From Gammaproteobacteria bacterium (GTDB lineage: Bacteria; Pseudomonadota; Gammaproteobacteria; Ga0077536), in contig JACPPA010000023.1 in the NCBI GenBank assembly GCA_016191285.1, positions 62,001 to 126,000 of the forward strand: a stretch of DNA of 64,000 nucleotides. The letters run 5' to 3'. Shown here piece by piece: positions 1 to 64,000 of the stretch. Position numbers and translations under genes: made by a program. The notes beneath the pieces are model-generated. The model saw nothing but the letters and a program-made list of their open reading frames with translations, was not told where the DNA came from and searched no databases. The stretch's first letter is position 1; the number at the start of each line of letters is the position of its first letter.

Positions 1-1138
1 GTCGGAGTTGTTCGACGTGGTCGGACACCACTTTAATGACGACGATGATCGGAATGCTGAGCAGCATGCCCCAGGCTCCCCACAGCCAGCCAAAGAATAG
101 CAAGGCAATGAATACCGCCGTGGGATTCATTTTTGCACTTCTTCCGGTCATCCACGTCGTAATCAGGAGTCCGACGGCGAGCGCGATCGCGAGCGACATA
201 CCGGACACTAGCAGCACCATCGAAAGCGACTCGAATTGCGCGTAAGCCGCCATTCCAACGGCGCCCGCCGTCAGGGCCGATCCCAAGTACGGGATCACAT
301 GCAGCAATCCCGCGGCGGCAGCCCACGCGCCTGCGTTTTCCAAGCCAATCCAACGAAAAGCGATCCACGTAAGTAGCCCCACCAGGGCGTTGGTCGTTAC
401 CAGAATAAACAAGTAACGCTGAATGGAATCGTTAATTTCATCCAGCATCTGCACCGTGATCTTTTTCTTCGACAGCGATGGCCCGGTCAAGCGCACAAGC
501 TTACGCTTGAACGTATTGCCGGACAGTAGCAGAAAGAACACCAGGAATAGCACCATTGTCGCTTGACCGATAAAGCCCGCCGCGCCGACGGAACCAGCCA
601 ACAAAAAATTACCGAACTTGAACGATGGTTGCTCCATGACCACCCGGGTTGAAGACGATTTGGCGGCGACGGTTCTCGTTACCCGGTTTGTGGCATTTTC
701 GATCTCATTCGTCGCTGCCTGCATTTTCTGCAAGGTGCTTTGTTCTCCGCTCGACCGCGTGCTGGTGATCCCCATGGAGAATTTGCTTATCGAGGCGGGT
801 AACGTTTTGATGATCGTCTCGACCTGTCCACGCAAGGCGTAACCGCCAAGCGCCAGCATCGACAACACGCTGAGCATGACGATACTCGCGCCGAGCGGCC
901 GCGGAACGCGTAGACGCTCCAGCCACATCACCGGTCGGTTCAGGGTGTATGCCAGAAAAATCCCCAGCAGAAGTGAAATGAAAAATGCTTGTGCCCACTC
1001 CAGGGCGAAGACCAAGGCGACGGTGGAAAGGATCGTCAGCGCGACGCCCTGTGCGTCGACAGTCGCGCGAACGATGGCAACCGGGGTGTCGGCCGATGCG
1101 CCTACGTGCGGCTCGTCCGAACCGGGTTCAGCGTTCAT
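1..1138 (-). CDS. AI-2E/PerM-family membrane transporter, C-terminus cut by window edge
   Basis: Polytopic inner-membrane protein of the AI-2E exporter/PerM superfamily, which exports small molecules or ions; the substrate cannot be told here. The reverse frame stays open from ATG at 1138 to the window edge, about 379 residues. It has an N-terminal pair of hydrophobic segments, a soluble stretch of about 100 residues, then the family's C-terminal block with HVIPYLGS, the FFGWLWGAWGM motif and SIPIIVVIK before HVEQLR at the edge. The family is usually 340-400 residues, so only a few residues are missing. An in-frame stop lies about 100 nt upstream, so the start is bounded. The small ORF at 1177-1353 precedes it by 38 nt and may be co-transcribed. 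Confidence 0.85.
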   Translation of the reverse strand, partial: MNAEPGSDEPHVGASADTPVAIVRATVDAQGVALTILSTVALVFALEWAQAFFISLLLGIFLAYTLNRPVMWLERLRVPRPLGASIVMLSVLSMLALGGYALRGQVETIIKTLPASISKFSMGITSTRSSGEQSTLQKMQAATNEIENATNRVTRTVAAKSSSTRVVMEQPSFKFGNFLLAGSVGAAGFIGQATMVLFLVFFLLLSGNTFKRKLVRLTGPSLSKKKITVQMLDEINDSIQRYLFILVTTNALVGLLTWIAFRWIGLENAGAWAAAAGLLHVIPYLGSALTAGAVGMAAYAQFESLSMVLLVSGMSLAIALAVGLLITTWMTGRSAKMNPTAVFIALLFFGWLWGAWGMLLSIPIIVVIKVVSDHVEQLR

Positions 1139-1176
1139 CACAGACCGATCTTGTAACGCCGTACTTAGACCCGCGA

Positions 1177-1353
1177 TTAAGAATTCCTCGTCTCTCTTGG
1201 CGCCGCGCGCGAAGGCATTCGCCCCGCTGCTTTCGGCGCGCGCAACTTATCCTGTTCGTCACGCGCTAGGGTCTTGTGATTAGGTCGCACAGGCTCGTTA
1301 TCGTCGGCGGTCTTTTTGTGAGCCGCGGTGGGAACGTGGGTGTCGTTTGACAT
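1177..1353 (-). CDS. Small hydrophilic protein of unknown function (58 aa)
   Basis: A 58-codon ORF beginning MSNDTHVPTAAHKK, rich in Lys, Arg, Asp and Ala, with no membrane segment or recognised domain. An AGGA box lies about 8 nt before the ATG. It ends 38 nt before the AI-2E-type transporter on the same strand, so the two may form a transcription unit. I do not recognise a family. The ribosome-binding site and placement are the only support. Confidence 0.4.
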   Translation of the reverse strand: MSNDTHVPTAAHKKTADDNEPVRPNHKTLARDEQDKLRAPKAAGRMPSRAAPRETRNS

Positions 1354-1496
1354 AATGTGATCCTTTGCTAAGTCAAAGCGATTGTCGAATCAGGGGCCAT
1401 GGCATTCAGTATCACTGCCGTACGCTCACACCGTACTTTTATAGTCATCGCGTCTCTGTACGGTGGCGTACCGACGCTCGCTGTCGCGAGCTAAAT

Positions 1497-1653
1497 AGAA
1501 GCGCATAAATAGCGACCAGGTCGGGGCGATGGGCCGGATCAGCCGGAAGGCCCGGCCGTCGTCCCGGCGAACGCCGGGACCCAGTCGAATAACCTACTGT
1601 CCTGGATTCCTCCCGGCGCTGGCCGGGACCACGCCGGAATGACGCGGTCAAAG
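1497..1653. repeat. Dispersed repeat family A, copy 1
   Basis: About 155 bp that recurs at 11072-11264 and, inverted, at 16500-16641. It opens with AGAAG-C-GCATAAATAGCG, continues with GACCAGGTCGG, and carries inner palindromes of the CCGGCG-N-CGCCGG type. The distal end runs into the last codons of the HAD gene, which stops at 1648, so the repeat probably replaced that gene's original 3' end. No gene lies within it. Confidence 0.75.
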
Positions 1654-2367
1654 CGCCGTAATGGGCCGTGGCGCCGCACCCGCGGGGCCGCACAACGCGC
1701 GGATGTCACCACCGACTAGATCGCCAATGCGTTCGATGTGGTAGTCGGCGGCTGGATAGGCAGCAACGTTGGCCGGGTCAAGCGCGTAGTGGCCCTGGCG
1801 CGGAAACACGGTGGTCAACCGAGCCTGCATGACGTTTTTCATGGCGGTGAGCACGCGCAGTTTGTCGTCGACCATCACGTAATGCCGCGCCGGGTAGTGG
1901 CGCTGTACAGTGTCGAGCATCAGTTCCTTGTGGATGTAGATGAGCACGCGGCCAGAGACGGCGTCCCACAGGCCTGAGCGCTGCACCTTGCGCGGCTGAA
2001 ACACGACGTCACCATCGGTGAGGATCACCGTGGGCCCGAACGCATTCAGATGCCCGATGAGATCGAGGGTGTGCGGGTAGAGGCGTTCAGCGAATGGGTA
2101 GTCGATAAGGAAACTCGACATCTGCAGCAACCGCATGTCATCGGTTCGCGTGAACTCGACCCCCGAGCGATAGCGTTGTAGTGCGCCGAGGTAATCGGCA
2201 TAGCCAAGTTCGAGGCGCAAGGCCTCGAAGATCTCCCAATAGCGGCGCGCACTAGCGGCGCCGAATTCGCGCTCGAGATGGTGTCGCAAGTCGGTGATCA
2301 CCTGGTCGTTATCGAGCAGCGTGTTATCCACGTCGAGCAGGAACACGACGTCTGGCGGCGTTGTCAT
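1648..2367 (-). CDS. HAD-superfamily hydrolase
   Basis: Haloacid dehalogenase-like phosphatase, 239 residues, cytosolic. Motif I is DVDNTLLDND near residue 12 (nucleophile Asp plus general acid), motif II is the LTDGD region, and motif IV is VMVDDK near residue 168. The helical cap between motifs I and II matches C1-type HAD enzymes. The natural substrate cannot be inferred. The C-terminal tail (ITAL and just before) is encoded by dispersed repeat A, so the last residues may not be ancestral. It stands alone between the repeat and the sod gene, all on the minus strand. Confidence 0.85.
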   Translation of the reverse strand: MTTPPDVVFLLDVDNTLLDNDQVITDLRHHLEREFGAASARRYWEIFEALRLELGYADYLGALQRYRSGVEFTRTDDMRLLQMSSFLIDYPFAERLYPHTLDLIGHLNAFGPTVILTDGDVVFQPRKVQRSGLWDAVSGRVLIYIHKELMLDTVQRHYPARHYVMVDDKLRVLTAMKNVMQARLTTVFPRQGHYALDPANVAAYPAADYHIERIGDLVGGDIRALCGPAGAAPRPITAL

Positions 2368-2481
2368 GCGCAGTCTTTTCCGGGTGCCGGGTTACGCCAG
2401 CCGCCGTCGCCGGCGATTAGCACGTCGGCTTGCGGCGGCCCGCATGTCCCCGTTGCGTACGGCAGAATCGCATGCTGAATT

Positions 2482-3162
2482 TCAAGCAGCGCATCGTCGC
2501 TCACCGGCGCGCGCCGTCCGGTTCCCCTGCCCGAAGCGTTCAAGTCGACGGGCTGCTTCGCTCCAGTTCACCACGGACCACCAGCCCTGTAGATACTCTG
2601 GGCGCCGGTTTGCATGCTTCAGATAGTAGGCGTGCTCCCAGACATCGTTGACCAGCAGCGGAAAGTAACCTTGCTGCAGCGGGTTGTCATGACCGAAGGT
2701 GGTGAGCACTTGGAGCTTGTCATTCCCGTGTTGTGCCTTGACCAACCAGACCCAGCCCGATCCAAACAATTTGCTGCCGGCCTCTTCGAATTGGGCTTTG
2801 AACTTCGCGAAGCTACCAAACGCCTGGTCGATGGCCTCAGCCAGCGGACCTGAAGGCGCGCCACTGCCAGCCGGTGACATGGACTGCCATAGCAGGCTGT
2901 GGTTGACATGTCCACCGACGTTATGGCGAACCGAGTTTCGAATTTTCTCCGGAACCTCGCTCAGGTTGAGCAACAGCCACTCCGCGGTTTTGCCGTGGAG
3001 GAGTTCCGGCGCCGATTCCAGCGCCAGATTCAGCGCTTTCACGTACGCCGCATGATGCATATCGTGATGCAAGCTCATCGTGCGGGCGTCGATGTGCGGT
3101 TCGAGCGCCGTGGCGTTGTAAGGTAAGGGTGGCAGCACATGCTTCATCGAGATAACTTTCAT
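2482..3162 (-). CDS. Fe/Mn-family superoxide dismutase
   Basis: Converts superoxide to oxygen and hydrogen peroxide in the cytosol. Start is ATG 3162, with GGAG about 6 nt upstream; the reading frame is open further upstream, but that part looks non-coding. Metal ligands visible are a His in the HHDMHH segment (32/33), His88 in GGHVNHSLLW, and Asp173 and His177 in NDVWEHAYY. The active-site Gln that Mn-type enzymes carry in the STANQDSP segment is replaced by His158 (TTFGHDNP). The GG before the second ligand is Mn-like, so metal choice may be cambialistic. It has 226 residues against the usual 193-210; the extra part is a basic C-terminal tail. A short ORF lies directly upstream. Confidence 0.92.
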   Translation of the reverse strand: MKVISMKHVLPPLPYNATALEPHIDARTMSLHHDMHHAAYVKALNLALESAPELLHGKTAEWLLLNLSEVPEKIRNSVRHNVGGHVNHSLLWQSMSPAGSGAPSGPLAEAIDQAFGSFAKFKAQFEEAGSKLFGSGWVWLVKAQHGNDKLQVLTTFGHDNPLQQGYFPLLVNDVWEHAYYLKHANRRPEYLQGWWSVVNWSEAARRLERFGQGNRTARAGERRCAA

Positions 3163-3164
3163 GT

Positions 3165-3445
3165 TTACTCCGGTCGGCGTTCGATGGTGAGATTTTTCGA
3201 ATGATGTTGTTGCGCGTGGCGGCACGCGGCGTTTTTTTTTGCCCACTTAGCGTGGCACTTCGCACGAACCGCGCTTTGATCGCATCTTTCACGCTGATGT
3301 GCAGCTCAGCCCGGGGCGCTTCCAATCGCAGATCTGGCGTGCGTTCAATTTTTTTAAACAGCGGCCAGCTATTGCGCGCCGCCGGCCGTGCGTGGCCGGC
3401 GATCTGGGCAGCGTCGATCGCATTGTGTTCGCTTAATATGTTCAT
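3165..3445 (-). CDS. Putative short ORF upstream of sod, interrupted by an A9 run
   Basis: ATG at 3445 with AGAGG about 6 nt upstream opens a hydrophilic reading frame beginning MNILSEHNAIDAAQ. At a run of nine A (T at 3232-3240 on the plus strand) the zero frame runs on into sod coding sequence, which is implausible. Slipping to the frame that needs one extra A gives a stop at 3165-3167, just before the sod ATG. Such a layout would couple the two genes. Either the run has a frameshift or sequencing error, or slippage is used. I do not recognise the protein. Confidence 0.35.
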
Positions 3446-3624
3446 GGTGACCTCTGATTGAATCCGCTGACCTGCATGGGCGAGGTGCTGGGATTGGGGG
3501 AACCCAGGCACGGTAGGACTCTCTGCACACAGCGTCGGTGCGCTGGCACGCTTAGGTCGCCAGATGCTCCGCCGACGAGTGTCTAGTCCTGCCATGAACC
3601 TTCATAAAGCGACGCGTGGTTATC

Positions 3625-3650
3625 GTGGGAGCGGCTTTAGCCGCGAATCC
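3625..3650. repeat. Single REP palindrome
   Basis: A GTGGGAGCGGCTTTAGCCGC hairpin unit, the same type as those in the tandem REPIN block at 37223-37473. The rest of the 3446-3834 gap holds a further imperfect CCGGG/CCCGG hairpin region (3745-3830) but no convincing gene. Confidence 0.7.
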
Positions 3651-3845
3651 ATGTTTGTTAAGTTTTCGCCGCTAAATTGCCCGTACTGTAACTTTAAGAC
3701 CAACGCAGGCTTCGAGGCGATGTCGACACCAGATGTTGCCCACCCCGTCCTCCCGGCTGGTAGTTCAGGCGCCCCTGGATCCCGGGTCGGCGCGGCTGCC
3801 GCCGCTTCGCCCGGGATGACCGACTTCACCATTTAGGTCGGGTGT

Positions 3846-4011
3846 GAATGGCACTTGTTTAAGTGCGGTTTGCGCCATCACTCCGTGTGCCGAGCACGGG
3901 GTCCAGTGAAGAATCAATTCATTGTTTGACTGGATTCCGGCGTTCGCCGGCATGACGAAGGGTCGGGACTGCACACATGTCCCGGCATTTCAGCTTTTGT
4001 AAGTACCATTC
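3846..4011 (+). mobile_element. MITE-like element, copy 1 (166 bp, 11-bp target duplication)
   Basis: Ends are GAATGGCACTT and its complement (AAGTACCATTC). Flanks are direct repeats AGGTCGGGTGT (3835-3845) and AGGTCGGGTGC (4012-4022), a 10/11 match, indicating a target-site duplication. The interior contains TTAAGTGCGGTTT, a CTGGATTCCGG hairpin and CATGACGAAGGG, shared with the copies at 24635 and 27146. It has no coding capacity, so it is non-autonomous. Confidence 0.8.
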
Positions 4012-4092
4012 AGGTCGGGTGCCTCGTCTTGCGCCCATGACAATGCGGGCTATTTCGCGCGGCGCCCACAAAGCGCAGCCAGGTTTCGTACG

Positions 4093-4299
4093 GTGATTCT
4101 GTTAGCGAACTTCGGTAATGAAGCACGCAGTTGTGGTAGGTTTTTACCCATGGTTTTCCCGCGCGTCGTCAAGCACAACGTCCATCAGGGTTGGTTGCTC
4201 TGCAATCAGCGTGTCGTGATTTACCGGTGGCGCGAAGGCCGGTGTGAACTCAAGCCAGACAGCGTGTTCGCCGAGCAGGGCTTGATCGATGTCGCCTGA
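4093..4299 (+). CDS. Short ORF overlapping clsB (68 aa), possibly a gene remnant
   Basis: A 68-codon frame whose stop lies inside the first codons of the cardiolipin synthase gene (11-nt overlap), as in coupled genes. Its C-terminal part (VVIYRWREGRCELKPDS) looks protein-like, but I do not recognise a family. The mobile element at 3846-4011 lies just upstream and may have removed the original 5' end. It could equally be non-coding leader. Confidence 0.3.
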   Translation: MILLANFGNEARSCGRFLPMVFPRVVKHNVHQGWLLCNQRVVIYRWREGRCELKPDSVFAEQGLIDVA

Positions 4300-5473
4300 C
4301 TACGTTGCCGGCAATCGACTGACGTTACTCAGGAGCGGCGAGCAGTATTTCCCGGCGCTGATCGCAGCGCTCGATGCGGCGCAACGCGAAGTGTTCGTCG
4401 AGACTTATATCTTCGCCGACGACGTGACGGGCGGTCTGGTGGCGGCCGCGCTGGCGCGCGCCGCGGTGCGTGGCGTCCAGGTTCACTTGCTGCTCGATGG
4501 CTTCGGCGCGCGCGCCTTCGCGAATCATTTGCGCGCGATGCTCGAGGCAGCGGGCGCAGAGGTGCTGGTGTTCCGCCCCAAAGTCAGCCCATGGACTATG
4601 CGTCGCAGTCGGCTACGGCGAATGCATCGCAAGATCGTCTGCATTGACGCGGCCGTGGCGTTCGTCGGTGGGATCAACGTGATCGACGATCAAGACACGC
4701 CAGGCCAGCTGCCGCCGCGCTACGACTATGCGGTACGAATCGAAGGCCCGCTCGTCACCCACGCCCGCCGTGCGGCAGCCCGCCTATGGTCAACTACCAC
4801 GTGGGCGAGCGTCGGCCGACGCTGGCCGGGATTCGTCGAGTTGGCACGTCGGCGATTACCGCGCGCGCCGCCGGACAACGTGCCGCTTGCCGGTAAGTGC
4901 CGCGCGGCGCTGGTCCTGCGCGACACCTTGCGTCACCGCCGTGATATCGAAGAGGCCTACCTCGCGTGCATCGAGGCAGCACAAACCGAGGTGGTGATCG
5001 CGAACGCCTACTTCTTTCCTGGTTGGCGTTTCCGGCGCGCGTTGCAGGCGGCCGCCGGTCGTGGGGTACGCGTGGTGTTACTGCTGCAGAGCCGAGTGGA
5101 GTACACCCTGCTGCACTACGCTTCACGCGCCCTGTATCGTTCGTTGCTGGAGGCGGGTGTCGAGATCCACGAATATCACCGCGGTTTCCTGCACGCGAAG
5201 GTGGCAGTCTTCGACTCACAGGTCGCCACCGTCGGCTCCTCGAACATCGATCCATTTAGTTTTCTAATGGCAAAAGAAGCCAACCTATTCGTGGCGGATG
5301 CGGGCTTCGCCGCGGAACTTCGCGCGAGTCTGGGCGAGGCGCTCGAACACGGTGCGCGGCAGGTGCGTATATACCGCTGGCGACGGCTCTCGTGGTGGCT
5401 CGCCATCCGGATCAAGCTTGCGTATGCGGCCGCACGTCTGGTGATGGCGATCGCAGGTTATGGCAAAGGTTGA
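4289..5473 (+). CDS. clsB: ClsB-type cardiolipin synthase (phospholipase D superfamily)
   Basis: 394-residue membrane-associated transferase that makes cardiolipin from phosphatidylglycerol or a related donor. It has two HxK(x4)D motifs: HRKIVCID near residue 113, followed by GG, and HAKVAVFD near residue 299, followed by GSSNIDP. Length and the N-terminal NRLTLLRSGEQYFPALI segment match ClsB rather than ClsA, which has two N-terminal membrane helices. A basic, hydrophobic C-terminus may contact the membrane. It starts inside the preceding short ORF, so translation could be coupled. Close placement to Mla-like remnants suggests a former envelope-lipid locus. Confidence 0.88.
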   Translation: MSPDYVAGNRLTLLRSGEQYFPALIAALDAAQREVFVETYIFADDVTGGLVAAALARAAVRGVQVHLLLDGFGARAFANHLRAMLEAAGAEVLVFRPKVSPWTMRRSRLRRMHRKIVCIDAAVAFVGGINVIDDQDTPGQLPPRYDYAVRIEGPLVTHARRAAARLWSTTTWASVGRRWPGFVELARRRLPRAPPDNVPLAGKCRAALVLRDTLRHRRDIEEAYLACIEAAQTEVVIANAYFFPGWRFRRALQAAAGRGVRVVLLLQSRVEYTLLHYASRALYRSLLEAGVEIHEYHRGFLHAKVAVFDSQVATVGSSNIDPFSFLMAKEANLFVADAGFAAELRASLGEALEHGARQVRIYRWRRLSWWLAIRIKLAYAAARLVMAIAGYGKG

Positions 5474-5591
5474 TATGCCGACGTACCGGCGGGTGCCTCG
5501 CCCGCGGTCGTGAGGCACGTCCCCGCTGCCCAGGCTCCGTGCGATGTCGAACATACGGCGCGGCGCTTTTGTCCTAGTCTGGACGGCACCC

Positions 5592-6230
5592 ATGAAGCCT
5601 TTGCCGGAGCCAATTGCCGCGTTTGCCCAGCCCTCCGCCCACGAACTGGTGCTCTTGGGGTGCTGGACTGCGCGTGGGATCGGCACGCTTAATCACAGTC
5701 TCGAGGCGCTACGCTTCTCCGATCGGAATCCGGTAGTCGTCGACGGCGCTCAGATCGACGCACTCGACACGGCGGGAGTCTGGATAGTTCATCGCGTGCT
5801 GAAACGCTTGCGCGTGCAAGGCGCCGCGACAGAACTGCGCGGTTGGCGTCCAGAATTCACGAAGCTACTCGAACTGGTCGACGAAAAGATCGCTACGTCG
5901 CCACCGCGGAAGCTCCGCCCTCAATCGGCGCTTGTGCGTCTAGGCCGAGGCACGGTGGACGTTCTCGACGAGGTTAGCGCGATGCTGAGCTTCATCGGCG
6001 AGACGACCCTCGCGAGCGCGATAACCCTGACCGATTATTTGGCCGGTATCGGTAAGGCGCCGGTATTCGCCGCCATCATCGCGATAATCGGCTGCTTCCA
6101 AGGTTTCCGGACCAACGGCGGCGCCGACAGCGTTGGTCGCCAAACTACGCGCAGCGTATTGCACTCGATCTTTCCGGTGATCGTTACCGACGGTCTGTTC
6201 TCGGTCGCCTTCAGTATTTTGGATCTCTGC
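5592..6230 (+). pseudogene. MlaE-type ABC lipid permease with STAS domain, middle deleted
   Basis: The N-terminus resembles the STAS-like domain seen in long MlaE proteins (ELVLLGCWTARGIGTLNH, then VVVDGAQIDALDTAGVWIVHR). It is followed by the permease entry MLSFIGETTLAS. At about 6030 the sequence jumps directly to the family's C-terminal block (TDYLAGIGKAPVFAAIIAII, then GCFQGFRTNGGADSVG and VTDGLFSVAFSILDL). The 130 or so residues with the central helices and the conserved FGA-VANLVGL-REMGA block are missing, so it cannot be a working permease. The reading frame survives across the join. The ATPase remnant follows immediately. A separate fragment carrying just such a missing middle lies at 58500-58640. 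Confidence 0.75.
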
Positions 6231-6231
6231 G

Positions 6232-6540
6232 ATGCAAACCGAAATTACCGACGAAGCGGCGGTCATCGAGATTCGAGATCTGTCGACGCGTTTCGGCGTT
6301 TACGTCGTGCATGCCGGCGTCGATCTTGAAGTACGACGCGCGGAACTATTTGCGCTAGCGGGTGGCAGCGGCTCCGGCAAGTCGACCTTACTGCGTGAAA
6401 TGAATCTGTTGCAGCGCCCGGCGCCGGTACGTGCAAGGTATCGGTTCGATGGACGAGCTCTCGCGAGTCGACAATCCCGCAGTGCGCGTCTTTTTCGAAG
6501 GCCCGCGCGCCCAGGTACCGCGAGAACCAGCGTCACGACC
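6232..6540 (+). pseudogene. MlaF-type ABC ATPase, middle deleted
   Basis: Begins at ATG 6232 with IEIRDLSTRFG and an intact Walker A loop (GGSGSGKST near residue 45), then MNLLQRP. At about 6430 it jumps, with a frame change, to what looks like the ATPase C-terminus (GSMDELSRVDNPAVRVFFEG). The Q-loop, signature LSGGQ, Walker B and H-loop are gone. Together with the preceding permease remnant this marks a decayed phospholipid-trafficking (Mla) operon; no MlaD gene is seen next to it. Confidence 0.72.
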
Positions 6541-6569
6541 TGCCATGGAGCCGGCATGCGAACCAAAGT

Positions 6570-6739
6570 CGCGGGAATCGGCGCGCTGGATTGAGATGAA
6601 AATGCGCGACGACCCGGTCGGCGAATTGATTGAGATCGCGATGGATAAAACTGAGCAAGCCGAATCCCATCAACAGGACCAGCACACCCTTAAGCGCTTC
6701 GTACACCGCAACTGCCCGCAGCGTCTTAATGAATCGCAT
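6570..6739 (-). pseudogene. DUF2127 membrane protein, N-terminal fragment
   Basis: Starts MRFIKTLRAVAVYEALKGV, then LVLLMGFGLLSFIHRDL and HLNPARRFP, which matches the beginning of DUF2127 membrane proteins. After about 57 residues the similarity stops and the frame runs antisense into the ATPase remnant. Family members are about two to three times longer. It is most likely a truncated relic abutting another relic. Confidence 0.55.
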
Positions 6740-6941
6740 CAGCGAGAAAAATGTGTATCAATAATTTGGCGAACACCTACGCCAGAATACCGACGATGCT
6801 GTCCGCCATCGTGCGTCGATGCCTGGCCTCGCGTTAAGCGAGGCCAGGCGAGCTTCGAAGCATGCGAAACTCAGCGCCGAACGCCGGCGGCAAATGCGGC
6901 GATACCAGGCCAGGCGGTACCGTTGACGGTGCTTCCCACGG

Positions 6942-7355
6942 TCACTCCGGCCGATTGAATTCCGTATAGCCGACGACCGCCACCGAGGGATGAAATTCAC
7001 CATCGCCGCGGGTCGCCAATGGCTGTTCCGACAGCTGAGAGAATTCCCGCACTTCGTTGGGCGCTAGCCGTTCGGCAATCAGAATCGCCTTGTCCCAGGC
7101 CGGGCTGTCAGGGCCAGGTTTCATTTCGTCGCGCCATTGCCAGTCGTACGTCACCAGCAATTGGACATCTTCTACCGGACGCCCGCTGCGGTTGACGATC
7201 TCGCCCCGTAATGACGGGCCGTCCACGCGCAAATTTTCCACGGTAATGTTCTGTGCGATCACTGACCGCGCAACTACCTGTTCAGCGTGACCATTGGCGG
7301 CAGCCATGAAAAGTACAGCGACCGCGAAATACGTAAAACGGGATCGATAGTTCAT
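6942..7355 (-). CDS. Exported protein of unknown function (137 aa)
   Basis: The N-terminal signal peptide (RSRFTYFAVAVLFMAAANGHA, cut near residue 24) predicts export. The mature part has an immunoglobulin-like pattern, with strands containing VDGPSLRGEIVNRSGRPVEDVQLLV, reminiscent of FxLYD-type folds; that assignment is tentative. It ends with a WDKAILIAERLAPNEVREF segment. AGGAGA lies upstream of the ATG. It lies downstream of ackA on the same strand with a gap of about 105 nt and may be transcribed with it. Confidence 0.65.
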   Translation of the reverse strand: MNYRSRFTYFAVAVLFMAAANGHAEQVVARSVIAQNITVENLRVDGPSLRGEIVNRSGRPVEDVQLLVTYDWQWRDEMKPGPDSPAWDKAILIAERLAPNEVREFSQLSEQPLATRGDGEFHPSVAVVGYTEFNRPE

Positions 7356-7460
7356 TTTTTATCTCCTAAAAAATTAGGCCGTCGCCAGCGTTCTGAGACT
7401 CCACGCCACGATATTGCTTCATGCGTAGCCATCTGACAGTTCGCCAACGCACAGAACGCG

Positions 7461-8660
7461 TCAAAATAATCGCGCGGCCAGCACCGCGGTGTGACGGGCG
7501 ATCTCTTCGTCTTCCCGCGCCGGGAGCACGCGCACCGCACAGCGCGCGGTCGCCGCGTTAAGGGGATTAAGCGCGGAACGGTTGCGCGCTTCGTCGAGGT
7601 TGATGCCCAAGCAGGACAAGCCGTTGCAAATCTCAACCCGAGCTTGTGCATCGTGTTCACCAATCCCGCCGGTGAATACCAGCAAATCCATCCCGTCGAG
7701 TACCGCGGCCATCGCGGCCACCTGTTTACGCACCGAATAGCAGAACATGTGGATCGCAAGGCGTGCATCGGCGTTCGACGCCGCGACTTCGCGCAGTCGC
7801 CGTAGGTCGTGACTTACGCCCGAAATTCCGAGCAAACCAGAACGGTGATCGACCAGCGCTTCGAGCATGGCCGCATCGAATTTCTTCTCGCGCAGCAGAT
7901 AAACCAGAACACCGGGATCGAGATCGCCACTGCGTGTGCCCATGATTACGCCGCCGGTGGGGGTCAAGCCCATGCTGGTGTCGATCGATTTACCGCCGCT
8001 AACCGCGGTGACACTGGCGCCGTTGCCGAGATGCGCGATGATTAGCCGGCGCGGCAGATCGTTCGCCAATTGACGCACGATCGACTCGCACGAGAGGCCG
8101 TGAAACCCGTAACGTTGGATGCCGTCGACGTGCAACTCCTTGGCGATCGGTAGGATGCGCGCGACGTCCGGTAATCCGGCGTGAAAGGTGGTGTCGAAAC
8201 ACGCCACCTGCGGCAATCCGGAGAAATAGGCTTGCGCGCCACGGACGACTGACAGGGCGGTTGGCGTATGCAGCGGCGCGAAGGGCGCAACGGCTTCAAG
8301 CACTTGCAAGACTGAATCATCGATTAGGCAATGCTGCCGGAGTAGTGGGCCTCCATGCACGATTCGATGGCCAATGGTGGCTGGTGCCGGCCAGTCGGAA
8401 TCTCCCAGCAATCTTGCGATGCGAGCGATCGCTTGCCGTTGATCAGAAATAAAGTTCGTCTCGGTGAGTAATTCCTGGTGGCGCGAATCCCGTGCCCAGA
8501 ATTTACCGTTTTCGTCACCGATTGAATCCGCCGCGCCGGCGATCAGCAGTTCAGTCCGCGACGATTCCACGCGGTACAAACCAAATTTAAGCGAGGATGA
8601 GCCGCTGTTGAGCGCGAGCACAATCATGGTGTTTGGCGCATCGGCCGCGCCGATTTTCAC
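7461..8660 (-). CDS. ackA: Acetate kinase
   Basis: Converts acetyl phosphate and ADP to acetate and ATP. About 399 residues with the family signature LALNSGSSSLKFGLY at the N-terminus, a GHRIVHGG block near residue 103, IAHLGNGASV, GLTPTGGVIMGTRSGDLDPG, and the adenine-binding VFTGGIGEHDA. The given start is GTG 8660, 14 nt after the phosphoketolase stop. ATG 8627 would give the usual short N-terminus but lacks a clear ribosome site. Placement after phosphoketolase closes the route from pentose/hexose phosphates through acetyl phosphate to acetate with ATP gain. Confidence 0.93.
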   Translation of the reverse strand: MKIGAADAPNTMIVLALNSGSSSLKFGLYRVESSRTELLIAGAADSIGDENGKFWARDSRHQELLTETNFISDQRQAIARIARLLGDSDWPAPATIGHRIVHGGPLLRQHCLIDDSVLQVLEAVAPFAPLHTPTALSVVRGAQAYFSGLPQVACFDTTFHAGLPDVARILPIAKELHVDGIQRYGFHGLSCESIVRQLANDLPRRLIIAHLGNGASVTAVSGGKSIDTSMGLTPTGGVIMGTRSGDLDPGVLVYLLREKKFDAAMLEALVDHRSGLLGISGVSHDLRRLREVAASNADARLAIHMFCYSVRKQVAAMAAVLDGMDLLVFTGGIGEHDAQARVEICNGLSCLGINLDEARNRSALNPLNAATARCAVRVLPAREDEEIARHTAVLAARLF

Positions 8661-8673
8661 GGGAACCGCTTGC

Positions 8674-11037
8674 TCAAGTGATCCAGCGCCAGTCGCGAAT
8701 CTCCGGCATGTCCAGACCGTGCTCGCTGATGAAGAGTTTGTGGCGCTCCATGGTCGTCCAGTAACGCGCGGTCGCGTGTTCTACTTGCGGCAGCAGGCGC
8801 GGAATTCTTCGAATTGCGTCCAGTGCGAGCTGATAACGGTCGAGATTGTTCAGGACGACCATGTCGAAGGCGGTCGTGGTGGTGCCTTCCTCCTTGTAGC
8901 CGCGCACGTGAATATTAGGGTGGTTGCGCCGGCGGTAGGTCAACTTGTGAATCATCGCCGCATAGCCATGAAAGGCAAAAATAACGGGTTTGTCGGTGGT
9001 AAACAGTTCGTCAAAATCATGATCTTCGAGCCCATGGGGATGCTCGGACTGAGGCTGCAATACCATCAAGTCGACGACGTTTACGACACGAATACGCAGA
9101 TCAGGAACATACGTCCGCAGCAGCGTGACCGCGGCGAGTGTTTCAAGCGTTGGGACATCGCCGGCACAGGCCATCACGACCTCGGGATCGTCGCCGTTAT
9201 TGTTGGCCCAGTGCCAAATCCCCGCACCGAAGGTACAGTGGCGTACCGCTGCGTCAATAGTCAGCCACTGTGCCGCGGGTTGTTTCCCGGCGATGATCAA
9301 ATTGATGTAGTTACGGCTGCGCAAACAATGATCAGCCACCGCGAGCAGACAGTTCGCATCGGGCGGCAGATAGATCCGCGCCACATCGGATTTCTTATTC
9401 GCGACATGATCTATAAATCCCGGATCCTGATGCGAAAAACCATTGTGGTCCTGTTGCCAAACATGCGAGGTAAGCAAGTAATTCAGCGAGGCGATCGGTT
9501 TGCGCCAAGCAATATCCCGGGAGACTTTTAACCATTTCGCATGCTGATTAAGCATCGAATCGATGATGTGGATGAAGGCCTCATAGCAGGAAAACAAGCC
9601 ATGACGTCCGGTGAGGAGGTAGCCTTCCAACCATCCTTCACACAAATGCTCACTTAAGATCTCCATGACGCGGCCATCGACGCCGAGATTGGTGTCGCTT
9701 TCCACGATCTCGGCCATCCATGCTTTGGCGCTGACTTCGTAGACCGCCTCCAAGCGGTTCGACGCGGTCTCGTCCGGACCAAACAGCCGGAAATTGCGCC
9801 TGTCGAGATTGAGCTTCATCACCTCGCGCAAAAACTTGCCGAGAACTCGCGTCGCTTCCGCGGTAACGCTGCCGGGCTCGGGCACCGCCACGGCGTAATC
9901 GTAAAAATGCGGCAGCGATAAGGGCTGCAATAAAACGCCACCGTTGGCGTGCGGATTGGAGCCCATGCGACGCCGACCCGTGGGCGCGAGCGCCGCGAAC
10001 TCCGCGCGGAATTTACCGTGCTCGTCAAACAATTCTTGCGGCCGGTAGCTCCGCATCCAGGCGTCGAGAAGCTGTAGATGTTCGGGGTTCTTGAACGCAG
10101 CAATCGGCACTTGATGCGCGCGCCAGGTGCCCTCGACCGGCTGGCCGTCGACGAATTTGGGTCCCGTCCAACCCTTGGGTGTGCGGAACACGATTAGGGG
10201 CCAGCGCGGACGTTCCAGCCCTTCGGTTGCGTCGCGCGATCGCGCGGCGTGTTGAATCGCGTGGATCTGCACCACGATATTATCGAGCGTACCCGCAAGA
10301 CTTTGATGCACTACCGCCGGATCATCGCCCTCGACGAAATGCGGTTCGTAGCCGTAGCCGCGCATGAGATCGGTCAGCTCCTGGCGGCTGATGCGCGCGA
10401 GTATCGTCGGGTTGGCGATCTTGTAACCATTGAGATGAAGGATCGGCAGCACCGCGCCATCGCGCGCCGGATTCAGAAATTTGTTGGAGTGCCAACTCGT
10501 GGCGAGCGCTCCCGTTTCCGCCTCGCCGTCACCGATAATGCAAGCCACGATCAGATCGGGATTGTCGAACGCGGCGCCATAGGCGTGGGCCAATGAATAG
10601 CCCAATTCACCACCTTCGTGGATGGAGCCGGGAATTTCCGGTGAGACGTGACTGGGAATGCCATATGGCCAGGAGAACTGGCGAAACAATCGCGCTAGTC
10701 CGTGCCGGCTGCGCTCAATCGCCGGATAGTGCTCGCTGTAGGATCCTTCCAAATAGGTCTGCGCCACGAGACCCGGTCCGCCATGCCCCGGACCAATGAC
10801 GTAAATCATGTTTAGATCGTGCGCCGTAATCAATCGGTTCAGGTGCACGTAGAGAAAGTTCAGTCCCGGCGTCGTGCCCCAATGTCCAAGTAAACGGGGC
10901 TTGATATGTTCGATCTTAAGCGGTGATTCGAGCAGCGGGTTATCTTGCAGATAGATCTGTCCGACTGACAGGTAATTGGCCGCGCGCCAATAGGCGTCCA
11001 TTTTCTGGAGAAGATCAGGTGACAGAGGATCAGGCAT
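8674..11037 (-). CDS. xfp: Xylulose-5-phosphate/fructose-6-phosphate phosphoketolase
   Basis: Thiamine-diphosphate enzyme that cleaves xylulose 5-P (and often fructose 6-P) with phosphate into acetyl phosphate plus glyceraldehyde 3-P or erythrose 4-P. It has 787 residues, the expected size. Visible are [17 protein letters not shown], the cofactor loop [38 protein letters not shown] and [11 protein letters not shown]. Start ATG 11037 is chosen because GGAGA lies about 6 nt upstream; a frame from 11064 is also open. Acetate kinase follows after 14 nt, a common pair. Dispersed repeat A lies 35 nt upstream and may have displaced or supplied the promoter. Confidence 0.95.
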
Positions 11038-11071
11038 AAGAGTCTCCGAGATATAGAAGAGCATAATCTAG

Positions 11072-11264
11072 AGAAGAGCATAACTAGCGACCAGGTCGGG
11101 GCGATGCGTCAGATCAGCCGGAAGGCCCGGCCGTCGTCCCGGCGAACGCCGGGACCCAGTCGAATAACCTAATGTCCTGGATTCCTCCCGGGGCGCAGGC
11201 CGGGATCACGCCGGAATGACGCGGTCAAAGCCCAGCGCCTATGGTGGACGGTATTTGCACTTCG
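11072..11264. repeat. Dispersed repeat family A, copy 2
   Basis: Longest copy, about 190 bp, with near-inverted ends AGAAGAGCATAACTAG and, at the far side, the complement of CGAAGTGCAAATACCG. The opening AGAAGAGCATAA is itself doubled just outside (11055-11066). It fills the whole gap between the stop of the first ftsH (11269) and the start of xfp. Inner CCGGCG hairpins could act as a terminator for neither or both genes. Confidence 0.75.
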
Positions 11265-11268
11265 CCAT

Positions 11269-13275
11269 CTAGCTTGCCGCCGAGGGGCGCAAGGACAGAT
11301 CGGCCGCCGGTTCGTCCGGCGCGAGTACGCCGGTCGCGTCGCGGATCTCTTTCTCGTTGAGAGACTCGGCTTTCAGTAGGGCTTGCGCGAGTGCGTCCAG
11401 TTTGGGGCGATGCGCGGCAAGCAGTCGATCGGCTTCACGATGACATTCCTCAACGATACGGCGCACCTCGACATCGATGAGCTCGGCGGTCACCTCGCTG
11501 TAGGGCTGGTGCTGGAAGGCGGGTGGCAGGCCTTCATCCTGGGGCACGACAAAACTGATCGGGCCCAGCTTCTCGCTCATGCCCCAGCGCAACACCATGT
11601 GTCGCGCGATCTCGGTGACCTGCTGCAGATCGTTTTCGGCGCCGGTGGTCACCACGCCATAGACCAGTTTCTCGGCGGCGCGCCCACCAAGCGTGCTGGT
11701 AATCCGCGCTCGCAGGTAGTCCTCGGCATAGCTCGTCCGATCGTCGACCGGGAGCTGATAGGTCGCGCCGAGCGCCATGCCGCGGGGCACGATCGAGACG
11801 CGATGAACCGGATCGCCGCCGGGCACCAACAGCGCGAGCAACGCATGCCCGGCCTCGTGGTAGGCGGTGCGTTTGCGATCGACCGGGTTGAGCAAAATAT
11901 TGCGCGCCGGGCCGAGGGTGATCTTCTCCATGGCTTCGGCGAAGTCTTCGGCGCGCACGGCACTGGCCTCCTTGCGCGCCGCTAAAAGCGCGGCCTCGTT
12001 AACCAGATTGCGTAGCTCGGCGCCAACCAGCCCCGGGGTCTCGGCGGCGATCCGCGCGACATCGACATCGCTCGCCAAGGGAACATGCTTGGTGTGCACC
12101 GTCAGAATGGCGGCGCGGCCCGCGCGGTCCGGACGCTGCACGACGACGCGGCGATCGAAACGGCCCGGTCGCAGCAGTGCCTGGTCCAGCACATCGGCGC
12201 GGTTGGTGGCGGCCAAGACAATGACGCCTTCGCGCGAGTCAAAGCCGTCCATCTCGGTCAGGATCTGGTTCAAGGTTTGCTCGCGCTCATCATGCCCGCC
12301 GAGCTGCGAACCGCTACCGCGCGAGCGACCGATGGCGTCTAACTCGTCGATGAAGATGATTGAAGGCGCGGCCTCGCGCGCCTGCCGGAAGAGGTCGCGG
12401 ACCCGCGAGGCGCCGACGCCAACGATCATTTCGATAAACTCGGACGCGCTAAGACTGAAGAAGGGGACACTAGCTTGGCCGGCAACCGCCCGGGCCAGCA
12501 GCGTCTTGCCGGTGCCAGGCGCGCCCACCAGCAGTACGCCTTTCGGCACGGTGCCGCCCAGTCGCTGGTATTTGGCCGGATTCTTTAGAAAATCGACAAT
12601 CTCGATCAGCTCGTTCTCGGCTTCGTCGATGCCGGCGACATCGTCGAAGGTGACCTTTGGTTGCTCCTCGCTGTAGCGTTTGGCGCGACTGCGACCGAGC
12701 CCGAACAGCCCACCGCTCGCGCTCGCGGCGCGGCGGCTAATCCACACGAATGCGCCGATCAGCAATACGGTGGGACCGAAGCCAACTAGCAGCGTAAACC
12801 ACGATGGACGGCTCTCATCCACGGCCTCGATAACCACCCCTTTCTCCTCGAGCAGGCGTTCGAGACCCGGATCGGCGAACACCGGTCGCTGCGTTTTGAA
12901 GCGCATCGAGGCGATCGGCTTAAGCTGCTCGGCGGGGGGCGCGGCCGGCGTTTTCGCACTCGGGGTCAGCGACTCGCGCGGTGAAATGGTGACTTCTGTC
13001 TTGAAGCGACCGCGGATCAAATCGCCCACACTCGTGACGTTCGCCACGTTGCCTGCCGCGACCTGCTGCTTGAAGAATGTATAGGAGATCGTAATCGAGG
13101 AGGGCTCCGGAAAGAGCACCTGCATCACCAGATAATTGGCCGCCATCAGTGCTAAAACGATCAACCACCAACGCTGCGGCCGTAGGCGCGGCTTATCGAC
13201 GGCGGGGTCTTTAGCGCGCGTGGGTTGGTCGCCGATTGGGCCTGTCGTCACGTTGTCAGCGAGTTGGTTCGCCAT
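11269..13275 (-). CDS. ftsH: FtsH-type membrane AAA protease, paralog 1 with altered pore loop
   Basis: ATP-dependent zinc protease of the inner membrane, 668 residues. One helix lies near 36-52 and a second near 161-178, around a periplasmic domain enlarged by a Pro/Ala-rich insert (about 101-118). The AAA module has Walker A GAPGTGKT (251-258), Walker [12 protein letters not shown], and the second region of homology [20 protein letters not shown]. The zinc site is HEAGH (473-477). The usual substrate-gripping MFVG pore loop reads MIVG here (283-286). The C-terminus is short, ending SLRPSAAS. A second, canonical FtsH lies at 56662-58482, so this one is probably a specialised stress paralog. 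Confidence 0.93.
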
Positions 13276-13313
13276 TATTTGATGCCTGCGAACAACCGGG
13301 TCAGGGCAAGCAA

Positions 13314-13343
13314 CAGCGCGCCGGTTTCGACACCGGCGCGCTG
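13314..13343 (-). terminator. Hairpin after the OmpA-like lipoprotein gene
   Basis: Two perfect 12-bp arms (CAGCGCGCCGGT and its complement) around a 6-nt loop, 38 nt past the stop at 13381 and 39 nt before the ftsH start. There is only a weak T-rich tail on the minus strand, so it may be a processing or rho-assisted stop. Confidence 0.55.
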
Positions 13344-13380
13344 CGCGAGATTACTGCGTTACGTGAACTATGGAGTATGT

Positions 13381-14211
13381 TTATGTAGTCCGTGATTCGT
13401 GACCGTCTGGTCGAGAGATCGCCACCGTTCGGTCGCGAAGCTGGTGCTCGGGGAATATTCGGCCGCGGAAACGGGGGACGCTGCCTACGACGTGCAATTC
13501 AACGCGACGGTTCTGATAGCGGCCATCGGCGGTCGCATTCGACGCGACCGGTTGACGCTCGCCCTTACCTTCGGTGGTCAAGCGTGCGCCACTCACGCCG
13601 TGATGAACAAGATAGTCCGCTACGGCCTTCGCGCGTCGCTGCGACAACAGCAGGTTGTAGGCATCCGAGCCGACGCTGTCGGTATGCCCCTCAATGCGAA
13701 CGGCGACTGAGCTCGCCTTATTCAACGCATCCACCGCCTCATGCAATATTGATTCGGAGGCTGGCTCGATTCGCGAGCTGTCGAATTTGAAATTCACCCC
13801 GGTCAAGGTCAGCAGGATGTCGGGGCAACCGTTGACATCGACTTTCTTGCCGGCAGGTGTATCTGGGCAGCGATCCAAGCGGTCGATTACGCCGTCGCTG
13901 TCACTGTCCAATTCGACGACGGTGGTGGTGGGCATAGGCGTCGAGACCACGGCTGCCATTGGTTTCGCGACTGGCATTGGCGCGCCGCGCGGACACAGGA
14001 AGTGGCCGATCACGGCGCCTGCCAACACGCCTGCGCCGATCGGACCGGCCGCGGCGGTCGCCGCGGCCACGCTGCCGCCGCCGACTACCGCGCCCGCAAA
14101 AATACACAGCGGATTTTCATGGGGATCGTATTTGCTAGGTTGTGTCGCGCAGCCCGTGATGGCTACCGATAAGGCGCCCGCGAATAGGATCCGCGTGGGG
14201 TAGTGTTGCAT
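13381..14211 (-). CDS. OmpA-family lipoprotein with glycine zipper and thrombospondin type 3 repeat
   Basis: Outer-membrane lipoprotein that binds peptidoglycan through its C-terminal OmpA domain. The signal peptide ends in AITGC, a lipobox with Cys near residue 21. A glycine/alanine-rich hydrophobic zipper follows (about 40-72), then a Ca-binding type 3 repeat (DSDSDGVIDRLDRCPDTPAG), then the OmpA domain with FKFDSSRIEP, IEGHTDSVGSDAYN and LSQRRAKAVADYL, ending in NRRVELHV near residue 240. The tail after that is unusually long. The neighbouring small glycine-zipper lipoprotein (14482) suggests an envelope-stress pair. Confidence 0.88.
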   Translation of the reverse strand: MQHYPTRILFAGALSVAITGCATQPSKYDPHENPLCIFAGAVVGGGSVAAATAAAGPIGAGVLAGAVIGHFLCPRGAPMPVAKPMAAVVSTPMPTTTVVELDSDSDGVIDRLDRCPDTPAGKKVDVNGCPDILLTLTGVNFKFDSSRIEPASESILHEAVDALNKASSVAVRIEGHTDSVGSDAYNLLLSQRRAKAVADYLVHHGVSGARLTTEGKGERQPVASNATADGRYQNRRVELHVVGSVPRFRGRIFPEHQLRDRTVAISRPDGHESRTT

Positions 14212-14481
14212 AGCTTTTTCCTCTTTCCAGGTCTCGTGTGCTTTACAGCTTGTGATGAAATGATGTTCGCGATCGCATAAGACAACCGGAGATCCGATTC
14301 ACCTGCGGCATGAAGATGATTTCTCGCGTTACCCGTCGCCACGCCTTTTGGCGTCAGAGATTGTCTCCCTCCTTCCCGTGGAGACTCGGTGCGGTAACGA
14401 ACATACGACTTCGTGTTCCGAAGCATCGCCCTGAACACGAGGGGCCGCTAACCGCAGCGTGCGCGGCACAGTGCCGGTTGG

Positions 14482-14727
14482 TTATCTTCCGTTCCGGTGT
14501 TGATCTTTTTCGTTGCTTCTAGTGACCTCGTGACCGATCACCCCACCCACTGCCGCGCCGCCGAGCGTGCCGAGAACGCCGCCGCCGAGTACCGCGCCGG
14601 CAACCCCACCGGCCGCCGCGCCGTAGCTGGTGTTTTTCTCTCGCTCCGACATCCCGCTGCAAGCCCCAAGGCTGAGTAACATAGCGATGGACACGGCTCT
14701 GATCGAGTTGCGTTGAGTTAACTTCAT
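14482..14727 (-). CDS. OsmB-like glycine-zipper lipoprotein
   Basis: 81 residues from ATG 14727, chosen because AGAAGG stands about 8 nt upstream. The signal sequence has lipobox LGAC (Cys near residue 23). It is followed by a long glycine zipper (AAAGGVAGAVLGGGVLG, then TLGGAAVGGVIGHEV) and a charged tail NEKDQHRNGR. Such small lipoproteins are usually osmotic or envelope stress proteins. Confidence 0.78.
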   Translation of the reverse strand: MKLTQRNSIRAVSIAMLLSLGACSGMSEREKNTSYGAAAGGVAGAVLGGGVLGTLGGAAVGGVIGHEVTRSNEKDQHRNGR

Positions 14728-14825
14728 TGGGATACCTTCTGCGATAAAAATCGCGCTGTTTAAGAACCATTCAAACCCGGTACCCACCTTGATCTGAAAT
14801 TCAGTGACAGTCGGTTCGCTGACGC

Positions 14826-14848
14826 GCTTAACGGTGTAATCGTTAAGC
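14826..14848. promoter_or_regulatory. Inverted repeat, possible operator
   Basis: GCTTAACG and its exact complement are separated by 7 nt, between the glycine-zipper lipoprotein gene and the GGDEF gene, which diverge. The symmetrical 8-bp arms suggest a dimeric repressor or activator site. No regulator can be assigned. Confidence 0.35.
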
Positions 14849-14864
14849 TGAAATCATTCATTTA

Positions 14865-14904
14865 GCACCCATGTTCCGTGCGGTACCGCACGGAACATGG
14901 GTGC
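14865..14904. promoter_or_regulatory. Perfect 40-bp palindrome
   Basis: Every base from 14865 to 14884 pairs with 14885 to 14904 (centre GTAC, outer ends GCACCC/GGGTGC). It lies in the gap between the divergent lipoprotein and diguanylate cyclase genes. A bidirectional terminator is unlikely because no terminating gene faces it and no T tract follows; an operator or cruciform-forming element is more likely. Confidence 0.6.
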
Positions 14905-14997
14905 GGCTGTTCTTACCCTCGCAATTCTTGAAGGCCTTGCGGAATTGAGCGCGGCCGCTTGAGCCGATTCCGCACGACGCCCCGGAGGGTCGAACAG

Positions 14998-15810
14998 ATG
15001 AAGGACCATGCTATGCAACTTAGCCGAGATCTTGGTGGATGGGCGAACGAGCGGCACCTGCGGGACGGAGGGCCAGAGCGGCTGCCGCCCCCGTCAGTCG
15101 CGACCGGGGATGGCCCGGAATCACAGGAAGTCATGCGCGCGCTCGCAAGCTGCCGACGCGAGGTGGAAGACGGCTACCGCCAGATCGAATTACTTAGGAA
15201 GGCCACTACATTCCTGCAGTGGGCAGTGACGGTCCAACAGCAGAAGGATGCACAGGCGCGCGCGCTTGCCCATCACGACTCGCTTACTGGATTACCGAAT
15301 CGTCGGCTGTTGCACGATCGCCTGCACCAGGCAACGGCGCAAAGTACACGCCAACGCAAGAAGCTTGCGTTGCTATTGCTAGATTTAGACGACTTCAAGC
15401 ATGTCAACGGCAAGTTCGGTCGCGCCGTAGGCGACAAAATCCTACAGACGATGGCGGAACGGTTGGCGACGAGCATTCGTGACGCGGACACGGTTTGTCG
15501 CTACGGCGGCGATGAATTCGTGATCATGTTGCCGGAGCTCGACGACCCGCAAATCGCCACGCGAGTCGTGGATAAGATCCAGAAGACCCTCAGCGAGCCT
15601 TGCGTTATCGATGGTTTCGAAATACGGATAACGGCCAGTGTGGGTACCGTCATCTTTCCAGACGAGGGTGAATCCTGCGCCGAGTTGATGGATATGGCCG
15701 ATATCGCTTTGTATCACGCGAAGACCGTAAGCGGAAAATCGTCCATTACCCTGTTGGCGCAGGACAGCGATGCGGATCAGCCGCCCACGGTCCGCGCAAT
15801 GTCGCGATAA
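14998..15810 (+). CDS. GGDEF diguanylate cyclase
   Basis: Soluble enzyme making cyclic di-GMP from two GTP, 270 residues. Start ATG 14998 is chosen because GGAGGG lies about 9 nt upstream; a TTG 39 nt earlier is the alternative. The N-terminal 90 residues are helical with no clear sensor domain. The catalytic domain begins ALAHHDSLTGLPNRRLL, with DLDDFKHVN for metal binding and an intact RYGGDEF active loop. An RDAD inhibitory I-site stands five residues before GGDEF, so product feedback is likely. Confidence 0.9.
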   Translation: MKDHAMQLSRDLGGWANERHLRDGGPERLPPPSVATGDGPESQEVMRALASCRREVEDGYRQIELLRKATTFLQWAVTVQQQKDAQARALAHHDSLTGLPNRRLLHDRLHQATAQSTRQRKKLALLLLDLDDFKHVNGKFGRAVGDKILQTMAERLATSIRDADTVCRYGGDEFVIMLPELDDPQIATRVVDKIQKTLSEPCVIDGFEIRITASVGTVIFPDEGESCAELMDMADIALYHAKTVSGKSSITLLAQDSDADQPPTVRAMSR

Positions 15811-15855
15811 CGGCTCGGCGTTTAGCGTTGATGCTTCCGCGCCGGCCTTTTCGGC

Positions 15856-16476
15856 GTGATTAGGAGATCAACAGACACTCGTGGCCGCAAAGAATACCTG
15901 CCCGGTCAGTTCGCACGCCGTGAGCCGAATTCGACTGTACAGCCGTTGACCGAGGAACTTGCCGACGACTATGACGCCGGCCTCAAAGGTTTTCGGAGCG
16001 AAGCACGCACGCTCGCTCAATTCGAACATCCCAGCATTGTCCGCGCGCATAACGTGTTCGAGGCGAATCATGCGCGTGGTGTCGTACACCGGGATATCAA
16101 GCCCGCGACTATCTTCATCCGCGCCGATGGCCGCCCGGTGTTGCTAGATTTCGGATCCGCGCTTGAGTGTGATACCGCACGATCACCGGTTCAGATTGGC
16201 GGCATTCGTTCTATCGCCGAGTGGACGCCGGAGGCGCGAACCATGATCGAAAAAACCCTGGTGTTTGTCTTAACCCCAATAGCCGTATCGATCCTGTTAG
16301 CCGCATTAAGCACAGCTGCAGTGAACTCGGCGGACGCATTTTTTTATTTGACGGTTGTTGGGTCGTCGGTCGCGATCATGGTCCTCGTCGTGACCATTCT
16401 CCGACTCCTGACTCGGATCGCCTTCGAACGAAGAACCAACGATTCGCCCCGATCATCGTGGCATTGGTTGCCCTAG
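15856..16476 (+). pseudogene. Ser/Thr protein kinase remnant with two membrane helices
   Basis: Carries pieces of a bacterial Hanks-type kinase: EYLPGQFARRE and RSEARTLAQFEHPSIVRAHN (N-lobe), then a direct jump at about 16069 to HRDIKPATIF (catalytic loop, residues 78-83) and LLDFGSA (98-102). The segment normally between VFEAN and the catalytic loop, with the hinge and helices D-E, is missing, as is the glycine loop. After DFG it runs into a two-helix membrane segment (about 134-188). No convincing start exists; GTG 15856 opens the frame. It probably does not phosphorylate. Confidence 0.65.
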
Positions 16477-16499
16477 GCGCACGCAACCTTTGCAAATAA

Positions 16500-16641
16500 A
16501 GAAGCGGAAATACCGTCCACCCTATGGGGGCTGGGTTTAAACCGCGTCATTCCGGCGTGGTCCCGGCCTGCGCCGGGACCACGGCCGGGCCTTCCTGCTG
16601 ATCCGACCCATCGACCCGACCTGGTCGCTATTTATGCTCTA
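16500..16641. repeat. Dispersed repeat family A, copy 3 (inverted)
   Basis: Reverse-oriented copy sharing AGAAGCGGAAATACCGTCCAC, then the CCGGCC/GGCCGG core, GACCTGGTCGC and TTTATGCTCT with the copies at 1497 and 11072. It separates the kinase remnant from the AraC-type gene. Confidence 0.72.
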
Positions 16642-16727
16642 TCAGCTAGTTGCCAATTATCCGCGCCGCCATTATCTTTTTTCTCTGGCTTGTTGCGAGG
16701 TCTCGAACCCCCCTTTTTTGGCGCGCC

Positions 16728-17825
16728 ATGATGCCAACGACGTCATGGAAAAAAATCGAGGATGTCCCATTGGGTAGCGTAATGTTGCGGACAGCAATGG
16801 CGGAAACACCACTGGCCGAAGCACTGGGGATTGCACCGCTTATTGCGGTACACATCCCGGAAATGGTGTTGGACATTGCGCTCTGGCGTCAACGCAATCG
16901 CTACTACGAGATCCCGCCTCTCGCGGATCCGTTGATTTCGGTTCACGTCGGCGGCTCTGGCCGTGTTCGTTATGGCGATGGTGATGGATGGAGCCGGCGA
17001 AGCTCTACGCGTGGGACAGTCACGTTTCTTCCGCCCCGACTGGCGACGCGGTGGCAGGTGGAGGAGGGGGAAGTCGAGCACTTATCAATTACGCTCGGAG
17101 CAGACTCGAACATTCGCCGGGTCGTGACGGGCGTCGCTGGCTGCATCGAGGTTGGGCTGCCGGATGCGCTCAATGTCAGTCTCGCCCAAGCAATGATCGA
17201 AGCGTTGACGGGTGACGACACAGCCGATGAATCAGGGTCGCTATTCCTGAATAGTCTGTGCGAAACCTTGCTCCGCAACTTTGTGCGACGACGTCGAATT
17301 CGCTACCGCGGTAGCGCTGTAGCGGACACTTCTACGGACCCGATCACGGCATGCACGATCCGGGCGATTGAGTCACGCTTTGCCGAATCTCTGCTAGTCA
17401 GTGAACTCTCGGCCGAGGCCGGGCTGAGTCCGACTTACTTCAGCGAAAAGTTCAAGAGGGCAACCGGCCAATCCCCTCACCAGTATCTTCTTCGAGTCAG
17501 GATCGAGCGCGTATGCGAAGCCTTGAAGGCGAGCGATATGACGGTTGCCGATATCGCGAACAACTTTGGCTTCTCCAGCCAAAGCCACTTAAGCACTGTC
17601 TTCCGTAAGACTACCGGCACGACCCCGGGACGCTACCGAACTCATGTTCGCGGGGGGGGGGCTCGCGCCTGCGTTAAACCGCAAGATTTTGTGTTGGCCG
17701 CAACGACATTGATAGCGAATCGATGCATTAAATTGAAAAGCGAGGCAAACGACGATGGAGTCCCGAAAGCGACTTTCCACGTCATTAGTTTGTCGATCAA
17801 CAGCGGCCGCAATGACCGAAGTTAA
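16728..17825 (+). CDS. AraC-family transcriptional regulator
   Basis: A DNA-binding regulator of about 365 residues. The N-terminal sensing domain has an AraC-ligand-like layout (IPPLADPLISVHVGGSG, later FLPPRLATRW, VEHLSITLGA). The C-terminal double helix-turn-helix reads LLVSELSAEAGLSPTYFSEKFK, then IERVCEALKASDMTVADIA, and FSSQSHLSTVFRKTTGTTPGRYR, complete. Start is uncertain: ATG 16728 is proposed, later ATGs exist, and no good ribosome site is seen. A run of ten G follows the HTH domain, and the 55-residue tail after it has no resemblance to AraC proteins. It faces the polyketide cluster, so it is a candidate regulator of it. Confidence 0.82.
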   Translation: MMPTTSWKKIEDVPLGSVMLRTAMAETPLAEALGIAPLIAVHIPEMVLDIALWRQRNRYYEIPPLADPLISVHVGGSGRVRYGDGDGWSRRSSTRGTVTFLPPRLATRWQVEEGEVEHLSITLGADSNIRRVVTGVAGCIEVGLPDALNVSLAQAMIEALTGDDTADESGSLFLNSLCETLLRNFVRRRRIRYRGSAVADTSTDPITACTIRAIESRFAESLLVSELSAEAGLSPTYFSEKFKRATGQSPHQYLLRVRIERVCEALKASDMTVADIANNFGFSSQSHLSTVFRKTTGTTPGRYRTHVRGGGARACVKPQDFVLAATTLIANRCIKLKSEANDDGVPKATFHVISLSINSGRNDRS

Positions 17826-17827
17826 CT

Positions 17828-17905
17828 GACCGTCGTCCCGGCGCAGGCCGGGACCCAGTCAAATAAAGGGATTTCCTGGATTCCGGCGTGCGCCGGAATG
17901 ACGAT
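17828..17905. repeat. CCGG-type hairpin repeat pair
   Basis: Two short palindromes, GTCCCGGCGCAGGCCGGGAC and GGATTCCGGCGTGCGCCGGA, joined by CCAGTCAAATAAAGG. They match the core of dispersed repeat A and part of the MITE interior. The pair sits between the convergent AraC and exporter genes and may act as a two-way terminator. Confidence 0.55.
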
Positions 17906-17975
17906 AAGTTAGCCCCTGGTTCCGGTGGGGTGCTTGGCATTTCCGCTCCGTTACTTAGTGAGCGCGCGCGAATTA

Positions 17976-19574
17976 TCAATGGTTGCCATCAGAGCGACTC
18001 GCCAACGGCGGTCTCGTGGCCAATGGCACGAATAGTAGGGCCGCCGCGGTCAGGAGGGCAATCAATGCCCAGGCCTCGTTGATGGCTTGCGTCAGCGCGG
18101 CTCTTTCGATCAGCGGGCGCAGTATTGCCTGAACCATGGCATCAGGCGGACCCGGCGAGCGCGCCGCGAATGCGTCGAGTGAAAGACCGATGAATCGCGC
18201 TGTATTGATATCGCCCGCGCGCAATTCCTCCGCGATCGCCACGCCATGTAGAGTCGAACGGCTGAAGATTACGGTATCGATCAGCGCGAGACCGATGGCG
18301 CCTCCCAGATTGCGCATCAGATTAAAAAGACTACTCGCATCCGGTACCGAATCGATGGCTAGATTACCGAGCGCGAGCCGTATTGGCGGCAGTAGACAGA
18401 ACATTATCCCGACGCCGCGAATGACCTGCGGCCAGAACATCCCAGCGTAATCGGTTTGCGGGGTCTGAAAGGCGCTCAGCCCGAGACCGACGGCTAAGAG
18501 CCCGAAGCCGGCGGCAGTGAGCAGACGCGCATCGACGCGCTGCTCAAGCGCCAGCGTGAGCGGTGCGGCAAAAAGCTGTGCTACACCGGTTACCAGCATT
18601 ATTGAGCCGATGCCCAACGCATCATGGTCTCTGACGAATCCGAGAAAGACCGGCATGAGATAGACCGAGCCGAACAGGCCAACCCCTAGCACGAAAGACA
18701 GCAAACAGCCGATCGCAAAACTTCGATCGGAAAAGCTGCGGAGATCGACAAGCTTGTGAGTTACGTGCAGCGTACGACGGACAAAAGCGATAGTGCTTGT
18801 CAGGCTGAGCGTCAGCAACCCAGCCACCAGGCCGCTGACCCAGCCGCCGTTCGGCGCTTCCTTGAGCGCTAGTTCCAAGGCCGCTAGGGCCATCGCCATG
18901 AAAATCAGTGATTGAATGTCGAGCGTTCGGAATTCTTGCAGGCGCATCGGCGCTTTCGGCAACAGCGTGCAGGCGAGGACGGCCGAGAAGAGGCCGGGTA
19001 TAACGTTGATCAGGAATAGCCAGTGCCAGGAATAGGTCGTGGTAAGCCAGCCGCCGACGATTGGACCGATGGTCGGCGCCAGTACTGCTAGTACGCCTGC
19101 CAGCATGGTCGCGATCCCCTGGCGCCGAGGGGGAAACATCAGTATCACTGCCGAGAACACTAGCGGTATCAACGTTCCGCCGGAAAATCCCTGGACGACC
19201 CGCCAGCTAATCAAGACGCTGAAACCGCCACTGGCGGCGCAGCCGATTGAAGCCACCGTGAAAATGGCAACGGCCAGAACGAACAACCAGCGCATGCTCA
19301 GCATCCGCATCAGGAAGCCGGTCAAAGGGATGGCGATGACCTCAGCGATCAGATACGCGGTCTGCACCCAGCTCATTTGGTCGGGCGCCATGGCAAGCGC
19401 GCTCTGAATTTTCGGCAGCGACGTCGCGACAACCTGCACATCGAGGATCGCCATGAACATGCCAATACACATTACGACGAAGCCAAGCCAGGTGGCCGCG
19501 TTCATCTGTCGAGGCCGATTCGTCTCAACAGATTGCCCGACAAATGAGGACGGCATTGGTGCCGCCAAAGGCAA
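17976..19574 (-). CDS. MFS exporter, DHA2 (EmrB-like) family
   Basis: 14-helix drug/proton antiporter of the inner membrane, up to 532 residues. Early motif AILDVQVVATSLPKIQ, then WVQTAYLIAEVIAIPLTGFL and the motif C region GPIVGGWLTTTYSWHWLFLIN are typical of EmrB/DHA2 proteins. The frame opens at ATG 19574, overlapping the ketosynthase by 50 nt; ATG 19505 would avoid the overlap and begins right before the first helix. It is the last gene of the type III PKS cluster and probably exports the product or protects the cell from it. Confidence 0.9.
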   Translation of the reverse strand: MPLAAPMPSSFVGQSVETNRPRQMNAATWLGFVVMCIGMFMAILDVQVVATSLPKIQSALAMAPDQMSWVQTAYLIAEVIAIPLTGFLMRMLSMRWLFVLAVAIFTVASIGCAASGGFSVLISWRVVQGFSGGTLIPLVFSAVILMFPPRRQGIATMLAGVLAVLAPTIGPIVGGWLTTTYSWHWLFLINVIPGLFSAVLACTLLPKAPMRLQEFRTLDIQSLIFMAMALAALELALKEAPNGGWVSGLVAGLLTLSLTSTIAFVRRTLHVTHKLVDLRSFSDRSFAIGCLLSFVLGVGLFGSVYLMPVFLGFVRDHDALGIGSIMLVTGVAQLFAAPLTLALEQRVDARLLTAAGFGLLAVGLGLSAFQTPQTDYAGMFWPQVIRGVGIMFCLLPPIRLALGNLAIDSVPDASSLFNLMRNLGGAIGLALIDTVIFSRSTLHGVAIAEELRAGDINTARFIGLSLDAFAARSPGPPDAMVQAILRPLIERAALTQAINEAWALIALLTAAALLFVPLATRPPLASRSDGNH

Positions 19575-20781
19575 AGGAGTTCGACATGACTGCCGTCAAT
19601 TCGGGGATGGCTCTTGCCTTGCCTGGCACGTAATCGAGATCACATTCGGGATCAGGGACATTCAGATTAATGGTGGGCGGAACGATTTTTCGCCCTAACG
19701 CGAGCACGGCTGCCACAAACTCGAGGGCGCCGGCCGCACCGAGCAAGTGTCCGTGCATGGATTTGGTCGAACTGACCGCTAGGCGGCCGGCATGCGCGTC
19801 GAATACCTGCTTGATCGCCGCGGTTTCCACGGCATCGTTGGCCAACGTGCCGGTGCCGTGGGCGTTGATATAGCCGATGTCCTCGGCGCGCAGCGCAGCG
19901 GATTCGAGTGCTCGCCGCATGGTGGCGGCCTGACCTTCGACAGTGGGCCGCGTGATATGCGCAGCATCGGTATTGAGCCCGTAACCGACAAGTTCTGCAT
20001 GCACACGAGCGCCACGCGCCTGCGCATGCCGCCAGTCTTCCAGTATGACCATGGCCGCGCCTTCACCCAGCACAAGGCCCGTTCGGTCTTTGGCAAAGGG
20101 TTTGCACGAAGCCGCGGGATCGCGCGGGTCTTCGCTCGCGAGGGTCTTCAGCGCATCCCAGGCTGCCAGGGTTCCGTCGGTAAGCGGCGCTTCGGCGCCG
20201 CCGGCGATTGATAGGTCGATTTCTCCCAGCGCAATCCGCCGCGCCGCTTCGCCGATTGCAACGGCGGACGATGAACAGGCGGTGGAATAGGTCAGATTCG
20301 GTCCGTTCAAGCCATACTCGATTCCGATCCAGGAGGCCGCGGCATTATTCATGGCCATCAGGACGCTATAGGGTTTGACTCGCTCAGACCGTTCTCCGTA
20401 AAAAGTGAAATAACTATCGTCGGTGGTTTGGGCGCCCCCCATGCCGGTGCCGACGAATACGCCGGTGCGCAGACGGTTCGTGTCATCGAACACCAGAGCG
20501 GCCTCGCTTACCGCCTGTGCCGCGGCTGCCAGCGCAAACTGACTGACCCGATCTAGCATGCGTAGCCGGGGCGCGGGAAAGCGCTTCGCGCCGTCGAACG
20601 CTGCCGCGCCGCCGATGTGGCGTCGCGGGTTTGCGAGCACGGGCTTGCTGGCATGCGCCAGTACCGGTACCGGCAGTCGGGTAATTCCCGAGCGCCCCAT
20701 TGCAAGGCTTTCGAAGAATTCGTCCGCGCCGTTCCCCAGCGGCGAAATCACCCCCAGTCCGGTCACGACGACGCGTCTCAA
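19525..20781 (-). CDS. KAS II-like beta-ketoacyl-ACP synthase
   Basis: Condensing enzyme, 418 residues from a TTG start at 20781. That TTG overlaps the stop of the carrier-protein gene (TTGA), and it places RRVVVTGLGVISPLG at the very N-terminus as in FabF. Catalytic residues are present: Cys169 in STACSSSA, His in NAHGTGT and His in SMHGHLLGAAGA. SFAFGGTNA is the C-terminal signature. Its coupling to a dedicated carrier protein inside a type III PKS cluster suggests a role in making or extending an acyl starter rather than in housekeeping synthesis. Confidence 0.9.
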   Translation of the reverse strand: MRRVVVTGLGVISPLGNGADEFFESLAMGRSGITRLPVPVLAHASKPVLANPRRHIGGAAAFDGAKRFPAPRLRMLDRVSQFALAAAAQAVSEAALVFDDTNRLRTGVFVGTGMGGAQTTDDSYFTFYGERSERVKPYSVLMAMNNAAASWIGIEYGLNGPNLTYSTACSSSAVAIGEAARRIALGEIDLSIAGGAEAPLTDGTLAAWDALKTLASEDPRDPAASCKPFAKDRTGLVLGEGAAMVILEDWRHAQARGARVHAELVGYGLNTDAAHITRPTVEGQAATMRRALESAALRAEDIGYINAHGTGTLANDAVETAAIKQVFDAHAGRLAVSSTKSMHGHLLGAAGALEFVAAVLALGRKIVPPTINLNVPDPECDLDYVPGKARAIPELTAVMSNSFAFGGTNAVLICRAIC

Positions 20782-21056
20782 GACGTAGCTTCTTTCCCAG
20801 CTAACGCCGGAAACTGCTCGGCGACAAGCTTGTCGATATACGCCACGAGGTCGCCGAGAGTTTTCATCTGGCTGCGCCATGCCGCGGGTTCAGACGGCAC
20901 CGTGATCTTGAACTCATCCTCAACGGCGAACAGAATTTCTATCATCGACAACGAGTCGATTTCCAGTTCTTCCAGATTCGCTTCCGGCGGCAGGATTTCA
21001 GGTGCGAGGTCGAAATTAGCTTTGAAGATACCGTGCATAGTTTGTAACGTCGTCAT
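20778..21056 (-). CDS. Acyl carrier protein
   Basis: 92-residue carrier protein; start ATG 21056 has a strong AGGAGG about 8 nt upstream. Ser35 in the motif EIDSLSMIE is the phosphopantetheine site. Sequences around it (ANLEELEIDSLSM, FAVEDEFKITVPSE) are of the FAS/PKS type. It lies between the FAD oxidoreductase and the ketosynthase and overlaps the latter by 4 nt, so it is probably dedicated to this cluster. Confidence 0.9.
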   Translation of the reverse strand: MTTLQTMHGIFKANFDLAPEILPPEANLEELEIDSLSMIEILFAVEDEFKITVPSEPAAWRSQMKTLGDLVAYIDKLVAEQFPALAGKEATS

Positions 21057-21127
21057 CGGGTTCCTCCTGGAATGACAAGTTAAGAATCGAAAGCGCGTCG
21101 TGCGCCTAAGTTGGTCGCCATTAGCGC

Positions 21128-22369
21128 TTACCTCGGTAATGCGTCGACTTGGCGTGAGATACGGAGCGGCTCTGACTTGCCGCTCCAGCGCGCACCCGCG
21201 GTCAGGAGTCGTGGGAAGTACTGCAGTACGCGGGTCGCGACGCGTGTCGGTAGCGGCCGCATGAACAGCTGTGCGAATAAGGCGGCGATGTACAAGCGCC
21301 GAGAGAAATTCCGGCGCCACGCCAGTGCATAGTCATACCGGATCCTTTCGAGCAGGTGGCTTGGAGCGTACAAGCTGCTGCGCACGTCCAGGCGCGTAAT
21401 CAATTGCTCACATAATAAGGCTGCGGATTGAATGGCCATGCTGACGCCTTCGGCGACAATGGGATGCGCTTCGGCTGCTGCATTGCCGACCGTGAAGATC
21501 CCAGCGTGACCGAAAGTACGGATCCCCGTTCGCAAGGGCCCGGCAGACAACCATTCGCCGTCCAGCGTTGCGGCAGACAGCGCGAGCGCGACACCGGTGC
21601 AGGACGAACGTAGGTGTTCGAGCACCGCGGCGCCGGCTTTTTCATTCGGCCACTGTTGCCGACAGCGTGCGAGCCGGTCGCGGCGGATGCAGCACGAGAG
21701 GCTGACGCGTCCGTCGTCAATTTGCACCATTCCGCCATAGCCGCCCGGAAAGGAGAGCAAGGGCATGAGGTCCGGTGGTAGCGAGGCGTTGCGGAAATGC
21801 GTTTTGAAGCCGAACAGATCCGAGGCCGACGGTACTCGACGAAAGTCCTGCGTCGGCAGCGGGCCGGATTCCCAAGAACCATGCGCGGCAACCATCAACC
21901 GCGACTGCAACGAACGGATCTGCCCGGTCGCTTTGTCGCTAATCGTGCACTCGTAGCCACCGGGTCGAGCGACGAAGGCCGACAGCGTATACGGCTGCCA
22001 CACGTCGGCGCCGGCCAGGGCGGCGCTACGGAGGAGCAGTGTATCGAGGTGCTCGCGGCGCACCGCTCTTCCGCTGTACTCAGCCCCGGCTGCGAGCGAG
22101 GTCAATTCAGCGGTGATCATCGCGGCATCGGCATAGAGGCCTACCCGGCGTACCGGAGGGCCGGCGAGTTCCTGCAAGGGGCCTGCAACGCCCAACCGCT
22201 GCAACAGCGGCCAGGTCGTTCCCGAGATGAATTCTCCGCATACTTTGCGGCGCGGATACGACATCTTCTCGACGATTGCGATCCGCCAGCCTGCCCGCGC
22301 CAGGACCGCGCCGGCCGTTGCGCCGGATGGCCCGCCACCGACGATGATGGCGTCGTAGTCGGTGGTCAT
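21128..22369 (-). CDS. FAD-dependent oxidoreductase, geranylgeranyl-reductase-like
   Basis: 413-residue flavoprotein. The Rossmann fingerprint IIVGGGPSGATAGAVLARAG is at the N-terminus, then KVCGEFISG as in geranylgeranyl reductase-like enzymes and aromatic hydroxylases. The second FAD motif GIFTVGNAAAEAHPIVAEGVSMAIQSA lies near residue 295. In PKS clusters such proteins hydroxylate or oxidise the polyketide ring. Its ATG directly abuts the methyltransferase stop, so they share a transcript. Confidence 0.88.
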   Translation of the reverse strand: MTTDYDAIIVGGGPSGATAGAVLARAGWRIAIVEKMSYPRRKVCGEFISGTTWPLLQRLGVAGPLQELAGPPVRRVGLYADAAMITAELTSLAAGAEYSGRAVRREHLDTLLLRSAALAGADVWQPYTLSAFVARPGGYECTISDKATGQIRSLQSRLMVAAHGSWESGPLPTQDFRRVPSASDLFGFKTHFRNASLPPDLMPLLSFPGGYGGMVQIDDGRVSLSCCIRRDRLARCRQQWPNEKAGAAVLEHLRSSCTGVALALSAATLDGEWLSAGPLRTGIRTFGHAGIFTVGNAAAEAHPIVAEGVSMAIQSAALLCEQLITRLDVRSSLYAPSHLLERIRYDYALAWRRNFSRRLYIAALFAQLFMRPLPTRVATRVLQYFPRLLTAGARWSGKSEPLRISRQVDALPR

Positions 22370-23083
22370 TTACCGTTCTTTCCGGATTGCTAGAAAACAA
22401 TGGCTGAACAAGCCCGCTTTATACTCGTCCACTACCCAGTCCCGTGACTCGGGCCATAGCGCCGACAACTCTCGCCCTTGGAATCCGGCATGGACGCTGG
22501 ACACCGCATCGTGGCGCGTCACGGGTCCGGCCCCCAGCAGGGCGACCAAGTGGCTACCAAGCAGCGCTAAGGCAGAGCGCCTGGGTTCACAGCAAAAGAA
22601 CACGCGAGTGCGCGCCGCGAGTGCACCTAGCATTCGTACCAGCTCGGCCGACGAGAAATGGTGGATGAACAAACTTGCGTAGATCACATCCCAGCGTGTG
22701 CCGTCGGGTATCGCCAACCAATCGAACACATCCATCGCGACGACGCGAGGCGTCCACCCGACCTGGCGCAGACGCTCAAGCGTGTGGGGAGCGACAATGT
22801 TCAGACGGTCCAGCAAGGTGGCGCGAACAGCAGGCCATCGTGCCGCCCGCCGCGTTGCCAGGCGTAACATCAGCGAGCCGTCGCCGGCGCCGATTTCGAG
22901 AAGACTGCGCGGCGCGGAAGCGACGGGAATCCGGTCCAACGCACCCTCAAGGATGGAAAGCGTTGCCATCGCCCGGTGAATGCGCCGCAAATCGGCTCTC
23001 GATCGCTGCGCGCGCGGATCCCCGGCAGCCAGTTCGTCGAGTAATTCCGGCGCGACGCGCCGTGGTAGGGTCAGATCCATCAT
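22370..23083 (-). CDS. SAM-dependent methyltransferase (class I)
   Basis: 237 residues; SAM-binding motif LLEIGAGDGSLMLRLA near residue 64 and acidic post-I region TLLDRLN. The following VIYASLFIHHFSSAELVRML matches small-molecule methyltransferases. ATG 23083 or the adjacent ATG 23080 follows GGGGAAGG. Located between the type III PKS and the FAD oxidoreductase, it probably methylates the polyketide product. Confidence 0.87.
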   Translation of the reverse strand: MMDLTLPRRVAPELLDELAAGDPRAQRSRADLRRIHRAMATLSILEGALDRIPVASAPRSLLEIGAGDGSLMLRLATRRAARWPAVRATLLDRLNIVAPHTLERLRQVGWTPRVVAMDVFDWLAIPDGTRWDVIYASLFIHHFSSAELVRMLGALAARTRVFFCCEPRRSALALLGSHLVALLGAGPVTRHDAVSSVHAGFQGRELSALWPESRDWVVDEYKAGLFSHCFLAIRKER

Positions 23084-23104
23084 ACCTTCCCCATACCGCT
23101 CGAA

Positions 23105-24163
23105 TCACTCGACCTTAAGCATGGCGCCGTGGCAGCTGAATCCAGCACCGAAAGACGACATCCACCACCATCCGGGCTGGGCGTTGTCCTCGAGCGCAGC
23201 CTGCAAGACAAAATAGACGAAGGCGCTGCTCAGGTTGCCGTAGAGGCGCAGCATGTCCGCGCTGTAACGTAGATCATCAGCCGTGATGTTCAGACGATTC
23301 TGCAGAGCACTCAATACGTCCCGCCCACCGGCGTGCATGATCCAGGCGGTGATGGTCTCCGGCTCGATCCCTTCAGCGCTGAGCACTGAGCGCAGCACTT
23401 CCTTTGCGTGATCGGCAGCCAGTCTGGGAACTGGCCGCGTCAGCACATTCCGCAGCATCCCTTGCCTAGTTTCGAACAGCAGCGCCTTGCGCTCGGCCGG
23501 ATTAACCAGTGACGCAAACGTTTTCCATTCGACAGTGCGACGCCTTGGATTGGGATGTTTCGACAACACGGCCGCTCTCGCGCCATCGCCAAACAGGCAC
23601 GCGCTGATCAGCACGCCCGGATCATTGTCCAAGTACATCGCTGCGCTGCAGACTTCGACACAGATAGACAAGACGTGATCACAGGAATCGGCAGCGAGCA
23701 AAGCAGCGGCAAGACGCCAATTCGGTAACGCGGCGGCACAACCCTGTCCCACCAGGTCGAATGCCAGCACGTCGGCGCGCAGTCCGAGACGTTCGATAAC
23801 GTAACTCGTCAACCCTGGACACAGATAGCCAGTGCAAGTGCTGACCACGAGCCCGTCGATGTCATGCGCTACCACGTTGGCCGCATGTAGCGCCGCTTGG
23901 CCCGCCGCGGAGCCGAGCACCGGCGCGTTGGCGAGGAAGCGGGCATGCAGCGTATCTGGGTCGATGTTGAACACCTCGCTCAGGGATTCAACTGCGAGTG
24001 ACCGAAACGCGATGCCATTATCTTTCGTCAAGACTGCCTTCGCGATCAGATGCGCACGCTCGTCCAGCTTCAGAAACCAGTCTGATTTCTCGAAGGCTTC
24101 CCAGCAGTCGGCTTTGCTGTAGCGGTGGGCTGGATTTGAGGTGCCTAGGCCGTTAACGAACAT
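23105..24163 (-). CDS. Type III polyketide synthase (chalcone synthase-like)
   Basis: 352-residue homodimeric ketosynthase that condenses malonyl units onto an acyl starter and cyclises the product, giving alkylpyrones, resorcinols or similar. The triad is complete: Cys142 in DLVGQGCAAALPN, His277 in WIMHAGGRD, Asn310 in LYGNLSSAF. Start ATG 24163 gives a normal N-terminus (MFVNGLGTSNP). It is the first gene of a run of six minus-strand genes ending with the exporter. Confidence 0.92.
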   Translation of the reverse strand: MFVNGLGTSNPAHRYSKADCWEAFEKSDWFLKLDERAHLIAKAVLTKDNGIAFRSLAVESLSEVFNIDPDTLHARFLANAPVLGSAAGQAALHAANVVAHDIDGLVVSTCTGYLCPGLTSYVIERLGLRADVLAFDLVGQGCAAALPNWRLAAALLAADSCDHVLSICVEVCSAAMYLDNDPGVLISACLFGDGARAAVLSKHPNPRRRTVEWKTFASLVNPAERKALLFETRQGMLRNVLTRPVPRLAADHAKEVLRSVLSAEGIEPETITAWIMHAGGRDVLSALQNRLNITADDLRYSADMLRLYGNLSSAFVYFVLQAALEDNAQPGWWWMSSFGAGFSCHGAMLKVE

Positions 24164-24280
24164 CCAGCCTCCGATGGCGATAAATTCATGTCATTTAACC
24201 GCCGCTTCAACCCCAGGTTGCCGTTGTTAAGCAGGGTTTCTGATCATTGCAGAATTGTCTAATGAGCAGAGAACTCACTC

Positions 24281-24296
24281 TGTTCGCCACCGCACA
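24281..24296. promoter_or_regulatory. Variant TGTKC-N-GCACA palindrome
   Basis: TGTTC and GCACA are separated by 6 nt instead of 4, about 85 nt upstream of the Crp/Fnr remnant. It resembles the sites at 26156, 27774, 28639, 32134 and 34089. The unusual spacing may reflect decay. Confidence 0.3.
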
Positions 24297-24368
24297 CAGA
24301 CCGCGCGGTCCCGAGATGCGCACTCCACGGCGACGTGTCCGTTTCATCGCATTCCGCCACGTGAGTAG

Positions 24369-24647
24369 CAGTGGCTGAAGAGGCAACTCGAGCCGGTTAC
24401 GCTTACCTTCGGGCAAATACTCTACGAGCCCGCAACGGCAATCCGGCATGTCTATTTTCCCATCGACTGTCTTATTTCTTTACTCACTGCAGTCGACAAA
24501 CGTCAGACGCTGGAGGTCGGCACGGTCGGCAATGAAGGCATGGCCGGGATGCCTTTTATCCTTGGCATTGGTATCTCGGGTGTCCGGGCCATTGTGGTTT
24601 GCGTATTTCACTTTATCTTGCAGGATGCCGACACGAATGGCGCTTAA
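24369..24647 (+). pseudogene. Crp/Fnr-family regulator fragment truncated by a MITE
   Basis: Open from just after a stop at 24366. The sequence LEPVTLTFGQILYEPATAIRH, then VYFPIDCLISLL, VGNEGMAGMPFILGIGIS matches residues about 20-90 of the three intact Crp/Fnr-type genes nearby. The start codon is missing, and the DNA-binding half is replaced by the mobile element at 24635, which supplies the stop codon. Confidence 0.75.
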
Positions 24648-24864
24648 TTAAGTGCGGTTTACGCCGTCACCCCGTGCGCCGAGCACTAGGTCCAGTGAAA
24701 AATGAATTCATTGTTTGACTGGATTCCTCCCGGCGAAAGCCGGGAATTCGCCGGAATGACGGCGGTGTTGCTCGAAGGCACTTTGGATTCCGGCGTTCGC
24801 CGGAATGACGAAGGGCCAAGGTTGCGCCTCTTTCCCGGCATTCCAGCTTGAGTAAGTGCCATTC
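24635..24864 (+). mobile_element. MITE-like element, copy 2 (230 bp, 11-bp target duplication)
   Basis: Ends GAATGGCGCTT and AAGTGCCATTC are inverted repeats. Flanking direct repeats are GATGCCGACAC (24624-24634) and GATGCCGGCAC (24865-24875), 10 of 11 identical. It shares the TTAAGTGCGGTTT and GTCCAGTGAA blocks with copy 1 and holds an extra internal CCGG hairpin, which explains its greater length. It interrupts a Crp/Fnr-type gene. Confidence 0.82.
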
Positions 24865-24897
24865 GATGCCGGCACCGGTGCGCGATTAGGTTGTACG

Positions 24898-25482
24898 TCA
24901 ACCTGTTGAGGCATTTTTGAGATGGCTTCCAGTCGCCTCGTTCGATTCGTTATCGATCTGATCGATCAATTTGCCGGGCCGCGTCGACGCCGCTAATACG
25001 GATAGCACCTGATCACTATCAACGTCGGCACCGATCTTTTCCGCAATCCTCACCAGCATCTTTAACATTGTGGTGTTTTCTTGCTCGGTCAGTAAATTAA
25101 TTTGTAGATCGAGGCGGCTGCGCCGCTCGGCTATACGAGTTTCCCGATTCTGGCTAATCAGAATGAAAGCGGACAGGAAGATCGCCTCTAACGACACCAC
25201 GAGCGTGAGAAATGTAAATGGGAACGGGTCGGGGTGAAAAGGGAATAAGGACGATAGGTTTAAAATTATCCAGGCGCCGAACCATGCTACATGCAACCAA
25301 ACGAAGTTGACGCTTCCGCAAAATGCCGCAATAAATTTGGCAACGCGTTCACCTGGGGTGATCGAAGCCATTACGGATCGCTCCAGATCGGCAATCGTCC
25401 GAACATTGTGTTCGGTTAGTTCATCCGCAGTCCGTGGGTTTAGGCTGCCGGCGAGTTGCTGGTCCGGTTCATTGATAGGCAA
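24898..25482 (-). CDS. DUF1003 membrane protein
   Basis: 194-residue inner-membrane protein of the DUF1003 family, function unknown. It has two hydrophobic helices (FVWLHVAWFGAWIILNL and FTFLTLVVSLEAIFLSAFIL, about 78-125) followed by the family's SQNRETRIAERRSRLDLQIN block and a soluble tail with LLTEQENT. It may follow the regulators around it in response to stress; the sequence shows nothing more specific. Confidence 0.85.
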   Translation of the reverse strand: MPINEPDQQLAGSLNPRTADELTEHNVRTIADLERSVMASITPGERVAKFIAAFCGSVNFVWLHVAWFGAWIILNLSSLFPFHPDPFPFTFLTLVVSLEAIFLSAFILISQNRETRIAERRSRLDLQINLLTEQENTTMLKMLVRIAEKIGADVDSDQVLSVLAASTRPGKLIDQIDNESNEATGSHLKNASTG

Positions 25483-25544
25483 CGATATCGAGCCCCTTTA
25501 GTTGATAGCGAGATTATTTCTTTTCGACATCCTCGTGGTCATCG

Positions 25545-25945
25545 CTATGCCAACGTTCGAACCGATTTTTCGCGTTCCCACTGTCGGGTCTTTGCCGCTG
25601 CGATAAAGGCCCCCGTGTCATCGGCGTTTACCACGCCTGGATCACTGCGGATATAAGCTTTTGTCAGCAAGGCTTTGGCGCCATCGGCGGCGGCGATGGC
25701 TTTCAGATGCACGAAAGCGTCGCGCACGAACTCGATCGCCGCGCTCTCCATCATCAGAACTTTTGCGCCATCGTCGGAAAGGACAACTGCAATGGCGTCG
25801 AACACGACCGAAGGCGTTCCTGCCAATTGTCCGTCCGCTCGCAGCAGCGAGCCGTCCGCCAGCATGGCGCCGCCGACTTGGGGAGCCACAATCTTAACGA
25901 CGGCTCCCGCGGCCTTCGCGACCTTGCTGATGTTCTTGATGGGAC
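25545..25945 (-). pseudogene. C-terminal domain fragment of a large (HPII-type) catalase
   Basis: The stretch KAAGAVVKIVAPQVGG, LADGSLLRADGQLAGTPS and VVFDAIAVVL, FVRDAFVHLKAIAAADGAKAL resembles the flavodoxin/DJ-1-like C-terminal domain of HPII catalases. The catalase core with the heme site is absent. It joins directly, in another frame, to a membrane-protein N-terminus at about 25945. It is probably debris, though a free-standing DJ-1-like domain cannot be excluded. Confidence 0.6.
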
Positions 25946-26100
25946 AGCGCCGCCGATACAACGGCCCCCGCGAAGATTGCGCCCCACGACACCGCACTCG
26001 CAGACGCGCGCGTGTCCGTGTCCTTGTCGCTCGCGTAAGGCTCTGGCACGGCGCCGCCGCGCCCAAGTTCGTTTGCGGCTAGCACATTGAGAGTAGTCAT
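25946..26100 (-). pseudogene. N-terminal fragment of a small membrane protein, fused to catalase debris
   Basis: From ATG 26100 the frame reads MTTLNVLAANELGRGG, then SASAVSWGAIFAGAVVSAAL, the beginning of the first helix of a common conserved membrane protein. The similarity breaks off within that helix where the catalase fragment begins. An upstream in-frame ATG at 26172 could extend the protein by 24 residues. Confidence 0.45.
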
Positions 26101-26155
26101 GATGAGTCCGCGCAGTTGGGGTGGAAGACGATCGCGCAAGGCGTCGTAAAGCGTC

Positions 26156-26169
26156 TGTTCGTCAGCACA
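26156..26169. promoter_or_regulatory. TGTKC-N4-GCACA palindrome
   Basis: TGTTC-GTCA-GCACA, upstream of the truncated membrane-protein gene on one side and 207 nt before the Crp/Fnr-type gene at 26376 on the other. It is one of a recurring set of sites close to Crp/Fnr-like genes in this window. Confidence 0.45.
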
Positions 26170-26375
26170 CATACCGCAGTCTACTCATCGGAAGAATTTA
26201 TAATTCGAGGTTGCTATTCTTGAAAGACATAGCATGCGGCGGGCCCTACTGTGGGCGGCCAATATCGCTTCGCGGGAGCGCCATCCCATGACCGTCGACG
26301 CCGAACTGAACGACCCTGCGTTCTTCGCGACTGGCGAGTACTGCAAACTCTTTCATCGCCGGACAATAGGTGCGT

Positions 26376-27101
26376 ATGCCTCTGCAAAATCATCTGCTAG
26401 CCGCTTTATCAACTGAAGTTCAGGCGCGCTTGTTTCCACGCCTTGAGCTGGTGTCATTGGCACTTGGCAAAGTCTTGTACGAATCCGGCGATACCATGCG
26501 GCATGTCTATTTCCCGACCGACTCCATCGTGTCGCTGCTCTACGTCATGGGAAACGGTGCGTCAGCCGAAATCTCGGTGGTCGGTAACGAGGGAGTAATC
26601 GGTGTTGCCTTGTTCATGGGTGGCGAAAGCACCCCGAGTCGGGCGATTGTACAAAGCGCCGGACAGGCTTACCGACTTGCTGGACAATTGCTCAAGAATG
26701 AGTTCAATCGCCACGAAGAGATCCTGCTACTGCTGTTGCGCTACACGCAATCCCTGATCACGCAAATGGCCCAGACCGCGGTCTGCAACCGGCATCATTC
26801 GATCGATCAACAACTATGTCGTTGGCTGCTGCTTTCACTGGACCGCCTACCGAGTAACCGCTTGACGATGACCCAGGAACTCATCGCGAACATGCTCGGG
26901 GTGCGGCGCGAGGGGGTCACCGACGCGGCTGGAAAACTTCAACGCCTTGGGGTCATTGAATACAGCCGGGGCCAGATCACGGTAGTGAATCGGCCGCAAC
27001 TCGAAACGCTGTGTTGCGAGTGTTACGCCGTGGTTAAAAAGGAAACTGAGCGGCTTCTGCCGTATCTGCGATCCTCGGTAGTGCGTCGCCAGGATCACTG
27101 A
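26376..27101 (+). CDS. Crp/Fnr-family regulator, CECY type, paralog 1
   Basis: 241 residues. The N-terminal cNMP-binding-like fold has LELVSLALGKVLYESGDTMRH and VVGNEGVIGVALFMGG; no Cys cluster for an Fe-S centre is at the N-terminus. The C-terminal winged HTH is LTMTQELIANMLGVRREGVTDAA; the recognition helix RREGVT lacks the E-SR signature of FNR. A CCECY motif near residue 215 is shared with the paralogs. ATG 26376 is preferred over GTG 26370. The ligand is unknown; pairs of Cys suggest redox or metal sensing. Confidence 0.88.
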   Translation: MPLQNHLLAALSTEVQARLFPRLELVSLALGKVLYESGDTMRHVYFPTDSIVSLLYVMGNGASAEISVVGNEGVIGVALFMGGESTPSRAIVQSAGQAYRLAGQLLKNEFNRHEEILLLLLRYTQSLITQMAQTAVCNRHHSIDQQLCRWLLLSLDRLPSNRLTMTQELIANMLGVRREGVTDAAGKLQRLGVIEYSRGQITVVNRPQLETLCCECYAVVKKETERLLPYLRSSVVRRQDH

Positions 27102-27145
27102 AGGTGGCTTGATTTATTCTCATTGAAATAAATAACGTCCACGGG

Positions 27146-27268
27146 CAATGGCCCTTCGTCATTCCGGCGACCGCCGGAATCCAGTCAAACAATGGATTCA
27201 TTTTTCACTGGACCCAGTACTCGGCGCACGGGGTGACGGCGTAAACCGCACTTAAGTAAGCGCCATTC
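27146..27268 (-). mobile_element. MITE-like element, copy 3 (123 bp, 11-bp target duplication)
   Basis: Inverted relative to copies 1 and 2. It is flanked by exact direct repeats ACGTCCACGGG at 27135-27145 and 27269-27279. The right end reads AAGTAAGCGCCATTC, and the left end is CAATGGCCCTTCG, a shortened terminus that lacks about 50 bp present in the others. It shares the CACTGGACCCAGT and CCGCACTTAAG blocks. Confidence 0.8.
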
Positions 27269-27282
27269 ACGTCCACGGGCAA

Positions 27283-27570
27283 TTACCTGCGTCTGGCGTC
27301 CTTGCATTCGCGCCCTTTCGCGTCGGCCGAGGTCGCCGTTATCGCGGAAACCAGCGTTCCAAATCGGCCGATAGTCCGCACCTTGATAAGTTTTTCTCTG
27401 GTGAGATTAAAAAACCATTTGCGTTTGTTCAGCGCCAAATCACCAGTGACTTCATCGTGGAGATAAAGATCTGCGCGGGTCGTCATCTGGACCGCGAAAA
27501 AATCGGTGTCACTAGCTCGCAGCGTGGCGCGAGGTTGGGACTGGTGAACGAAGACCGCACTTGCTTTCAT
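27283..27570 (-). CDS. Hypothetical protein (95 aa)
   Basis: ATG 27570 is preceded by GGAGGG, a good ribosome site. The product is basic, with LYLHDEVTGDLALNKRKWFFNL in the middle and no membrane segment. I recognise no family. Its 3' end lies 4 nt from the right target duplication of MITE copy 3, so its last residues may have been altered by the insertion. Confidence 0.5.
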   Translation of the reverse strand: MKASAVFVHQSQPRATLRASDTDFFAVQMTTRADLYLHDEVTGDLALNKRKWFFNLTREKLIKVRTIGRFGTLVSAITATSADAKGRECKDARRR

Positions 27571-27632
27571 TATTGCCCTCCGGAGTGTGTGCGACTGGCT
27601 TGGTCCGAAATCTCGCCGAGTCGCTAAAAGAC

Positions 27633-27666
27633 AACCTGGAGGCGCGGTATCCCGCGCCTCCAGGTT
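27633..27666 (-). terminator. Strong hairpin terminator
   Basis: Perfect 15-bp arms (AACCTGGAGGCGCGG and complement) around a 4-nt loop; read on the minus strand it is followed by GTCTTTT. It lies downstream of the minus-strand Crp/Fnr gene at 27832 and upstream of the hypothetical gene at 27570, so it probably insulates them. Confidence 0.65.
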
Positions 27667-27773
27667 AGTGAAGGAGTCCGCGTCGAGCTCTTACCTATGG
27701 GGGAGGCAGCTCGGTGGAGGAGGGCGCGGACTCGAGAGAGCGGCCAGCATACCGGCGCGTTTTGTTGGTTATC

Positions 27774-27787
27774 CGTGCGATAGCACA
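27774..27787. promoter_or_regulatory. TGTGC-N4-GCACA-like palindrome
   Basis: CGTGC-GATA-GCACA lies between the Crp/Fnr gene (ending 27832) and the terminator. It is 204 nt upstream of the hypothetical gene at 27570 on the same strand. Confidence 0.4.
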
Positions 27788-27831
27788 CATAGAATTGCCA
27801 GGCACAGTAATTCACCCGGCGGCCGCTCGCG

Positions 27832-28527
27832 CTACGGGAAAAGCTCGATGTAATCCGCTGCCACCGCCGCGTAACACTCGCAAGACGCGGCTTCGAGCCC
27901 CTTACGGGACAAGATGGTGATCTCTCCCCGGCTATAGCGAATTAGCGATCTGCGTTGCAGAGCGCCCGCCGCAATGGTCACGGCGCTTCTTTGCACGCCG
28001 AGCATGTCGGCCAGAAATTTTTGCGTGAGGTAAAAATGATCGGCATGCGCGCGGTCATGCGTCATGAGCAGCCAGCGCGCCAGCCGAGCGTCGATCTCAT
28101 GAAAATTGGTGCACACCGCGGTTTGCGCCAACTGCGCCATCAAGACGTACAGGTAGCGGCTTAAGGTACGGCACAGCGCGGGACTATCACGCAGTTCACG
28201 ACGGAGCTTAAGCGTTGATATCCGAAGCGCGGTGCCGACGCCTTGTACAATGCCGCGCAGTGGCGCGGTACTGACCCCGAGCACCAACGTCGCACCGAGC
28301 ATGCCTTCGTTGCCAATCAAACCCATTTCCAGCGGTTCATGCTGGCCGACCTTCGTCACCAGTGAAATAAAACCCGTGAGTGGGAAGTAGGCGTATGGGA
28401 AATCATGGGCTGGTTCACAAAGAATCGCGCCAAAATCCAAATCCACTGGCGCACTACATCCTAGAATCCGGTTGCGATCCTTGCGTGGGAGATCTTCAAG
28501 CAAACGATTGACGACGCGTCGTGACAT
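27832..28527 (-). CDS. Crp/Fnr-family regulator, CECY type, paralog 2
   Basis: Proposed start ATG 28527 (a longer frame opens at 28599; no ribosome site decides). The effector domain includes VDLDFGAILCEPAHDFPYA and LIGNEGMLGATLVLG; the HTH is FYLTQKFLADMLGVQRSAVTIAAGALQ, and the shared Cys motif is SCECYAAV near the end. It differs more from paralogs 1 and 3 than they do from each other. A TGTGC-like palindrome lies 112 nt upstream. Confidence 0.86.
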   Translation of the reverse strand: MSRRVVNRLLEDLPRKDRNRILGCSAPVDLDFGAILCEPAHDFPYAYFPLTGFISLVTKVGQHEPLEMGLIGNEGMLGATLVLGVSTAPLRGIVQGVGTALRISTLKLRRELRDSPALCRTLSRYLYVLMAQLAQTAVCTNFHEIDARLARWLLMTHDRAHADHFYLTQKFLADMLGVQRSAVTIAAGALQRRSLIRYSRGEITILSRKGLEAASCECYAAVAADYIELFP

Positions 28528-28638
28528 TGCGGTTGGCAATTCAGTATCCCTGTCGCACGACGAATGCCGGGAGCTGGCACGAGAAGGGTGCAGAAGCAAT
28601 CTCGATTCCGCAGCATGACGCGCGGTTGGTCTCGGCTC

Positions 28639-28652
28639 TGTGCGCTACGACA
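28639..28652. promoter_or_regulatory. Degenerate TGTGC-N4-GCACA palindrome upstream of a Crp/Fnr gene
   Basis: TGTGC-GCTA-CGACA, preceded by TC as in other members of the set, lies 112 nt before the start of the Crp/Fnr gene at 28527. Possible autoregulatory site. Confidence 0.4.
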
Positions 28653-28714
28653 CCGAGCAATTCGCCTGATGTTGTTTCAGATCATCGACACCCAAGGCGG
28701 CGCCGAGCGTCCGC

Positions 28715-29467
28715 TCAATTGACGCTTTGTCGGACGTTAGTGGGCAGGTCAATCAAACGTGCCGGCGCCGACAGCAGGCGGTTTAATTCTTTCTTGACGA
28801 CCGCGTAGCATTCGCAGGCGTGGCTCTCCAGCCCGGATCGTTCCAGCACGGCTATATGTCCGCGGCGGTAGCGAATAAAACCGGCCTGCTGCAATTTACT
28901 GGCGGCCTCCGTGATGCCCTCCCGCCGCACACCGAGCATGCTTGCGATCAGTTCCTGGGTCATGACCAGGTCGGTCGTCGTCATGCGATCGAGCGTCGAC
29001 AACAACCATCGGCATAGCTGTTGCTCAATGGTGTGGTGCCGATTGCATGCCGCCGTTTGTCCCATCTGCGTCATCAATGCCTGGGTGTAGCGCAGGAGAA
29101 GGGGTAGCAACGTTCCGCCTCGAACGAACTCTTGCTTTAGCAGCTGCGCCGGCAGTCGGTAACCGAAGCCGGCGATCTGCACCACGGCCGAGCTTGATGT
29201 CGTCTTGCCACCCATGAACAGCGGAATACCGACAACGCCTTCATTGCCCACTCCCGCGGCTTCAGCCGAAGCGCCAGATGCCATCACATAGTGCAACGAC
29301 ACCACGGCGGAGATCGGAAAGTAGGCGTGCTGTAGTTGTTCGCTAGGTTCGTAGAGGATTTCGCCGAGCGCCATCGGGACCAGTTCCAGATGCTCGACTA
29401 CGCGCTCGAAGTCCGCCGTGGACAGCGCGGCGAGCAGATGGTTTTGCTGAGGGCTATGCAACAACAT
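28715..29467 (-). CDS. Crp/Fnr-family regulator, CECY type, paralog 3
   Basis: 250 residues, closely similar to the regulator at 26376: QNHLLAALST at the start, LELVPMALGEILYEPSEQLQH, GVGNEGVVGIPLFMGGK, MTQELIASMLGVRREGITEAASKL as HTH, and ACECYAVVKKELNRLL. The recognition helix is the same type (RREGIT), so paralogs 1 and 3 probably bind the same sequence. It lies between paralog 2 and the two-component pair, all on the minus strand. Confidence 0.88.
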   Translation of the reverse strand: MLLHSPQQNHLLAALSTADFERVVEHLELVPMALGEILYEPSEQLQHAYFPISAVVSLHYVMASGASAEAAGVGNEGVVGIPLFMGGKTTSSSAVVQIAGFGYRLPAQLLKQEFVRGGTLLPLLLRYTQALMTQMGQTAACNRHHTIEQQLCRWLLSTLDRMTTTDLVMTQELIASMLGVRREGITEAASKLQQAGFIRYRRGHIAVLERSGLESHACECYAVVKKELNRLLSAPARLIDLPTNVRQSVN

Positions 29468-29494
29468 CGGTAAACGTTGAAAGCTGGCGCTTTA

Positions 29495-30313
29495 CTACCT
29501 GGTGGTGATTTCCACGCCGATTCCGCGATAACCGATGAAGCGGCAGGACTGATTGAACATGGGTTCGCCGCTCACCCGGTACTTTCGCGCTGAGCCATCC
29601 GCATTGACGCGGTTGAAGACGAAATCGAGGAATGGCTGACGGGCAGCGATGGTCGCCCGCAGTTCCTCCCGCTCTGCCTCGTTCCAGCCAACTTGAACAC
29701 TCGGTGCATCCTCGCTCAAGGCCTCAACCTGGATCCCGAGCATTTCTAGAACCGGGCCGGAAACCTTGGTGAAATTCCCAAGCCCGTCCTGCTCCCAGTA
29801 CCAGTCGGAGGCCAATTCGGTCAGGCTGCGATAGCGCGCTTCGCTCTCGCGCAGCTCAGCGGTTCGTTCTTGTATTTTCGTTTCGAGTTCGTCGTTGTAA
29901 TTCTCGAGCCGCTTGTATAGCAACCGCACTTCGAGCAGGTTGTGGATCCGCGTCCTGGCTTCGACCAGATCGAACGGCTTGCTGATGAAATCCTTGGCGC
30001 CGGCCTGTAGTGCGCGCAGTTTATGGCCCGGCTGAGCGGTAATCACGAGCACTGGAAGATAGCCATCCGCCGCATTGGTTTTGAGCCCTTCTATCACCTG
30101 GAATCCATCCATGCCCGGCATCTGCAAATCGAGCAGGATAAGATCGTAGCGATGTCTGCGATGCATCGCGCACACTTCGTCCGGATTGGTGGTCGAGCTG
30201 ATCCGGGTGTAGCCGACGCCGCGCAGCATTTGTTCCAGCAGCGCGATGTTGACTGCTTGATCGTCCACGATCAGGAGCTTGGCACTCAGAATTTCGGACT
30301 CGGTAATTGTCAT
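29495..30313 (-). CDS. Response regulator with REC and PAS domains
   Basis: 272 residues. REC domain at 11-125 with phosphoacceptor Asp in LILLDLQMPGMDG and Lys in FISKPFD; a coiled coil (about 130-155, ETKIQERTAELRESEARY) follows, then a PAS domain with DWYWEQDGLGNFTKVSG and FIGYRGIGVEITTR. There is no output domain, so it signals through protein contacts. Its ATG overlaps the stop of the hybrid kinase (ATGA), so they are translated together. Confidence 0.9.
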   Translation of the reverse strand: MTITESEILSAKLLIVDDQAVNIALLEQMLRGVGYTRISSTTNPDEVCAMHRRHRYDLILLDLQMPGMDGFQVIEGLKTNAADGYLPVLVITAQPGHKLRALQAGAKDFISKPFDLVEARTRIHNLLEVRLLYKRLENYNDELETKIQERTAELRESEARYRSLTELASDWYWEQDGLGNFTKVSGPVLEMLGIQVEALSEDAPSVQVGWNEAEREELRATIAARQPFLDFVFNRVNADGSARKYRVSGEPMFNQSCRFIGYRGIGVEITTR

Positions 30314-32007
30314 GTGCGGTTATCGCTGGCGGTAGGCTTTGTTCTGGACTGCGAATATTTTAGCGCCACGTCGAGCGCTTCCATGAATTTGTCGACCTTG
30401 ATCGGTTTGGTGAGATAGTTGAAGAATCCGGCCTCGAGGCTTTTCTCGATATCGCGGGGTACCGCGTTGGCGCTGAGGGCGATCACCGGGATATGCGCAG
30501 TGACCGGATCGGCGCGCAGAATCGTCATGGCTTCGATCCCGCTCATGCCGGGCAGGTTGATATCCATCAGGATCACCTCTGGCAGATAGGCGCGCGCGAA
30601 CTCAATGCCGAGATTGCCATCCGCCGCGCTCAACAGTCGCAAATCGGCGCGGCGGGCAATGAGTTGTTCAACCAATTCGAGGTTGGCTGGGTTGTCTTCG
30701 ACGTAGAGCAGCGTGGACAGCGGCAGATCGTCGCGCGCCGGAGGTTTGGGCAATGCCGCCAACCCGGTTTCGGAGATGACATTCTGCGGCGCGGCGGCGA
30801 GTTTTAACTCAATCCAGAATACGGTTCCCACCCCGACGACGCTATCCGCGCCAATGGCGCCACCCATCAGTTCGACCAGGCGCTTGGCAACTACTAGACC
30901 GATGCCCGTGCCTTCTTCCACGCCGGCTTCCTTGCCGAGCCGATTGAACGGCTGAAAAAGTTGCGCAAGTTGTGCCGGGGCCAGTCCCGCGCCCGTGTCC
31001 CGCACGCTAATGCGGATAGACTCCAGCGGGCGCAAAGTGCATTCCACCGCGACTTCCCCATCCGGCAAGTTGTACTTGATCGCGTTGAAAAGCAGATTGA
31101 TTAGCACTTGTTTGAGGCGGGTCCGATCGGCGCTGACAAAGTGGGGGACCGCCAAGTGTGGAAACGTTATGCTGATGCCGCGCTTGTGGGCCTGCGGTTC
31201 AATCATGGCGCGGCACTCGTGGATAACCTCGCTCAGCAAAACGGGCTCATGCGACAGCATTACCTTGCCCGACTCGATCAGCGCGAGATCAAGAATTTCG
31301 TTGATCAGTTCCAGCAGGTACCAACCGGCCTTAAGAATCTGGTCGAGGCTTCGTTGCTGAACCGGTGTCGGTCGCGGCGAGCCGGATTCCATGAGCTGCG
31401 CGAAACCGAGGATTGCATTGAGCGGCGTGCGCAATTCATGGCTCATGCCGGAGAGGAAATCCGATTTCGCGCGGTCGGCTTTTTCGGCCACGGCCAGCGC
31501 CTCGTTCAGTCCCGATTCGATCAGCTTGCGCGCGGAGTTATCGGCGCTGATCAAAAGGTATCCAATGACGCTATTCGCCTCGTCACGCAGTGCCGTAATC
31601 GAGATGACGGCCGAAAAGCGGCTGCCATCCTTACGGATTTCCGTTAATTCATAGTTATCTTCGATGCCGCGCGACGCCTTGAACGCCAGCGCCTCGAAAC
31701 CAGCGGCAATGGGGGTGGCAAGTTCGAGACTCAGCGCCTGCGCGCGCGCCACCACTTCTTGCGGATCGTGCATATCGCTGGGGCTCATGCGGTTAACGAC
31801 TTCATCAGCCGTATAGCCCAACATACGTTCCGCGCCGAGATTGAATAGCTGGATCAGACCGTTTTCGTCAGTCGCTATGATCGAGAAATTGGCGCTGGTG
31901 AGAATCGCGTTCTGCAAGGCTTCGGCTTTGCGCAGCGCTTCCTGGCGCCGCAGCGTGGCGGTGCCAGTCTTGGCGAGACGGCTGGGGACGATTCCTGATT
32001 CTGGCAT
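30310..32007 (-). CDS. Hybrid sensor histidine kinase (PAS-HisKA-HATPase-REC)
   Basis: 565 residues from ATG 32007, chosen for GGAAAAAAGG upstream. The PAS domain (FSIIATDENGLIQLFN) is followed by the HisKA box FLSGMSHELRTPLNAILGFAQ, HATPase N-box NLLFNAIKYN, G-box VRDTGAGLAP and EEGTGIGLVVAKRLVELMGG, and a C-terminal REC domain with Asp in VILMDINLPGMSG and Lys in YLTKPI. No membrane helices are seen, so it is a cytosolic sensor. A TGTGC palindrome stands 127 nt upstream. Confidence 0.92.
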   Translation of the reverse strand: MPESGIVPSRLAKTGTATLRRQEALRKAEALQNAILTSANFSIIATDENGLIQLFNLGAERMLGYTADEVVNRMSPSDMHDPQEVVARAQALSLELATPIAAGFEALAFKASRGIEDNYELTEIRKDGSRFSAVISITALRDEANSVIGYLLISADNSARKLIESGLNEALAVAEKADRAKSDFLSGMSHELRTPLNAILGFAQLMESGSPRPTPVQQRSLDQILKAGWYLLELINEILDLALIESGKVMLSHEPVLLSEVIHECRAMIEPQAHKRGISITFPHLAVPHFVSADRTRLKQVLINLLFNAIKYNLPDGEVAVECTLRPLESIRISVRDTGAGLAPAQLAQLFQPFNRLGKEAGVEEGTGIGLVVAKRLVELMGGAIGADSVVGVGTVFWIELKLAAAPQNVISETGLAALPKPPARDDLPLSTLLYVEDNPANLELVEQLIARRADLRLLSAADGNLGIEFARAYLPEVILMDINLPGMSGIEAMTILRADPVTAHIPVIALSANAVPRDIEKSLEAGFFNYLTKPIKVDKFMEALDVALKYSQSRTKPTASDNRT

Positions 32008-32307
32008 GGCCTTTTTTCCGTGAAAGACGTCAAGCGATCGGCTAGACCGCAGGGTAAGGCAGCCTTGCACAGTTGAAAGCGTACGGTGCTATTTCCAAGC
32101 CGGCCGACGATGACGACTCATCAGTTGCCCGTCTGTGCGTTACAACACATAGCGTTGGGTGCGCTAGCGTACAGACGCCGTTTCGCTCCCCAAACTAGGC
32201 TGCGAGGCCTAGGGTTCTCCCGCAGGCGGGCCGCCGCGCGTTCAATCGCTCACCGATTTCGCGGTCTGTAACCGTGGTTCAGAACCCAATCACAGGATGA
32301 AATAATG
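32008..32307. other. Divergent intergenic region, hybrid kinase / DUF3185 gene
   Basis: About 300 nt without a convincing gene. It contains the TGTGC palindrome at 32134-32147 and a CCTAGGGTTCTCCCGCAGGCG stretch, and should hold both promoters. AGGATGAAATA precedes the plus-strand gene. Confidence 0.5.
32134..32147. promoter_or_regulatory. TGTGC-N4-GCACA-like palindrome
   Basis: TGTGC-GTTA-CAACA, with leading TC and trailing CATA as in the other sites. It lies in the divergent region between the hybrid histidine kinase (127 nt) and the small membrane protein gene (161 nt). Confidence 0.45.
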
Positions 32308-32526
32308 ATGGAGATACAGAAAATCGCTGCAATCCTGCTGCTAGTAGCCGGCGCCCTAGGCCTCGCGTATGGCGGCTTCAGTTACACCAAGGAAACCCAT
32401 CAGGCGGATGTCGGCCCGGTGCATTTTTCGGTCGATGAAAAGCAACGGGTCAACGTACCCGTGTGGGCCGGCGTCAGCGCGCTGGTGGTTGGTGGGTTAC
32501 TGTTGGTGGGAGGAAAGAAGACCTAA
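32308..32526 (+). CDS. DUF3185-like small membrane protein
   Basis: 72 residues with two hydrophobic helices (IAAILLLVAGALGLAYGGF and VWAGVSALVVGGLLLVGG) separated by a short polar loop (FSYTKETHQADVGPVHFSV). This matches DUF3185-type proteins. The second of two adjacent ATGs is given. Function is unknown; likely an inner-membrane stress protein. Confidence 0.75.
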   Translation: MEIQKIAAILLLVAGALGLAYGGFSYTKETHQADVGPVHFSVDEKQRVNVPVWAGVSALVVGGLLLVGGKKT

Positions 32527-32579
32527 ATAGGGCGCTTTTGAATTTTGAGTGGCTGAGGCAACATTAGTCGTCGCTGAAA

Positions 32580-32721
32580 GGTCAAACGCCCGCCCGCGCG
32601 ACGTTACTCCCCCTCACCCCGGCCCTCTCCCGCGAGGGGAGAGGGAGGAACGCGATCCGTCCCTGCTCTGCGAAGGGTGAGGGCGTGAATCCAATCGCGC
32701 GATCTTTCCCCTCTCCCCTTG
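32580..32721 (+). repeat. 142-bp direct repeat, copy 1
   Basis: By my reading identical to 34647-34788. It contains the hairpin CCCTCTCCCGCGAGGGGAGAG. The two copies bracket a 1.9-kb block with the outer-membrane protein, dodecin and exported-protein genes. A weaker match extends some 55 bp upstream of both copies, directly after each preceding stop codon. Confidence 0.85.
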
Positions 32722-32815
32722 TCCGCCAACGGCGGAAGGCGCTGCGCTTTTCCGTACGACCCTGCTTCGATTCCGGCTTCCACCGGAATAACGATCTAAA
32801 TCGCCGGATCCCTAC

Positions 32816-33727
32816 TCAATCGCCAAACACGCGTTGGTAGGCGAGCGTGAAGTAAGTCGACGAGGCCCCGTCCGACGCGTGTAGGTCGTGCCCGATCGCG
32901 GCGACCACGGCCTGCTTGTCGTTGAGCTTGCGACGCAAACCGAGGTTGACGATGCAGCGTCGCGCGTCAGGATCGCGCAGACTCTCGCCCGCAATCTCGA
33001 CCATCACCGCCAGCCGGTCGGTGATGCGGGTGCCGAGGCCGACGCTCGCGAAATAGTCGCTATGGTGCTCTAGCGTCGAGCGCTCGATGCCTAGATCCGC
33101 CGTGATCGAAAAACTCGCGAATTCCTTGGTCAGCAGCAAGGGCAGGATGAAACCGGTCCCACCCGCGGAGAGCGCGCGCCGCGCGCCCGGCGTGCGGAAC
33201 CGGACCTGGGGATAGAGGCCAAGTGAAAAGCCGCGCTCCTCGTCATCGTAGAATCGATACTTCAATCCCACAATCGAGTCGCCGACGCCGCGCTCGCTTG
33301 CACTTATGCGCTCACCCGAGGCATCGAGACCGGTGCTGTGTTCGAGCGCATAGGGCACCTGGTACTTGAGCTGCACACGCTCGCCGATGCCGTAATTGAG
33401 ATCGACGAGCGGCGCTTCGAACGCGCGCCGGTCGCGTGACCAGGCGCCGTAGAACACCAGGTTGATCTCCCAGCTACCGGGTCCTGGGGTATCGGTATCG
33501 TCGGAGATCATCGGCGGCGAGCCCACCGTCATCTCAACCGGCTCGGCCTCAGGTTTGTTGCGAATGCGATTCTGAAACACTCGCCGGAGTTGGCAGATCA
33601 GTTTGCTCGAGGATTGATGGTGACCCTTGGCCGCTTCGCGCGCGAGACATTCGGCCTTGTCGTCGGCGCGCACGGCGACCGGAACAAGCAAGACGGCGAT
33701 GATGGCGCCGTACCGCACACGACGCAT
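32816..33727 (-). CDS. Outer-membrane beta-barrel protein, MetA-pathway-like
   Basis: 303 residues from ATG 33727, which has GGAG about 4 nt upstream and starts a signal peptide (MRRVRYGAIIAVLLVPVAVRA). The mature protein alternates amphipathic strands (GPGSWEINLVFYGAWSRD, VDLNYGIGERVQLKYQVPYAL) and ends STYFTLAYQRVFGD, with a terminal aromatic strand as in outer-membrane barrels. The pattern matches the phenol MetA-pathway/transporter family, whose substrate is rarely known. Confidence 0.75.
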   Translation of the reverse strand: MRRVRYGAIIAVLLVPVAVRADDKAECLAREAAKGHHQSSSKLICQLRRVFQNRIRNKPEAEPVEMTVGSPPMISDDTDTPGPGSWEINLVFYGAWSRDRRAFEAPLVDLNYGIGERVQLKYQVPYALEHSTGLDASGERISASERGVGDSIVGLKYRFYDDEERGFSLGLYPQVRFRTPGARRALSAGGTGFILPLLLTKEFASFSITADLGIERSTLEHHSDYFASVGLGTRITDRLAVMVEIAGESLRDPDARRCIVNLGLRRKLNDKQAVVAAIGHDLHASDGASSTYFTLAYQRVFGD

Positions 33728-33805
33728 GCACTCCAAAATCGAACGCCGACGCGGCGTGTCAGCACCCGCGCTGCGTGTTGCCGGTTGATACGCCGCCACG
33801 AACGC

Positions 33806-34015
33806 TCAATTTTCGAGGCGGAAACCGAGTTTTATCGTCACCTGCCAGAAGGCGACCTTGCCTTTTTCGACTTGGCCGCGTGTCTCGATAACTTCGAACC
33901 AATCCATATTCTTAATCGACTTCGCGGCCTTGGCGATGGCGTTACGTACCGCTTTGTCTGAGCTTTCGGTCGAACTTCCGGTGATTTCGATTTTCTTATA
34001 GACGTGCTCGCTCAT
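33806..34015 (-). CDS. Dodecin
   Basis: 69-residue flavin-storage protein that assembles into a hollow dodecamer and buffers free riboflavin or FMN. The sequence MSEHVYKKIEITGSS, then AIAKAAKSIKNMDWFEVIET and VAFWQVTIKLGFRLE, covers the entire family. The flavin-stacking Trp (DWF) is present. A TGTGC palindrome lies 73 nt upstream, so it may follow the same regulator as the nearby Crp/Fnr genes. Confidence 0.93.
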   Translation of the reverse strand: MSEHVYKKIEITGSSTESSDKAVRNAIAKAAKSIKNMDWFEVIETRGQVEKGKVAFWQVTIKLGFRLEN

Positions 34016-34088
34016 TGCGTTCTCCCGGCTGTGCGCAGTTCAACCATAAAGTTCCAACGCAGTGTCTGGCGCGTTCGCAATCGACGTC

Positions 34089-34102
34089 TGTGCGAAAGCA
34101 CA
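34089..34102. promoter_or_regulatory. TGTGC-N4-GCACA palindrome upstream of dodecin
   Basis: TGTGC-GAAA-GCACA, perfectly symmetrical arms, 73 nt before the dodecin ATG and 128 nt before the divergent exported-protein gene. It is the best member of the set. Confidence 0.55.
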
Positions 34103-34230
34103 CATTGGAAAAATATTCCGGTGTGAGATAGGACATGCGCTCCGATTTGGTAAGCGCGTCAACGCACCGACGCTGCGCTCCGGCACTGCCACACTGCGCA
34201 TCGCTTTCATTGACCAATTAGGAGACGACC

Positions 34231-34593
34231 ATGCAGAAATCATTACTAGCCAGCGCCGTCGCGCTGGCCCTTGTCAGTTCGCTTGCAAGTGCGGAGACGA
34301 CTTCCTCGGAGATCACCACTCACTCATCGACGACTACGGTGGTGCCGGCAAACCCTGTGTATAGCTCAACCCGTACCCAGCAGCAGGTAGACGAGCACGG
34401 GAACGTCATCAAAAAGACTCAGACGTATAACAGCAAAGATCCGGTTACCGGAGAGTCGAGCTCCAGTTCGTCGACTTCGATGGAGAGTCCGGACGGTTCA
34501 AAAAGCACTGTCGAACGGGAACGTACTTCAGAGACGTCGAACGGCGCCAGCTCCTCTATCGAAAAGCGGACAACTACGACGACCTCCCACTAA
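34231..34593 (+). CDS. Exported Ser/Thr-rich protein of unknown function
   Basis: 120 residues with an N-terminal signal peptide (MQKSLLASAVALALVSSLASA) and AGGAGA upstream of the ATG. The mature part is low complexity, Ser/Thr-rich with a QQQVDEHGNVIKKTQTYNS segment and ends in a TTTTTSH tail. It is likely disordered in the periplasm. No family is recognised. Confidence 0.65.
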   Translation: MQKSLLASAVALALVSSLASAETTSSEITTHSSTTTVVPANPVYSSTRTQQQVDEHGNVIKKTQTYNSKDPVTGESSSSSSTSMESPDGSKSTVERERTSETSNGASSSIEKRTTTTTSH

Positions 34594-34646
34594 ACGCCGC
34601 TGTTTAATTTTGAGCGCGTGATGCCACCAGATTAATCCATCTAACC

Positions 34647-34788
34647 GGTCAAACGCCCGCCCGCGCGACGTTACTCCCCCTCACCCCGGCCCTCTCCCGC
34701 GAGGGGAGAGGGAGGAACGCGATCCGTCCCTGCTCTGCGAAGGGTGAGGGCGTGAATCCAATCGCGCGATCTTTCCCCTCTCCCCTTG
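34647..34788 (+). repeat. 142-bp direct repeat, copy 2
   Basis: Second copy of the repeat at 32580-32721, between the exported-protein gene and the P-type ATPase gene. Recombination between the copies would delete the block in between. Confidence 0.85.
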
Positions 34789-34882
34789 ATCGCGGCGACC
34801 ACGCGCGCTTTTTACGCTGACTGGCGGCGCATACGCGCTAGAATCGCCGCTGTGCCGAACCGCGCGCAAAAGGGACACGTCA

Positions 34883-37213
34883 ATGGATACGCCGACCAAG
34901 GGTTACCACCGCGCACTTAAGGACCCCGTCTGTGGAATGACGGTGAACGCCCAGTCGCCGCATGCGGCCCGCTATCAAGACGCCATGCACTACTTCTGCA
35001 GTGCGCGCTGCTTGCACCGCTTCAACGAAGATCCGGCGCGTTACCTGGCAGCACCGACTGCTGAATCCACGGCGGTATCGGTGCCGGTAGAGAGCGCAGT
35101 GGCGACGATTTACACCTGCCCGATGCACCCCGAAATTCAAACGGCCCAACCCGGCGACTGTCCGAAATGCGGCATGCGCCTGGAACCCATGGTCCCGACG
35201 TTGATCGAGGGCGATGACCACGAACTCACGGCGTTCACCCGGCGCTTCTGGTGGACGCTGCCGCTCAGTGTCACCGTCGCGTTTCTCGCGATGGCCGGTC
35301 ATCGCTTAGCGTGGTTTCCAGGTCCGATTCAGTCGTGGATTGAGCTGGTCCTGACCTTGCCGATAGTGCTATGGGCCGGGCAGCCTTTTTTCGTCCGCGG
35401 CTTCGATTCGATCCGAAATCGCAGCCCGAATATGTGGACCCTCATCGGGCTCGGGACGGGCGCCGCGTTCCTTTATAGCGTGGTCGCGACGATCGCGCCG
35501 CGGTTTTTTCCCGCGTCGTTCGTGTCGATGGGGCGCGTCGCGGTCTATTTCGAAGCCGCGGCGGTGATCATCTCGTTGACCCTGCTTGGCCAGGTGCTCG
35601 AACTGCGTGCGCGCGCGCAAACTTCGGCCGCGATCAAATCGCTGCTGAATCTCGCCCCGAAGATGGCGCGTCGCATCGTAGGGAATGGGGTGGAAGAAGA
35701 CATCCCGCTGTCGCAGGTCCACCTCGATGATCTGCTACGCGTCCGGCCGGGCGAGAAGGTGCCGGTCGATGGCGTGGTGACTGAAGGGTCGAGCGCAGTC
35801 GACGAGTCGATGTTGACGGGCGAGCCGCTGCCCGTCGTCAAGCGCGCGGGCGATAAAATCATCGGCGCGACGCTGAATACGAATGGTGCGCTCATCATGC
35901 GCGCTGAACGGGTGGGATCGGCGACGGTGCTAGCTCAAATTATTCAAATGGTCGCGCAGGCGCAACGCTCGAAAGCGCCCCTGCAACGGATGGCTGACAT
36001 TGTCGCCGGCTATTTCGTGGTCGGCGTTGTCGTCATCGCAATCCTCACGTTCTTCGGTTGGGGCTTCCTCGGTCCAGCCCCCAGTTGGGTCCACGGTCTG
36101 GTCAATGCCGTGGCGGTGCTCATCATCGCCTGTCCGTGCGCGCTAGGGCTCGCGACCCCGATGTCGATCATGGTGGCCACCGGTCGTGGCGCCCAGCACG
36201 GCGTGTTGTTTCGCGATGCGATGGCCATCGAGAAGTTGCGGTCCATCGATACGCTGGTGGTCGATAAGACTGGAACGCTGACGGCGGGCAAGCCGACTTA
36301 TGAGCGGGCGATCGCGAGCGATGGTTTTACGGAAGCTCAAGTGCTCCAGCTTGCAGCCAGTCTCGATCAAGGCAGCGAACATCCGCTTGCCGCGGCGATC
36401 GTGGCCGCGGCAAAGGAACAAGGTCTCGTGCTTTCGAAGCCGTCGCAATTCGAGTCCAAAACGGGGATCGGCGTCAGCGGGATCCTCGAGGGGCGAGCGC
36501 TCGCGCTGGGCAATGCCGCGTTGATGCAGGAACTTCAAATCGTCGTGACCGCGTTAGCGACGCCGGCTGAAGCCCTGCGTGCGGAAGGCGCGAGCGTTAT
36601 GTATCTCGCCGTCGAGCAGACGCTGGCGGGCTTGTTGGCCGTCTTGGATCCCATCAAGGACACGACGCTGGACGCGCTCAAGGCACTGAAAGACGCTGGC
36701 GTCCGCGTAGTGATGGCCACTGGCGACGGGCTTACCACGGCCCAAGCAGTCGGGCGACGCCTCGGGATTGACGAAGTTCACGGCGAAGTCCGGCCCGCGG
36801 ACAAACTCGCACTCATCGCAGAGTTGCAGCGCGCCGGTCACCAGGTCGCGATGGCGGGCGACGGCATCAACGACGCCCCCGCACTCGCTCAGGCCAACGT
36901 CGGGATCGCGATGGGAACCGGAACGGATGTCGCCATGAATAGCGGCCAAGTGACACTTGTCAAAGGCGATCTGCGCGGGATCGCCATCGCCCGGGCGTTA
37001 TCCGCGGCGACGGTGGCCAACATGAAGCAAAACCTCACGTTCGCGTTGGTGTATAACGCGCTGGGGGTACCGCTCGCCGCCGGCGTCCTGTATCCGTTCA
37101 CAGGTTGGTTGCTGTCGCCGATGATCGCGGCCGCGGCCATGAGCTTGAGTTCGGTCTCGGTGATCTCAAATGCGCTGCGTTTGAAGAAAGTCCGGTTAAC
37201 AAGTCCGGGATGA
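34883..37213 (+). CDS. Copper-type P1B ATPase with YHS and heavy-metal-binding N-terminus
   Basis: 776-residue metal-exporting ATPase of the inner membrane. In place of the usual ferredoxin-like metal domains, the N-terminus carries a YHS domain ([22 protein letters not shown], about 16-55) and a metal-binding HMBD ([21 protein letters not shown], about 77-105). The membrane metal site is [10 protein letters not shown] near 415; the phosphorylation motif is DKTGTLT near 461, with GEPLPV (actuator TGE) and [14 protein letters not shown] argues for Cu(I) or Ag(I). The start is set by ATG 34883 with no strong ribosome site. Confidence 0.92.
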
Positions 37214-37222
37214 ATGGCACGT

Positions 37223-37473
37223 AACGTCGCTCCCACGATTTTTGGCCCCTCACCGGCGAAGATTCGCCGCTAAAGCGGCTCCCACAGGGAGCGCTTCGCG
37301 TCGATGCGTCGGCTGTGGTGGGAGTGGATTTAGCCGCGAATCTTCTTAACGTCGCGCCCACGATTTTTGGCCCCCTCGCCGGCGAAGATTCGCCGCTAAA
37401 GCGGCTCCCACAATGAGCACTTGGCGTCGACGCGTCGGCTGTGGTGGGAGCGGATTTATCCGCGAATCTTCTT
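37223..37473. repeat. Tandem REPIN block, two units of about 125 bp
   Basis: Units at 37223-37347 and 37348-37473 each begin AACGTCGC(T/G)CCCACG and end CGCGAATCTTCTT. Each contains two inverted REP hairpins (CGCCGCTAAAGCGGCTCCCAC and GTGGGAG-GGATTTA-CCGC). The block fills most of the gap between the P-ATPase and SDR genes. Confidence 0.8.
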
Positions 37474-37593
37474 AAGCTGAAACGTCGGGGAAAAGGCGGG
37501 ATCCCGCCCCTTCCACGTCCATTGCGATCCAAGCTGATTGCTGATATCTATTCAATCGAATGATCAAGAAACCCCCGTTTACGGAGTGCAGCC

Positions 37594-38535
37594 ATGGCCT
37601 TCACTGCTAATTTCGAAAAATTTCGATTTAACGCCGACGTCGCGCAGGCCTTCGCCGGCAAAAGCGTCTTGATCACAGGCTCTGGTAAAGACGGCGGTAT
37701 CGGACAAGCCCTGGCTTTGGCGGCGGCGGCGAATGGCGCGGCGGCAGTCGGCGTCCATTTCCATAGCAGCTATCGCGACGGCTTCGACCTCGTGGCAGCG
37801 ATCCGCAAGCAAGGCGTCGCGGCTTTCGCGTTACAAGCGGACGTGACGAATACGCGCGAACTGTGGGCGTCGCGGAGTTATGTCATCGAGCAGATGGGAA
37901 ACAAGGGGCCGGATATCGTCATTTGCAATTCCGGTTTGACCGAAAAGGGCTACCGGTTTGGTCGTGCCTTGCCGGAAATCGAGGGCGAGAGCCGGGCCGA
38001 ACGCCGGACGCGGGTTCGCCAGGAATTCATCGAAAATCTTGCGGAATCGTCGCTCGTGATGAATACCAAGATCGACGGGTTCGTGGCGATGACGCATCTG
38101 TGGGCGGGCGAAGCGCTCTATCACAAGCAAGCCCTCCAATTGATTTACATCTCCTCGATGCAAGCGTTGGAACCGGGCGCCGCGGTGCCCGGCTATGTGG
38201 TCGCCAATTGGGCGGTGCTGAAACTACCCGAAGTGCTCAAGGTCAATCTCGGTAAAGCCAGCGACTTGGTGAGTGCGGCGTCCCTGATGTTGCCGTTCAT
38301 TCGTACCGGCATGACGGAAGAATATGTCGACAATCAAAAAGTCTTCGGTCGCTGGCAGCCGCGCATGCTCGAACCCGTCGAGGCCGCGCATAGCGTGAGT
38401 CAACTCTTGGTGCGCCCGGCCAGCGAACTTAATCTTGGCAATTTCAAGTTAGGGGTCGGCGGAACCGCGGAGGCGGTTAAACTCACGTGGTCGCGAGTCA
38501 ATATCAAGGTCAGCGAAGAAGCAGTGACCTGGTGA
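37594..38535 (+). CDS. Short-chain dehydrogenase/reductase-like protein lacking the catalytic Lys
   Basis: 313 residues. The Rossmann fingerprint is VLITGSGKDGGIGQALA (25-41), and the NAD(P) region continues LQADVTNTRELW and VICNSGLTEKG. The active-site Ser is in YISSMQAL (187/188) and the Tyr is Tyr201. Four residues after it, where YxxxK has Lys, is Asn205 (YVVANWAVLK). A long insert (121-160) also separates it from classical SDRs. It may be an atypical reductase or a non-catalytic binder. The following gene overlaps its stop codon. Confidence 0.8.
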   Translation: MAFTANFEKFRFNADVAQAFAGKSVLITGSGKDGGIGQALALAAAANGAAAVGVHFHSSYRDGFDLVAAIRKQGVAAFALQADVTNTRELWASRSYVIEQMGNKGPDIVICNSGLTEKGYRFGRALPEIEGESRAERRTRVRQEFIENLAESSLVMNTKIDGFVAMTHLWAGEALYHKQALQLIYISSMQALEPGAAVPGYVVANWAVLKLPEVLKVNLGKASDLVSAASLMLPFIRTGMTEEYVDNQKVFGRWQPRMLEPVEAAHSVSQLLVRPASELNLGNFKLGVGGTAEAVKLTWSRVNIKVSEEAVTW

Positions 38536-38930
38536 GTACGCGGCGGGGACCGCGCAACCGTGGGGTGTATGCTCGCCCACGACATTGGCCGGTAATCTTA
38601 GGCGCGGCGCTGGCCACGACCGGCCTACAGGTGCAGGCGAATGACGAATTTTTTATCGATGGCGACACGCTGCATGCGTGGTGCGAAGCGGCGGACGTAA
38701 ACGCGGGCCGCGCGCAATGCCTTGGCTATCTTGAGTCGGCCGTGGACACGCACGAAACGCTGGTCGACTGGAAAGGGATCCCGCCCAAATTCTGCATGCC
38801 GAGCAACGTTACACTCGACCAGATCCGGTTAGTTGTCGTCAAAGGCATGAACGAACATCCTGAAGAATTGCACAGCAGCGCGAGCAGCTTAGCCTTGCGC
38901 GCGCTGAATAAGGCTTTCCCCTGTCCGTAA
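38532..38930 (+). CDS. Rap1a/Tai immunity-like exported protein, copy 1
   Basis: 132 residues from GTG 38532, which overlaps the SDR stop (GTGA). The signal segment (HWPVILGAALATTGLQVQA) is followed by the pattern DGDTLHAWCEAAD, CLGYLESAVDTHET, FCMPSNVTLDQIRLVVVKG and MNEHPEELHSSASSLALRAL, ending FPCP. The spacing of Cys and the HPE segment fit the Rap1a/Tai family, periplasmic immunity proteins against type VI effectors, though many homologs are not tied to toxins. No effector gene is adjacent. A relative lies at 58907. Confidence 0.72.
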   Translation: MSTRRGPRNRGVYARPRHWPVILGAALATTGLQVQANDEFFIDGDTLHAWCEAADVNAGRAQCLGYLESAVDTHETLVDWKGIPPKFCMPSNVTLDQIRLVVVKGMNEHPEELHSSASSLALRALNKAFPCP

Positions 38931-39066
38931 ATAAGCATTCGTAGGTACGCCTTCCCTTATCCGCGCCGAGCGTAGGCCCGATCACGATGAACCTTGGGAA
39001 ACTGTATTCTAGGTGGTGCGCGCGACCGGCCTATGATTGCATCTCACTTTACCGACAGAGAAACAC

Positions 39067-39360
39067 ATGAACATCATTCGCGCGCTAGTCTTGGTGGGCA
39101 TCGCCGCATTAAGTACAACCGTTTCAGCCGTAAACGCAAAAGCCAATCCTCCTGCAAAGCTCTCGATTAAACAGGCACAGTCAATCGCCCTCGACATTGC
39201 ACCCGGGGTGGTGGTCGATGCCGAATACGAGCAGGAGAGTGGCGCCTGGCGCTACAGTTTCGACATCCGGCAAGGCCAGCGGATCCACGAAATAGGCGTG
39301 GACGCCAATAGTGGGAAAATTGTCGAGGATAGCTACGAAGCATTGGACGCCAAGGATTGA
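39067..39360 (+). CDS. PepSY-domain exported protein
   Basis: 97 residues from ATG 39067 with a signal peptide (MNIIRALVLVGIAALSTTVSA). A PepSY domain follows (LSIKQAQSIALDIAPGVVVDAEYE, then WRYSFDIRQGQRIHEIGVDA). Such small periplasmic proteins commonly sit beside two-component systems for efflux. It lies 24 nt before the response regulator, as the first gene of the efflux operon. Confidence 0.85.
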   Translation: MNIIRALVLVGIAALSTTVSAVNAKANPPAKLSIKQAQSIALDIAPGVVVDAEYEQESGAWRYSFDIRQGQRIHEIGVDANSGKIVEDSYEALDAKD

Positions 39361-39384
39361 GGCGTAACAATCGATACCGCCAAC

Positions 39385-40062
39385 ATGCGCGTCTTGATCG
39401 CCGAGGATGACGAAGACACGGCAGCATTTGTAACGCAGGGACTGGCCGATCTCGGTTACGTCTCACAATGGGTGGCGAGCGGCGCCGAAGCATTACGACG
39501 CTGTCGCGAGGAAGTGTTTGATTTGATCGTCCTTGATCGACTGCTGCCCGAACTCGATGGACTAAAGGTCTTAAAGCGGGTGCGGGCCGCCGGCACCCGC
39601 ACGCCAGTGCTCATGTTGACCGCACTGGGTGGCATCGCGGATCGCGTGGAGGGTCTCGAAGCCGGCGCCGATGACTATCTCATCAAGCCGTTCGCCTTCG
39701 CGGAACTGGCTGCCCGGCTCACTGCGCTGCTCCGTCGCCCGCCGCTTGGCGAGAGCGTCACGCAGCTCCAAGTCGGCTCTATTTCACTAGATTTACTGCA
39801 GCGTAAAGTAAGACGCGATGGACGCGAGATTCATCTTCAACCACGCGAAATAAAGTTGTTAGAACAATTGATGCGACAAGCCGGGCGGGTCGTGACGCGC
39901 ACCATGCTCCTCGAACAGGTGTGGGGATTTCATTTCGACCCGCAGACGAGCATTGTCGAGAGTCATCTGAGTCGTCTGCGCACGAAGCTAAATGAAGGGC
40001 GCGCCGCCGATCCGATCGAGACGCTACGGGGCATCGGATATCGCATGCGCACGGATGTTTAG
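39385..40062 (+). CDS. OmpR-family response regulator
   Basis: 225 residues. REC domain with Asp51 in LIVLDRLLPELDGL and Lys in YLIKPFAFAEL, and a winged-helix DNA-binding domain (LQPREIKLLEQLM, VVTRTMLLEQVWGFHFDP, VESHLSRLRTKLNEG). It overlaps the start of the histidine kinase by 8 nt. It probably controls the efflux genes downstream in response to the PepSY/kinase pair. Confidence 0.93.
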   Translation: MRVLIAEDDEDTAAFVTQGLADLGYVSQWVASGAEALRRCREEVFDLIVLDRLLPELDGLKVLKRVRAAGTRTPVLMLTALGGIADRVEGLEAGADDYLIKPFAFAELAARLTALLRRPPLGESVTQLQVGSISLDLLQRKVRRDGREIHLQPREIKLLEQLMRQAGRVVTRTMLLEQVWGFHFDPQTSIVESHLSRLRTKLNEGRAADPIETLRGIGYRMRTDV

Positions 40063-41398
40063 ACTCCTCAATAGCGCCGCTTACCGCATCGCGTTCACGT
40101 ATTCGGCGGCATTTGTGCTAACCATGGTTCCGCTGGGAGTCGCGGTCTACTGCGCCGCCGACGCTAATTTCAAACGACAGGAGAGTACCCACATCACGGA
40201 GGAGACCGCTGGACTTTTGCGGGAATTTGATCAAGACGGCCGCGCGGGCCTGTCCGACGCCATCGGCGAGCGCGAAGTCGGCAACACCATAACCAATCTC
40301 GGCTACGCCTTGTTCGATGCCGAGGGGCGACGCATTGCCGGCGGGTTGAACACGCCACGGCCCCCGCCGGGTTGGCACGACATTGTATTCGTGGATCCGC
40401 ATGAGGGCAGCGATGCCGCCCGCGCGTTGGCCACCGAGCTGCCCGACGGCACGCGGCTGGTGGTGGCCGTGGATCGCGAAGGGGTTGAGCGGATTGACGC
40501 GACGATCCTGAGCTTGTTTTCGATGGCGCTAGTGGTGGTACTAATCATTGGGATGGTGGGTGCACTGCTGCTCGGCGCGTACCTCCGCCGGCGGCTCAGC
40601 CATCTCAGCGGAACTGCGCGGATCATCATGGCGGGCGATCTCGGCCGGCGCATGCCGGTGAGTGCGCGCGGCGACGAATTCGATCAACTGTCCGTCACGC
40701 TCAACGCGATGCTGGACCGGATCGCCGCGCTGCTCGACAACCTGCGCCAGGTGTCGAGCGATGTAGCCCACGATCTGCGCACGCCGCTGGCACGACTGCG
40801 CAACCAACTCGAAAGAGCGCTCGGCGACACCGGCAACCCACGCGCCGCACTCGAACAGGCGATCGCGCAAAGCGACGAATTGCTCGCGCTATTCGCGGCG
40901 ATTCTGCGTATTTCCGAAGTTGAAGGCGGCGCCTTGGGCCGCGCGTTCGCGCGTATCGATCTCAGCCAGCTAATGATCGACTTAGGTGAGAGTTATGCGC
41001 CCGCCGTGGCCGACGGCGATCGCACATTGGAATGCGCCATAGCGCCGCACGTGGTGGTGAACGGCGATCACGAACTGCTCGTGCAAGCGGTGATCAACCT
41101 GCTCGACAACGCGCAGCGTTATACGCCGCCGAAAACACGCATCCTTTTGCGGCTCGCCGCGGCTGACGGAAACACACGCCTCACGGTGGCCGACAATGGG
41201 CCCGGCGTGGCGAGCGCAGATCGTGAACGCATGGTACGGCGCTTCGGGCGTCTGGAAGCCAGCCGCTCGACGCCTGGCCATGGTCTAGGCCTCAATCTAG
41301 TCGCGGCGATCGCGGCGATTCATCGGGCGGAATTGGTGATCGAAGACAATGGCCCGGGCCTCCGCGTCTCGCTACTTTGGTCGCGGATCGCTGCCTAG
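40055..41398 (+). CDS. Sensor histidine kinase
   Basis: 447 residues. Helix 1 is near 10-32, a periplasmic sensor domain covers about 33-150, and helix 2 (LFSMALVVVLIIGMVGALLL) leads into a HAMP domain. Then HisKA VSSDVAHDLRTPLARLRNQ and HATPase N-box NLLDNAQRYT and GHGLGLNLVAAIAAIH are complete. The start overlaps the regulator, and the stop overlaps the next gene by one base. Confidence 0.92.
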   Translation: MFRLLNSAAYRIAFTYSAAFVLTMVPLGVAVYCAADANFKRQESTHITEETAGLLREFDQDGRAGLSDAIGEREVGNTITNLGYALFDAEGRRIAGGLNTPRPPPGWHDIVFVDPHEGSDAARALATELPDGTRLVVAVDREGVERIDATILSLFSMALVVVLIIGMVGALLLGAYLRRRLSHLSGTARIIMAGDLGRRMPVSARGDEFDQLSVTLNAMLDRIAALLDNLRQVSSDVAHDLRTPLARLRNQLERALGDTGNPRAALEQAIAQSDELLALFAAILRISEVEGGALGRAFARIDLSQLMIDLGESYAPAVADGDRTLECAIAPHVVVNGDHELLVQAVINLLDNAQRYTPPKTRILLRLAAADGNTRLTVADNGPGVASADRERMVRRFGRLEASRSTPGHGLGLNLVAAIAAIHRAELVIEDNGPGLRVSLLWSRIAA

Positions 41399-42738
41399 TG
41401 CTGCGTGATGCGCTCCTCATGATGGTCGCGCTGCTCGGCGCATGCGCGCATTACCGACCACTGCCGCTCGACGTCGAACCGGCGCCGCTGAAGTCGCCCG
41501 CCGGCGCCGCGCTCGCGCGCGCGGCCGCGACGATCGACGGGCCCTTCCTCGCGCCGACGTCAATTGATCTCGGTGAACCGCTCGATGCGAATGCGGTCGC
41601 GGTGATCGCGGTGATCGCCAATCCGGATCTCAAGGCCTTGCGTCTGCGCGCCGGCATTGCCGATGCGCAAGCCTTCGCCGCCGGTCTGTTGCCCGATCCG
41701 ACTTTCAGCCTGGGGGTCGACAAGGTGTTGTCCGGACCCGATCAATTACTCAACATTGCAGGTGCGTTGGGTCTCGAACTCAATGCATTGCGCACGCGGC
41801 CGGTCGAACTCGCCAAAGCGCGAGCGCGAGTCAAGCAGGTGCGGCTCGATCTAGCCTGGGCCGAGTGGCAGACCGCGGGTCAGGCCCGTCTCCAGGCCGT
41901 CCGGGTCGCCGGCCTGGAGCGTGGAGTGGGGTTGGCCGCGGCAAGCCGCGATGCCACCCAGGTACTTCTCGAGCGCATGTTGCGCGCGGCTGGACGTGGC
42001 GATCTGACGGCCGATCAAGTGCACTTGGCGCGTCTCGCCGCCCTCGACGCCGCCGAGCGCTACCGCAATGCCGCGCGCGAACTGGCAACGGCACATTTGG
42101 AATTGACGCGCCTGCTGGGTCTGCCGCCACGGCAACTTCTGCAGCTTGCGTCCGCGCCGCTGCCCGCCGATCCGCCGAGCGCAGAGCAATTACTTACGCT
42201 AGCCCAAACCGGGCGTACCGACCTGCAAGCGCTTGAAGCAGGCTATCTCGCACAGGAAGCCGCCGTGCGTAAGGCCGTGCTCGATCAATTTCCGGCCCTC
42301 GGCCTTACCATCAATCCCAGCCGCGATTCGGCGGGCAATACACTGCTCGGTCCCGCAGTGACCTTCACGTTGCCGCTGTGGAATCGCAACCGCGGCGGGA
42401 TCGCCATCGAGCAGGCGACCCGCGAGGCCCTGAAGAGCGAGTACGAGGCACGGGTGTTCCAGGCGCGCGCGGAGATCGCGGCGGCGATAAACGGCATCGA
42501 GCTCGCAAAGCGGCAGCGCGCGGATTTCCTCCGCGAGTTGCCCGCAATCGTCCGCTTTGCAGCCGCTAGCCGCGACGCCGCGAAGCGTGGCGATCTGGCG
42601 CTCGCTACCGCGGACGCGACCGAACAAGTCTTACGCGATAAACAGATCCTGCTCGCCAAGAGCGAGCAGGATCTGCGTGAACAGACGATTGCCCTTGAAT
42701 TGCTCACCGGAACCCGGCAGGAGACCTGGACACGATGA
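41398..42738 (+). CDS. TolC-family outer-membrane efflux lipoprotein
   Basis: Start GTG 41398 shares one base with the kinase stop (TAGTG); ATG 41419 is an alternative. The signal segment LLMMVALLGAC has a lipobox Cys. Two repeats of the OEP coiled coil follow (DPTFSLGVDKVL, ARARVKQVRLDLAWAEWQ, LFQARAEIAAAIN). About 446 residues fit the family. It forms the outer-membrane duct of the RND pump and overlaps the fusion-protein gene by 4 nt. Confidence 0.88.
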   Translation: MLRDALLMMVALLGACAHYRPLPLDVEPAPLKSPAGAALARAAATIDGPFLAPTSIDLGEPLDANAVAVIAVIANPDLKALRLRAGIADAQAFAAGLLPDPTFSLGVDKVLSGPDQLLNIAGALGLELNALRTRPVELAKARARVKQVRLDLAWAEWQTAGQARLQAVRVAGLERGVGLAAASRDATQVLLERMLRAAGRGDLTADQVHLARLAALDAAERYRNAARELATAHLELTRLLGLPPRQLLQLASAPLPADPPSAEQLLTLAQTGRTDLQALEAGYLAQEAAVRKAVLDQFPALGLTINPSRDSAGNTLLGPAVTFTLPLWNRNRGGIAIEQATREALKSEYEARVFQARAEIAAAINGIELAKRQRADFLRELPAIVRFAAASRDAAKRGDLALATADATEQVLRDKQILLAKSEQDLREQTIALELLTGTRQETWTR

Positions 42739-43760
42739 CGAAAAACCTGGCGCTGGCTACCTGCCTGGTGGTTGCCGCGTGCGCGGGCCCCAACGACGAA
42801 CCGAAAGCTCGAGATCCTGTGGCGCTCGTGGCACTCGGGGCGACCGAGCGCGGCGCGATCGCGACGACCTTGACACTCTACGGCGTGGCCGAGCACGGCG
42901 CGCGCGGCCGCTACGTATTGTCCGCACCGGTAGAAGCCAGTCTATCGCGCATCGCAGCACCCGTTGGCGCCGCCGTACAACGCGGTCAGGTGATCGCTGA
43001 GTTGACGCCGAGCCCCACCTCACAGCTCGCGCTGGCCAAGGCGACCGCGGAACAACGCGCGGCGGACGAAGCCTATGCCCGGGCCCGGCGACTGCGTAGC
43101 GATGGTCTGATCGGGGACGCCGAAGTGGAAACCACGCGCGCCGCCGCGGCAGGTGCCGATGCCACCGTAGTTAGTCTTACGCGCACCATGGCGGCGGCCT
43201 CGCTCACGTTGCGCGCGACCGCGCCCGGCTATGTCGACAGCCTTGGTGCGGGCCCGGGCGTTCTCGTTCCGGCGGGAACGCCGGTTGCCACCATCACGAC
43301 CCACGACGATCTACGCGCGCGTTTCGGCATCGATCCGGCAAACGCACGCAAGCTCGACACCGGCGCGCGCCTTAAGATCTCGACTGCCTATGGCGGCACG
43401 GTACTCACGGTGCCGATTCTATCGATCGACCCCGTGGTCGATCCGCAGACGCGGCTGGCCGCGGTGTATGCCGCGTTGCCAGAGGGGAGTGGGATCGGCG
43501 CCGGCGAAACGCTCACGGCCGACGTTGCGATTACCGCTGCAAGCGATGTCGTCACCATCCCCTATGCGGCGTTACTCGACGACGCGGGCCAGCCGTATGT
43601 GTTTGTCGTGCAGGAAGGGGTCGCGCATCGTCGTGACGTGGAAACAGGCGCTGCGTCGACGACGCGCATCGCCCTCACGAAGGGCCTTGAGGCCGGCGCG
43701 GCGGTAGTCATCGAAGGTGGCACGGCGCTCGATGACGGCATGCAGGTTCGTACCCGGTGA
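42735..43760 (+). CDS. RND membrane-fusion lipoprotein
   Basis: 341 residues with a lipoprotein signal (CLVVAACAG). The biotinyl/lipoyl hairpin is around LSAPVEASLSRIAAPVGAAV and ATAPGYVDSLGAGPGVLVPAGTPVATI, with the beta barrel after it and a membrane-proximal end VVIEGGTALDDGMQVR. It links the pump to the outer-membrane duct. It starts 4 nt before the previous stop and is overlapped by the pump start. Confidence 0.88.
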   Translation: MTKNLALATCLVVAACAGPNDEPKARDPVALVALGATERGAIATTLTLYGVAEHGARGRYVLSAPVEASLSRIAAPVGAAVQRGQVIAELTPSPTSQLALAKATAEQRAADEAYARARRLRSDGLIGDAEVETTRAAAAGADATVVSLTRTMAAASLTLRATAPGYVDSLGAGPGVLVPAGTPVATITTHDDLRARFGIDPANARKLDTGARLKISTAYGGTVLTVPILSIDPVVDPQTRLAAVYAALPEGSGIGAGETLTADVAITAASDVVTIPYAALLDDAGQPYVFVVQEGVAHRRDVETGAASTTRIALTKGLEAGAAVVIEGGTALDDGMQVRTR

Positions 43761-46700
43761 AACTGGCGATGAACGATCACGCGGGCGCGATCTGGCTCGC
43801 GGTACTGCTTCTCACGCTTGGCGGCATCATCGCTGCGATGCGGCTCCCCGTCGCCCTTTTCCCACACATTGACTATCCTCGAGTGGTCATCGCGATCGAT
43901 GCGGGCGCCCGGGATTCGGCGCAAATGGCGGCCGCGATCACGCGGCCGATTGAAATCGCGCTGCGCGCCGTGCCTGGCGTGACGCGGATCCGTTCCACAA
44001 CCAGTCGCGGCGCCGCGGAAGTCGCGCTCAACTTCAACTGGGGCGAGGACATGGTAGCCGCCAAGCTAGCCGCGCAGAGCGCGCTCGCGACGCTGCTCCC
44101 AGATCTGCCGCCCGGTACGCGCTTCAATGTACGGCGGGCAGATCCAACGATCTTCCCCGTACTCGGTATTGCGCTCACCTCGCGAACCCTGGATCAACAG
44201 GCGCTGCGCCAGATCGCCGAACTGCAAGTGCGCCCGGCGCTGACGGCGGTGCCTGGTGTCGCCGGCGTCGACGTGTTGGGCGGCGCGCCGCGCGAGTTCG
44301 CGGTGGACGTCGATCCGTTGCGCGCACAGGCCGTGGGCTTGAGCCTCACCGATGTCGCCGCGGCGCTTGGCAGGACCAACGACATTCGCGGTGTCGGACG
44401 CCTTGAGGATCGGCATCGGCTCTACCTCGTGCTCGCTCACGGTTTGCTGGGCAACAGCGCGGAGCTCGCTTCGATCCCGGTCAAGGTTGGCGCTCAAGCC
44501 GGTGCCGGCGTCGTCACGCTGGGGCAGATCGCGACGATCCACTCCGACGTCGAACCCAATTATCTTCGCGTCGCGGCCGATGGGCAGAACGCGGTGCTCC
44601 TGAACATACGCCAAGCGATCACGGGCGACACGGTGGCGATCGTTCACGCGGTGAGCGCGCGTTTGCAGACAGTGGGTCTACCGCCAAGCGTGCGCGTCAA
44701 ACCGTTCTACGATCAGTCGGAACTCGTGATGGGCGCCGCTAATTCGGTGCGCGACGCCATTCTGCTCGGCGCGGTGCTCGCCGGCGTGGTGCTCTTTTGG
44801 TTCCTGCGTTCAGTGCGTCTGATGGTGATCACCGGTCTGATGTTACCGGGGGTCCTGGCCGCGACATGCCTTTTACTATTCTCGCTCGGCATGACCTTTA
44901 ACATGATGACCTTGGGGGGGATGGCTGCCGCGGTGGGACTGGTCGTCGATGATGCGGTGGTGATGTTGGAGCACGTCATGCGCCGACTGCAGGAGGGCAA
45001 GGCGCGCGGCGCCGCGGGGCTGTTGCGCGCCGCCGCCGAGATGGGCAGGCCGCTGGTCGGTTCGACCACTGCCACGATCGTGGTGTTCCTGCCGCTGGCT
45101 TTTGTCGGCGGCGTGACGGGTGGCTTCTTCAAGGCGCTGGCGGTGACCATGGTTGCCGCGCTCGCGGTGTCGCTGCTCTATGCGCGGTTTGTGATCCCAT
45201 TGATCGTGGCGCGTTGGCTGTCCGCCAGAGATGCCGAAGTCGTCGCGCACGCGGGTCGCTTCATGGATCGACTGCACCGCGTTTATGCATGGTCGGCGGC
45301 GCGCGCGTTCGCGCGGCCGGGGTTATTCGTCGGGTTGGTTTGGTTTGGGATGGCCGGACTCGGATATCTCGCGTGGTTGCACGTGCCATCGGGCTTCATG
45401 CCGCGAATGGACGAAGGCGGTTTCGTACTCGACTACAAGGCACAACCGGGTGCCGCGCTCACCGACACCGACCGTCTCCTGCGTCAGGTGGAACAGATCA
45501 TCACCGCGACGCCGGAGGTCGAGAGCTATTCACGACGGACGGGTGCGCAGCTCGGCGGCGGTCTTACAGAAGCCGACGAAGGCGACTATTTCATCCGTCT
45601 GAGTCGTGGCGCGCGGCGCCCGATCACGGACATCATGGCCGAACTCCGCGCTGAGATTGCGGCGCGAGTTCCCGGACTCACCATCGAGACTATCCAGCTC
45701 ATGGAGGACTTGATCGGCGACCTCACTGCGGTCCCGCAGCCGATCGAGGTGAAGCTGTTCGGCGACGATCCTAAGGCGCTGGCGAATGCCGCACGTCAAG
45801 TCGGTGCGGCGCTAGGCAAGATCCCAGGGGTAGTCGAAGTGATCGACGGCCTGCGTGTCGCCGGCGATGCTATCAGCGTCAGTGTAAATCCCGCCGCCGC
45901 GGCGCAGCACGGCCTCGATGTCGGTGGGGTAGCCGCGCAAATCGAAGCGCTGGTCGGCGGTATCGCAGCGACCCAGGTGAGGATTGGGGCGCAGTTGGTG
46001 ACCGTTCGCGTCCGCGGCCCGGCCGGGCTGCGCAGTCGCGCGGCGGCCATTCCCAATTTGGTACTGACCGCACCGGACGGTCATACGGTCCGCGTCGATC
46101 AGATTGCCGTGGTAGCAATCGTCCCGGGCCAGCAACAGCTCACGCGCGAAGATCTGGCGCCTTTGATCGCGGTGACCGCGCGTCTGGAGGGCCGTGATTT
46201 GGGGTCGGCGATGCGCGAAGTTCGCACGGTGATCGCCGGTTTGCAGTTGCCGACCGCGATCCGTGTCGACTACGGCGGTCTCTATGCCGAACAACAGAAG
46301 AGCTTTGTGGATCTAACCCTAGTCTTCGTCGCGGCCTTGCTGCTGACGGCACTGCTGTTGACCGTGATCTTCGCGCGCACTGCGTTGACGGTGGCCGCGC
46401 TGGCGACCATTCTGCTATCTGCCGCCGCGGTATTGGCCGGGCTGTGGCTCACCGGCATCGGCCTCGATATCTCGGCGCTGATGGGGCTCACGATGGTGGT
46501 CGGGATGGTAACCGAACTCGTAATCTTCTATCTCAGCGAGTTGGATCTCGATAGGGCGCTCGATCTCGCCACGTTGCGCGCGGCCGGCGCGCAACGACTG
46601 CGTCCTATTCTGATGTCCGCGCTGATCGCAGTTCTCACCCTGAGCCCGCTCGCGCTGGGGTTAAACCGGGAAGCGGGACTTCAACAGCCGCTTGCCACCG

Positions 46701-46816
46701 CTATCATCTTCGGCCTCATCGCGGCCGTCCCGTTGGTGTTGCTCTTTCTTCCTGCACTGACTTTCTTGTTGAGCGGTCGCGCGCGCCGAGACTCACCGGT
46801 AGCTACATTGGAATGA
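43757..46816 (+). CDS. RND efflux pump, inner-membrane permease
   Basis: 1019 residues from GTG 43757, overlapping the previous stop (GTGA). Twelve helices with two large periplasmic loops. The proton-relay Asp pair is in GLVVDDAVVMLEHV in helix 4, followed by LVGSTTATIVVFLPLAFVGG. The second half contains FMPRMDEGGFVLDYKAQPGA. General organisation is shared by HAE and HME pumps; I cannot tell drugs from metals from sequence. The nearest copper ATPase lies 6.5 kb upstream. Confidence 0.92.
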   Translation: MKLAMNDHAGAIWLAVLLLTLGGIIAAMRLPVALFPHIDYPRVVIAIDAGARDSAQMAAAITRPIEIALRAVPGVTRIRSTTSRGAAEVALNFNWGEDMVAAKLAAQSALATLLPDLPPGTRFNVRRADPTIFPVLGIALTSRTLDQQALRQIAELQVRPALTAVPGVAGVDVLGGAPREFAVDVDPLRAQAVGLSLTDVAAALGRTNDIRGVGRLEDRHRLYLVLAHGLLGNSAELASIPVKVGAQAGAGVVTLGQIATIHSDVEPNYLRVAADGQNAVLLNIRQAITGDTVAIVHAVSARLQTVGLPPSVRVKPFYDQSELVMGAANSVRDAILLGAVLAGVVLFWFLRSVRLMVITGLMLPGVLAATCLLLFSLGMTFNMMTLGGMAAAVGLVVDDAVVMLEHVMRRLQEGKARGAAGLLRAAAEMGRPLVGSTTATIVVFLPLAFVGGVTGGFFKALAVTMVAALAVSLLYARFVIPLIVARWLSARDAEVVAHAGRFMDRLHRVYAWSAARAFARPGLFVGLVWFGMAGLGYLAWLHVPSGFMPRMDEGGFVLDYKAQPGAALTDTDRLLRQVEQIITATPEVESYSRRTGAQLGGGLTEADEGDYFIRLSRGARRPITDIMAELRAEIAARVPGLTIETIQLMEDLIGDLTAVPQPIEVKLFGDDPKALANAARQVGAALGKIPGVVEVIDGLRVAGDAISVSVNPAAAAQHGLDVGGVAAQIEALVGGIAATQVRIGAQLVTVRVRGPAGLRSRAAAIPNLVLTAPDGHTVRVDQIAVVAIVPGQQQLTREDLAPLIAVTARLEGRDLGSAMREVRTVIAGLQLPTAIRVDYGGLYAEQQKSFVDLTLVFVAALLLTALLLTVIFARTALTVAALATILLSAAAVLAGLWLTGIGLDISALMGLTMVVGMVTELVIFYLSELDLDRALDLATLRAAGAQRLRPILMSALIAVLTLSPLALGLNREAGLQQPLATAIIFGLIAAVPLVLLFLPALTFLLSGRARRDSPVATLE

Positions 46817-46848
46817 ATTGGGTAATCGCGGACTATTCGGTGTGGCGC

Positions 46849-47637
46849 TCAGACGCGAAAGTAATTTCTCCGCAAAGTCGAAAGCCGTGCGCGACTGCCG
46901 GCGAGCAGCGCGAGCAGCCGGGCGTCACCCGCGCCATCCATATGGGTTTCCAAACCGAACACCGTGTCTTCGCGGGCAAGATCCGTGAACGTGCCGAATA
47001 GGCGGTCCCAGACGCTGAAGACATCGCCGTAGTTTTTGTTGGTGGTTGGCATTTCAAAATGATGATGCGCGTGATGCAGGTTCGGCGTGATGAACAGCCA
47101 CCCCAAAATCCGCGCTGCGCGCGGCGGCAAGCGAATCGCGGTATGCGCACAGAGATTCGACGCAGTGTCGGCGATTTGCCGCAGCATTAGAATTTCAACC
47201 GAGGCTCCGCACAGGAAAACCCAAAGTATCAGGAAGCAGTTGCGGATAAAAGTTTCGCCGGGATGCTCGCGCACGGTGGTCGAGACATCCACGGCCTGGT
47301 CCGTGTGATGCACCAGATGGTAACGCCAGAAGGCCGCTACGTGGTGCATGGTGACGTGATACACGTAATCAAGCATATCGAGCACCACGAACATCAATCC
47401 GTACTTGATCAACGGGTGGTCGGCGTTCGGCAGAAGATAAACGAGGCCCCAGTGGTGACGCGTTGCCCACGCCGCCACGCAACCGCAGACCAGCATCATC
47501 ACGACCTGAATGGGCAGCGCCGACACAATGAAGAGCGAGTTTAGCGAGCTATGCCGCCACTTCACGGCGACCGATTGCGATAATGCCCTGGTCTCGGCTG
47601 CCCATAAGGAGGCGATAATCAGCGCGAACCAAAACAT
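46849..47637 (-). CDS. Sterol desaturase/fatty acid hydroxylase family protein
   Basis: 262-residue di-iron membrane oxygenase-like protein. Helices lie near 35-60 and 80-100. His motifs for metal binding are HVTMHH, YHLVHHTD and NLHHAHHHFEMP, complete for the family. Its substrate (sterol, hopanoid, carotenoid or fatty acid) is not evident. It converges with the RND operon, ending 33 nt from its stop, and therefore needs its own promoter beyond 47637. Confidence 0.87.
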   Translation of the reverse strand: MFWFALIIASLWAAETRALSQSVAVKWRHSSLNSLFIVSALPIQVVMMLVCGCVAAWATRHHWGLVYLLPNADHPLIKYGLMFVVLDMLDYVYHVTMHHVAAFWRYHLVHHTDQAVDVSTTVREHPGETFIRNCFLILWVFLCGASVEILMLRQIADTASNLCAHTAIRLPPRAARILGWLFITPNLHHAHHHFEMPTTNKNYGDVFSVWDRLFGTFTDLAREDTVFGLETHMDGAGDARLLALLAGSRARLSTLRRNYFRV

Positions 47638-47976
47638 TTGGGTCGAAGTCTGGTGGGTAAATAAATAATGGGCGACGTCGTTAAAGATTAGGTTTACTCA
47701 GCATGCGGGGTGGGTTACTGACTCGGGATAAACGCCGAACATGACAGGCAGGTCACTTTCTTGGAGCCAGAGCGGTTGCGGAAGACGAAGCAGTGACGAT
47801 AACACATTCTAAACCGAAGAGCGTCGTTTAAATCTTGACTTGTAAGTGTGCCTGCGGTGGTGGCCGTGTCGCACCAAAGTTGTACAGTGCAGGGTCGTGA
47901 CTGATCAGCGTGTATTCATCTCAGCGACAGGATGCACCCTGTATTACCGTAACAAAACCGAAGCAGGAGTAATCCA
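47638..47976. other. Intergenic region without a convincing gene
   Basis: 339 nt between the divergent desaturase-like gene and the exported protein gene. Besides presumed promoters, I see only a small symmetrical CTGATCAG at 47901-47908 and scattered stop codons in all frames. Confidence 0.5.
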
Positions 47977-48669
47977 ATCAACAAGCGCAACGTCATTATT
48001 CGCATCCTTGGCTTTATGTTCGCGGTAGTCGCGGCCCCGAGTCGAGCCGATGCCATCACGCCGCCCATATCGACAACGCCTGCCGCAAAAGCGCCAGCAT
48101 CAAACATATCGGCCTGTAGTGTGCCGCCTGCCGAGATGCCACTACAGACGGAACAGGGCTCCGCTGGTGTTATGTACAATTTTGCCGAGCATCCAACATC
48201 GATTCGCGCGGTCGCGAAGAAATTGCTTGGCGCCGCGGTCGATGCCGCGGCCGCTGCACGAAAAGCAAACTGCCGCGCGTCCTGCGGTCCGGAACAGACG
48301 CCCCATATCGTGTTTAGAGTGGCGCCGGTCGCCCTGTTACCGAAAGCTGAACAGGAGCTCCTCTGTGTTCGCCTGGCAAACGAGACCGGTAAGCGACCGT
48401 TGAAATACGGGCTGCACGAATTTTCTAGCATCGAGAAGTTCGATGCCTGGATTATGCAGTTCTCGCAAGGCTTGGGTGCGGACGGCAAATTGCTTTATCG
48501 GCAATGCGGTGGAAACTGCGATCCGAGCTATACCTTCATCATTGCGCCGGGCGAATCCGGGCTGAAGGTCAACACCGAGGTTTATTGCGGCTTTACCCGT
48601 GATCGCAAGAACGAGATGTTCAACCTGTCGACGGCGCTGCGTCCGCAATGCAGATCTATTGTCCGCTGA
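47977..48669 (+). CDS. Exported protein of unknown function, unusual or lost start codon
   Basis: The frame becomes ATG at 48016 (MFAVVAAPSRADA), which gives a truncated signal peptide. Extending to ATC 47977 yields NKRNVIIRILGFMFAVVAA, a textbook signal peptide, with AGGAG 7 nt upstream. Either ATC is used as a start or an ancestral ATG mutated. The mature protein has four or more Cys (CRASCGPEQTPH, CVRLANETGKRPL, YRQCGGNCDPSYTF, VYCGFTRDRKNEMF). I recognise no family. Confidence 0.6.
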   Translation: MNKRNVIIRILGFMFAVVAAPSRADAITPPISTTPAAKAPASNISACSVPPAEMPLQTEQGSAGVMYNFAEHPTSIRAVAKKLLGAAVDAAAAARKANCRASCGPEQTPHIVFRVAPVALLPKAEQELLCVRLANETGKRPLKYGLHEFSSIEKFDAWIMQFSQGLGADGKLLYRQCGGNCDPSYTFIIAPGESGLKVNTEVYCGFTRDRKNEMFNLSTALRPQCRSIVR

Positions 48670-48762
48670 GCAGAGTCGCAAAAGTCCTGAAGGAAGAAAT
48701 TGTCGGTTCGACGACGCCATCCGCCATCTGTGCGTTTCAATCGCGCTGATTTAAGCAATGAA

Positions 48763-48798
48763 TTACGCTGGGATTGACGACCGTCAATCCCAGCGTAA
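48763..48798. promoter_or_regulatory. 36-bp palindrome with TTGAC-N4-GTCAA core, upstream of glucan phosphorylase
   Basis: 17-bp perfect arms around AC, starting TTACGCTGGGATTGACG. The centre (48774-48787) is TTGAC-GACC-GTCAA, as in the other FNR/DNR-like sites here. It ends 84 nt before the glgP ATG; the core site is 96 nt from that ATG. It also lies 94 nt after the stop of the exported protein gene and could double as a terminator hairpin. Confidence 0.6.
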
Positions 48799-48882
48799 AC
48801 GATCGCAGTATGCTGCATTCCAATTCATCCCTGTCTTAGGATTGCGCCAGTCAAGACCATCGCGGTCAATTCCCATTATCGG

Positions 48883-51417
48883 ATGACCCCCATGCTTTAT
48901 CATTCCCTGCCGCGTGCGATGCCCGAAGGATTGGAGCCGCTTACCGAATTGGCGCTCGATTTACACTGGACATGGAGCCACGCCGCCGACTCATTATGGC
49001 GAAGACACGGCGAGCTGTGGGAACGCACGCAAAATCCCTGGGCGATCCTGCAGAATATTTCAAACGACGAGCTTGAGAAACTAGCGCATGACCCGGATTT
49101 TCGGCAGGACCTACGGCGTGCGATCGATCATCGCCAGCGTTATTTGCAGCAACCCGCCTGGTGCGATCAATTCGCGTCAGAACTTGGCGTCAAAAACATC
49201 GCCTACTTTAGCCTGGAATTTGGCCTTAGCGAGGCGCTGCCACTCTACGCCGGTGGGCTCGGCATCTTAGCCGGCGACTTTCTTAAAACTGCCAGCGATC
49301 TCGCCTTGCCGGTCATCGGTATTGGATTGTTGTATCAGGAGGGTTATTTCCGGCAATTGATCGATGCGAACGATCGCCAGATCGAAGTCTATCCGTATAA
49401 CGATCCTAGCGATTTACCGATTCAACCGGTGAGCGACGCAACCGGCAGTTGGCTGAAAGTAACGCTGGAGCTGCCAGGCCGAACTTTATTACTACGAGTT
49501 TGGCGCGCGAATGTGGGCCGCATAAATCTTTATCTACTCGATAGTAACGATCTTTTAAATGGCCCGAGCGATCGCGGAATTACGGCTAAGCTCTATAGCG
49601 GCGGCGTTGAGATGCGGCTGATGCAAGAGATGGTGTTGGGGATTGGCGGCTGGCGGATACTCGAACAACTCAATCTTGAGATCGACGTCTGCCATTTAAA
49701 CGAGGGTCACGCGGCGTTCGTGGTACTCGAGCGCGCGCGCCGCTTCATGAAAAAAAATGCTAGTGCGTTCGGAGCAGCGCTGTGGGCGACCCGGGCCGGC
49801 AATGTATTCACCACCCACACCCCAGTCGCCGCTGGGTTCGATATCTATTCGCCCGATCTTATTGCGAAGTACTTCCCTTATTTCCGCGATCATTTGGCCG
49901 AATTCGATATCTCGCTTCGGGACTTGCTCGCCCTCGGCCGTAAGAATCCGGACGATGACGCGGAACCGTTTAACATGACATTCCTTGCGTTGCGCGGGTG
50001 CGCCACCGCCAACGGCGTCAGCGAACTGCACGGCGTGGTTAGCCGGCGTTTGTTTAGCGACCTTTATCCCCGCTGGCCAGAAGTTGAGATTCCCATCGGT
50101 CACGTTACCAATGGCGTGCATGTTCCATCGTGGGATTCTGCCTGGGCCGATACCTTGTGGACGGATGCTTGTGGTAAACGCCGCTGGCATGGCGATGTGG
50201 AGAATCTGACTAAGCAGATTCAAGCGCTTGACGATAATACGCTGTGGGAATTCCGTGGGGCGCAACGCCGTGATCTCGTACATTACGCGCGCGCACGCCT
50301 AGCGCGCCAATTGGGGCAATGTAGCGCGCCGCCGGAGCAAATAAATGAGGCGCACCGTTACCTTGATCCTAATGTGTTAACGCTGGGATTTGCGCGGCGC
50401 TTTGCCGAATACAAACGTCCTAACCTAATCCTGCACGAGCCGGCCCGGCTAGCGCGCTTGGTGTTGAGCGACAAACGTCCGATCCAAATTATCGTCGCCG
50501 GCAAAGCCCATCCCGACGACGAAATGGGGAAAATCCTGATTCGTGAGTGGCTGGACTTCATCCGTCGGTGGGAGGTGCGTGGTCGCGTGGTGTTTTTGGA
50601 AGACTACGACATAGCGTTGGCGCAGCAACTGGTGCAAGGCGTGGACGTCTGGATCAACACCCCGAATCGACCTTGGGAAGCCTGCGGGACGAGCGGCATG
50701 AAAGTGCTTGCCAATGGCGGGCTTAATCTTTCGGAACTCGATGGATGGTGGGCTGAGGCTTATGCACCCGACCTAGGTTGGGCGATTGGTGATGGGCGAG
50801 AACATCACGAGTCCGGCTGGTCAGCGATTGAAGCAGAGCAACTTTATCAAGTACTCGAAGCCGAAGTTGTCCCGGCATTTTACAACCGCTCCGCCGGAGG
50901 CGTTCCGGAGCAGTGGGTTAAACGGATCCGCGCTAGCATTTCAATGCTCGCGCCAAAGTTCAGTAGCAATCGAATGCTGCAACAATATCTCAATCAACAC
51001 TATCGCCCGGCGGCCGATGCCTTTCAGCGACGCAGTCGAAACCAGGGGCTATTAGCGACAGAACTCGACGCGTGGTATACCAACTTGCGACAACGTTGGC
51101 ATCAGGTCAGATTCGGCACGTTGGAGATCAAACTCGCGGACGACTACTGGAATTTTTACGCACCGGTTTATTTAGGTGAGCTTAAATCCGACTCCATCAA
51201 AGTCGAACTCTATGCTGATCCCAGCGGCGCCGCGCCGCGGTTGTGCCAACAAATGCAGCGCCAAGCAATGATCCCCGGCGCTTTGAACGCCTATGTGTAT
51301 CGGACAAGCGTTCGGGCATCTCGGCCGTCCGCCGATTTCACGCCGCGCATCACCGCCTATCATCCAGAGGCACGGATCCCGAGCGAGGCGCCGTTTATAC
51401 TATGGCAACGCGAATAG
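48883..51417 (+). CDS. glgP: Alpha-glucan (glycogen) phosphorylase
   Basis: Releases glucose 1-phosphate from glycogen or maltodextrins, saving one ATP per hexose. It has 844 residues of the bacterial alpha-glucan phosphorylase type (N-terminal LALDLHWTWSHAADSLWRR as in DUF3417). Visible are IAYFSLEFGLSEALPLYAGG, LNEGHAAFV, FTTHTPVAAGFD and the PLP-lysine segment GTSGMKVLANGGLN. It feeds the same sugar-phosphate pool as phosphoketolase. The upstream TTGAC palindrome suggests control by an oxygen- or NO-type regulator. Confidence 0.94.
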   Translation: MTPMLYHSLPRAMPEGLEPLTELALDLHWTWSHAADSLWRRHGELWERTQNPWAILQNISNDELEKLAHDPDFRQDLRRAIDHRQRYLQQPAWCDQFASELGVKNIAYFSLEFGLSEALPLYAGGLGILAGDFLKTASDLALPVIGIGLLYQEGYFRQLIDANDRQIEVYPYNDPSDLPIQPVSDATGSWLKVTLELPGRTLLLRVWRANVGRINLYLLDSNDLLNGPSDRGITAKLYSGGVEMRLMQEMVLGIGGWRILEQLNLEIDVCHLNEGHAAFVVLERARRFMKKNASAFGAALWATRAGNVFTTHTPVAAGFDIYSPDLIAKYFPYFRDHLAEFDISLRDLLALGRKNPDDDAEPFNMTFLALRGCATANGVSELHGVVSRRLFSDLYPRWPEVEIPIGHVTNGVHVPSWDSAWADTLWTDACGKRRWHGDVENLTKQIQALDDNTLWEFRGAQRRDLVHYARARLARQLGQCSAPPEQINEAHRYLDPNVLTLGFARRFAEYKRPNLILHEPARLARLVLSDKRPIQIIVAGKAHPDDEMGKILIREWLDFIRRWEVRGRVVFLEDYDIALAQQLVQGVDVWINTPNRPWEACGTSGMKVLANGGLNLSELDGWWAEAYAPDLGWAIGDGREHHESGWSAIEAEQLYQVLEAEVVPAFYNRSAGGVPEQWVKRIRASISMLAPKFSSNRMLQQYLNQHYRPAADAFQRRSRNQGLLATELDAWYTNLRQRWHQVRFGTLEIKLADDYWNFYAPVYLGELKSDSIKVELYADPSGAAPRLCQQMQRQAMIPGALNAYVYRTSVRASRPSADFTPRITAYHPEARIPSEAPFILWQRE

Positions 51418-51555
51418 GATCGGAGCCACTTCTGACCGAAGCGACCATGACAGAAATTCCGGACGTGAAGAAAGACGAGAGCCGGGCGGCCGCCGAATTG
51501 GGCTGAAGGGGCCGGGCGCATAAAACCGAAGCGCATAAAACCAAGGAATTATCTA

Positions 51556-52542
51556 ATGCGCGCGATGCATTTCGTGGGGCGAGGAGCACCGCTAGTCGCC
51601 GTCGCGGCGCCGCTACCCGACTGTGCCGCCGACGAGGTGTTAGTGCGAGTTAGTGCGTGTGGCGTCTGCCGTACCGATCTACACATCATTGACGGAGAGC
51701 TTACGCCACCTAAGCAGCCGCTGATCTTGGGTCACGAAATTGTCGGCCGGATTGTGCAGCGTGGTAATCAGGTTGCGGTGCTTGCAGAACAGCAGCGGGT
51801 GGGTATCCCGTGGTTGGGCGCCACGTGCGAGCACTGTCAGTTCTGCACGCGTGGCTTAGAGAACCTTTGCGATCACGCTGAATTTACTGGCTTCCATCGC
51901 GACGGCGGCTATGCGGAATACGTCGCCGCGAAAGCGGCCTTTACCTTTCCCTTATCCGATCGGTATAGCGATACCGAGGCCGCGCCGTTGTTGTGCGCGG
52001 GCTTGATCGGTTATCGCGCCATGCGCTGCGCTGGCGACGGCCGCCGCATCGGGTTGGTAGGATTTGGGGCCGCCGCGCATTTAATCGCCCAGGTCCTAGT
52101 GTATGAAGGGCGCGAGGTGTATGCCTTTACGCGTCCGGGCGACGATCGAGCGCAGTCTTTCGCACGCACCTTGGGCGTCGTGTGGGCCGGCGACTCGCTC
52201 ACCCGACCACCGGTATTGTTAGACGCGCTGATTCTTTTCGCATCGCTAGGTAGCTTGGTTCCGTTTGCGCTTAGCGTTGTCGCTAAGGGTGGTCGAGTGG
52301 TCTGTGGCGGGATTCATATGAGTACGATTCCAAGCTTCGATTACAGCCTGTTGTGGGGCGAGCGGAAGCTGCTGTCGATCGCCAATTTGACGCGCCACGA
52401 TGCGCTTGAGTTTCTCGCGCTCGCGCCGCGTGTGCCCATTAAGACGCAGGTCGAAGTACAACCGCTAGCCGCCGCGAATCGGGCAATCGACTTACTGCGC
52501 CAAGGCGGTGTTCAAGGCGCGATTGTTCTCGATTGTCGGTAA
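51556..52542 (+). CDS. Zinc-dependent alcohol dehydrogenase
   Basis: 328-residue medium-chain dehydrogenase. The catalytic zinc ligands are in CGVCRTDLH and GHEIVGRIV; the structural zinc Cys cluster is CEHCQFCTRGLENLC. The cofactor-binding loop is RIGLVGFGAAAHLIAQ (GxGxxxH type). It resembles the AdhA/zinc-binding group. It may regenerate NAD under fermentation or remove aldehydes. It lies 138 nt after glgP and may share its transcript. Confidence 0.9.
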   Translation: MRAMHFVGRGAPLVAVAAPLPDCAADEVLVRVSACGVCRTDLHIIDGELTPPKQPLILGHEIVGRIVQRGNQVAVLAEQQRVGIPWLGATCEHCQFCTRGLENLCDHAEFTGFHRDGGYAEYVAAKAAFTFPLSDRYSDTEAAPLLCAGLIGYRAMRCAGDGRRIGLVGFGAAAHLIAQVLVYEGREVYAFTRPGDDRAQSFARTLGVVWAGDSLTRPPVLLDALILFASLGSLVPFALSVVAKGGRVVCGGIHMSTIPSFDYSLLWGERKLLSIANLTRHDALEFLALAPRVPIKTQVEVQPLAAANRAIDLLRQGGVQGAIVLDCR

Positions 52543-52575
52543 GTGCGCATCAATTTGTTGGTAATCGTCGCGTGA

Positions 52576-52589
52576 TTGACACGAGTCAA
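52576..52589. promoter_or_regulatory. TTGAC-N4-GTCAA site upstream of PAS gene
   Basis: TTGAC-ACGA-GTCAA, perfect arms, ending 77 nt before the ATG of the PAS protein. Symmetry and spacing fit an activator site of the FNR/DNR class near position -41. Confidence 0.6.
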
Positions 52590-52666
52590 GTTCGGGCGTA
52601 GGTAATTCATTACCGTAAGATTCGTTCTTATACGATAACAATCGAATAACTACGGAGGGTTAGACC

Positions 52667-53086
52667 ATGGAAGTGCCAATTCCAAAGAACAGCAATTTGA
52701 AACCAGTTAACCGCGTGGCGCGCGACGTGATGGAGTCTGCGCCGGCGACACTCACGATTGATGACCAGGGAATAATCACGGAATGCAGTAATGGCGCAGC
52801 GCATCTTTGTTGTGCCGAGCAACGTGAACTACTTGCAGCCCACGTGTCAAAAATTATTCCCCGCTTTGGTGCCAAGACGGCAATCCGTGATGGTCATGTC
52901 GATTCGACCTTGGAGTTCTTAACCCATGCCCGGATGCCATTCCGGATCCAACGCCATGATGGTGGCTCGTTTGTCGCCGAGCTAGTGATAAACCAATTGG
53001 ACAACGAGCCTTGTCAAATTCGCATTGTCATAAACGAAATGGACTCGGAAAAGGATCAAAACGACGCGAGCAAGTGGTGTATTTAG
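52667..53086 (+). CDS. Stand-alone PAS-domain protein
   Basis: 139 residues; ATG preceded by GGAGG. A PAS fold is suggested by ESAPATLTIDDQGIITECSNGA, LLAAHVSKIIPRFG, and MPFRIQRHDGGSFVAELVINQL. There is no output or kinase domain, so it should act through partner proteins. Cys residues (TECS, CC, CI) may bind a cofactor, which I cannot tell. The preceding FNR-like site suggests induction with glgP and the BON protein. Confidence 0.8.
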   Translation: MEVPIPKNSNLKPVNRVARDVMESAPATLTIDDQGIITECSNGAAHLCCAEQRELLAAHVSKIIPRFGAKTAIRDGHVDSTLEFLTHARMPFRIQRHDGGSFVAELVINQLDNEPCQIRIVINEMDSEKDQNDASKWCI

Positions 53087-53149
53087 GGCTGAATTCGATA
53101 TTGCCGCCACGCGCTATCGAATTTGCGTCATTAGCATTTCAAATTGTGA

Positions 53150-53182
53150 CGACAGCGCGTTTTTTTGGCTAACGCGCTGTCG
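53150..53182. terminator. Bidirectional hairpin terminator
   Basis: 12-bp perfect arms (CGACAGCGCGTT and complement), loop partly T-rich, with a T run on the plus strand inside. It lies between the convergent PAS gene and the cytochrome remnant, 64 nt past the former's stop. A second inverted repeat (AATTCGATA and complement) lies at about 53092-53123. Confidence 0.6.
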
Positions 53183-53199
53183 CACGACACTTGTTTGAA

Positions 53200-53350
53200 C
53201 TATGGTAGCTGAATCGAGCGCAAATAAATCAGCGTCTCGACTAATCGACCGCGCAGGGCCGCTTCGTCTACAAACGGCGCAATATTGCTCAAATCGCGCT
53301 TTGCCCGAACTTTCCACGCCGTGGTCAGCGAATACCGCGGTAGGTGACAC
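53200..53350 (-). pseudogene. Cytochrome c remnant with deleted core
   Basis: The start region SSGKARFEQYCAVC keeps a CxxC, but the heme His is Arg (CAVCR). It then breaks, with a frame change, into what looks like a C-terminus (EAALRGRLVETLIYLRSIQLP, stop at 53200). That ending resembles EAIVRGRILAILAYLSTIQ of the intact cytochrome c at 62030, so this is a paralog that lost its middle, including the Met ligand. Confidence 0.6.
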
Positions 53351-53511
53351 GCGCGGCGCATAACGAGGGATCTATTAAGAAGGGATGACGTGTCTAATTA
53401 CTCGGTGTAAGGCAGGTCGATTGTTTCATGCGGCGCAACCCGCGTGCAACGGTTTCGGCTAAATAATTGCCCGAGCATAAACTCAGCAGCGGGCGCGCGC
53501 GACGTAGGGCG

Positions 53512-55059
53512 ATGAGTCGAGGCGGATGTGCCTCGGTGACCGCTCCCGATACAACCCAGATGGCGGAAAGCATCACAAATACATTAGACCGGATAATCGA
53601 CGATCTCAGCGCGGCGTTCGCGCGTAGGGGGATCGCGTGTGACCGCGTCGACACGCATATTTCGACGGTGCTGCTGGCGGGCGACGAAGCCTACAAATTC
53701 AAAAAGCCGGTCAACCTAGGTTTTCTCGATTTCTCGAACCTGGCCCAACGCGAATATTTCTGTCAGCGGGAGGTTACTTTAAACCGGCGTTTCGCCCCCG
53801 AGATTTATCGCGGGGTCGTCCTAATCACGCGCGTCGGCAACGAGTTTATTGTCGGCGGCACAGGTCCCGCGGTTGAGTTCGCGGTTCGGATGCACCGATT
53901 TGCGCAGACCGAACAACTAGACCAGTTAATCGAAGCGGGAAAACTTGATGCGAGTGCGGTCGAAGCGCTGGGGAAGTCGTTAGCTGAAGGTCATTTGGGC
54001 GCGCCACGCGCCGCCGGCCGCTTTGGAACGAGTGCGCTAGCCCAAATTCAGATGGCTGGCGCCGTCAATTCGCTGACCAAGCTGGAAGTAAACCCCGTGG
54101 GGCAGTATCGCGCGCGGCTCGCGGCATCCGTGACACTGCTGGCAGCGCGCCACGAAGGCGGTTTCATTCGTGACTGCCACGGCGATCTGCATGCCTCGAA
54201 CATTGTTCGTATCGGCTCCCGCTGGGTCCCGTTTGACTGTATCGAGTTCGACGATGAATTGCGGTTCATCGATACCCTGAGTGATATCGCGTTTTTGCTG
54301 ATGGATTTTGATTATCGTGGCGCTCGCGCATTATCGAATCATTTACTCAATACCTACCTTGCTACGTGCGGTGATTACACCGGTCTAAAATTGCTTCCTC
54401 TTTACTGCGCGTATCGTTCTTTGGTTCGCGCACAGGTCGCGGAACTCAGTCGACGGCACACTACAGTGGACGTGCAATCCGCACTGCTGACACGTCAACG
54501 CCGGCACCTGCTGCTTGCCGCGCAGTATTTGAGCGCGCCACCGCCTCTGCGTTTGGTGATTACGCATGGGCTCGCGGGCAGCGGAAAATCTTGGGAGAGC
54601 CGCCGCCTAGCGGCCGCTGGGGGTTATATTATTTTGCGGTCGGATGTTGAGCGGCGGCGCCTAAACGGCGTGCCCAGCACCGGGTCAACGGAAAGCGAGG
54701 TAAACGCCGGAATTTATAATCCGACCGCGACTTCGTCTACCTACGACCGGCTTGCGGCACTGTGCGGCATCATTATTTTGGCCGGCTACTCGGTGATAGT
54801 CGACGCGTGCTTTTTGCGGCGCGATCAACGCGCACGGTTTCGCCAATTGGCAGACCGGTTACATGCCGGGTTTGCTATCCTCGACTGTGACGCGCCACTT
54901 GCGGTACTTCAAGCTCGCATCGTCGCGCGTACAGCGCGCGGCGACGATCCGTCCGAAGCAACGCTCGTGGTGTTAGCGCAGCAAATGACCAGCCAAGAAC
55001 CGCTTGTCGCCGAGGAGTCCAGGTTTGTGATACAGCCGTTAGGCGGTTCGAACGCCTGA
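53512..55059 (+). CDS. APH-like kinase fused to P-loop ATPase domain
   Basis: About 515 residues, two domains. The N-terminal phosphotransferase-like part has RDCHGDLHASNI near residue 223 (HGD-N signature) and FDCIEFDDELRFIDTLSDIAF (metal Asp). The C-terminal part carries a P-loop GLAGSGKS and the segment ILRSDVERRRLNG, as in small-molecule kinases. Such bifunctional proteins are widespread in low-oxygen stress clusters, with unknown substrate. The start is uncertain (ATG 53512; TTG 53467 and ATG 53560 also in frame). Confidence 0.85.
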   Translation: MSRGGCASVTAPDTTQMAESITNTLDRIIDDLSAAFARRGIACDRVDTHISTVLLAGDEAYKFKKPVNLGFLDFSNLAQREYFCQREVTLNRRFAPEIYRGVVLITRVGNEFIVGGTGPAVEFAVRMHRFAQTEQLDQLIEAGKLDASAVEALGKSLAEGHLGAPRAAGRFGTSALAQIQMAGAVNSLTKLEVNPVGQYRARLAASVTLLAARHEGGFIRDCHGDLHASNIVRIGSRWVPFDCIEFDDELRFIDTLSDIAFLLMDFDYRGARALSNHLLNTYLATCGDYTGLKLLPLYCAYRSLVRAQVAELSRRHTTVDVQSALLTRQRRHLLLAAQYLSAPPPLRLVITHGLAGSGKSWESRRLAAAGGYIILRSDVERRRLNGVPSTGSTESEVNAGIYNPTATSSTYDRLAALCGIIILAGYSVIVDACFLRRDQRARFRQLADRLHAGFAILDCDAPLAVLQARIVARTARGDDPSEATLVVLAQQMTSQEPLVAEESRFVIQPLGGSNA

Positions 55060-55216
55060 TTGGCGGTCCTCGATCGCTGATTCTTCCAACACCGCCAACG
55101 ATAGAATCTTCACAAATCGACGCGCAACCTCGATCACGTTGCGGTGCTGCAAGTCGGTAAATAAGCGGCTGAGCGTTTCGATCCCTGGCGGCGAAACACA
55201 CTGTGCTGCTAGCAAA

Positions 55217-55786
55217 TTAGCACGCAGACGATTGCAACTCGAAGCGAGACCCAATGCCGCCGGCATCCGGCGGCACGACAACCGCCGCATCTTGGCCGAT
55301 AAGATGCGCTAGGTCGGTTACGAACAAACCACCGCCTTCGAGGCGCTCGGCCGGGATCCGAAATGCATTTTGGTAGGCCGCGATATTATGGACATCAAGG
55401 GTTACGACCCGCGCGATTCCGACCGCTTCGCACACTTGGGCGATATAGCGGCTTGATAACGGATCGCGCGGTTTCGTGCGACGATCCTTGCGCGCATAAC
55501 AGAGATACGGCATCACGGCAGTCACGCCGCAGCGGACGCGTCGCGCGCCGGCGAAGAACAGCAATCGGACCAATTTATCATTGGGACTCTGAAGACTGTC
55601 GCCGTACAAGGCGTGAAGCACATAGACGTCGCACCCACGGACGTTTTCGAGGGATCTTGCTTTGTATTCACCGTCTTCGAAATCGCGTTCTTCGAGGGCC
55701 GCCAAGGAGATGTCGAGTGCAGCTGCGACCTCGGCGCCGAATCCGTCGCTGCCGCGCAGTGCAAAAAGCTTGAGGTCCATCATCAT
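55217..55786 (-). pseudogene. PRPP synthase-like protein, truncated to the N-terminal half
   Basis: Begins at ATG 55786, overlapping the phosphoribosyltransferase stop (ATGA). Sequences LFALRGSDGFGAEVAAAL, FEDGEYKARS, MPYLCYARKDRRTKPRDPLSS and TLDVHNIAAYQNAFRIP fit ribose-phosphate pyrophosphokinase. After the VVVPPDAGG segment it stops at about 190 residues, whereas the family has about 310; the PRPP-binding loop is absent. The next 180 nt downstream carry only short frames. Whether the half protein functions is doubtful. Confidence 0.72.
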
Positions 55787-56448
55787 GCTGCCGAAGGCGG
55801 CTGCCCGTGCCACGTGCGAGCCAGCAGCGCACGGACCTCGTCGTCCGTGACCTGCGTGAAGTTCCGGTAGAAATAGCCAATGGCGCCGAAGTGCTCCGGA
55901 GTCGCAAGACACACCACCGCATCAGCTTCGTGGCGCAACTGTGCGATAGAGTCGAGCGGCGCGACCGGCACCGCCACGACTATTTCCAGGGGTCGTTGAC
56001 TGCGTAGCGCGGCCACCGCGGCACGCATTGTCGCGCCCGTTGCAATGCCATCGTCGATCAAAATCAACGTCCGCCCGGCGACCGTCGGCAACGCGCGATC
56101 GCCGCGATAAACCTGTGTCCGCCGCGCGAGTTCGCGAGTTTCGCGTGCGACCTCCGCGTCGATAGCTTGCGTTGGAATCGCCAGCGCATCGATGATTTCG
56201 GCGTTAAGGATTCGTACGTCGCCTGCGACTATCGCACCCATTGCTAGTTCGGGATTACCCGGCGTGCCCAGTTTGCGAACCAGCATCAGATCGAGATCCG
56301 CATCAAGGGCTACTGCCACTTCAAACGCGACCGGTACGCCGCCCCGGGGTAGTGCAAGCACCAACAGCCCCTCGGCGCTGCGCCATGGCTCAAGGGCCCG
56401 GGCCAACGCCATCCCGGCACTAGCGCGATCCGCGAATGGCAGTTGCAC
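55783..56448 (-). CDS. Phosphoribosyltransferase
   Basis: 221 residues. The PRPP-binding loop LILIDDGIATGATM is near residue 128, and the N-terminal LPRGGVPVAFEVAVALDADLDLMLVRKLG matches stress-associated phosphoribosyltransferases that lie beside PRPP synthases. The base substrate is unknown. The PRPP synthase-like gene follows with a 4-nt overlap, so they form a PRPP-using pair. Confidence 0.88.
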   Translation of the reverse strand: MQLPFADRASAGMALARALEPWRSAEGLLVLALPRGGVPVAFEVAVALDADLDLMLVRKLGTPGNPELAMGAIVAGDVRILNAEIIDALAIPTQAIDAEVARETRELARRTQVYRGDRALPTVAGRTLILIDDGIATGATMRAAVAALRSQRPLEIVVAVPVAPLDSIAQLRHEADAVVCLATPEHFGAIGYFYRNFTQVTDDEVRALLARTWHGQPPSAA

Positions 56449-56553
56449 AACTCGATTCCCTATCCGCGTACAGTAGAAACGATCATTCGGTCATCATCGA
56501 AATTGTTATCCATGCTGGTGAACGCAACGTATCAAGACAACCGTCGCGCCGAA

Positions 56554-56567
56554 TGACCAAGATCAGT
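56554..56567. promoter_or_regulatory. Degenerate TTGAC-N4-GTCAA site upstream of ftsH2
   Basis: ATGAC-CAAG-ATCAG matches 7 of 10 consensus positions and ends 95 nt before the ftsH ATG. The glgP site ends 96 nt before its ATG, so the spacing agrees. Confidence 0.35.
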
Positions 56568-56661
56568 AAAGCCCTAGTTTCGCCCCCAGATTCAACCTCA
56601 CGTCGGATAGCATTGAGGTCGCGCTGTCGAGAAAAGGTCCTGCAAGCGACGGGAGGTCACG

Positions 56662-58482
56662 ATGGATAAAAAAATAGAGTTCAATCTTTGGTATGTCGCG
56701 GTCGCCGTGGTTGGTGTGCTGATGCTACAAGGCCTATGGCGGCAACATCAGTTGGTTGAGCTTATCCCGTATAGCCAGTTTCGGACCTATCTGCAGAGCG
56801 GACAGGTTGATGACTTGGTGGTCACAGAGAACTTCATTCGCGGCAATTTGAAAAATGCCACAGCTGGCAGCCCGACTGAGTTCGTGACCAAGCGTGTTGA
56901 CCTTGTCGTTGCGGCGGATCTTCAGAAATACCCCGTCAAGTTTTCCGGCGGAACGGAGAATACGTTCGTGCGCGATTTGCTGTCGTGGATCGTGCCAGTG
57001 ATGATGTTCTTCGGCTTTTGGATGTTCATGTCGCGCAAGATCATGGAGAAGCAGGGGCTACTCGGGGGCGGTTTCATGACCGTTGGCAAGAGCAAAGCCA
57101 AGGTGTACGTCGAACATGAAACCAAGGTGACTTTCGCGGATGTCGCCGGTGTTGACGAAGCCAAGGCCGAGCTCGAGGAGATCGTCAACTTTTTGAAGAA
57201 TCCGCATAGCTACGGGCGCCTTGGGGGTCGCATGCCGAAAGGGGTGCTGCTGGTTGGCCCGCCTGGAACCGGTAAAACGTTGCTGGCGCGCGCGATCGCC
57301 GGCGAAGCCCAGGTGCCATTCTTCTCCATCAGCGGTTCAGAGTTCGTGGAAATGTTTGTCGGCGTTGGTGCGGCCCGCGTTCGCGATCTCTTTGCGCAAG
57401 CGCGCACCAAAGCCCCGGCCATCATTTTTATCGACGAGTTGGATGCGCTCGGGCGGGCCCGCGGTGCGTTCCAATTCGGCGGCGGCAATGATGAAAAGGA
57501 ACATACCTTGAACCAACTGCTTGCCGAACTCGATGGATTTGACCCGCGCGAAGGGCTGGTCCTGCTCGCGGCTACCAATCGGCCGGAAATCCTCGACCCG
57601 GCCTTGTTACGTGCTGGCCGCTTCGATCGCCAAGTGTTGGTCGATCGGCCAGACAAAATTGGCCGCATACAAATTCTAACTGTGCATTTAAAGAAGGCAA
57701 AACTCGCCGCCGATGTTGCTCCCGAACGGATCGCGGCACTGACCCCCGGCTTCACTGGCGCAGATCTCGCCAATCTGGTCAACGAGGCCGCGCTCCTTGC
57801 GACGCGTCGCGACGGGGAGTCGGTGACCATGGACGATTTCACTGCGGCAGTTGAGCGCATCGTCGCCGGTTTGGAAAAGCGCAATCGACTCCTCAACGCC
57901 AATGAACGTAAGGTGGTGGCCTACCATGAGATGGGCCACGCACTGGTGGCGATGTCCCTAGCTGGTTCCGACAAAGTGCACAAGGTGTCGATTATTCCGC
58001 GCGGTATTGGCTCGCTCGGTTACACCATTCAACGACCGACCGAGGATCGTTATTTAATGACGCGTGACGAACTTAATAATCGCATGGCCGTGTTGCTCGG
58101 CGGTCGCGCTGCGGAATCGATTGTCTTCGAGCAGGTGTCGACGGGCGCCGCCGATGATCTCGCGAAGGTGACGGATATCGCGCGCGGAATGGTGACTCGC
58201 TTCGGGATGGTCGAAAAATTGGGACAGGTGACCTTCGAGGAGGCGCCCCATCGTTATCTCGACCTGTCACCGCCGTTATTCAACCAGGTGCGTAAGTACA
58301 GCGAAGAAACGGCACGCGAGATCGATTGCGCGGTTCGTGATTTCGTTGCCCAAGCCTTCGCCAACTCGCAAGCGATCTTGCGCGATAAACGGTTACTACT
58401 CGATAAGACGGCGGCGCTATTGCTCGAAAAGGAGACCCTGACTGAGCGGCAGTTGCGAGAAGTCGTCGGGGAACCATTGTAG
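56662..58482 (+). CDS. ftsH: FtsH-type membrane AAA protease, paralog 2
   Basis: 606-residue inner-membrane zinc protease; ATG preceded by GGGAGG. Helices at about 10-25 and 108-124 flank a small periplasmic domain. Walker A GPPGTGKT (199-206), pore loop MFVG intact, Walker [18 protein letters not shown] zinc site (422-426). It degrades misassembled membrane and regulatory proteins. A weak TTGAC-type palindrome lies upstream. Compare the paralog at 11269-13275, whose pore loop is MIVG. Confidence 0.95.
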
Positions 58483-58499
58483 AAGGCGCGAAAATTAGC

Positions 58500-58640
58500 G
58501 CGAATGATCGCCGTCATCATCGCGCCCATATCGGGCGCCATCCCAAGCCCGACCAGATTGGCGACAAAGATATGCGCGCCGAATTGTTTGAGTAGTACGG
58601 CGCCGACATAGGCCAGAATCATGCCGACCGGAAAGCTGAA
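58500..58640 (-). pseudogene. Fragment of an MlaE-type permease, central segment only
   Basis: The reverse frame reads FSFPVGMILAYVGAVLLKQF, then GAHIFVANLVGLGMAPDMGAMMTAII, which is the family's central helix block with its FGA/REMGA-type motif (REMGA now PDMGA). It lacks start, N-terminus and C-terminus and runs into the antisense of ftsH2. The rest of the 58483-58906 gap holds no gene that I can see. Confidence 0.65.
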
Positions 58641-58906
58641 TCAAACGCAAGGTGTTGAACGCTCTCGAGGCGCATCGCGAGCGCCGCGACACTTGGCAGC
58701 GTCCCGCTGCAATATCCAACGCCCGGTGAGTTCCATGCAGACAGTGGTTGCCTGGGGCTGAGACAATTGGAAGGAACATTCCGCAGACATCAGCTAACAA
58801 GCGCTCAAGAAAATCCCATGGACGCGCGATTTCGGCCCGTTGCAATTTCTATCGTTCATGACATAGCGCAATGTCGATACGCCAAGAATGGCCTAACCTT
58901 TACAGC

Positions 58907-59350
58907 ATGAACATTCAATTAAAACGCTTTTTAATTCCGGCACTAACTTTTGCGTATGTCCACGCCGCATTCGGCGATATGGAAGGCGACACCCTGAAAG
59001 CTGCATGTTCATCGAGCGATGAGGTCAAGTTGCTTATCTGTAGAACATACCTGGACGCCGTTATTGAAACTCATACGCTCACGGCGGCAGCATTTAAGGG
59101 ATTCTTTGAATCGTCTGGGTATAAAAAACCGGTTCCAATCCTGTGGTGCCCACCGCTTCCACGTAAGCATAAAGATATTTCTTTCTATGACGCTCATATT
59201 GATTTCGATCAAGCACGCCCGGTTGTCCTAAATTACCTTGATAAACATCCTGATGTGATGCACGTGACTGCGGCCGAATTAGTCATGGAAGCATTTAGTG
59301 CCGCGTTCCCTCATTCAGGACCCGATGGCTCGTGCCCAAAGCCACGTTGA
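58907..59350 (+). CDS. Rap1a/Tai immunity-like exported protein, copy 2
   Basis: 147 residues from ATG 58907 with a signal peptide (RFLIPALTFAYVHAAFG). The pattern GDTLKAACSSSDE, CRTYLDAVIETHTL, WCPPLPR and VVLNYLDKHPDVMHVTAAELVMEAFSAAFP matches the protein at 38532, including Cys positions and the HP segment. AT content is higher than the neighbours', and the ribosome site is weak, so it may have been acquired. No type VI effector or secretion gene is nearby. Confidence 0.68.
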   Translation: MNIQLKRFLIPALTFAYVHAAFGDMEGDTLKAACSSSDEVKLLICRTYLDAVIETHTLTAAAFKGFFESSGYKKPVPILWCPPLPRKHKDISFYDAHIDFDQARPVVLNYLDKHPDVMHVTAAELVMEAFSAAFPHSGPDGSCPKPR

Positions 59351-59689
59351 GATTCGTCTACCCTGCGGTATCAAATCGGAATCTATGAGTCGGCATGCGA
59401 TAGCGGGGCAGCAGGTCTTGACTATGCGATCCCACCACCAATTCTGACGATAGCGTGCCGCGATCGCGAGAATGGTCCAAATTTCAACGAAGGTTGCAAA
59501 TAGAACTAACGGAATACGCGGCGCACGCTTCGCTTTGCGAATTGCGTGCGTTATCACCGCTAGACCGTTCGCACTATCACGGTTGCCCGGTTGCCGGAAA
59601 TCGTGGGATGAGACCTTCCGGCAAGGGCATCGACGATGGCATTGAATTACTGTACTAAGTCGTGGCTTTAAGAAGGTGCCAGTGGTTGA
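59351..59689. other. Intergenic region, no convincing gene
   Basis: 339 nt. A reverse frame of about 80 codons (PRIPLVLFATFVEIWTILAI in the middle) has one membrane-like segment, but it lacks a ribosome site and homologs that I know. It could be the remnant of a membrane protein. Confidence 0.4.
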
Positions 59690-60340
59690 TTAAGTTATCC
59701 GCAGGTGATCTTCAACGGCACGAACGCCCGGCGCGGACCACACGGCACGCGCAACCGCGCGGCGCTCGTCCCAATTGTCGACATCGCCAGCTATGCTGAC
59801 TTTGCCTCCATCAAGAACCGAGACCTGAATGCGGCCGGCTTCAACTTCTGCGTGTCGTTTCAGCGCATCCGCGATGCGTTGTTTTACATCAGACGGTAAC
59901 ACCGTGGGCGTCAACGTGATGTCGTTCATGATTCCCACCACGCCCGACAGTTTGCGGACATCGGCTTCAGCAACTGTACGCTGAAAGTTCCAGTTCACTT
60001 GACCGGTCAAGGTCACCCAGCCCTTTTGTACTTTAACGTGCAAGGCGTCGCGCGGAATCGACGTATTCCACGCCAGCACGCTGATCGCACGCTGCGCGAT
60101 CTCATCGTCGTTTTGCCGTTTATCACCCGGCAGGCGTACTTCTATTTCCTGCGCGATCGCCTTGACGCCTTTAATCCGCCACGCGGCTCTTTCAGCGGCC
60201 ATTTTTTGCGGGTAACTCATAACATGTCCGGTCAGCGTCACGACGCCATTTTCAGCCGCTACACCGATTTCCGCAGCATCGATGCTCGGTTCGAAATCCA
60301 GCTCATCGACTACGCTTTGACGTAATTGTTTGTCGTTCAT
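59690..60340 (-). CDS. Triple BON-domain protein
   Basis: 216 residues built from three BON domains (about 5-70, 80-145, 150-216), each with a TLTGHV, TLTGQV or SIAGDV strand and a V/I-E-like ending. BON domains bind phospholipid membranes and stabilise envelopes under stress. No signal peptide is obvious, so it may act in the cytosol or at the membrane face. A perfect TTGAC-N4-GTCAA site is 63 nt upstream. Confidence 0.9.
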   Translation of the reverse strand: MNDKQLRQSVVDELDFEPSIDAAEIGVAAENGVVTLTGHVMSYPQKMAAERAAWRIKGVKAIAQEIEVRLPGDKRQNDDEIAQRAISVLAWNTSIPRDALHVKVQKGWVTLTGQVNWNFQRTVAEADVRKLSGVVGIMNDITLTPTVLPSDVKQRIADALKRHAEVEAGRIQVSVLDGGKVSIAGDVDNWDERRAVARAVWSAPGVRAVEDHLRIT

Positions 60341-60403
60341 TGTGTACCTCAGATCGTGAGTTTCGGAGGAGCGAGATTGTGTATTACATTCCCCCTCGGC
60401 ACC

Positions 60404-60417
60404 TTGACTAAGGTCAA
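60404..60417. promoter_or_regulatory. TTGAC-N4-GTCAA site upstream of the BON gene
   Basis: TTGAC-TAAG-GTCAA, perfect arms, 63 nt before the BON-domain ATG. It is one of five perfect sites in this window. Confidence 0.62.
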
Positions 60418-60537
60418 TAAGACGCGTGCTTGTGTGGACGCGAACTTGCGGCCACTACTCTAGGCTATCTGCGCACCGAGCAGCCGCGCATCATCGGCAT
60501 TGGAAGAACCCAGCATCACGAATAACTCCTAAGGAAC

Positions 60538-60656
60538 CTCTGAATAAGTCCATCCTGGACTTATTCAGAGTACGGGAAGCAAAAAGTATGATTTTTGCTT
60601 CCCTTCATTTTCAATGGTTTGCAACCATCGAAAATGGCGGCACCTCCCTGTGCCGC
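60538..60656. repeat. Four consecutive hairpins, probable inserted element
   Basis: Stem 1: 15-bp perfect arms (60538-60570). Stem 2: 12-bp perfect arms GGGAAGCAAAAA (60574-60603). Stem 3: 14-bp arms with one mismatch (60606-60636). Stem 4: 7-bp arms (60637-60656). It overlaps the point where the host-attachment-like gene loses similarity, so it is probably an insertion. The left edge AAGGAACCTCTGAATAAGTC is like the end of some IS5-type elements, but no transposase is present. Confidence 0.65.
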
Positions 60657-61002
60657 GGGAAGCTCTGCTGCGCAATTTACCGAGCAGTCGCGGACCTGCG
60701 ACCAATATAATTTGCTCGCAATTTCCGTTCGCGCGACCGCTGTGTAGTTTGTTCGCCAGTTCTTTGGCAAAAAGATCCGTGACATGGTCAATAGGCGCTT
60801 CCTTGGGACTCAGGGCGTGTCGCTGCGGGCCAAAACGATCGAAGCTGCGTCCGCCGGCATCGGAATCCAAATCCCGATTTCGTAATCGTCCTTCCGGGTG
60901 GGGAATGTTTTCCACCAGATGCAAGGGTTGATGCTTTCCGGACTGCGAATACAGCCGGGCGCCGGCACGATGCGCGACTAAAATCCAAGTCGTGTGGGGC
61001 AT
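60565..61002 (-). pseudogene. Host-attachment-like protein, C-terminus replaced
   Basis: From ATG 61002, MPHTTWILVAHRAGARLYSQ, then GRSFDRFGPQRHALSPKE, FAKELANKLHSGRANGNCEQ and IILVAGPRLLGKLRS match the PF10116 'host attachment protein' family. After LGKLRS the frame enters the hairpin array and encodes unrelated residues to the stop at 60565. Family members go on another 30 or so residues, so it is truncated and possibly non-functional. Confidence 0.65.
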
Positions 61003-61161
61003 AAGCGTTCGCTCCATCAAGGATGATTGCATACCTGCCGCATGCGAAGGTTTGTGCGTCACTCGCTAGACATCGGACACTTCCCCTACAGGCTCCTGCA
61101 ATCCATGCGATGCGTTATGATCCAAATCGATCGCGCAAGACTTACTTTCACCGGTGATCAG

Positions 61162-61704
61162 TTACTCGGCTGGCTCAGACGGACCTGCGCCTCCAGTGGT
61201 ACCGGTTCGACGTACGGATTTCGCAGCCGCCTTGAGTTTCGTCGCGGTGTGTTCGATTGACGTTTGAATTTCGTCGAACAAATGTAGGGTATGGTCGCGC
61301 ATCTCTTGCCAGGTCTCCGTGCTGAGCGACCGTAACGCCGCGACCTTTTGTTCTGCCATGGCGCGCTTCTGGGCCAGCGCCGCAATCTGCTCGTGTATTT
61401 CCGCACCGAGCTTATCGCGGGTATCCCGGATAGTGGACGTAAATTCTTCGATGCGGTGGTCCCAGTCGTGAAGTAACGTTTCAAGTCGCTTGAGCAGAGA
61501 TTCCTTCTCGGCGTTGGCGTTTATTTGCGCGTCGCCGCCCTGGGCCAGCAACGTATCGATTTCGATCTCGGACTCGAGCCAGTCCTGTACGGGATCACCG
61601 GCCCAGAATCCACGCGCCTCGGCGCGAAAATAGGCGGCCTCGGCGATCATTTGCCAACGCTGGTCAGACAAAACATCAGGGGTCGATTCCAATTTAGTGG
61701 CCAT
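61162..61704 (-). CDS. DUF2934-domain coiled-coil protein
   Basis: 180 residues. The N-terminal DUF2934-like motif reads IAEAAYFRAEARGFWAGDP with DWLESEIEID; it is followed by a long coiled coil (about 65-165, KRAMAEQKVAALRSLSTET and similar) and a small basic tail. Function unknown. It may belong to the same stress regulon, since a TTGAC-N4-GTCAA site lies at 61903, though 199 nt away. Confidence 0.7.
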   Translation of the reverse strand: MATKLESTPDVLSDQRWQMIAEAAYFRAEARGFWAGDPVQDWLESEIEIDTLLAQGGDAQINANAEKESLLKRLETLLHDWDHRIEEFTSTIRDTRDKLGAEIHEQIAALAQKRAMAEQKVAALRSLSTETWQEMRDHTLHLFDEIQTSIEHTATKLKAAAKSVRRTGTTGGAGPSEPAE

Positions 61705-61902
61705 TACGAACTCCTTATTAATAATGCGCGCAAACTTAAAATCGGCGCGAATGATCTACTTGATTCCCACGGGCGTGCGCTGCCTCCGCTACTTCCAACA
61801 ACCGAATCGCCGACTTGTTGCTCATGTATTAATGCAGCCACTTTCCGTAGACTCGAGTATATCGCGCCCAGATAAAATCTACCGCGCCCGTGCGCGCCCG
61901 CG

Positions 61903-61916
61903 TTGACCTTGGTCAA
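61903..61916. promoter_or_regulatory. TTGAC-N4-GTCAA site upstream of cytochrome c
   Basis: TTGAC-CTTG-GTCAA, perfect arms, 114 nt before the cytochrome ATG at 62030 and 199 nt before the divergent coiled-coil gene at 61704. The remainder of the 61705-62029 gap is AT-richer and otherwise featureless. Confidence 0.6.
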
Positions 61917-62029
61917 GTGCAGCAGATAAAAAAAATAGCGACAGTGCGAAGTACTTGAATGACTTACATCAAAGCGCCACCGCAGATCGCAACCTAAACT
62001 AACCTCGCAAGCTAATAGGAGGCATTGTC

Positions 62030-62461
62030 ATGCGCGCAGGTATCACGTCACTTGTTCTCGTTGCGGTAATTCAAATTGCACCGGCAACTGCCCACGCCGT
62101 CGATTTTTTAACGCCCGATCAAGCCATCGTTAATTCGGGGCGCGTTCAGTTCGAAAAAAACTGCGCGAGATGTCATGGCGCGGACGCCACTGGCGGTACG
62201 GCTGATACAAAGGTCGAAACGGTTAAGGCGCCGGATCTGACCGGCCTGGCGAAAAAAAGCGGTGGCACCTTGCCATTGTGGGAAGTCTACGAAGTCGTCA
62301 GCGGAAGTAAGGTGCTAGCCGAACACCGCACCCGCGCCATGCCGATCTGGAGCGAGGAACTGGCCAAGGCGCGCGGAATCAACAAGGAAAACAAGGAAGC
62401 AATCGTGCGTGGTCGAATCCTCGCGATTCTGGCTTACCTGTCTACGATCCAAGAAAAATAA
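62030..62461 (+). CDS. Exported cytochrome c
   Basis: 143 residues with a signal peptide (ITSLVLVAVIQIAPATAHA). Heme site CARCH near residue 43 with GADATGG; the Met ligand is probably in RAMPIW near 106. AGGAGG precedes the ATG. The C-terminal helix is EAIVRGRILAILAYLSTIQ. A small periplasmic mono-heme electron carrier. Upstream is an FNR-like site, so expression probably rises when oxygen is low. The remnant at 53200 is its paralog. Confidence 0.9.
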   Translation: MRAGITSLVLVAVIQIAPATAHAVDFLTPDQAIVNSGRVQFEKNCARCHGADATGGTADTKVETVKAPDLTGLAKKSGGTLPLWEVYEVVSGSKVLAEHRTRAMPIWSEELAKARGINKENKEAIVRGRILAILAYLSTIQEK

Positions 62462-62540
62462 TCAGCGGTATCCTTGGGGCGCTTGCCGCAGAAGACGCGG
62501 TAGTGGCGACCTATCGCTCTGTATGACCGCACCGGCATCA

Positions 62541-62831
62541 TCAGCGACCAATGGCGTCTCGGATCCGAAGATAAGCTTGGCGAATCTCTTCTCCCGACAA
62601 TTTGATCGCCGCGAGCACGTTGGTTGCGGCGTCACCGGCCAACACGCTCACCGTGTGGGCCTTAGCTTGAAAATGTTCCCACTTCGCGTCGACTTTATCC
62701 CATTCGTCGCGCACTTCTGCTTTCATTAGGTGTATCCGCAGCCGTAATTCGTCGCGCTCCGTTCTGAGCTGGGCTAAGCGCTCGCGTACGTCGGCGCGGA
62801 GCTGATCGATTTTGGCGCTGGCTTCGGTCAT
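62541..62831 (-). CDS. Coiled-coil protein of unknown function
   Basis: 96 residues, mostly a continuous helix of heptads (KIDQLRADVRERLAQLRTE, then RIHLMKAEVRDEWDKVDAKWE). GGAGG precedes the ATG. No membrane segment. I recognise no family beyond a resemblance to small DNA-binding or phasin-like coiled-coil proteins. A perfect TTGAC-N4-GTCAA site lies 61 nt upstream. Confidence 0.65.
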   Translation of the reverse strand: MTEASAKIDQLRADVRERLAQLRTERDELRLRIHLMKAEVRDEWDKVDAKWEHFQAKAHTVSVLAGDAATNVLAAIKLSGEEIRQAYLRIRDAIGR

Positions 62832-62891
62832 GGTGTCCTCCTCGATGGAAGTTCGTTGGGCGTATGATCCGTCGACGCCGCAGATCGCGTA

Positions 62892-62905
62892 TTGACCGGG
62901 GTCAA
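62892..62905. promoter_or_regulatory. TTGAC-N4-GTCAA site upstream of coiled-coil gene
   Basis: TTGAC-CGGG-GTCAA, perfect arms, 61 nt before the ATG at 62831 and 131 nt before the divergent EEP phosphatase gene, so it may serve both. Confidence 0.6.
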
Positions 62906-63035
62906 GACCGCTCGTGTCGGTAATCGCTGGGCTAAGCGCGGGCGCACTATATACTCAACGGATCTTTAGCGTAGAGGCGACGCGCTCCTGCGCGCGGCGC
63001 GAAAACTCGCGCTAGACGAGGTTCCCAACTTCCGT

Positions 63036-63803
63036 ATGCAGAGCACAACAACCAAGACATTAAGCGTCGCGACATACAACATCCATAAGGGTTTTTCGCA
63101 TTTCAATCGACGTCTGATGATTCACGCACTGCGGGATCAGCTCCGCGCGCTCGGCGCCGACGTAGTGTTTCTGCAAGAGGTCCAAGGGGCGCATACACAG
63201 CATGCTGCGCAGTTCGAAGACTGGCCTGCCGAGCCGCAATATGAGTTTCTGGCCGATGCGGTATGGAGCGAATTCGCGTACGGACGTAATGCGGTGTACG
63301 ACCATGGTCATCATGGCAACGCCATCCTGAGTCGCTATCCGATCATCCGCATGGAGAACGATGATGTTTCTGCCCATGCGTTCGAGTCCCGCGGCTTGTT
63401 GCATTGTGAAATCGATTTCCCGGACGCACCGCTTCCGTTGCATTGCGTGTGCGTGCACCTGGGATTGAATGAACGCGGCCGGCGTCATCAAATTGGTGCG
63501 CTGATCGCCCGTGTAAAGCGCGAGGTGCCGGCGCGCGCACCGCTTGTCGTGGCCGGCGATTTTAATGATTGGCGCGATCTCGCCGGGGCGCGAGTGACCC
63601 ACAGCCTCGGGTTGACCGAGGCATTTCGCGCGGTCCACGGGCGGCCGGCGCGCAGTTTTCCGAGCACTTTCCCAGTGTTACGGCTTGACCGAATTTACGT
63701 GCGTGGCTTTACGGTACACAGCGCCGAGGTTCACCATGGCAGTCCGTGGTCGCGCAATTCGGATCACGCCGCGCTAACGGCAACCTTATCCCTGGCAGGG
63801 TAG
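63036..63803 (+). CDS. Endonuclease/exonuclease/phosphatase (EEP) family protein
   Basis: 255 residues; the EEP fold is evident from VATYNIHKGFSHFN, FLQEVQG (metal Glu), HGNAILSRYPI, HLGLNERGRRHQ, VAGDFNDW and the final SDHAALTATL (catalytic His). Relatives act on phospholipids, nucleic acids or nucleotides. In many genomes such a gene neighbours ClsB; here ClsB is 58 kb away. Confidence 0.85.
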   Translation: MQSTTTKTLSVATYNIHKGFSHFNRRLMIHALRDQLRALGADVVFLQEVQGAHTQHAAQFEDWPAEPQYEFLADAVWSEFAYGRNAVYDHGHHGNAILSRYPIIRMENDDVSAHAFESRGLLHCEIDFPDAPLPLHCVCVHLGLNERGRRHQIGALIARVKREVPARAPLVVAGDFNDWRDLAGARVTHSLGLTEAFRAVHGRPARSFPSTFPVLRLDRIYVRGFTVHSAEVHHGSPWSRNSDHAALTATLSLAG

Positions 63804-63846
63804 TGGCGTTGATTCGTGAAGCGACACAGGCGCTACAATCGTCGGC

Positions 63847-63860
63847 GCTGACCTGGATCA
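63847..63860. promoter_or_regulatory. Degenerate TTGAC-N4-GTCAA site
   Basis: CTGAC-CTGG-ATCAA, 8 of 10 consensus positions, ending 76 nt before the ATG at 63936, nearly the spacing seen at the PAS gene. Confidence 0.35.
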
Positions 63861-63935
63861 ATTCAGCTGCGCGCATAGTGCAGAGGATTGATTCGAACGG
63901 AGTAATTCAAACTCTGCGGAAATACCGAATACAAC

Positions 63936-64000
63936 ATGCGCCAACAAGATCTATTGGGTTCGCTGCTCATCATTCTGGTGCTGGTGCCCAGTGGGGTTGG
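63936..64000 (+). CDS. Start of a small membrane protein, cut by window edge
   Basis: Open from ATG 63936 to the edge; MRQQDLLGSLLIILVLVPSG starts with a hydrophobic helix. It may be a DUF3309-like small protein, but too little is visible. An FNR-like site is upstream. Confidence 0.35.
   Translation, partial: MRQQDLLGSLLIILVLVPSGV

Follow-up and report, generated by a model that had tools for sequence, protein, structure and literature searches.

A five-hairpin IS5-type MITE next to a host-attachment-like gene whose missing end is most likely an assembly artefact

The locus described here lies in a 64,000-nucleotide stretch of a gammaproteobacterial genome (lineage Ga0077536; assembly GCA_016191285.1, contig JACPPA010000023.1, positions 62,001 to 126,000), hereafter called the window. 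Between two genes carried on the minus strand, positions 60533-60668 correspond to bases 1-136 of an IS5-type MITE, the complete form of which is 152 bp long. The features are as follows (window coordinates).

59690-60340, minus strand: gene with BON domains (PF04972), left of the MITE
60529-60532, no strand: CTAA, presumed left 4-bp target duplication (YTAR), judged from sister copies; its right counterpart is absent here
60533-60668, plus strand: partial MITE, the right 16 bases absent at the join; 41 places of more than 100 bp in the own genome
60533-60548, plus strand: left terminal repeat GGAACCTCTGAATAAG, from the sequence and from comparison with complete copies
60538-60570, plus strand: hairpin 1, 15 bp, perfect, including part of the left terminal repeat
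60574-60603, plus strand: hairpin 2, 12 bp, perfect, terminator-like in pattern
60606-60636, plus strand: hairpin 3, 13 pairs and one mismatch
60637-60656, plus strand: hairpin 4, 7 bp, terminator-like in pattern on the minus strand
60658-60668, plus strand: hairpin 5, left arm only (right terminal repeat), the other arm being absent by comparison with complete copies
60668-60669, no strand: presumed faulty assembly join, from contig ends, shared runs and the JACQWY assembly
60669-61062, minus strand: host-attachment-like gene (PF10116 / PF18856), end missing; the ORF continues through the MITE to 60565

An initial annotation of the sequence had described four adjacent stems of 15, 12, 14 and 7 bp beside an IS-like edge; all four were found, although the third consists of 13 pairs and one mismatch, and the edge proved to be the left end of the MITE at 60533, preceded by CTAA. 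The hairpin array itself occupies 60538-60656, and a fifth hairpin is halved at 60668. Since 60669-61002 is coding sequence of the neighbouring gene and lies outside the array, the end of the element at 61002 given in that annotation was placed about 330 bases too far. Folding of 60538-61002 yielded z = -6.35, none of 100 shuffles being equally stable. Further to the left, at 58871-59350, the window carries an ORF with a Rap1a-type domain (PF18602, E 3.2e-11), which is immunity-protein-like.

The gene to the right of the element does lose its similarity to relatives at the array, as had been noticed. The match of the minus-strand ORF at 60565-61062 to the Host_attach profile (PF10116, E 6.9e-28) breaks off at position 114 of the 138 in the profile, and its local alignments to 11 homologues stop at residues 132-146, four of them at residue 132, which corresponds to base 60667 and adjoins the edge of the element. 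The 11 homologues carry 22-37 further residues past the aligned part (36 in both same-genus homologues), and this missing gene end is not encoded by the left flank in the three minus-strand frames that were read.

The suggestion of a structured mobile or repeat element is borne out by dozens of near-identical copies, by terminal inverted repeats, by 4-bp duplications and by a partner IS. A search of the own genome with 60530-60670 returned 121 matches, among them 41 places of more than 100 bp; one 68-bp match is a partial duplication inside another copy (L003), and the remaining short matches are nearly all hairpin arms found again by their own palindromic sequence on the opposite strand. With R1, a covariance model made from 21 aligned members of the family, 103 matches were obtained in the own genome at E <= 1e-6. 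The array is thus far from being a single copy. Complete sister copies are 152 bp long and finish in the fifth hairpin, so that both ends form imperfect inverted repeats (GGAACCTCTGAATAAG and GGAAGCTCTGCAAAAG, with 13 of 16 bases alike). Searched with at most one mismatch, the end motif gave 105 + 71 matches in the genome, as against 1 + 0 for the reversed control. Among 33 complete copies (own-genome loci found by their ends and fetched), the 4-bp flanks are identical in 26, 25 being YTAR, and not identical in seven; the window copy, which lacks its right end, shows no such pair. Duplication of YTAR is typical of IS5. At 152 bp the element is too short for a transposase gene of its own and contains only reading frames that run through it. 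Hence, it is an IS5-type MITE.

Other forms (151-bp, 86-88-bp, 179-bp and 224-bp) share the ends and some of the hairpins. In the 86-88-, 179- and 224-bp sub-forms (L071:2681-2859, L072:2673-2896, L073:2404-2489, L074:2430-2515, L075:2271-2358, L076:2563-2649), hairpins have been lost, or other hairpins inserted, between ends of the same type. A further member, of the 151-bp form, lies 407 bases past the window end (G000:C32:126407-126578) and is right-truncated at the same limit as the window copy. For three of the 33 complete copies (L012:1504, L023:1504, L024:1504), the insertion site is the central YTAR of a REP-like palindrome (GCGGCTAAAGCCGCTCCCACA type), and the start of contig C37 (L120) carries an uninterrupted palindrome of this type, so empty sites of the REP-like repeat do exist.

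The own genome also contains a candidate source of transposase. An IS5-family element of 1158 bp (L054:1323-2480), with TTAG on both sides, has the ends GGAACGTCTGAACAAG and GGAACTTCTGCATAAG, which agree with those of the MITE in 14 of 16 and 13 of 16 bases, and it holds a full-length transposase frame of 317 aa that matches NF033581 (E 7.3e-101) and PF01609. When eight carrier genomes were searched, this transposase family was present in four (G000, G148, G284, G105) and unmatched in the other four (G013, G043, G039, G136). IS ends are flanked by a 4-bp duplication in G148 (CTAA, TTAA) and in G284 (CTAG, CTAA, and CAAG at another copy), while in G105 the four bases read TAAG. In G284, moreover, most MITE ends have CGCTG in place of CTCTG, and the IS ends in L285 and L289 show the parallel change. 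From these sequence comparisons, we infer that the transposase at L054, or a relative of it, would mobilise the MITE in trans. A second copy of the IS5-family transposase gene (G000:C48:11573-12431; L286/L290) is read in two frames and looks broken.

The 45 copies of the 152- and 151-bp forms at the fetched loci comprise 19 with both ends and no large duplication (one of which, L006, has 7 extra end bases), 12 without the right end, including the window copy, 10 without the left end, and four with both ends plus a partial internal duplication of 13-66 bp. Truncated copies mostly retain about 136 bp, whichever side is lost. Sixty contig termini were examined, drawn from 60 contigs (40 at the start and 20 at the end; two starts read N): those with sequence in common share exact runs of up to 141 bp and never longer, and two contigs, C27 and C28, break off within a copy after 136 and 137 bp. 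Comparison of each copy with all the others gave a longest exact run of 137-143 in 20 of the 22 truncated copies (140 for the window copy), where values of 142-143 may include chance matches beside the cut, and 128 rather than about 141 in the other two; in the 19 copies with both ends and no large duplication, it is at most 140 and drops to 47 because of private differences. Since the run of a truncated copy is bounded by its own length, the independent evidence comes from the contig ends and from JACQWY, not from run lengths alone. JACQWY, a separate assembly, exhibits the same ceiling, with a longest shared run of 141-142 among 34 copies. In the closed genome G148, six of the ten fetched copies are identical across all 153 bp, which is what a resolved repeat should show. 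Each of the four internally duplicated copies has identical bases, four in number, on its two outer sides; hence, the correct neighbours were joined, but the overlap was mishandled.

We therefore infer that the missing gene end is most likely an assembly artefact and not biology. A de Bruijn assembly with k = 141 would have stopped the contig inside a repeat with identical copies, and the stopped contig would then have been joined to a neighbour across identical copies, with loss of sequence. At the window locus, the last 16 bp of the MITE on its right side, the CTAA expected after them and the terminal part of the gene would have been lost, and the true locus probably consists of a complete MITE downstream of a complete gene. 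MITEs and IS have been documented as a cause of gaps and misassembly in Porphyromonas, in the part of that report drawn on here (PMC5771137). The annotated replacement of the gene end by the array is not supported, since the cut falls at the same 141-bp shared-sequence limit as the contig ends and 20 of the 22 truncated copies. Truncated copies are also seen in the public JACQWY MAG (e.g., L147-L150, L155, L158, L161, L171), where adjacent genes may be miscut too.

It could be argued that the MITE right end and the gene end were truly lost together, through an adjacent deletion or because the DNA broke close to the middle of the terminal palindrome. Deletions commonly arise next to transposable elements, 22 of the 45 copies are truncated, the right cut falls in the middle of hairpin 5, and the left cuts lie within hairpin 1. 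However, the left cuts begin at base 17 and so miss the centre of hairpin 1, about 136 bp remain after either kind of truncation, just as contigs stop that far into a copy, the ceiling recurs in a second assembly, and the four copies with a partial internal duplication occur at the same limit with matching outer flanks; we thus regard a real truncation as improbable. For the truncated copies as a group, a real deletion at the palindrome centre was likewise dropped, as both truncation kinds have the same length and the contig ends share the 141-bp ceiling. A search of 40 genomes with 60671-61750 revealed no syntenic empty site, the own genome matching along with two short weak matches, and the same locus was found in alignable DNA in none of the 40 relatives searched. 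Altogether, we put at roughly 90% the probability that the window carries an IS5-type MITE whose right end and right duplication were lost, together with the gene end, by a faulty assembly join.

The family extends well beyond the own genome. An exact-pattern scan of public genomes (hairpin 4 and the first bases of hairpin 5) gave at least 94 stretches; among the matches listed were gammaproteobacterial MAGs (including Thiotrichales, Porticoccaceae and Pseudomonadales), the Olavius algarvensis Gamma 3 endosymbiont and one MAG named only Proteobacteria, and at least 82 matches fall in the pattern-scan stretches L144-L223. At E <= 1e-6, R1 matched 72 of 369 sampled genomes of the class, representing 52 of 272 genera, and in the phylum sample 45 of 398 genomes, namely the own genome, two others of the class and 42 that share the phylum only, 35 of the latter belonging to one family. 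Because the class and phylum searches score few candidates per genome under stricter filters, copy numbers obtained there are lower bounds. In closed genomes, R1 matches numbered 129 (G148), 45 (G284) and 86 (G043), and the loci fetched from these three genomes had identical 4-bp flanks in 16 of 30 cases (8 of 10 in G148). The plasmid and phage collections gave no match.

The same hairpin order also occurs between other ends, CAGGATGTTGAAAAAGG and CAGGCTGTTGAAAAA or similar in JALTLT and JACREF, and GGGTGTCGCAAAAG in G033. These other-end elements are found at L156, L163, L170, L192 and L200 (JALTLT), L233 (JACREF), and L037, L042 and L047 (G033), and JALTLT harbours both end kinds within one genome. 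Either the ends drift with their transposases, or bodies have been exchanged between ends. Tandem arrays with a spacing of about 124 bp were seen in G043 (C1:13925-14319 and 2569119-2569522) and in JACQWY (L148), their neighbouring units seeming to share a terminal hairpin. Such arrays, together with the dispersed palindromes, might suggest a REP/BIME-type repeat spread by a RAYT transposase, but the unit measures about 150 bp and has both terminal inverted repeats and 4-bp duplications, features not expected of REPs, as far as the parts of the REP reports cited below describe them, and the element is not a single 20-40 bp palindrome free of duplications; hence, we give this origin almost no weight against that of an IS5-type MITE.

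The conservation of the hairpins was assessed in two alignments. The first (A1; 21 members from 15 genomes) was aligned without structure and was not fitted to R1. Folded singly, all 21 members form five hairpins in a row (z -7.8 to -14.9). Double changes affect 13 of 39 pairs, with 67 cells as against 19.4 in shuffles (0 of 500 as high), and slid controls exhibit lower covariation; one of the five measures, further pair types, was not raised (25 vs 24.2 shuffled, 210 of 500 as high). The second (A2) has 34 rows, one poor partial row (L165:2034-2139) being counted with the rest. Since A2 was fitted to R1, its counts lean towards the R1 structure: double changes occur in 34 of 39 pairs, with 230 cells vs 56.1 in shuffles, and the covariation score is 0.504, compared with 0.146 for shuffled and at most 0.091 for slid alignments. 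Single folds of the 34 A2 rows plus L357 gave five hairpins in a row in 30 of 35 cases, the exceptions being L354, L356, L357, L361 and L165:2034-2139. Hairpin 3 is absent from R1 because MAFFT misaligned it; judged from the single folds and from RNAalifold on A2, which there left out hairpin 1, it behaves like the other hairpins. The loops, listed for A2 minus three rows (L165:2034-2139, L233:3088-3236, L356), carry recurrent words in most members: hairpin 1 has tcc, hairpin 2 gygtgr, hairpin 3 ttrc or similar and hairpin 4 tcc[ac].

Whether these stems are read as RNA or as DNA was approached through the non-Watson-Crick combinations. At the paired sites of A2, G.U appears 39 times vs 24 for A.C, 18 of the G.U coming from a single pair that closes the loop of hairpin 2; once both loop-closing pairs of this hairpin are set aside, the numbers are 21 and 23, in counts that ignore relatedness. 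The lack of a G.U excess over A.C suggests constraint or correction at the DNA level, and the covarying stems would accordingly appear to be DNA palindromes. As RNA, the minus strand gives the more stable fold in 81 of 95 members, with a mean difference of 4.0 kcal/mol, a bias that loop energies may explain; without further assumptions, the G.U/A.C test and the folding of both strands point in different ways. The array could be a structured RNA (a small RNA, a terminator pair or an RNA-level regulator) carried along by transposition, and this reading draws on the strong covariation, on the bias in strand stability and on two terminator-like hairpins in 60300-60900, one per strand, vs 0.6 expected. 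Nevertheless, a constraint on one RNA strand predicts something other than near-equal G.U and A.C outside the two loop-closing pairs, and Rfam provides no match to the array: Rfam 15 gave only a weak tmRNA match, far below cut-off, in 60000-61800 at E <= 1, and only a tRNA at the gathering cut-off in 12 loci with members. We consider a structured RNA unlikely.

The five hairpins are conserved as palindromes, and they may be maintained either by a role of the folded DNA or by mutation that corrects palindromes. Quasi-palindrome correction is a known mutational mechanism, in which template switching between the arms equalises the stems. The covariation might then be functionless, with the loops kept by common descent, and the G.U/A.C symmetry fits such a DNA-level process; we rate this at somewhat less than an even chance, as hairpin order and most of the loop words persist despite stems that differ between classes, and neutral correction alone does not preserve loops or spacing. 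A less probable reading is that the hairpins are functional DNA structures: an old MITE superfamily, present in several classes and with several end types, would keep five cruciform-forming palindromes with conserved loop words, and the extruded hairpins would be read by the transposase complex or by a host factor (e.g., at the replication fork), so that the folding of the DNA, in addition to the ends, would decide whether the element is mobilised or tolerated. The joint and strictly Watson-Crick changes of the stems make it possible to test whether the hairpins are read as folded DNA or are kept equal by mutation.

Two practical consequences follow from the family as described. Genes in draft genomes are cut by repeats that lie just above the word length of an assembler and occur as many identical copies, and the result mimics an insertion with a deletion; here, 22 of 45 copies are affected, and JACQWY likewise. 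Moreover, a structured element is common for which we found no description when the literature was searched for sequence words and for concepts, in a collection that covers few subscription papers and preprints; within the class, 72 of the 369 genomes sampled carry the element, and it also occurs in further classes of the phylum.

Among known systems close to the element, IS5-family IS (NF033581, transpos_IS5_4) have, as in the IS at L054, ends that start with GGAA, a similar 16-base motif and YTAR duplication; the MITE differs in having no transposase gene, and no resemblance was seen beyond the ends. REP/BIME palindromes are also dispersed, palindromic, high-copy DNA, but in the parts of the sources used here they measure 20-40 bp (PMC3733652, PMC4666352) and are without terminal repeats or duplications (PMC3733652). 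Intrastrand triplex motifs, in the portion of PMC4666352 concerned with them, are likewise repeated bacterial DNA prone to fold, but they are G/C-rich and shorter than 40 nt; compared by eye, the element is unlike their consensus, and this candidate was set aside. MITEAba12 of Acinetobacter, as far as the consulted text of PMC6382973 goes, is similar in being a MITE of 113 bp, with a partner IS recognised via similar ends and duplication length and with family-wide spread, but it has 9-bp duplications, other ends, the parent ISAba12 and no five-hairpin plan. Prokaryotic MITEs in general, in the sections of PMC10969869 considered, are short and non-autonomous, with terminal inverted repeats, target duplications, stem-loops and a partner IS, and nothing like five hairpins in a fixed order, with stems that covary across classes, is described there. 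The element is hence a MITE in kind, and it is the five-hairpin plan, conserved across classes, that sets it apart from the MITEs described in the consulted parts of PMC6382973 and PMC10969869.
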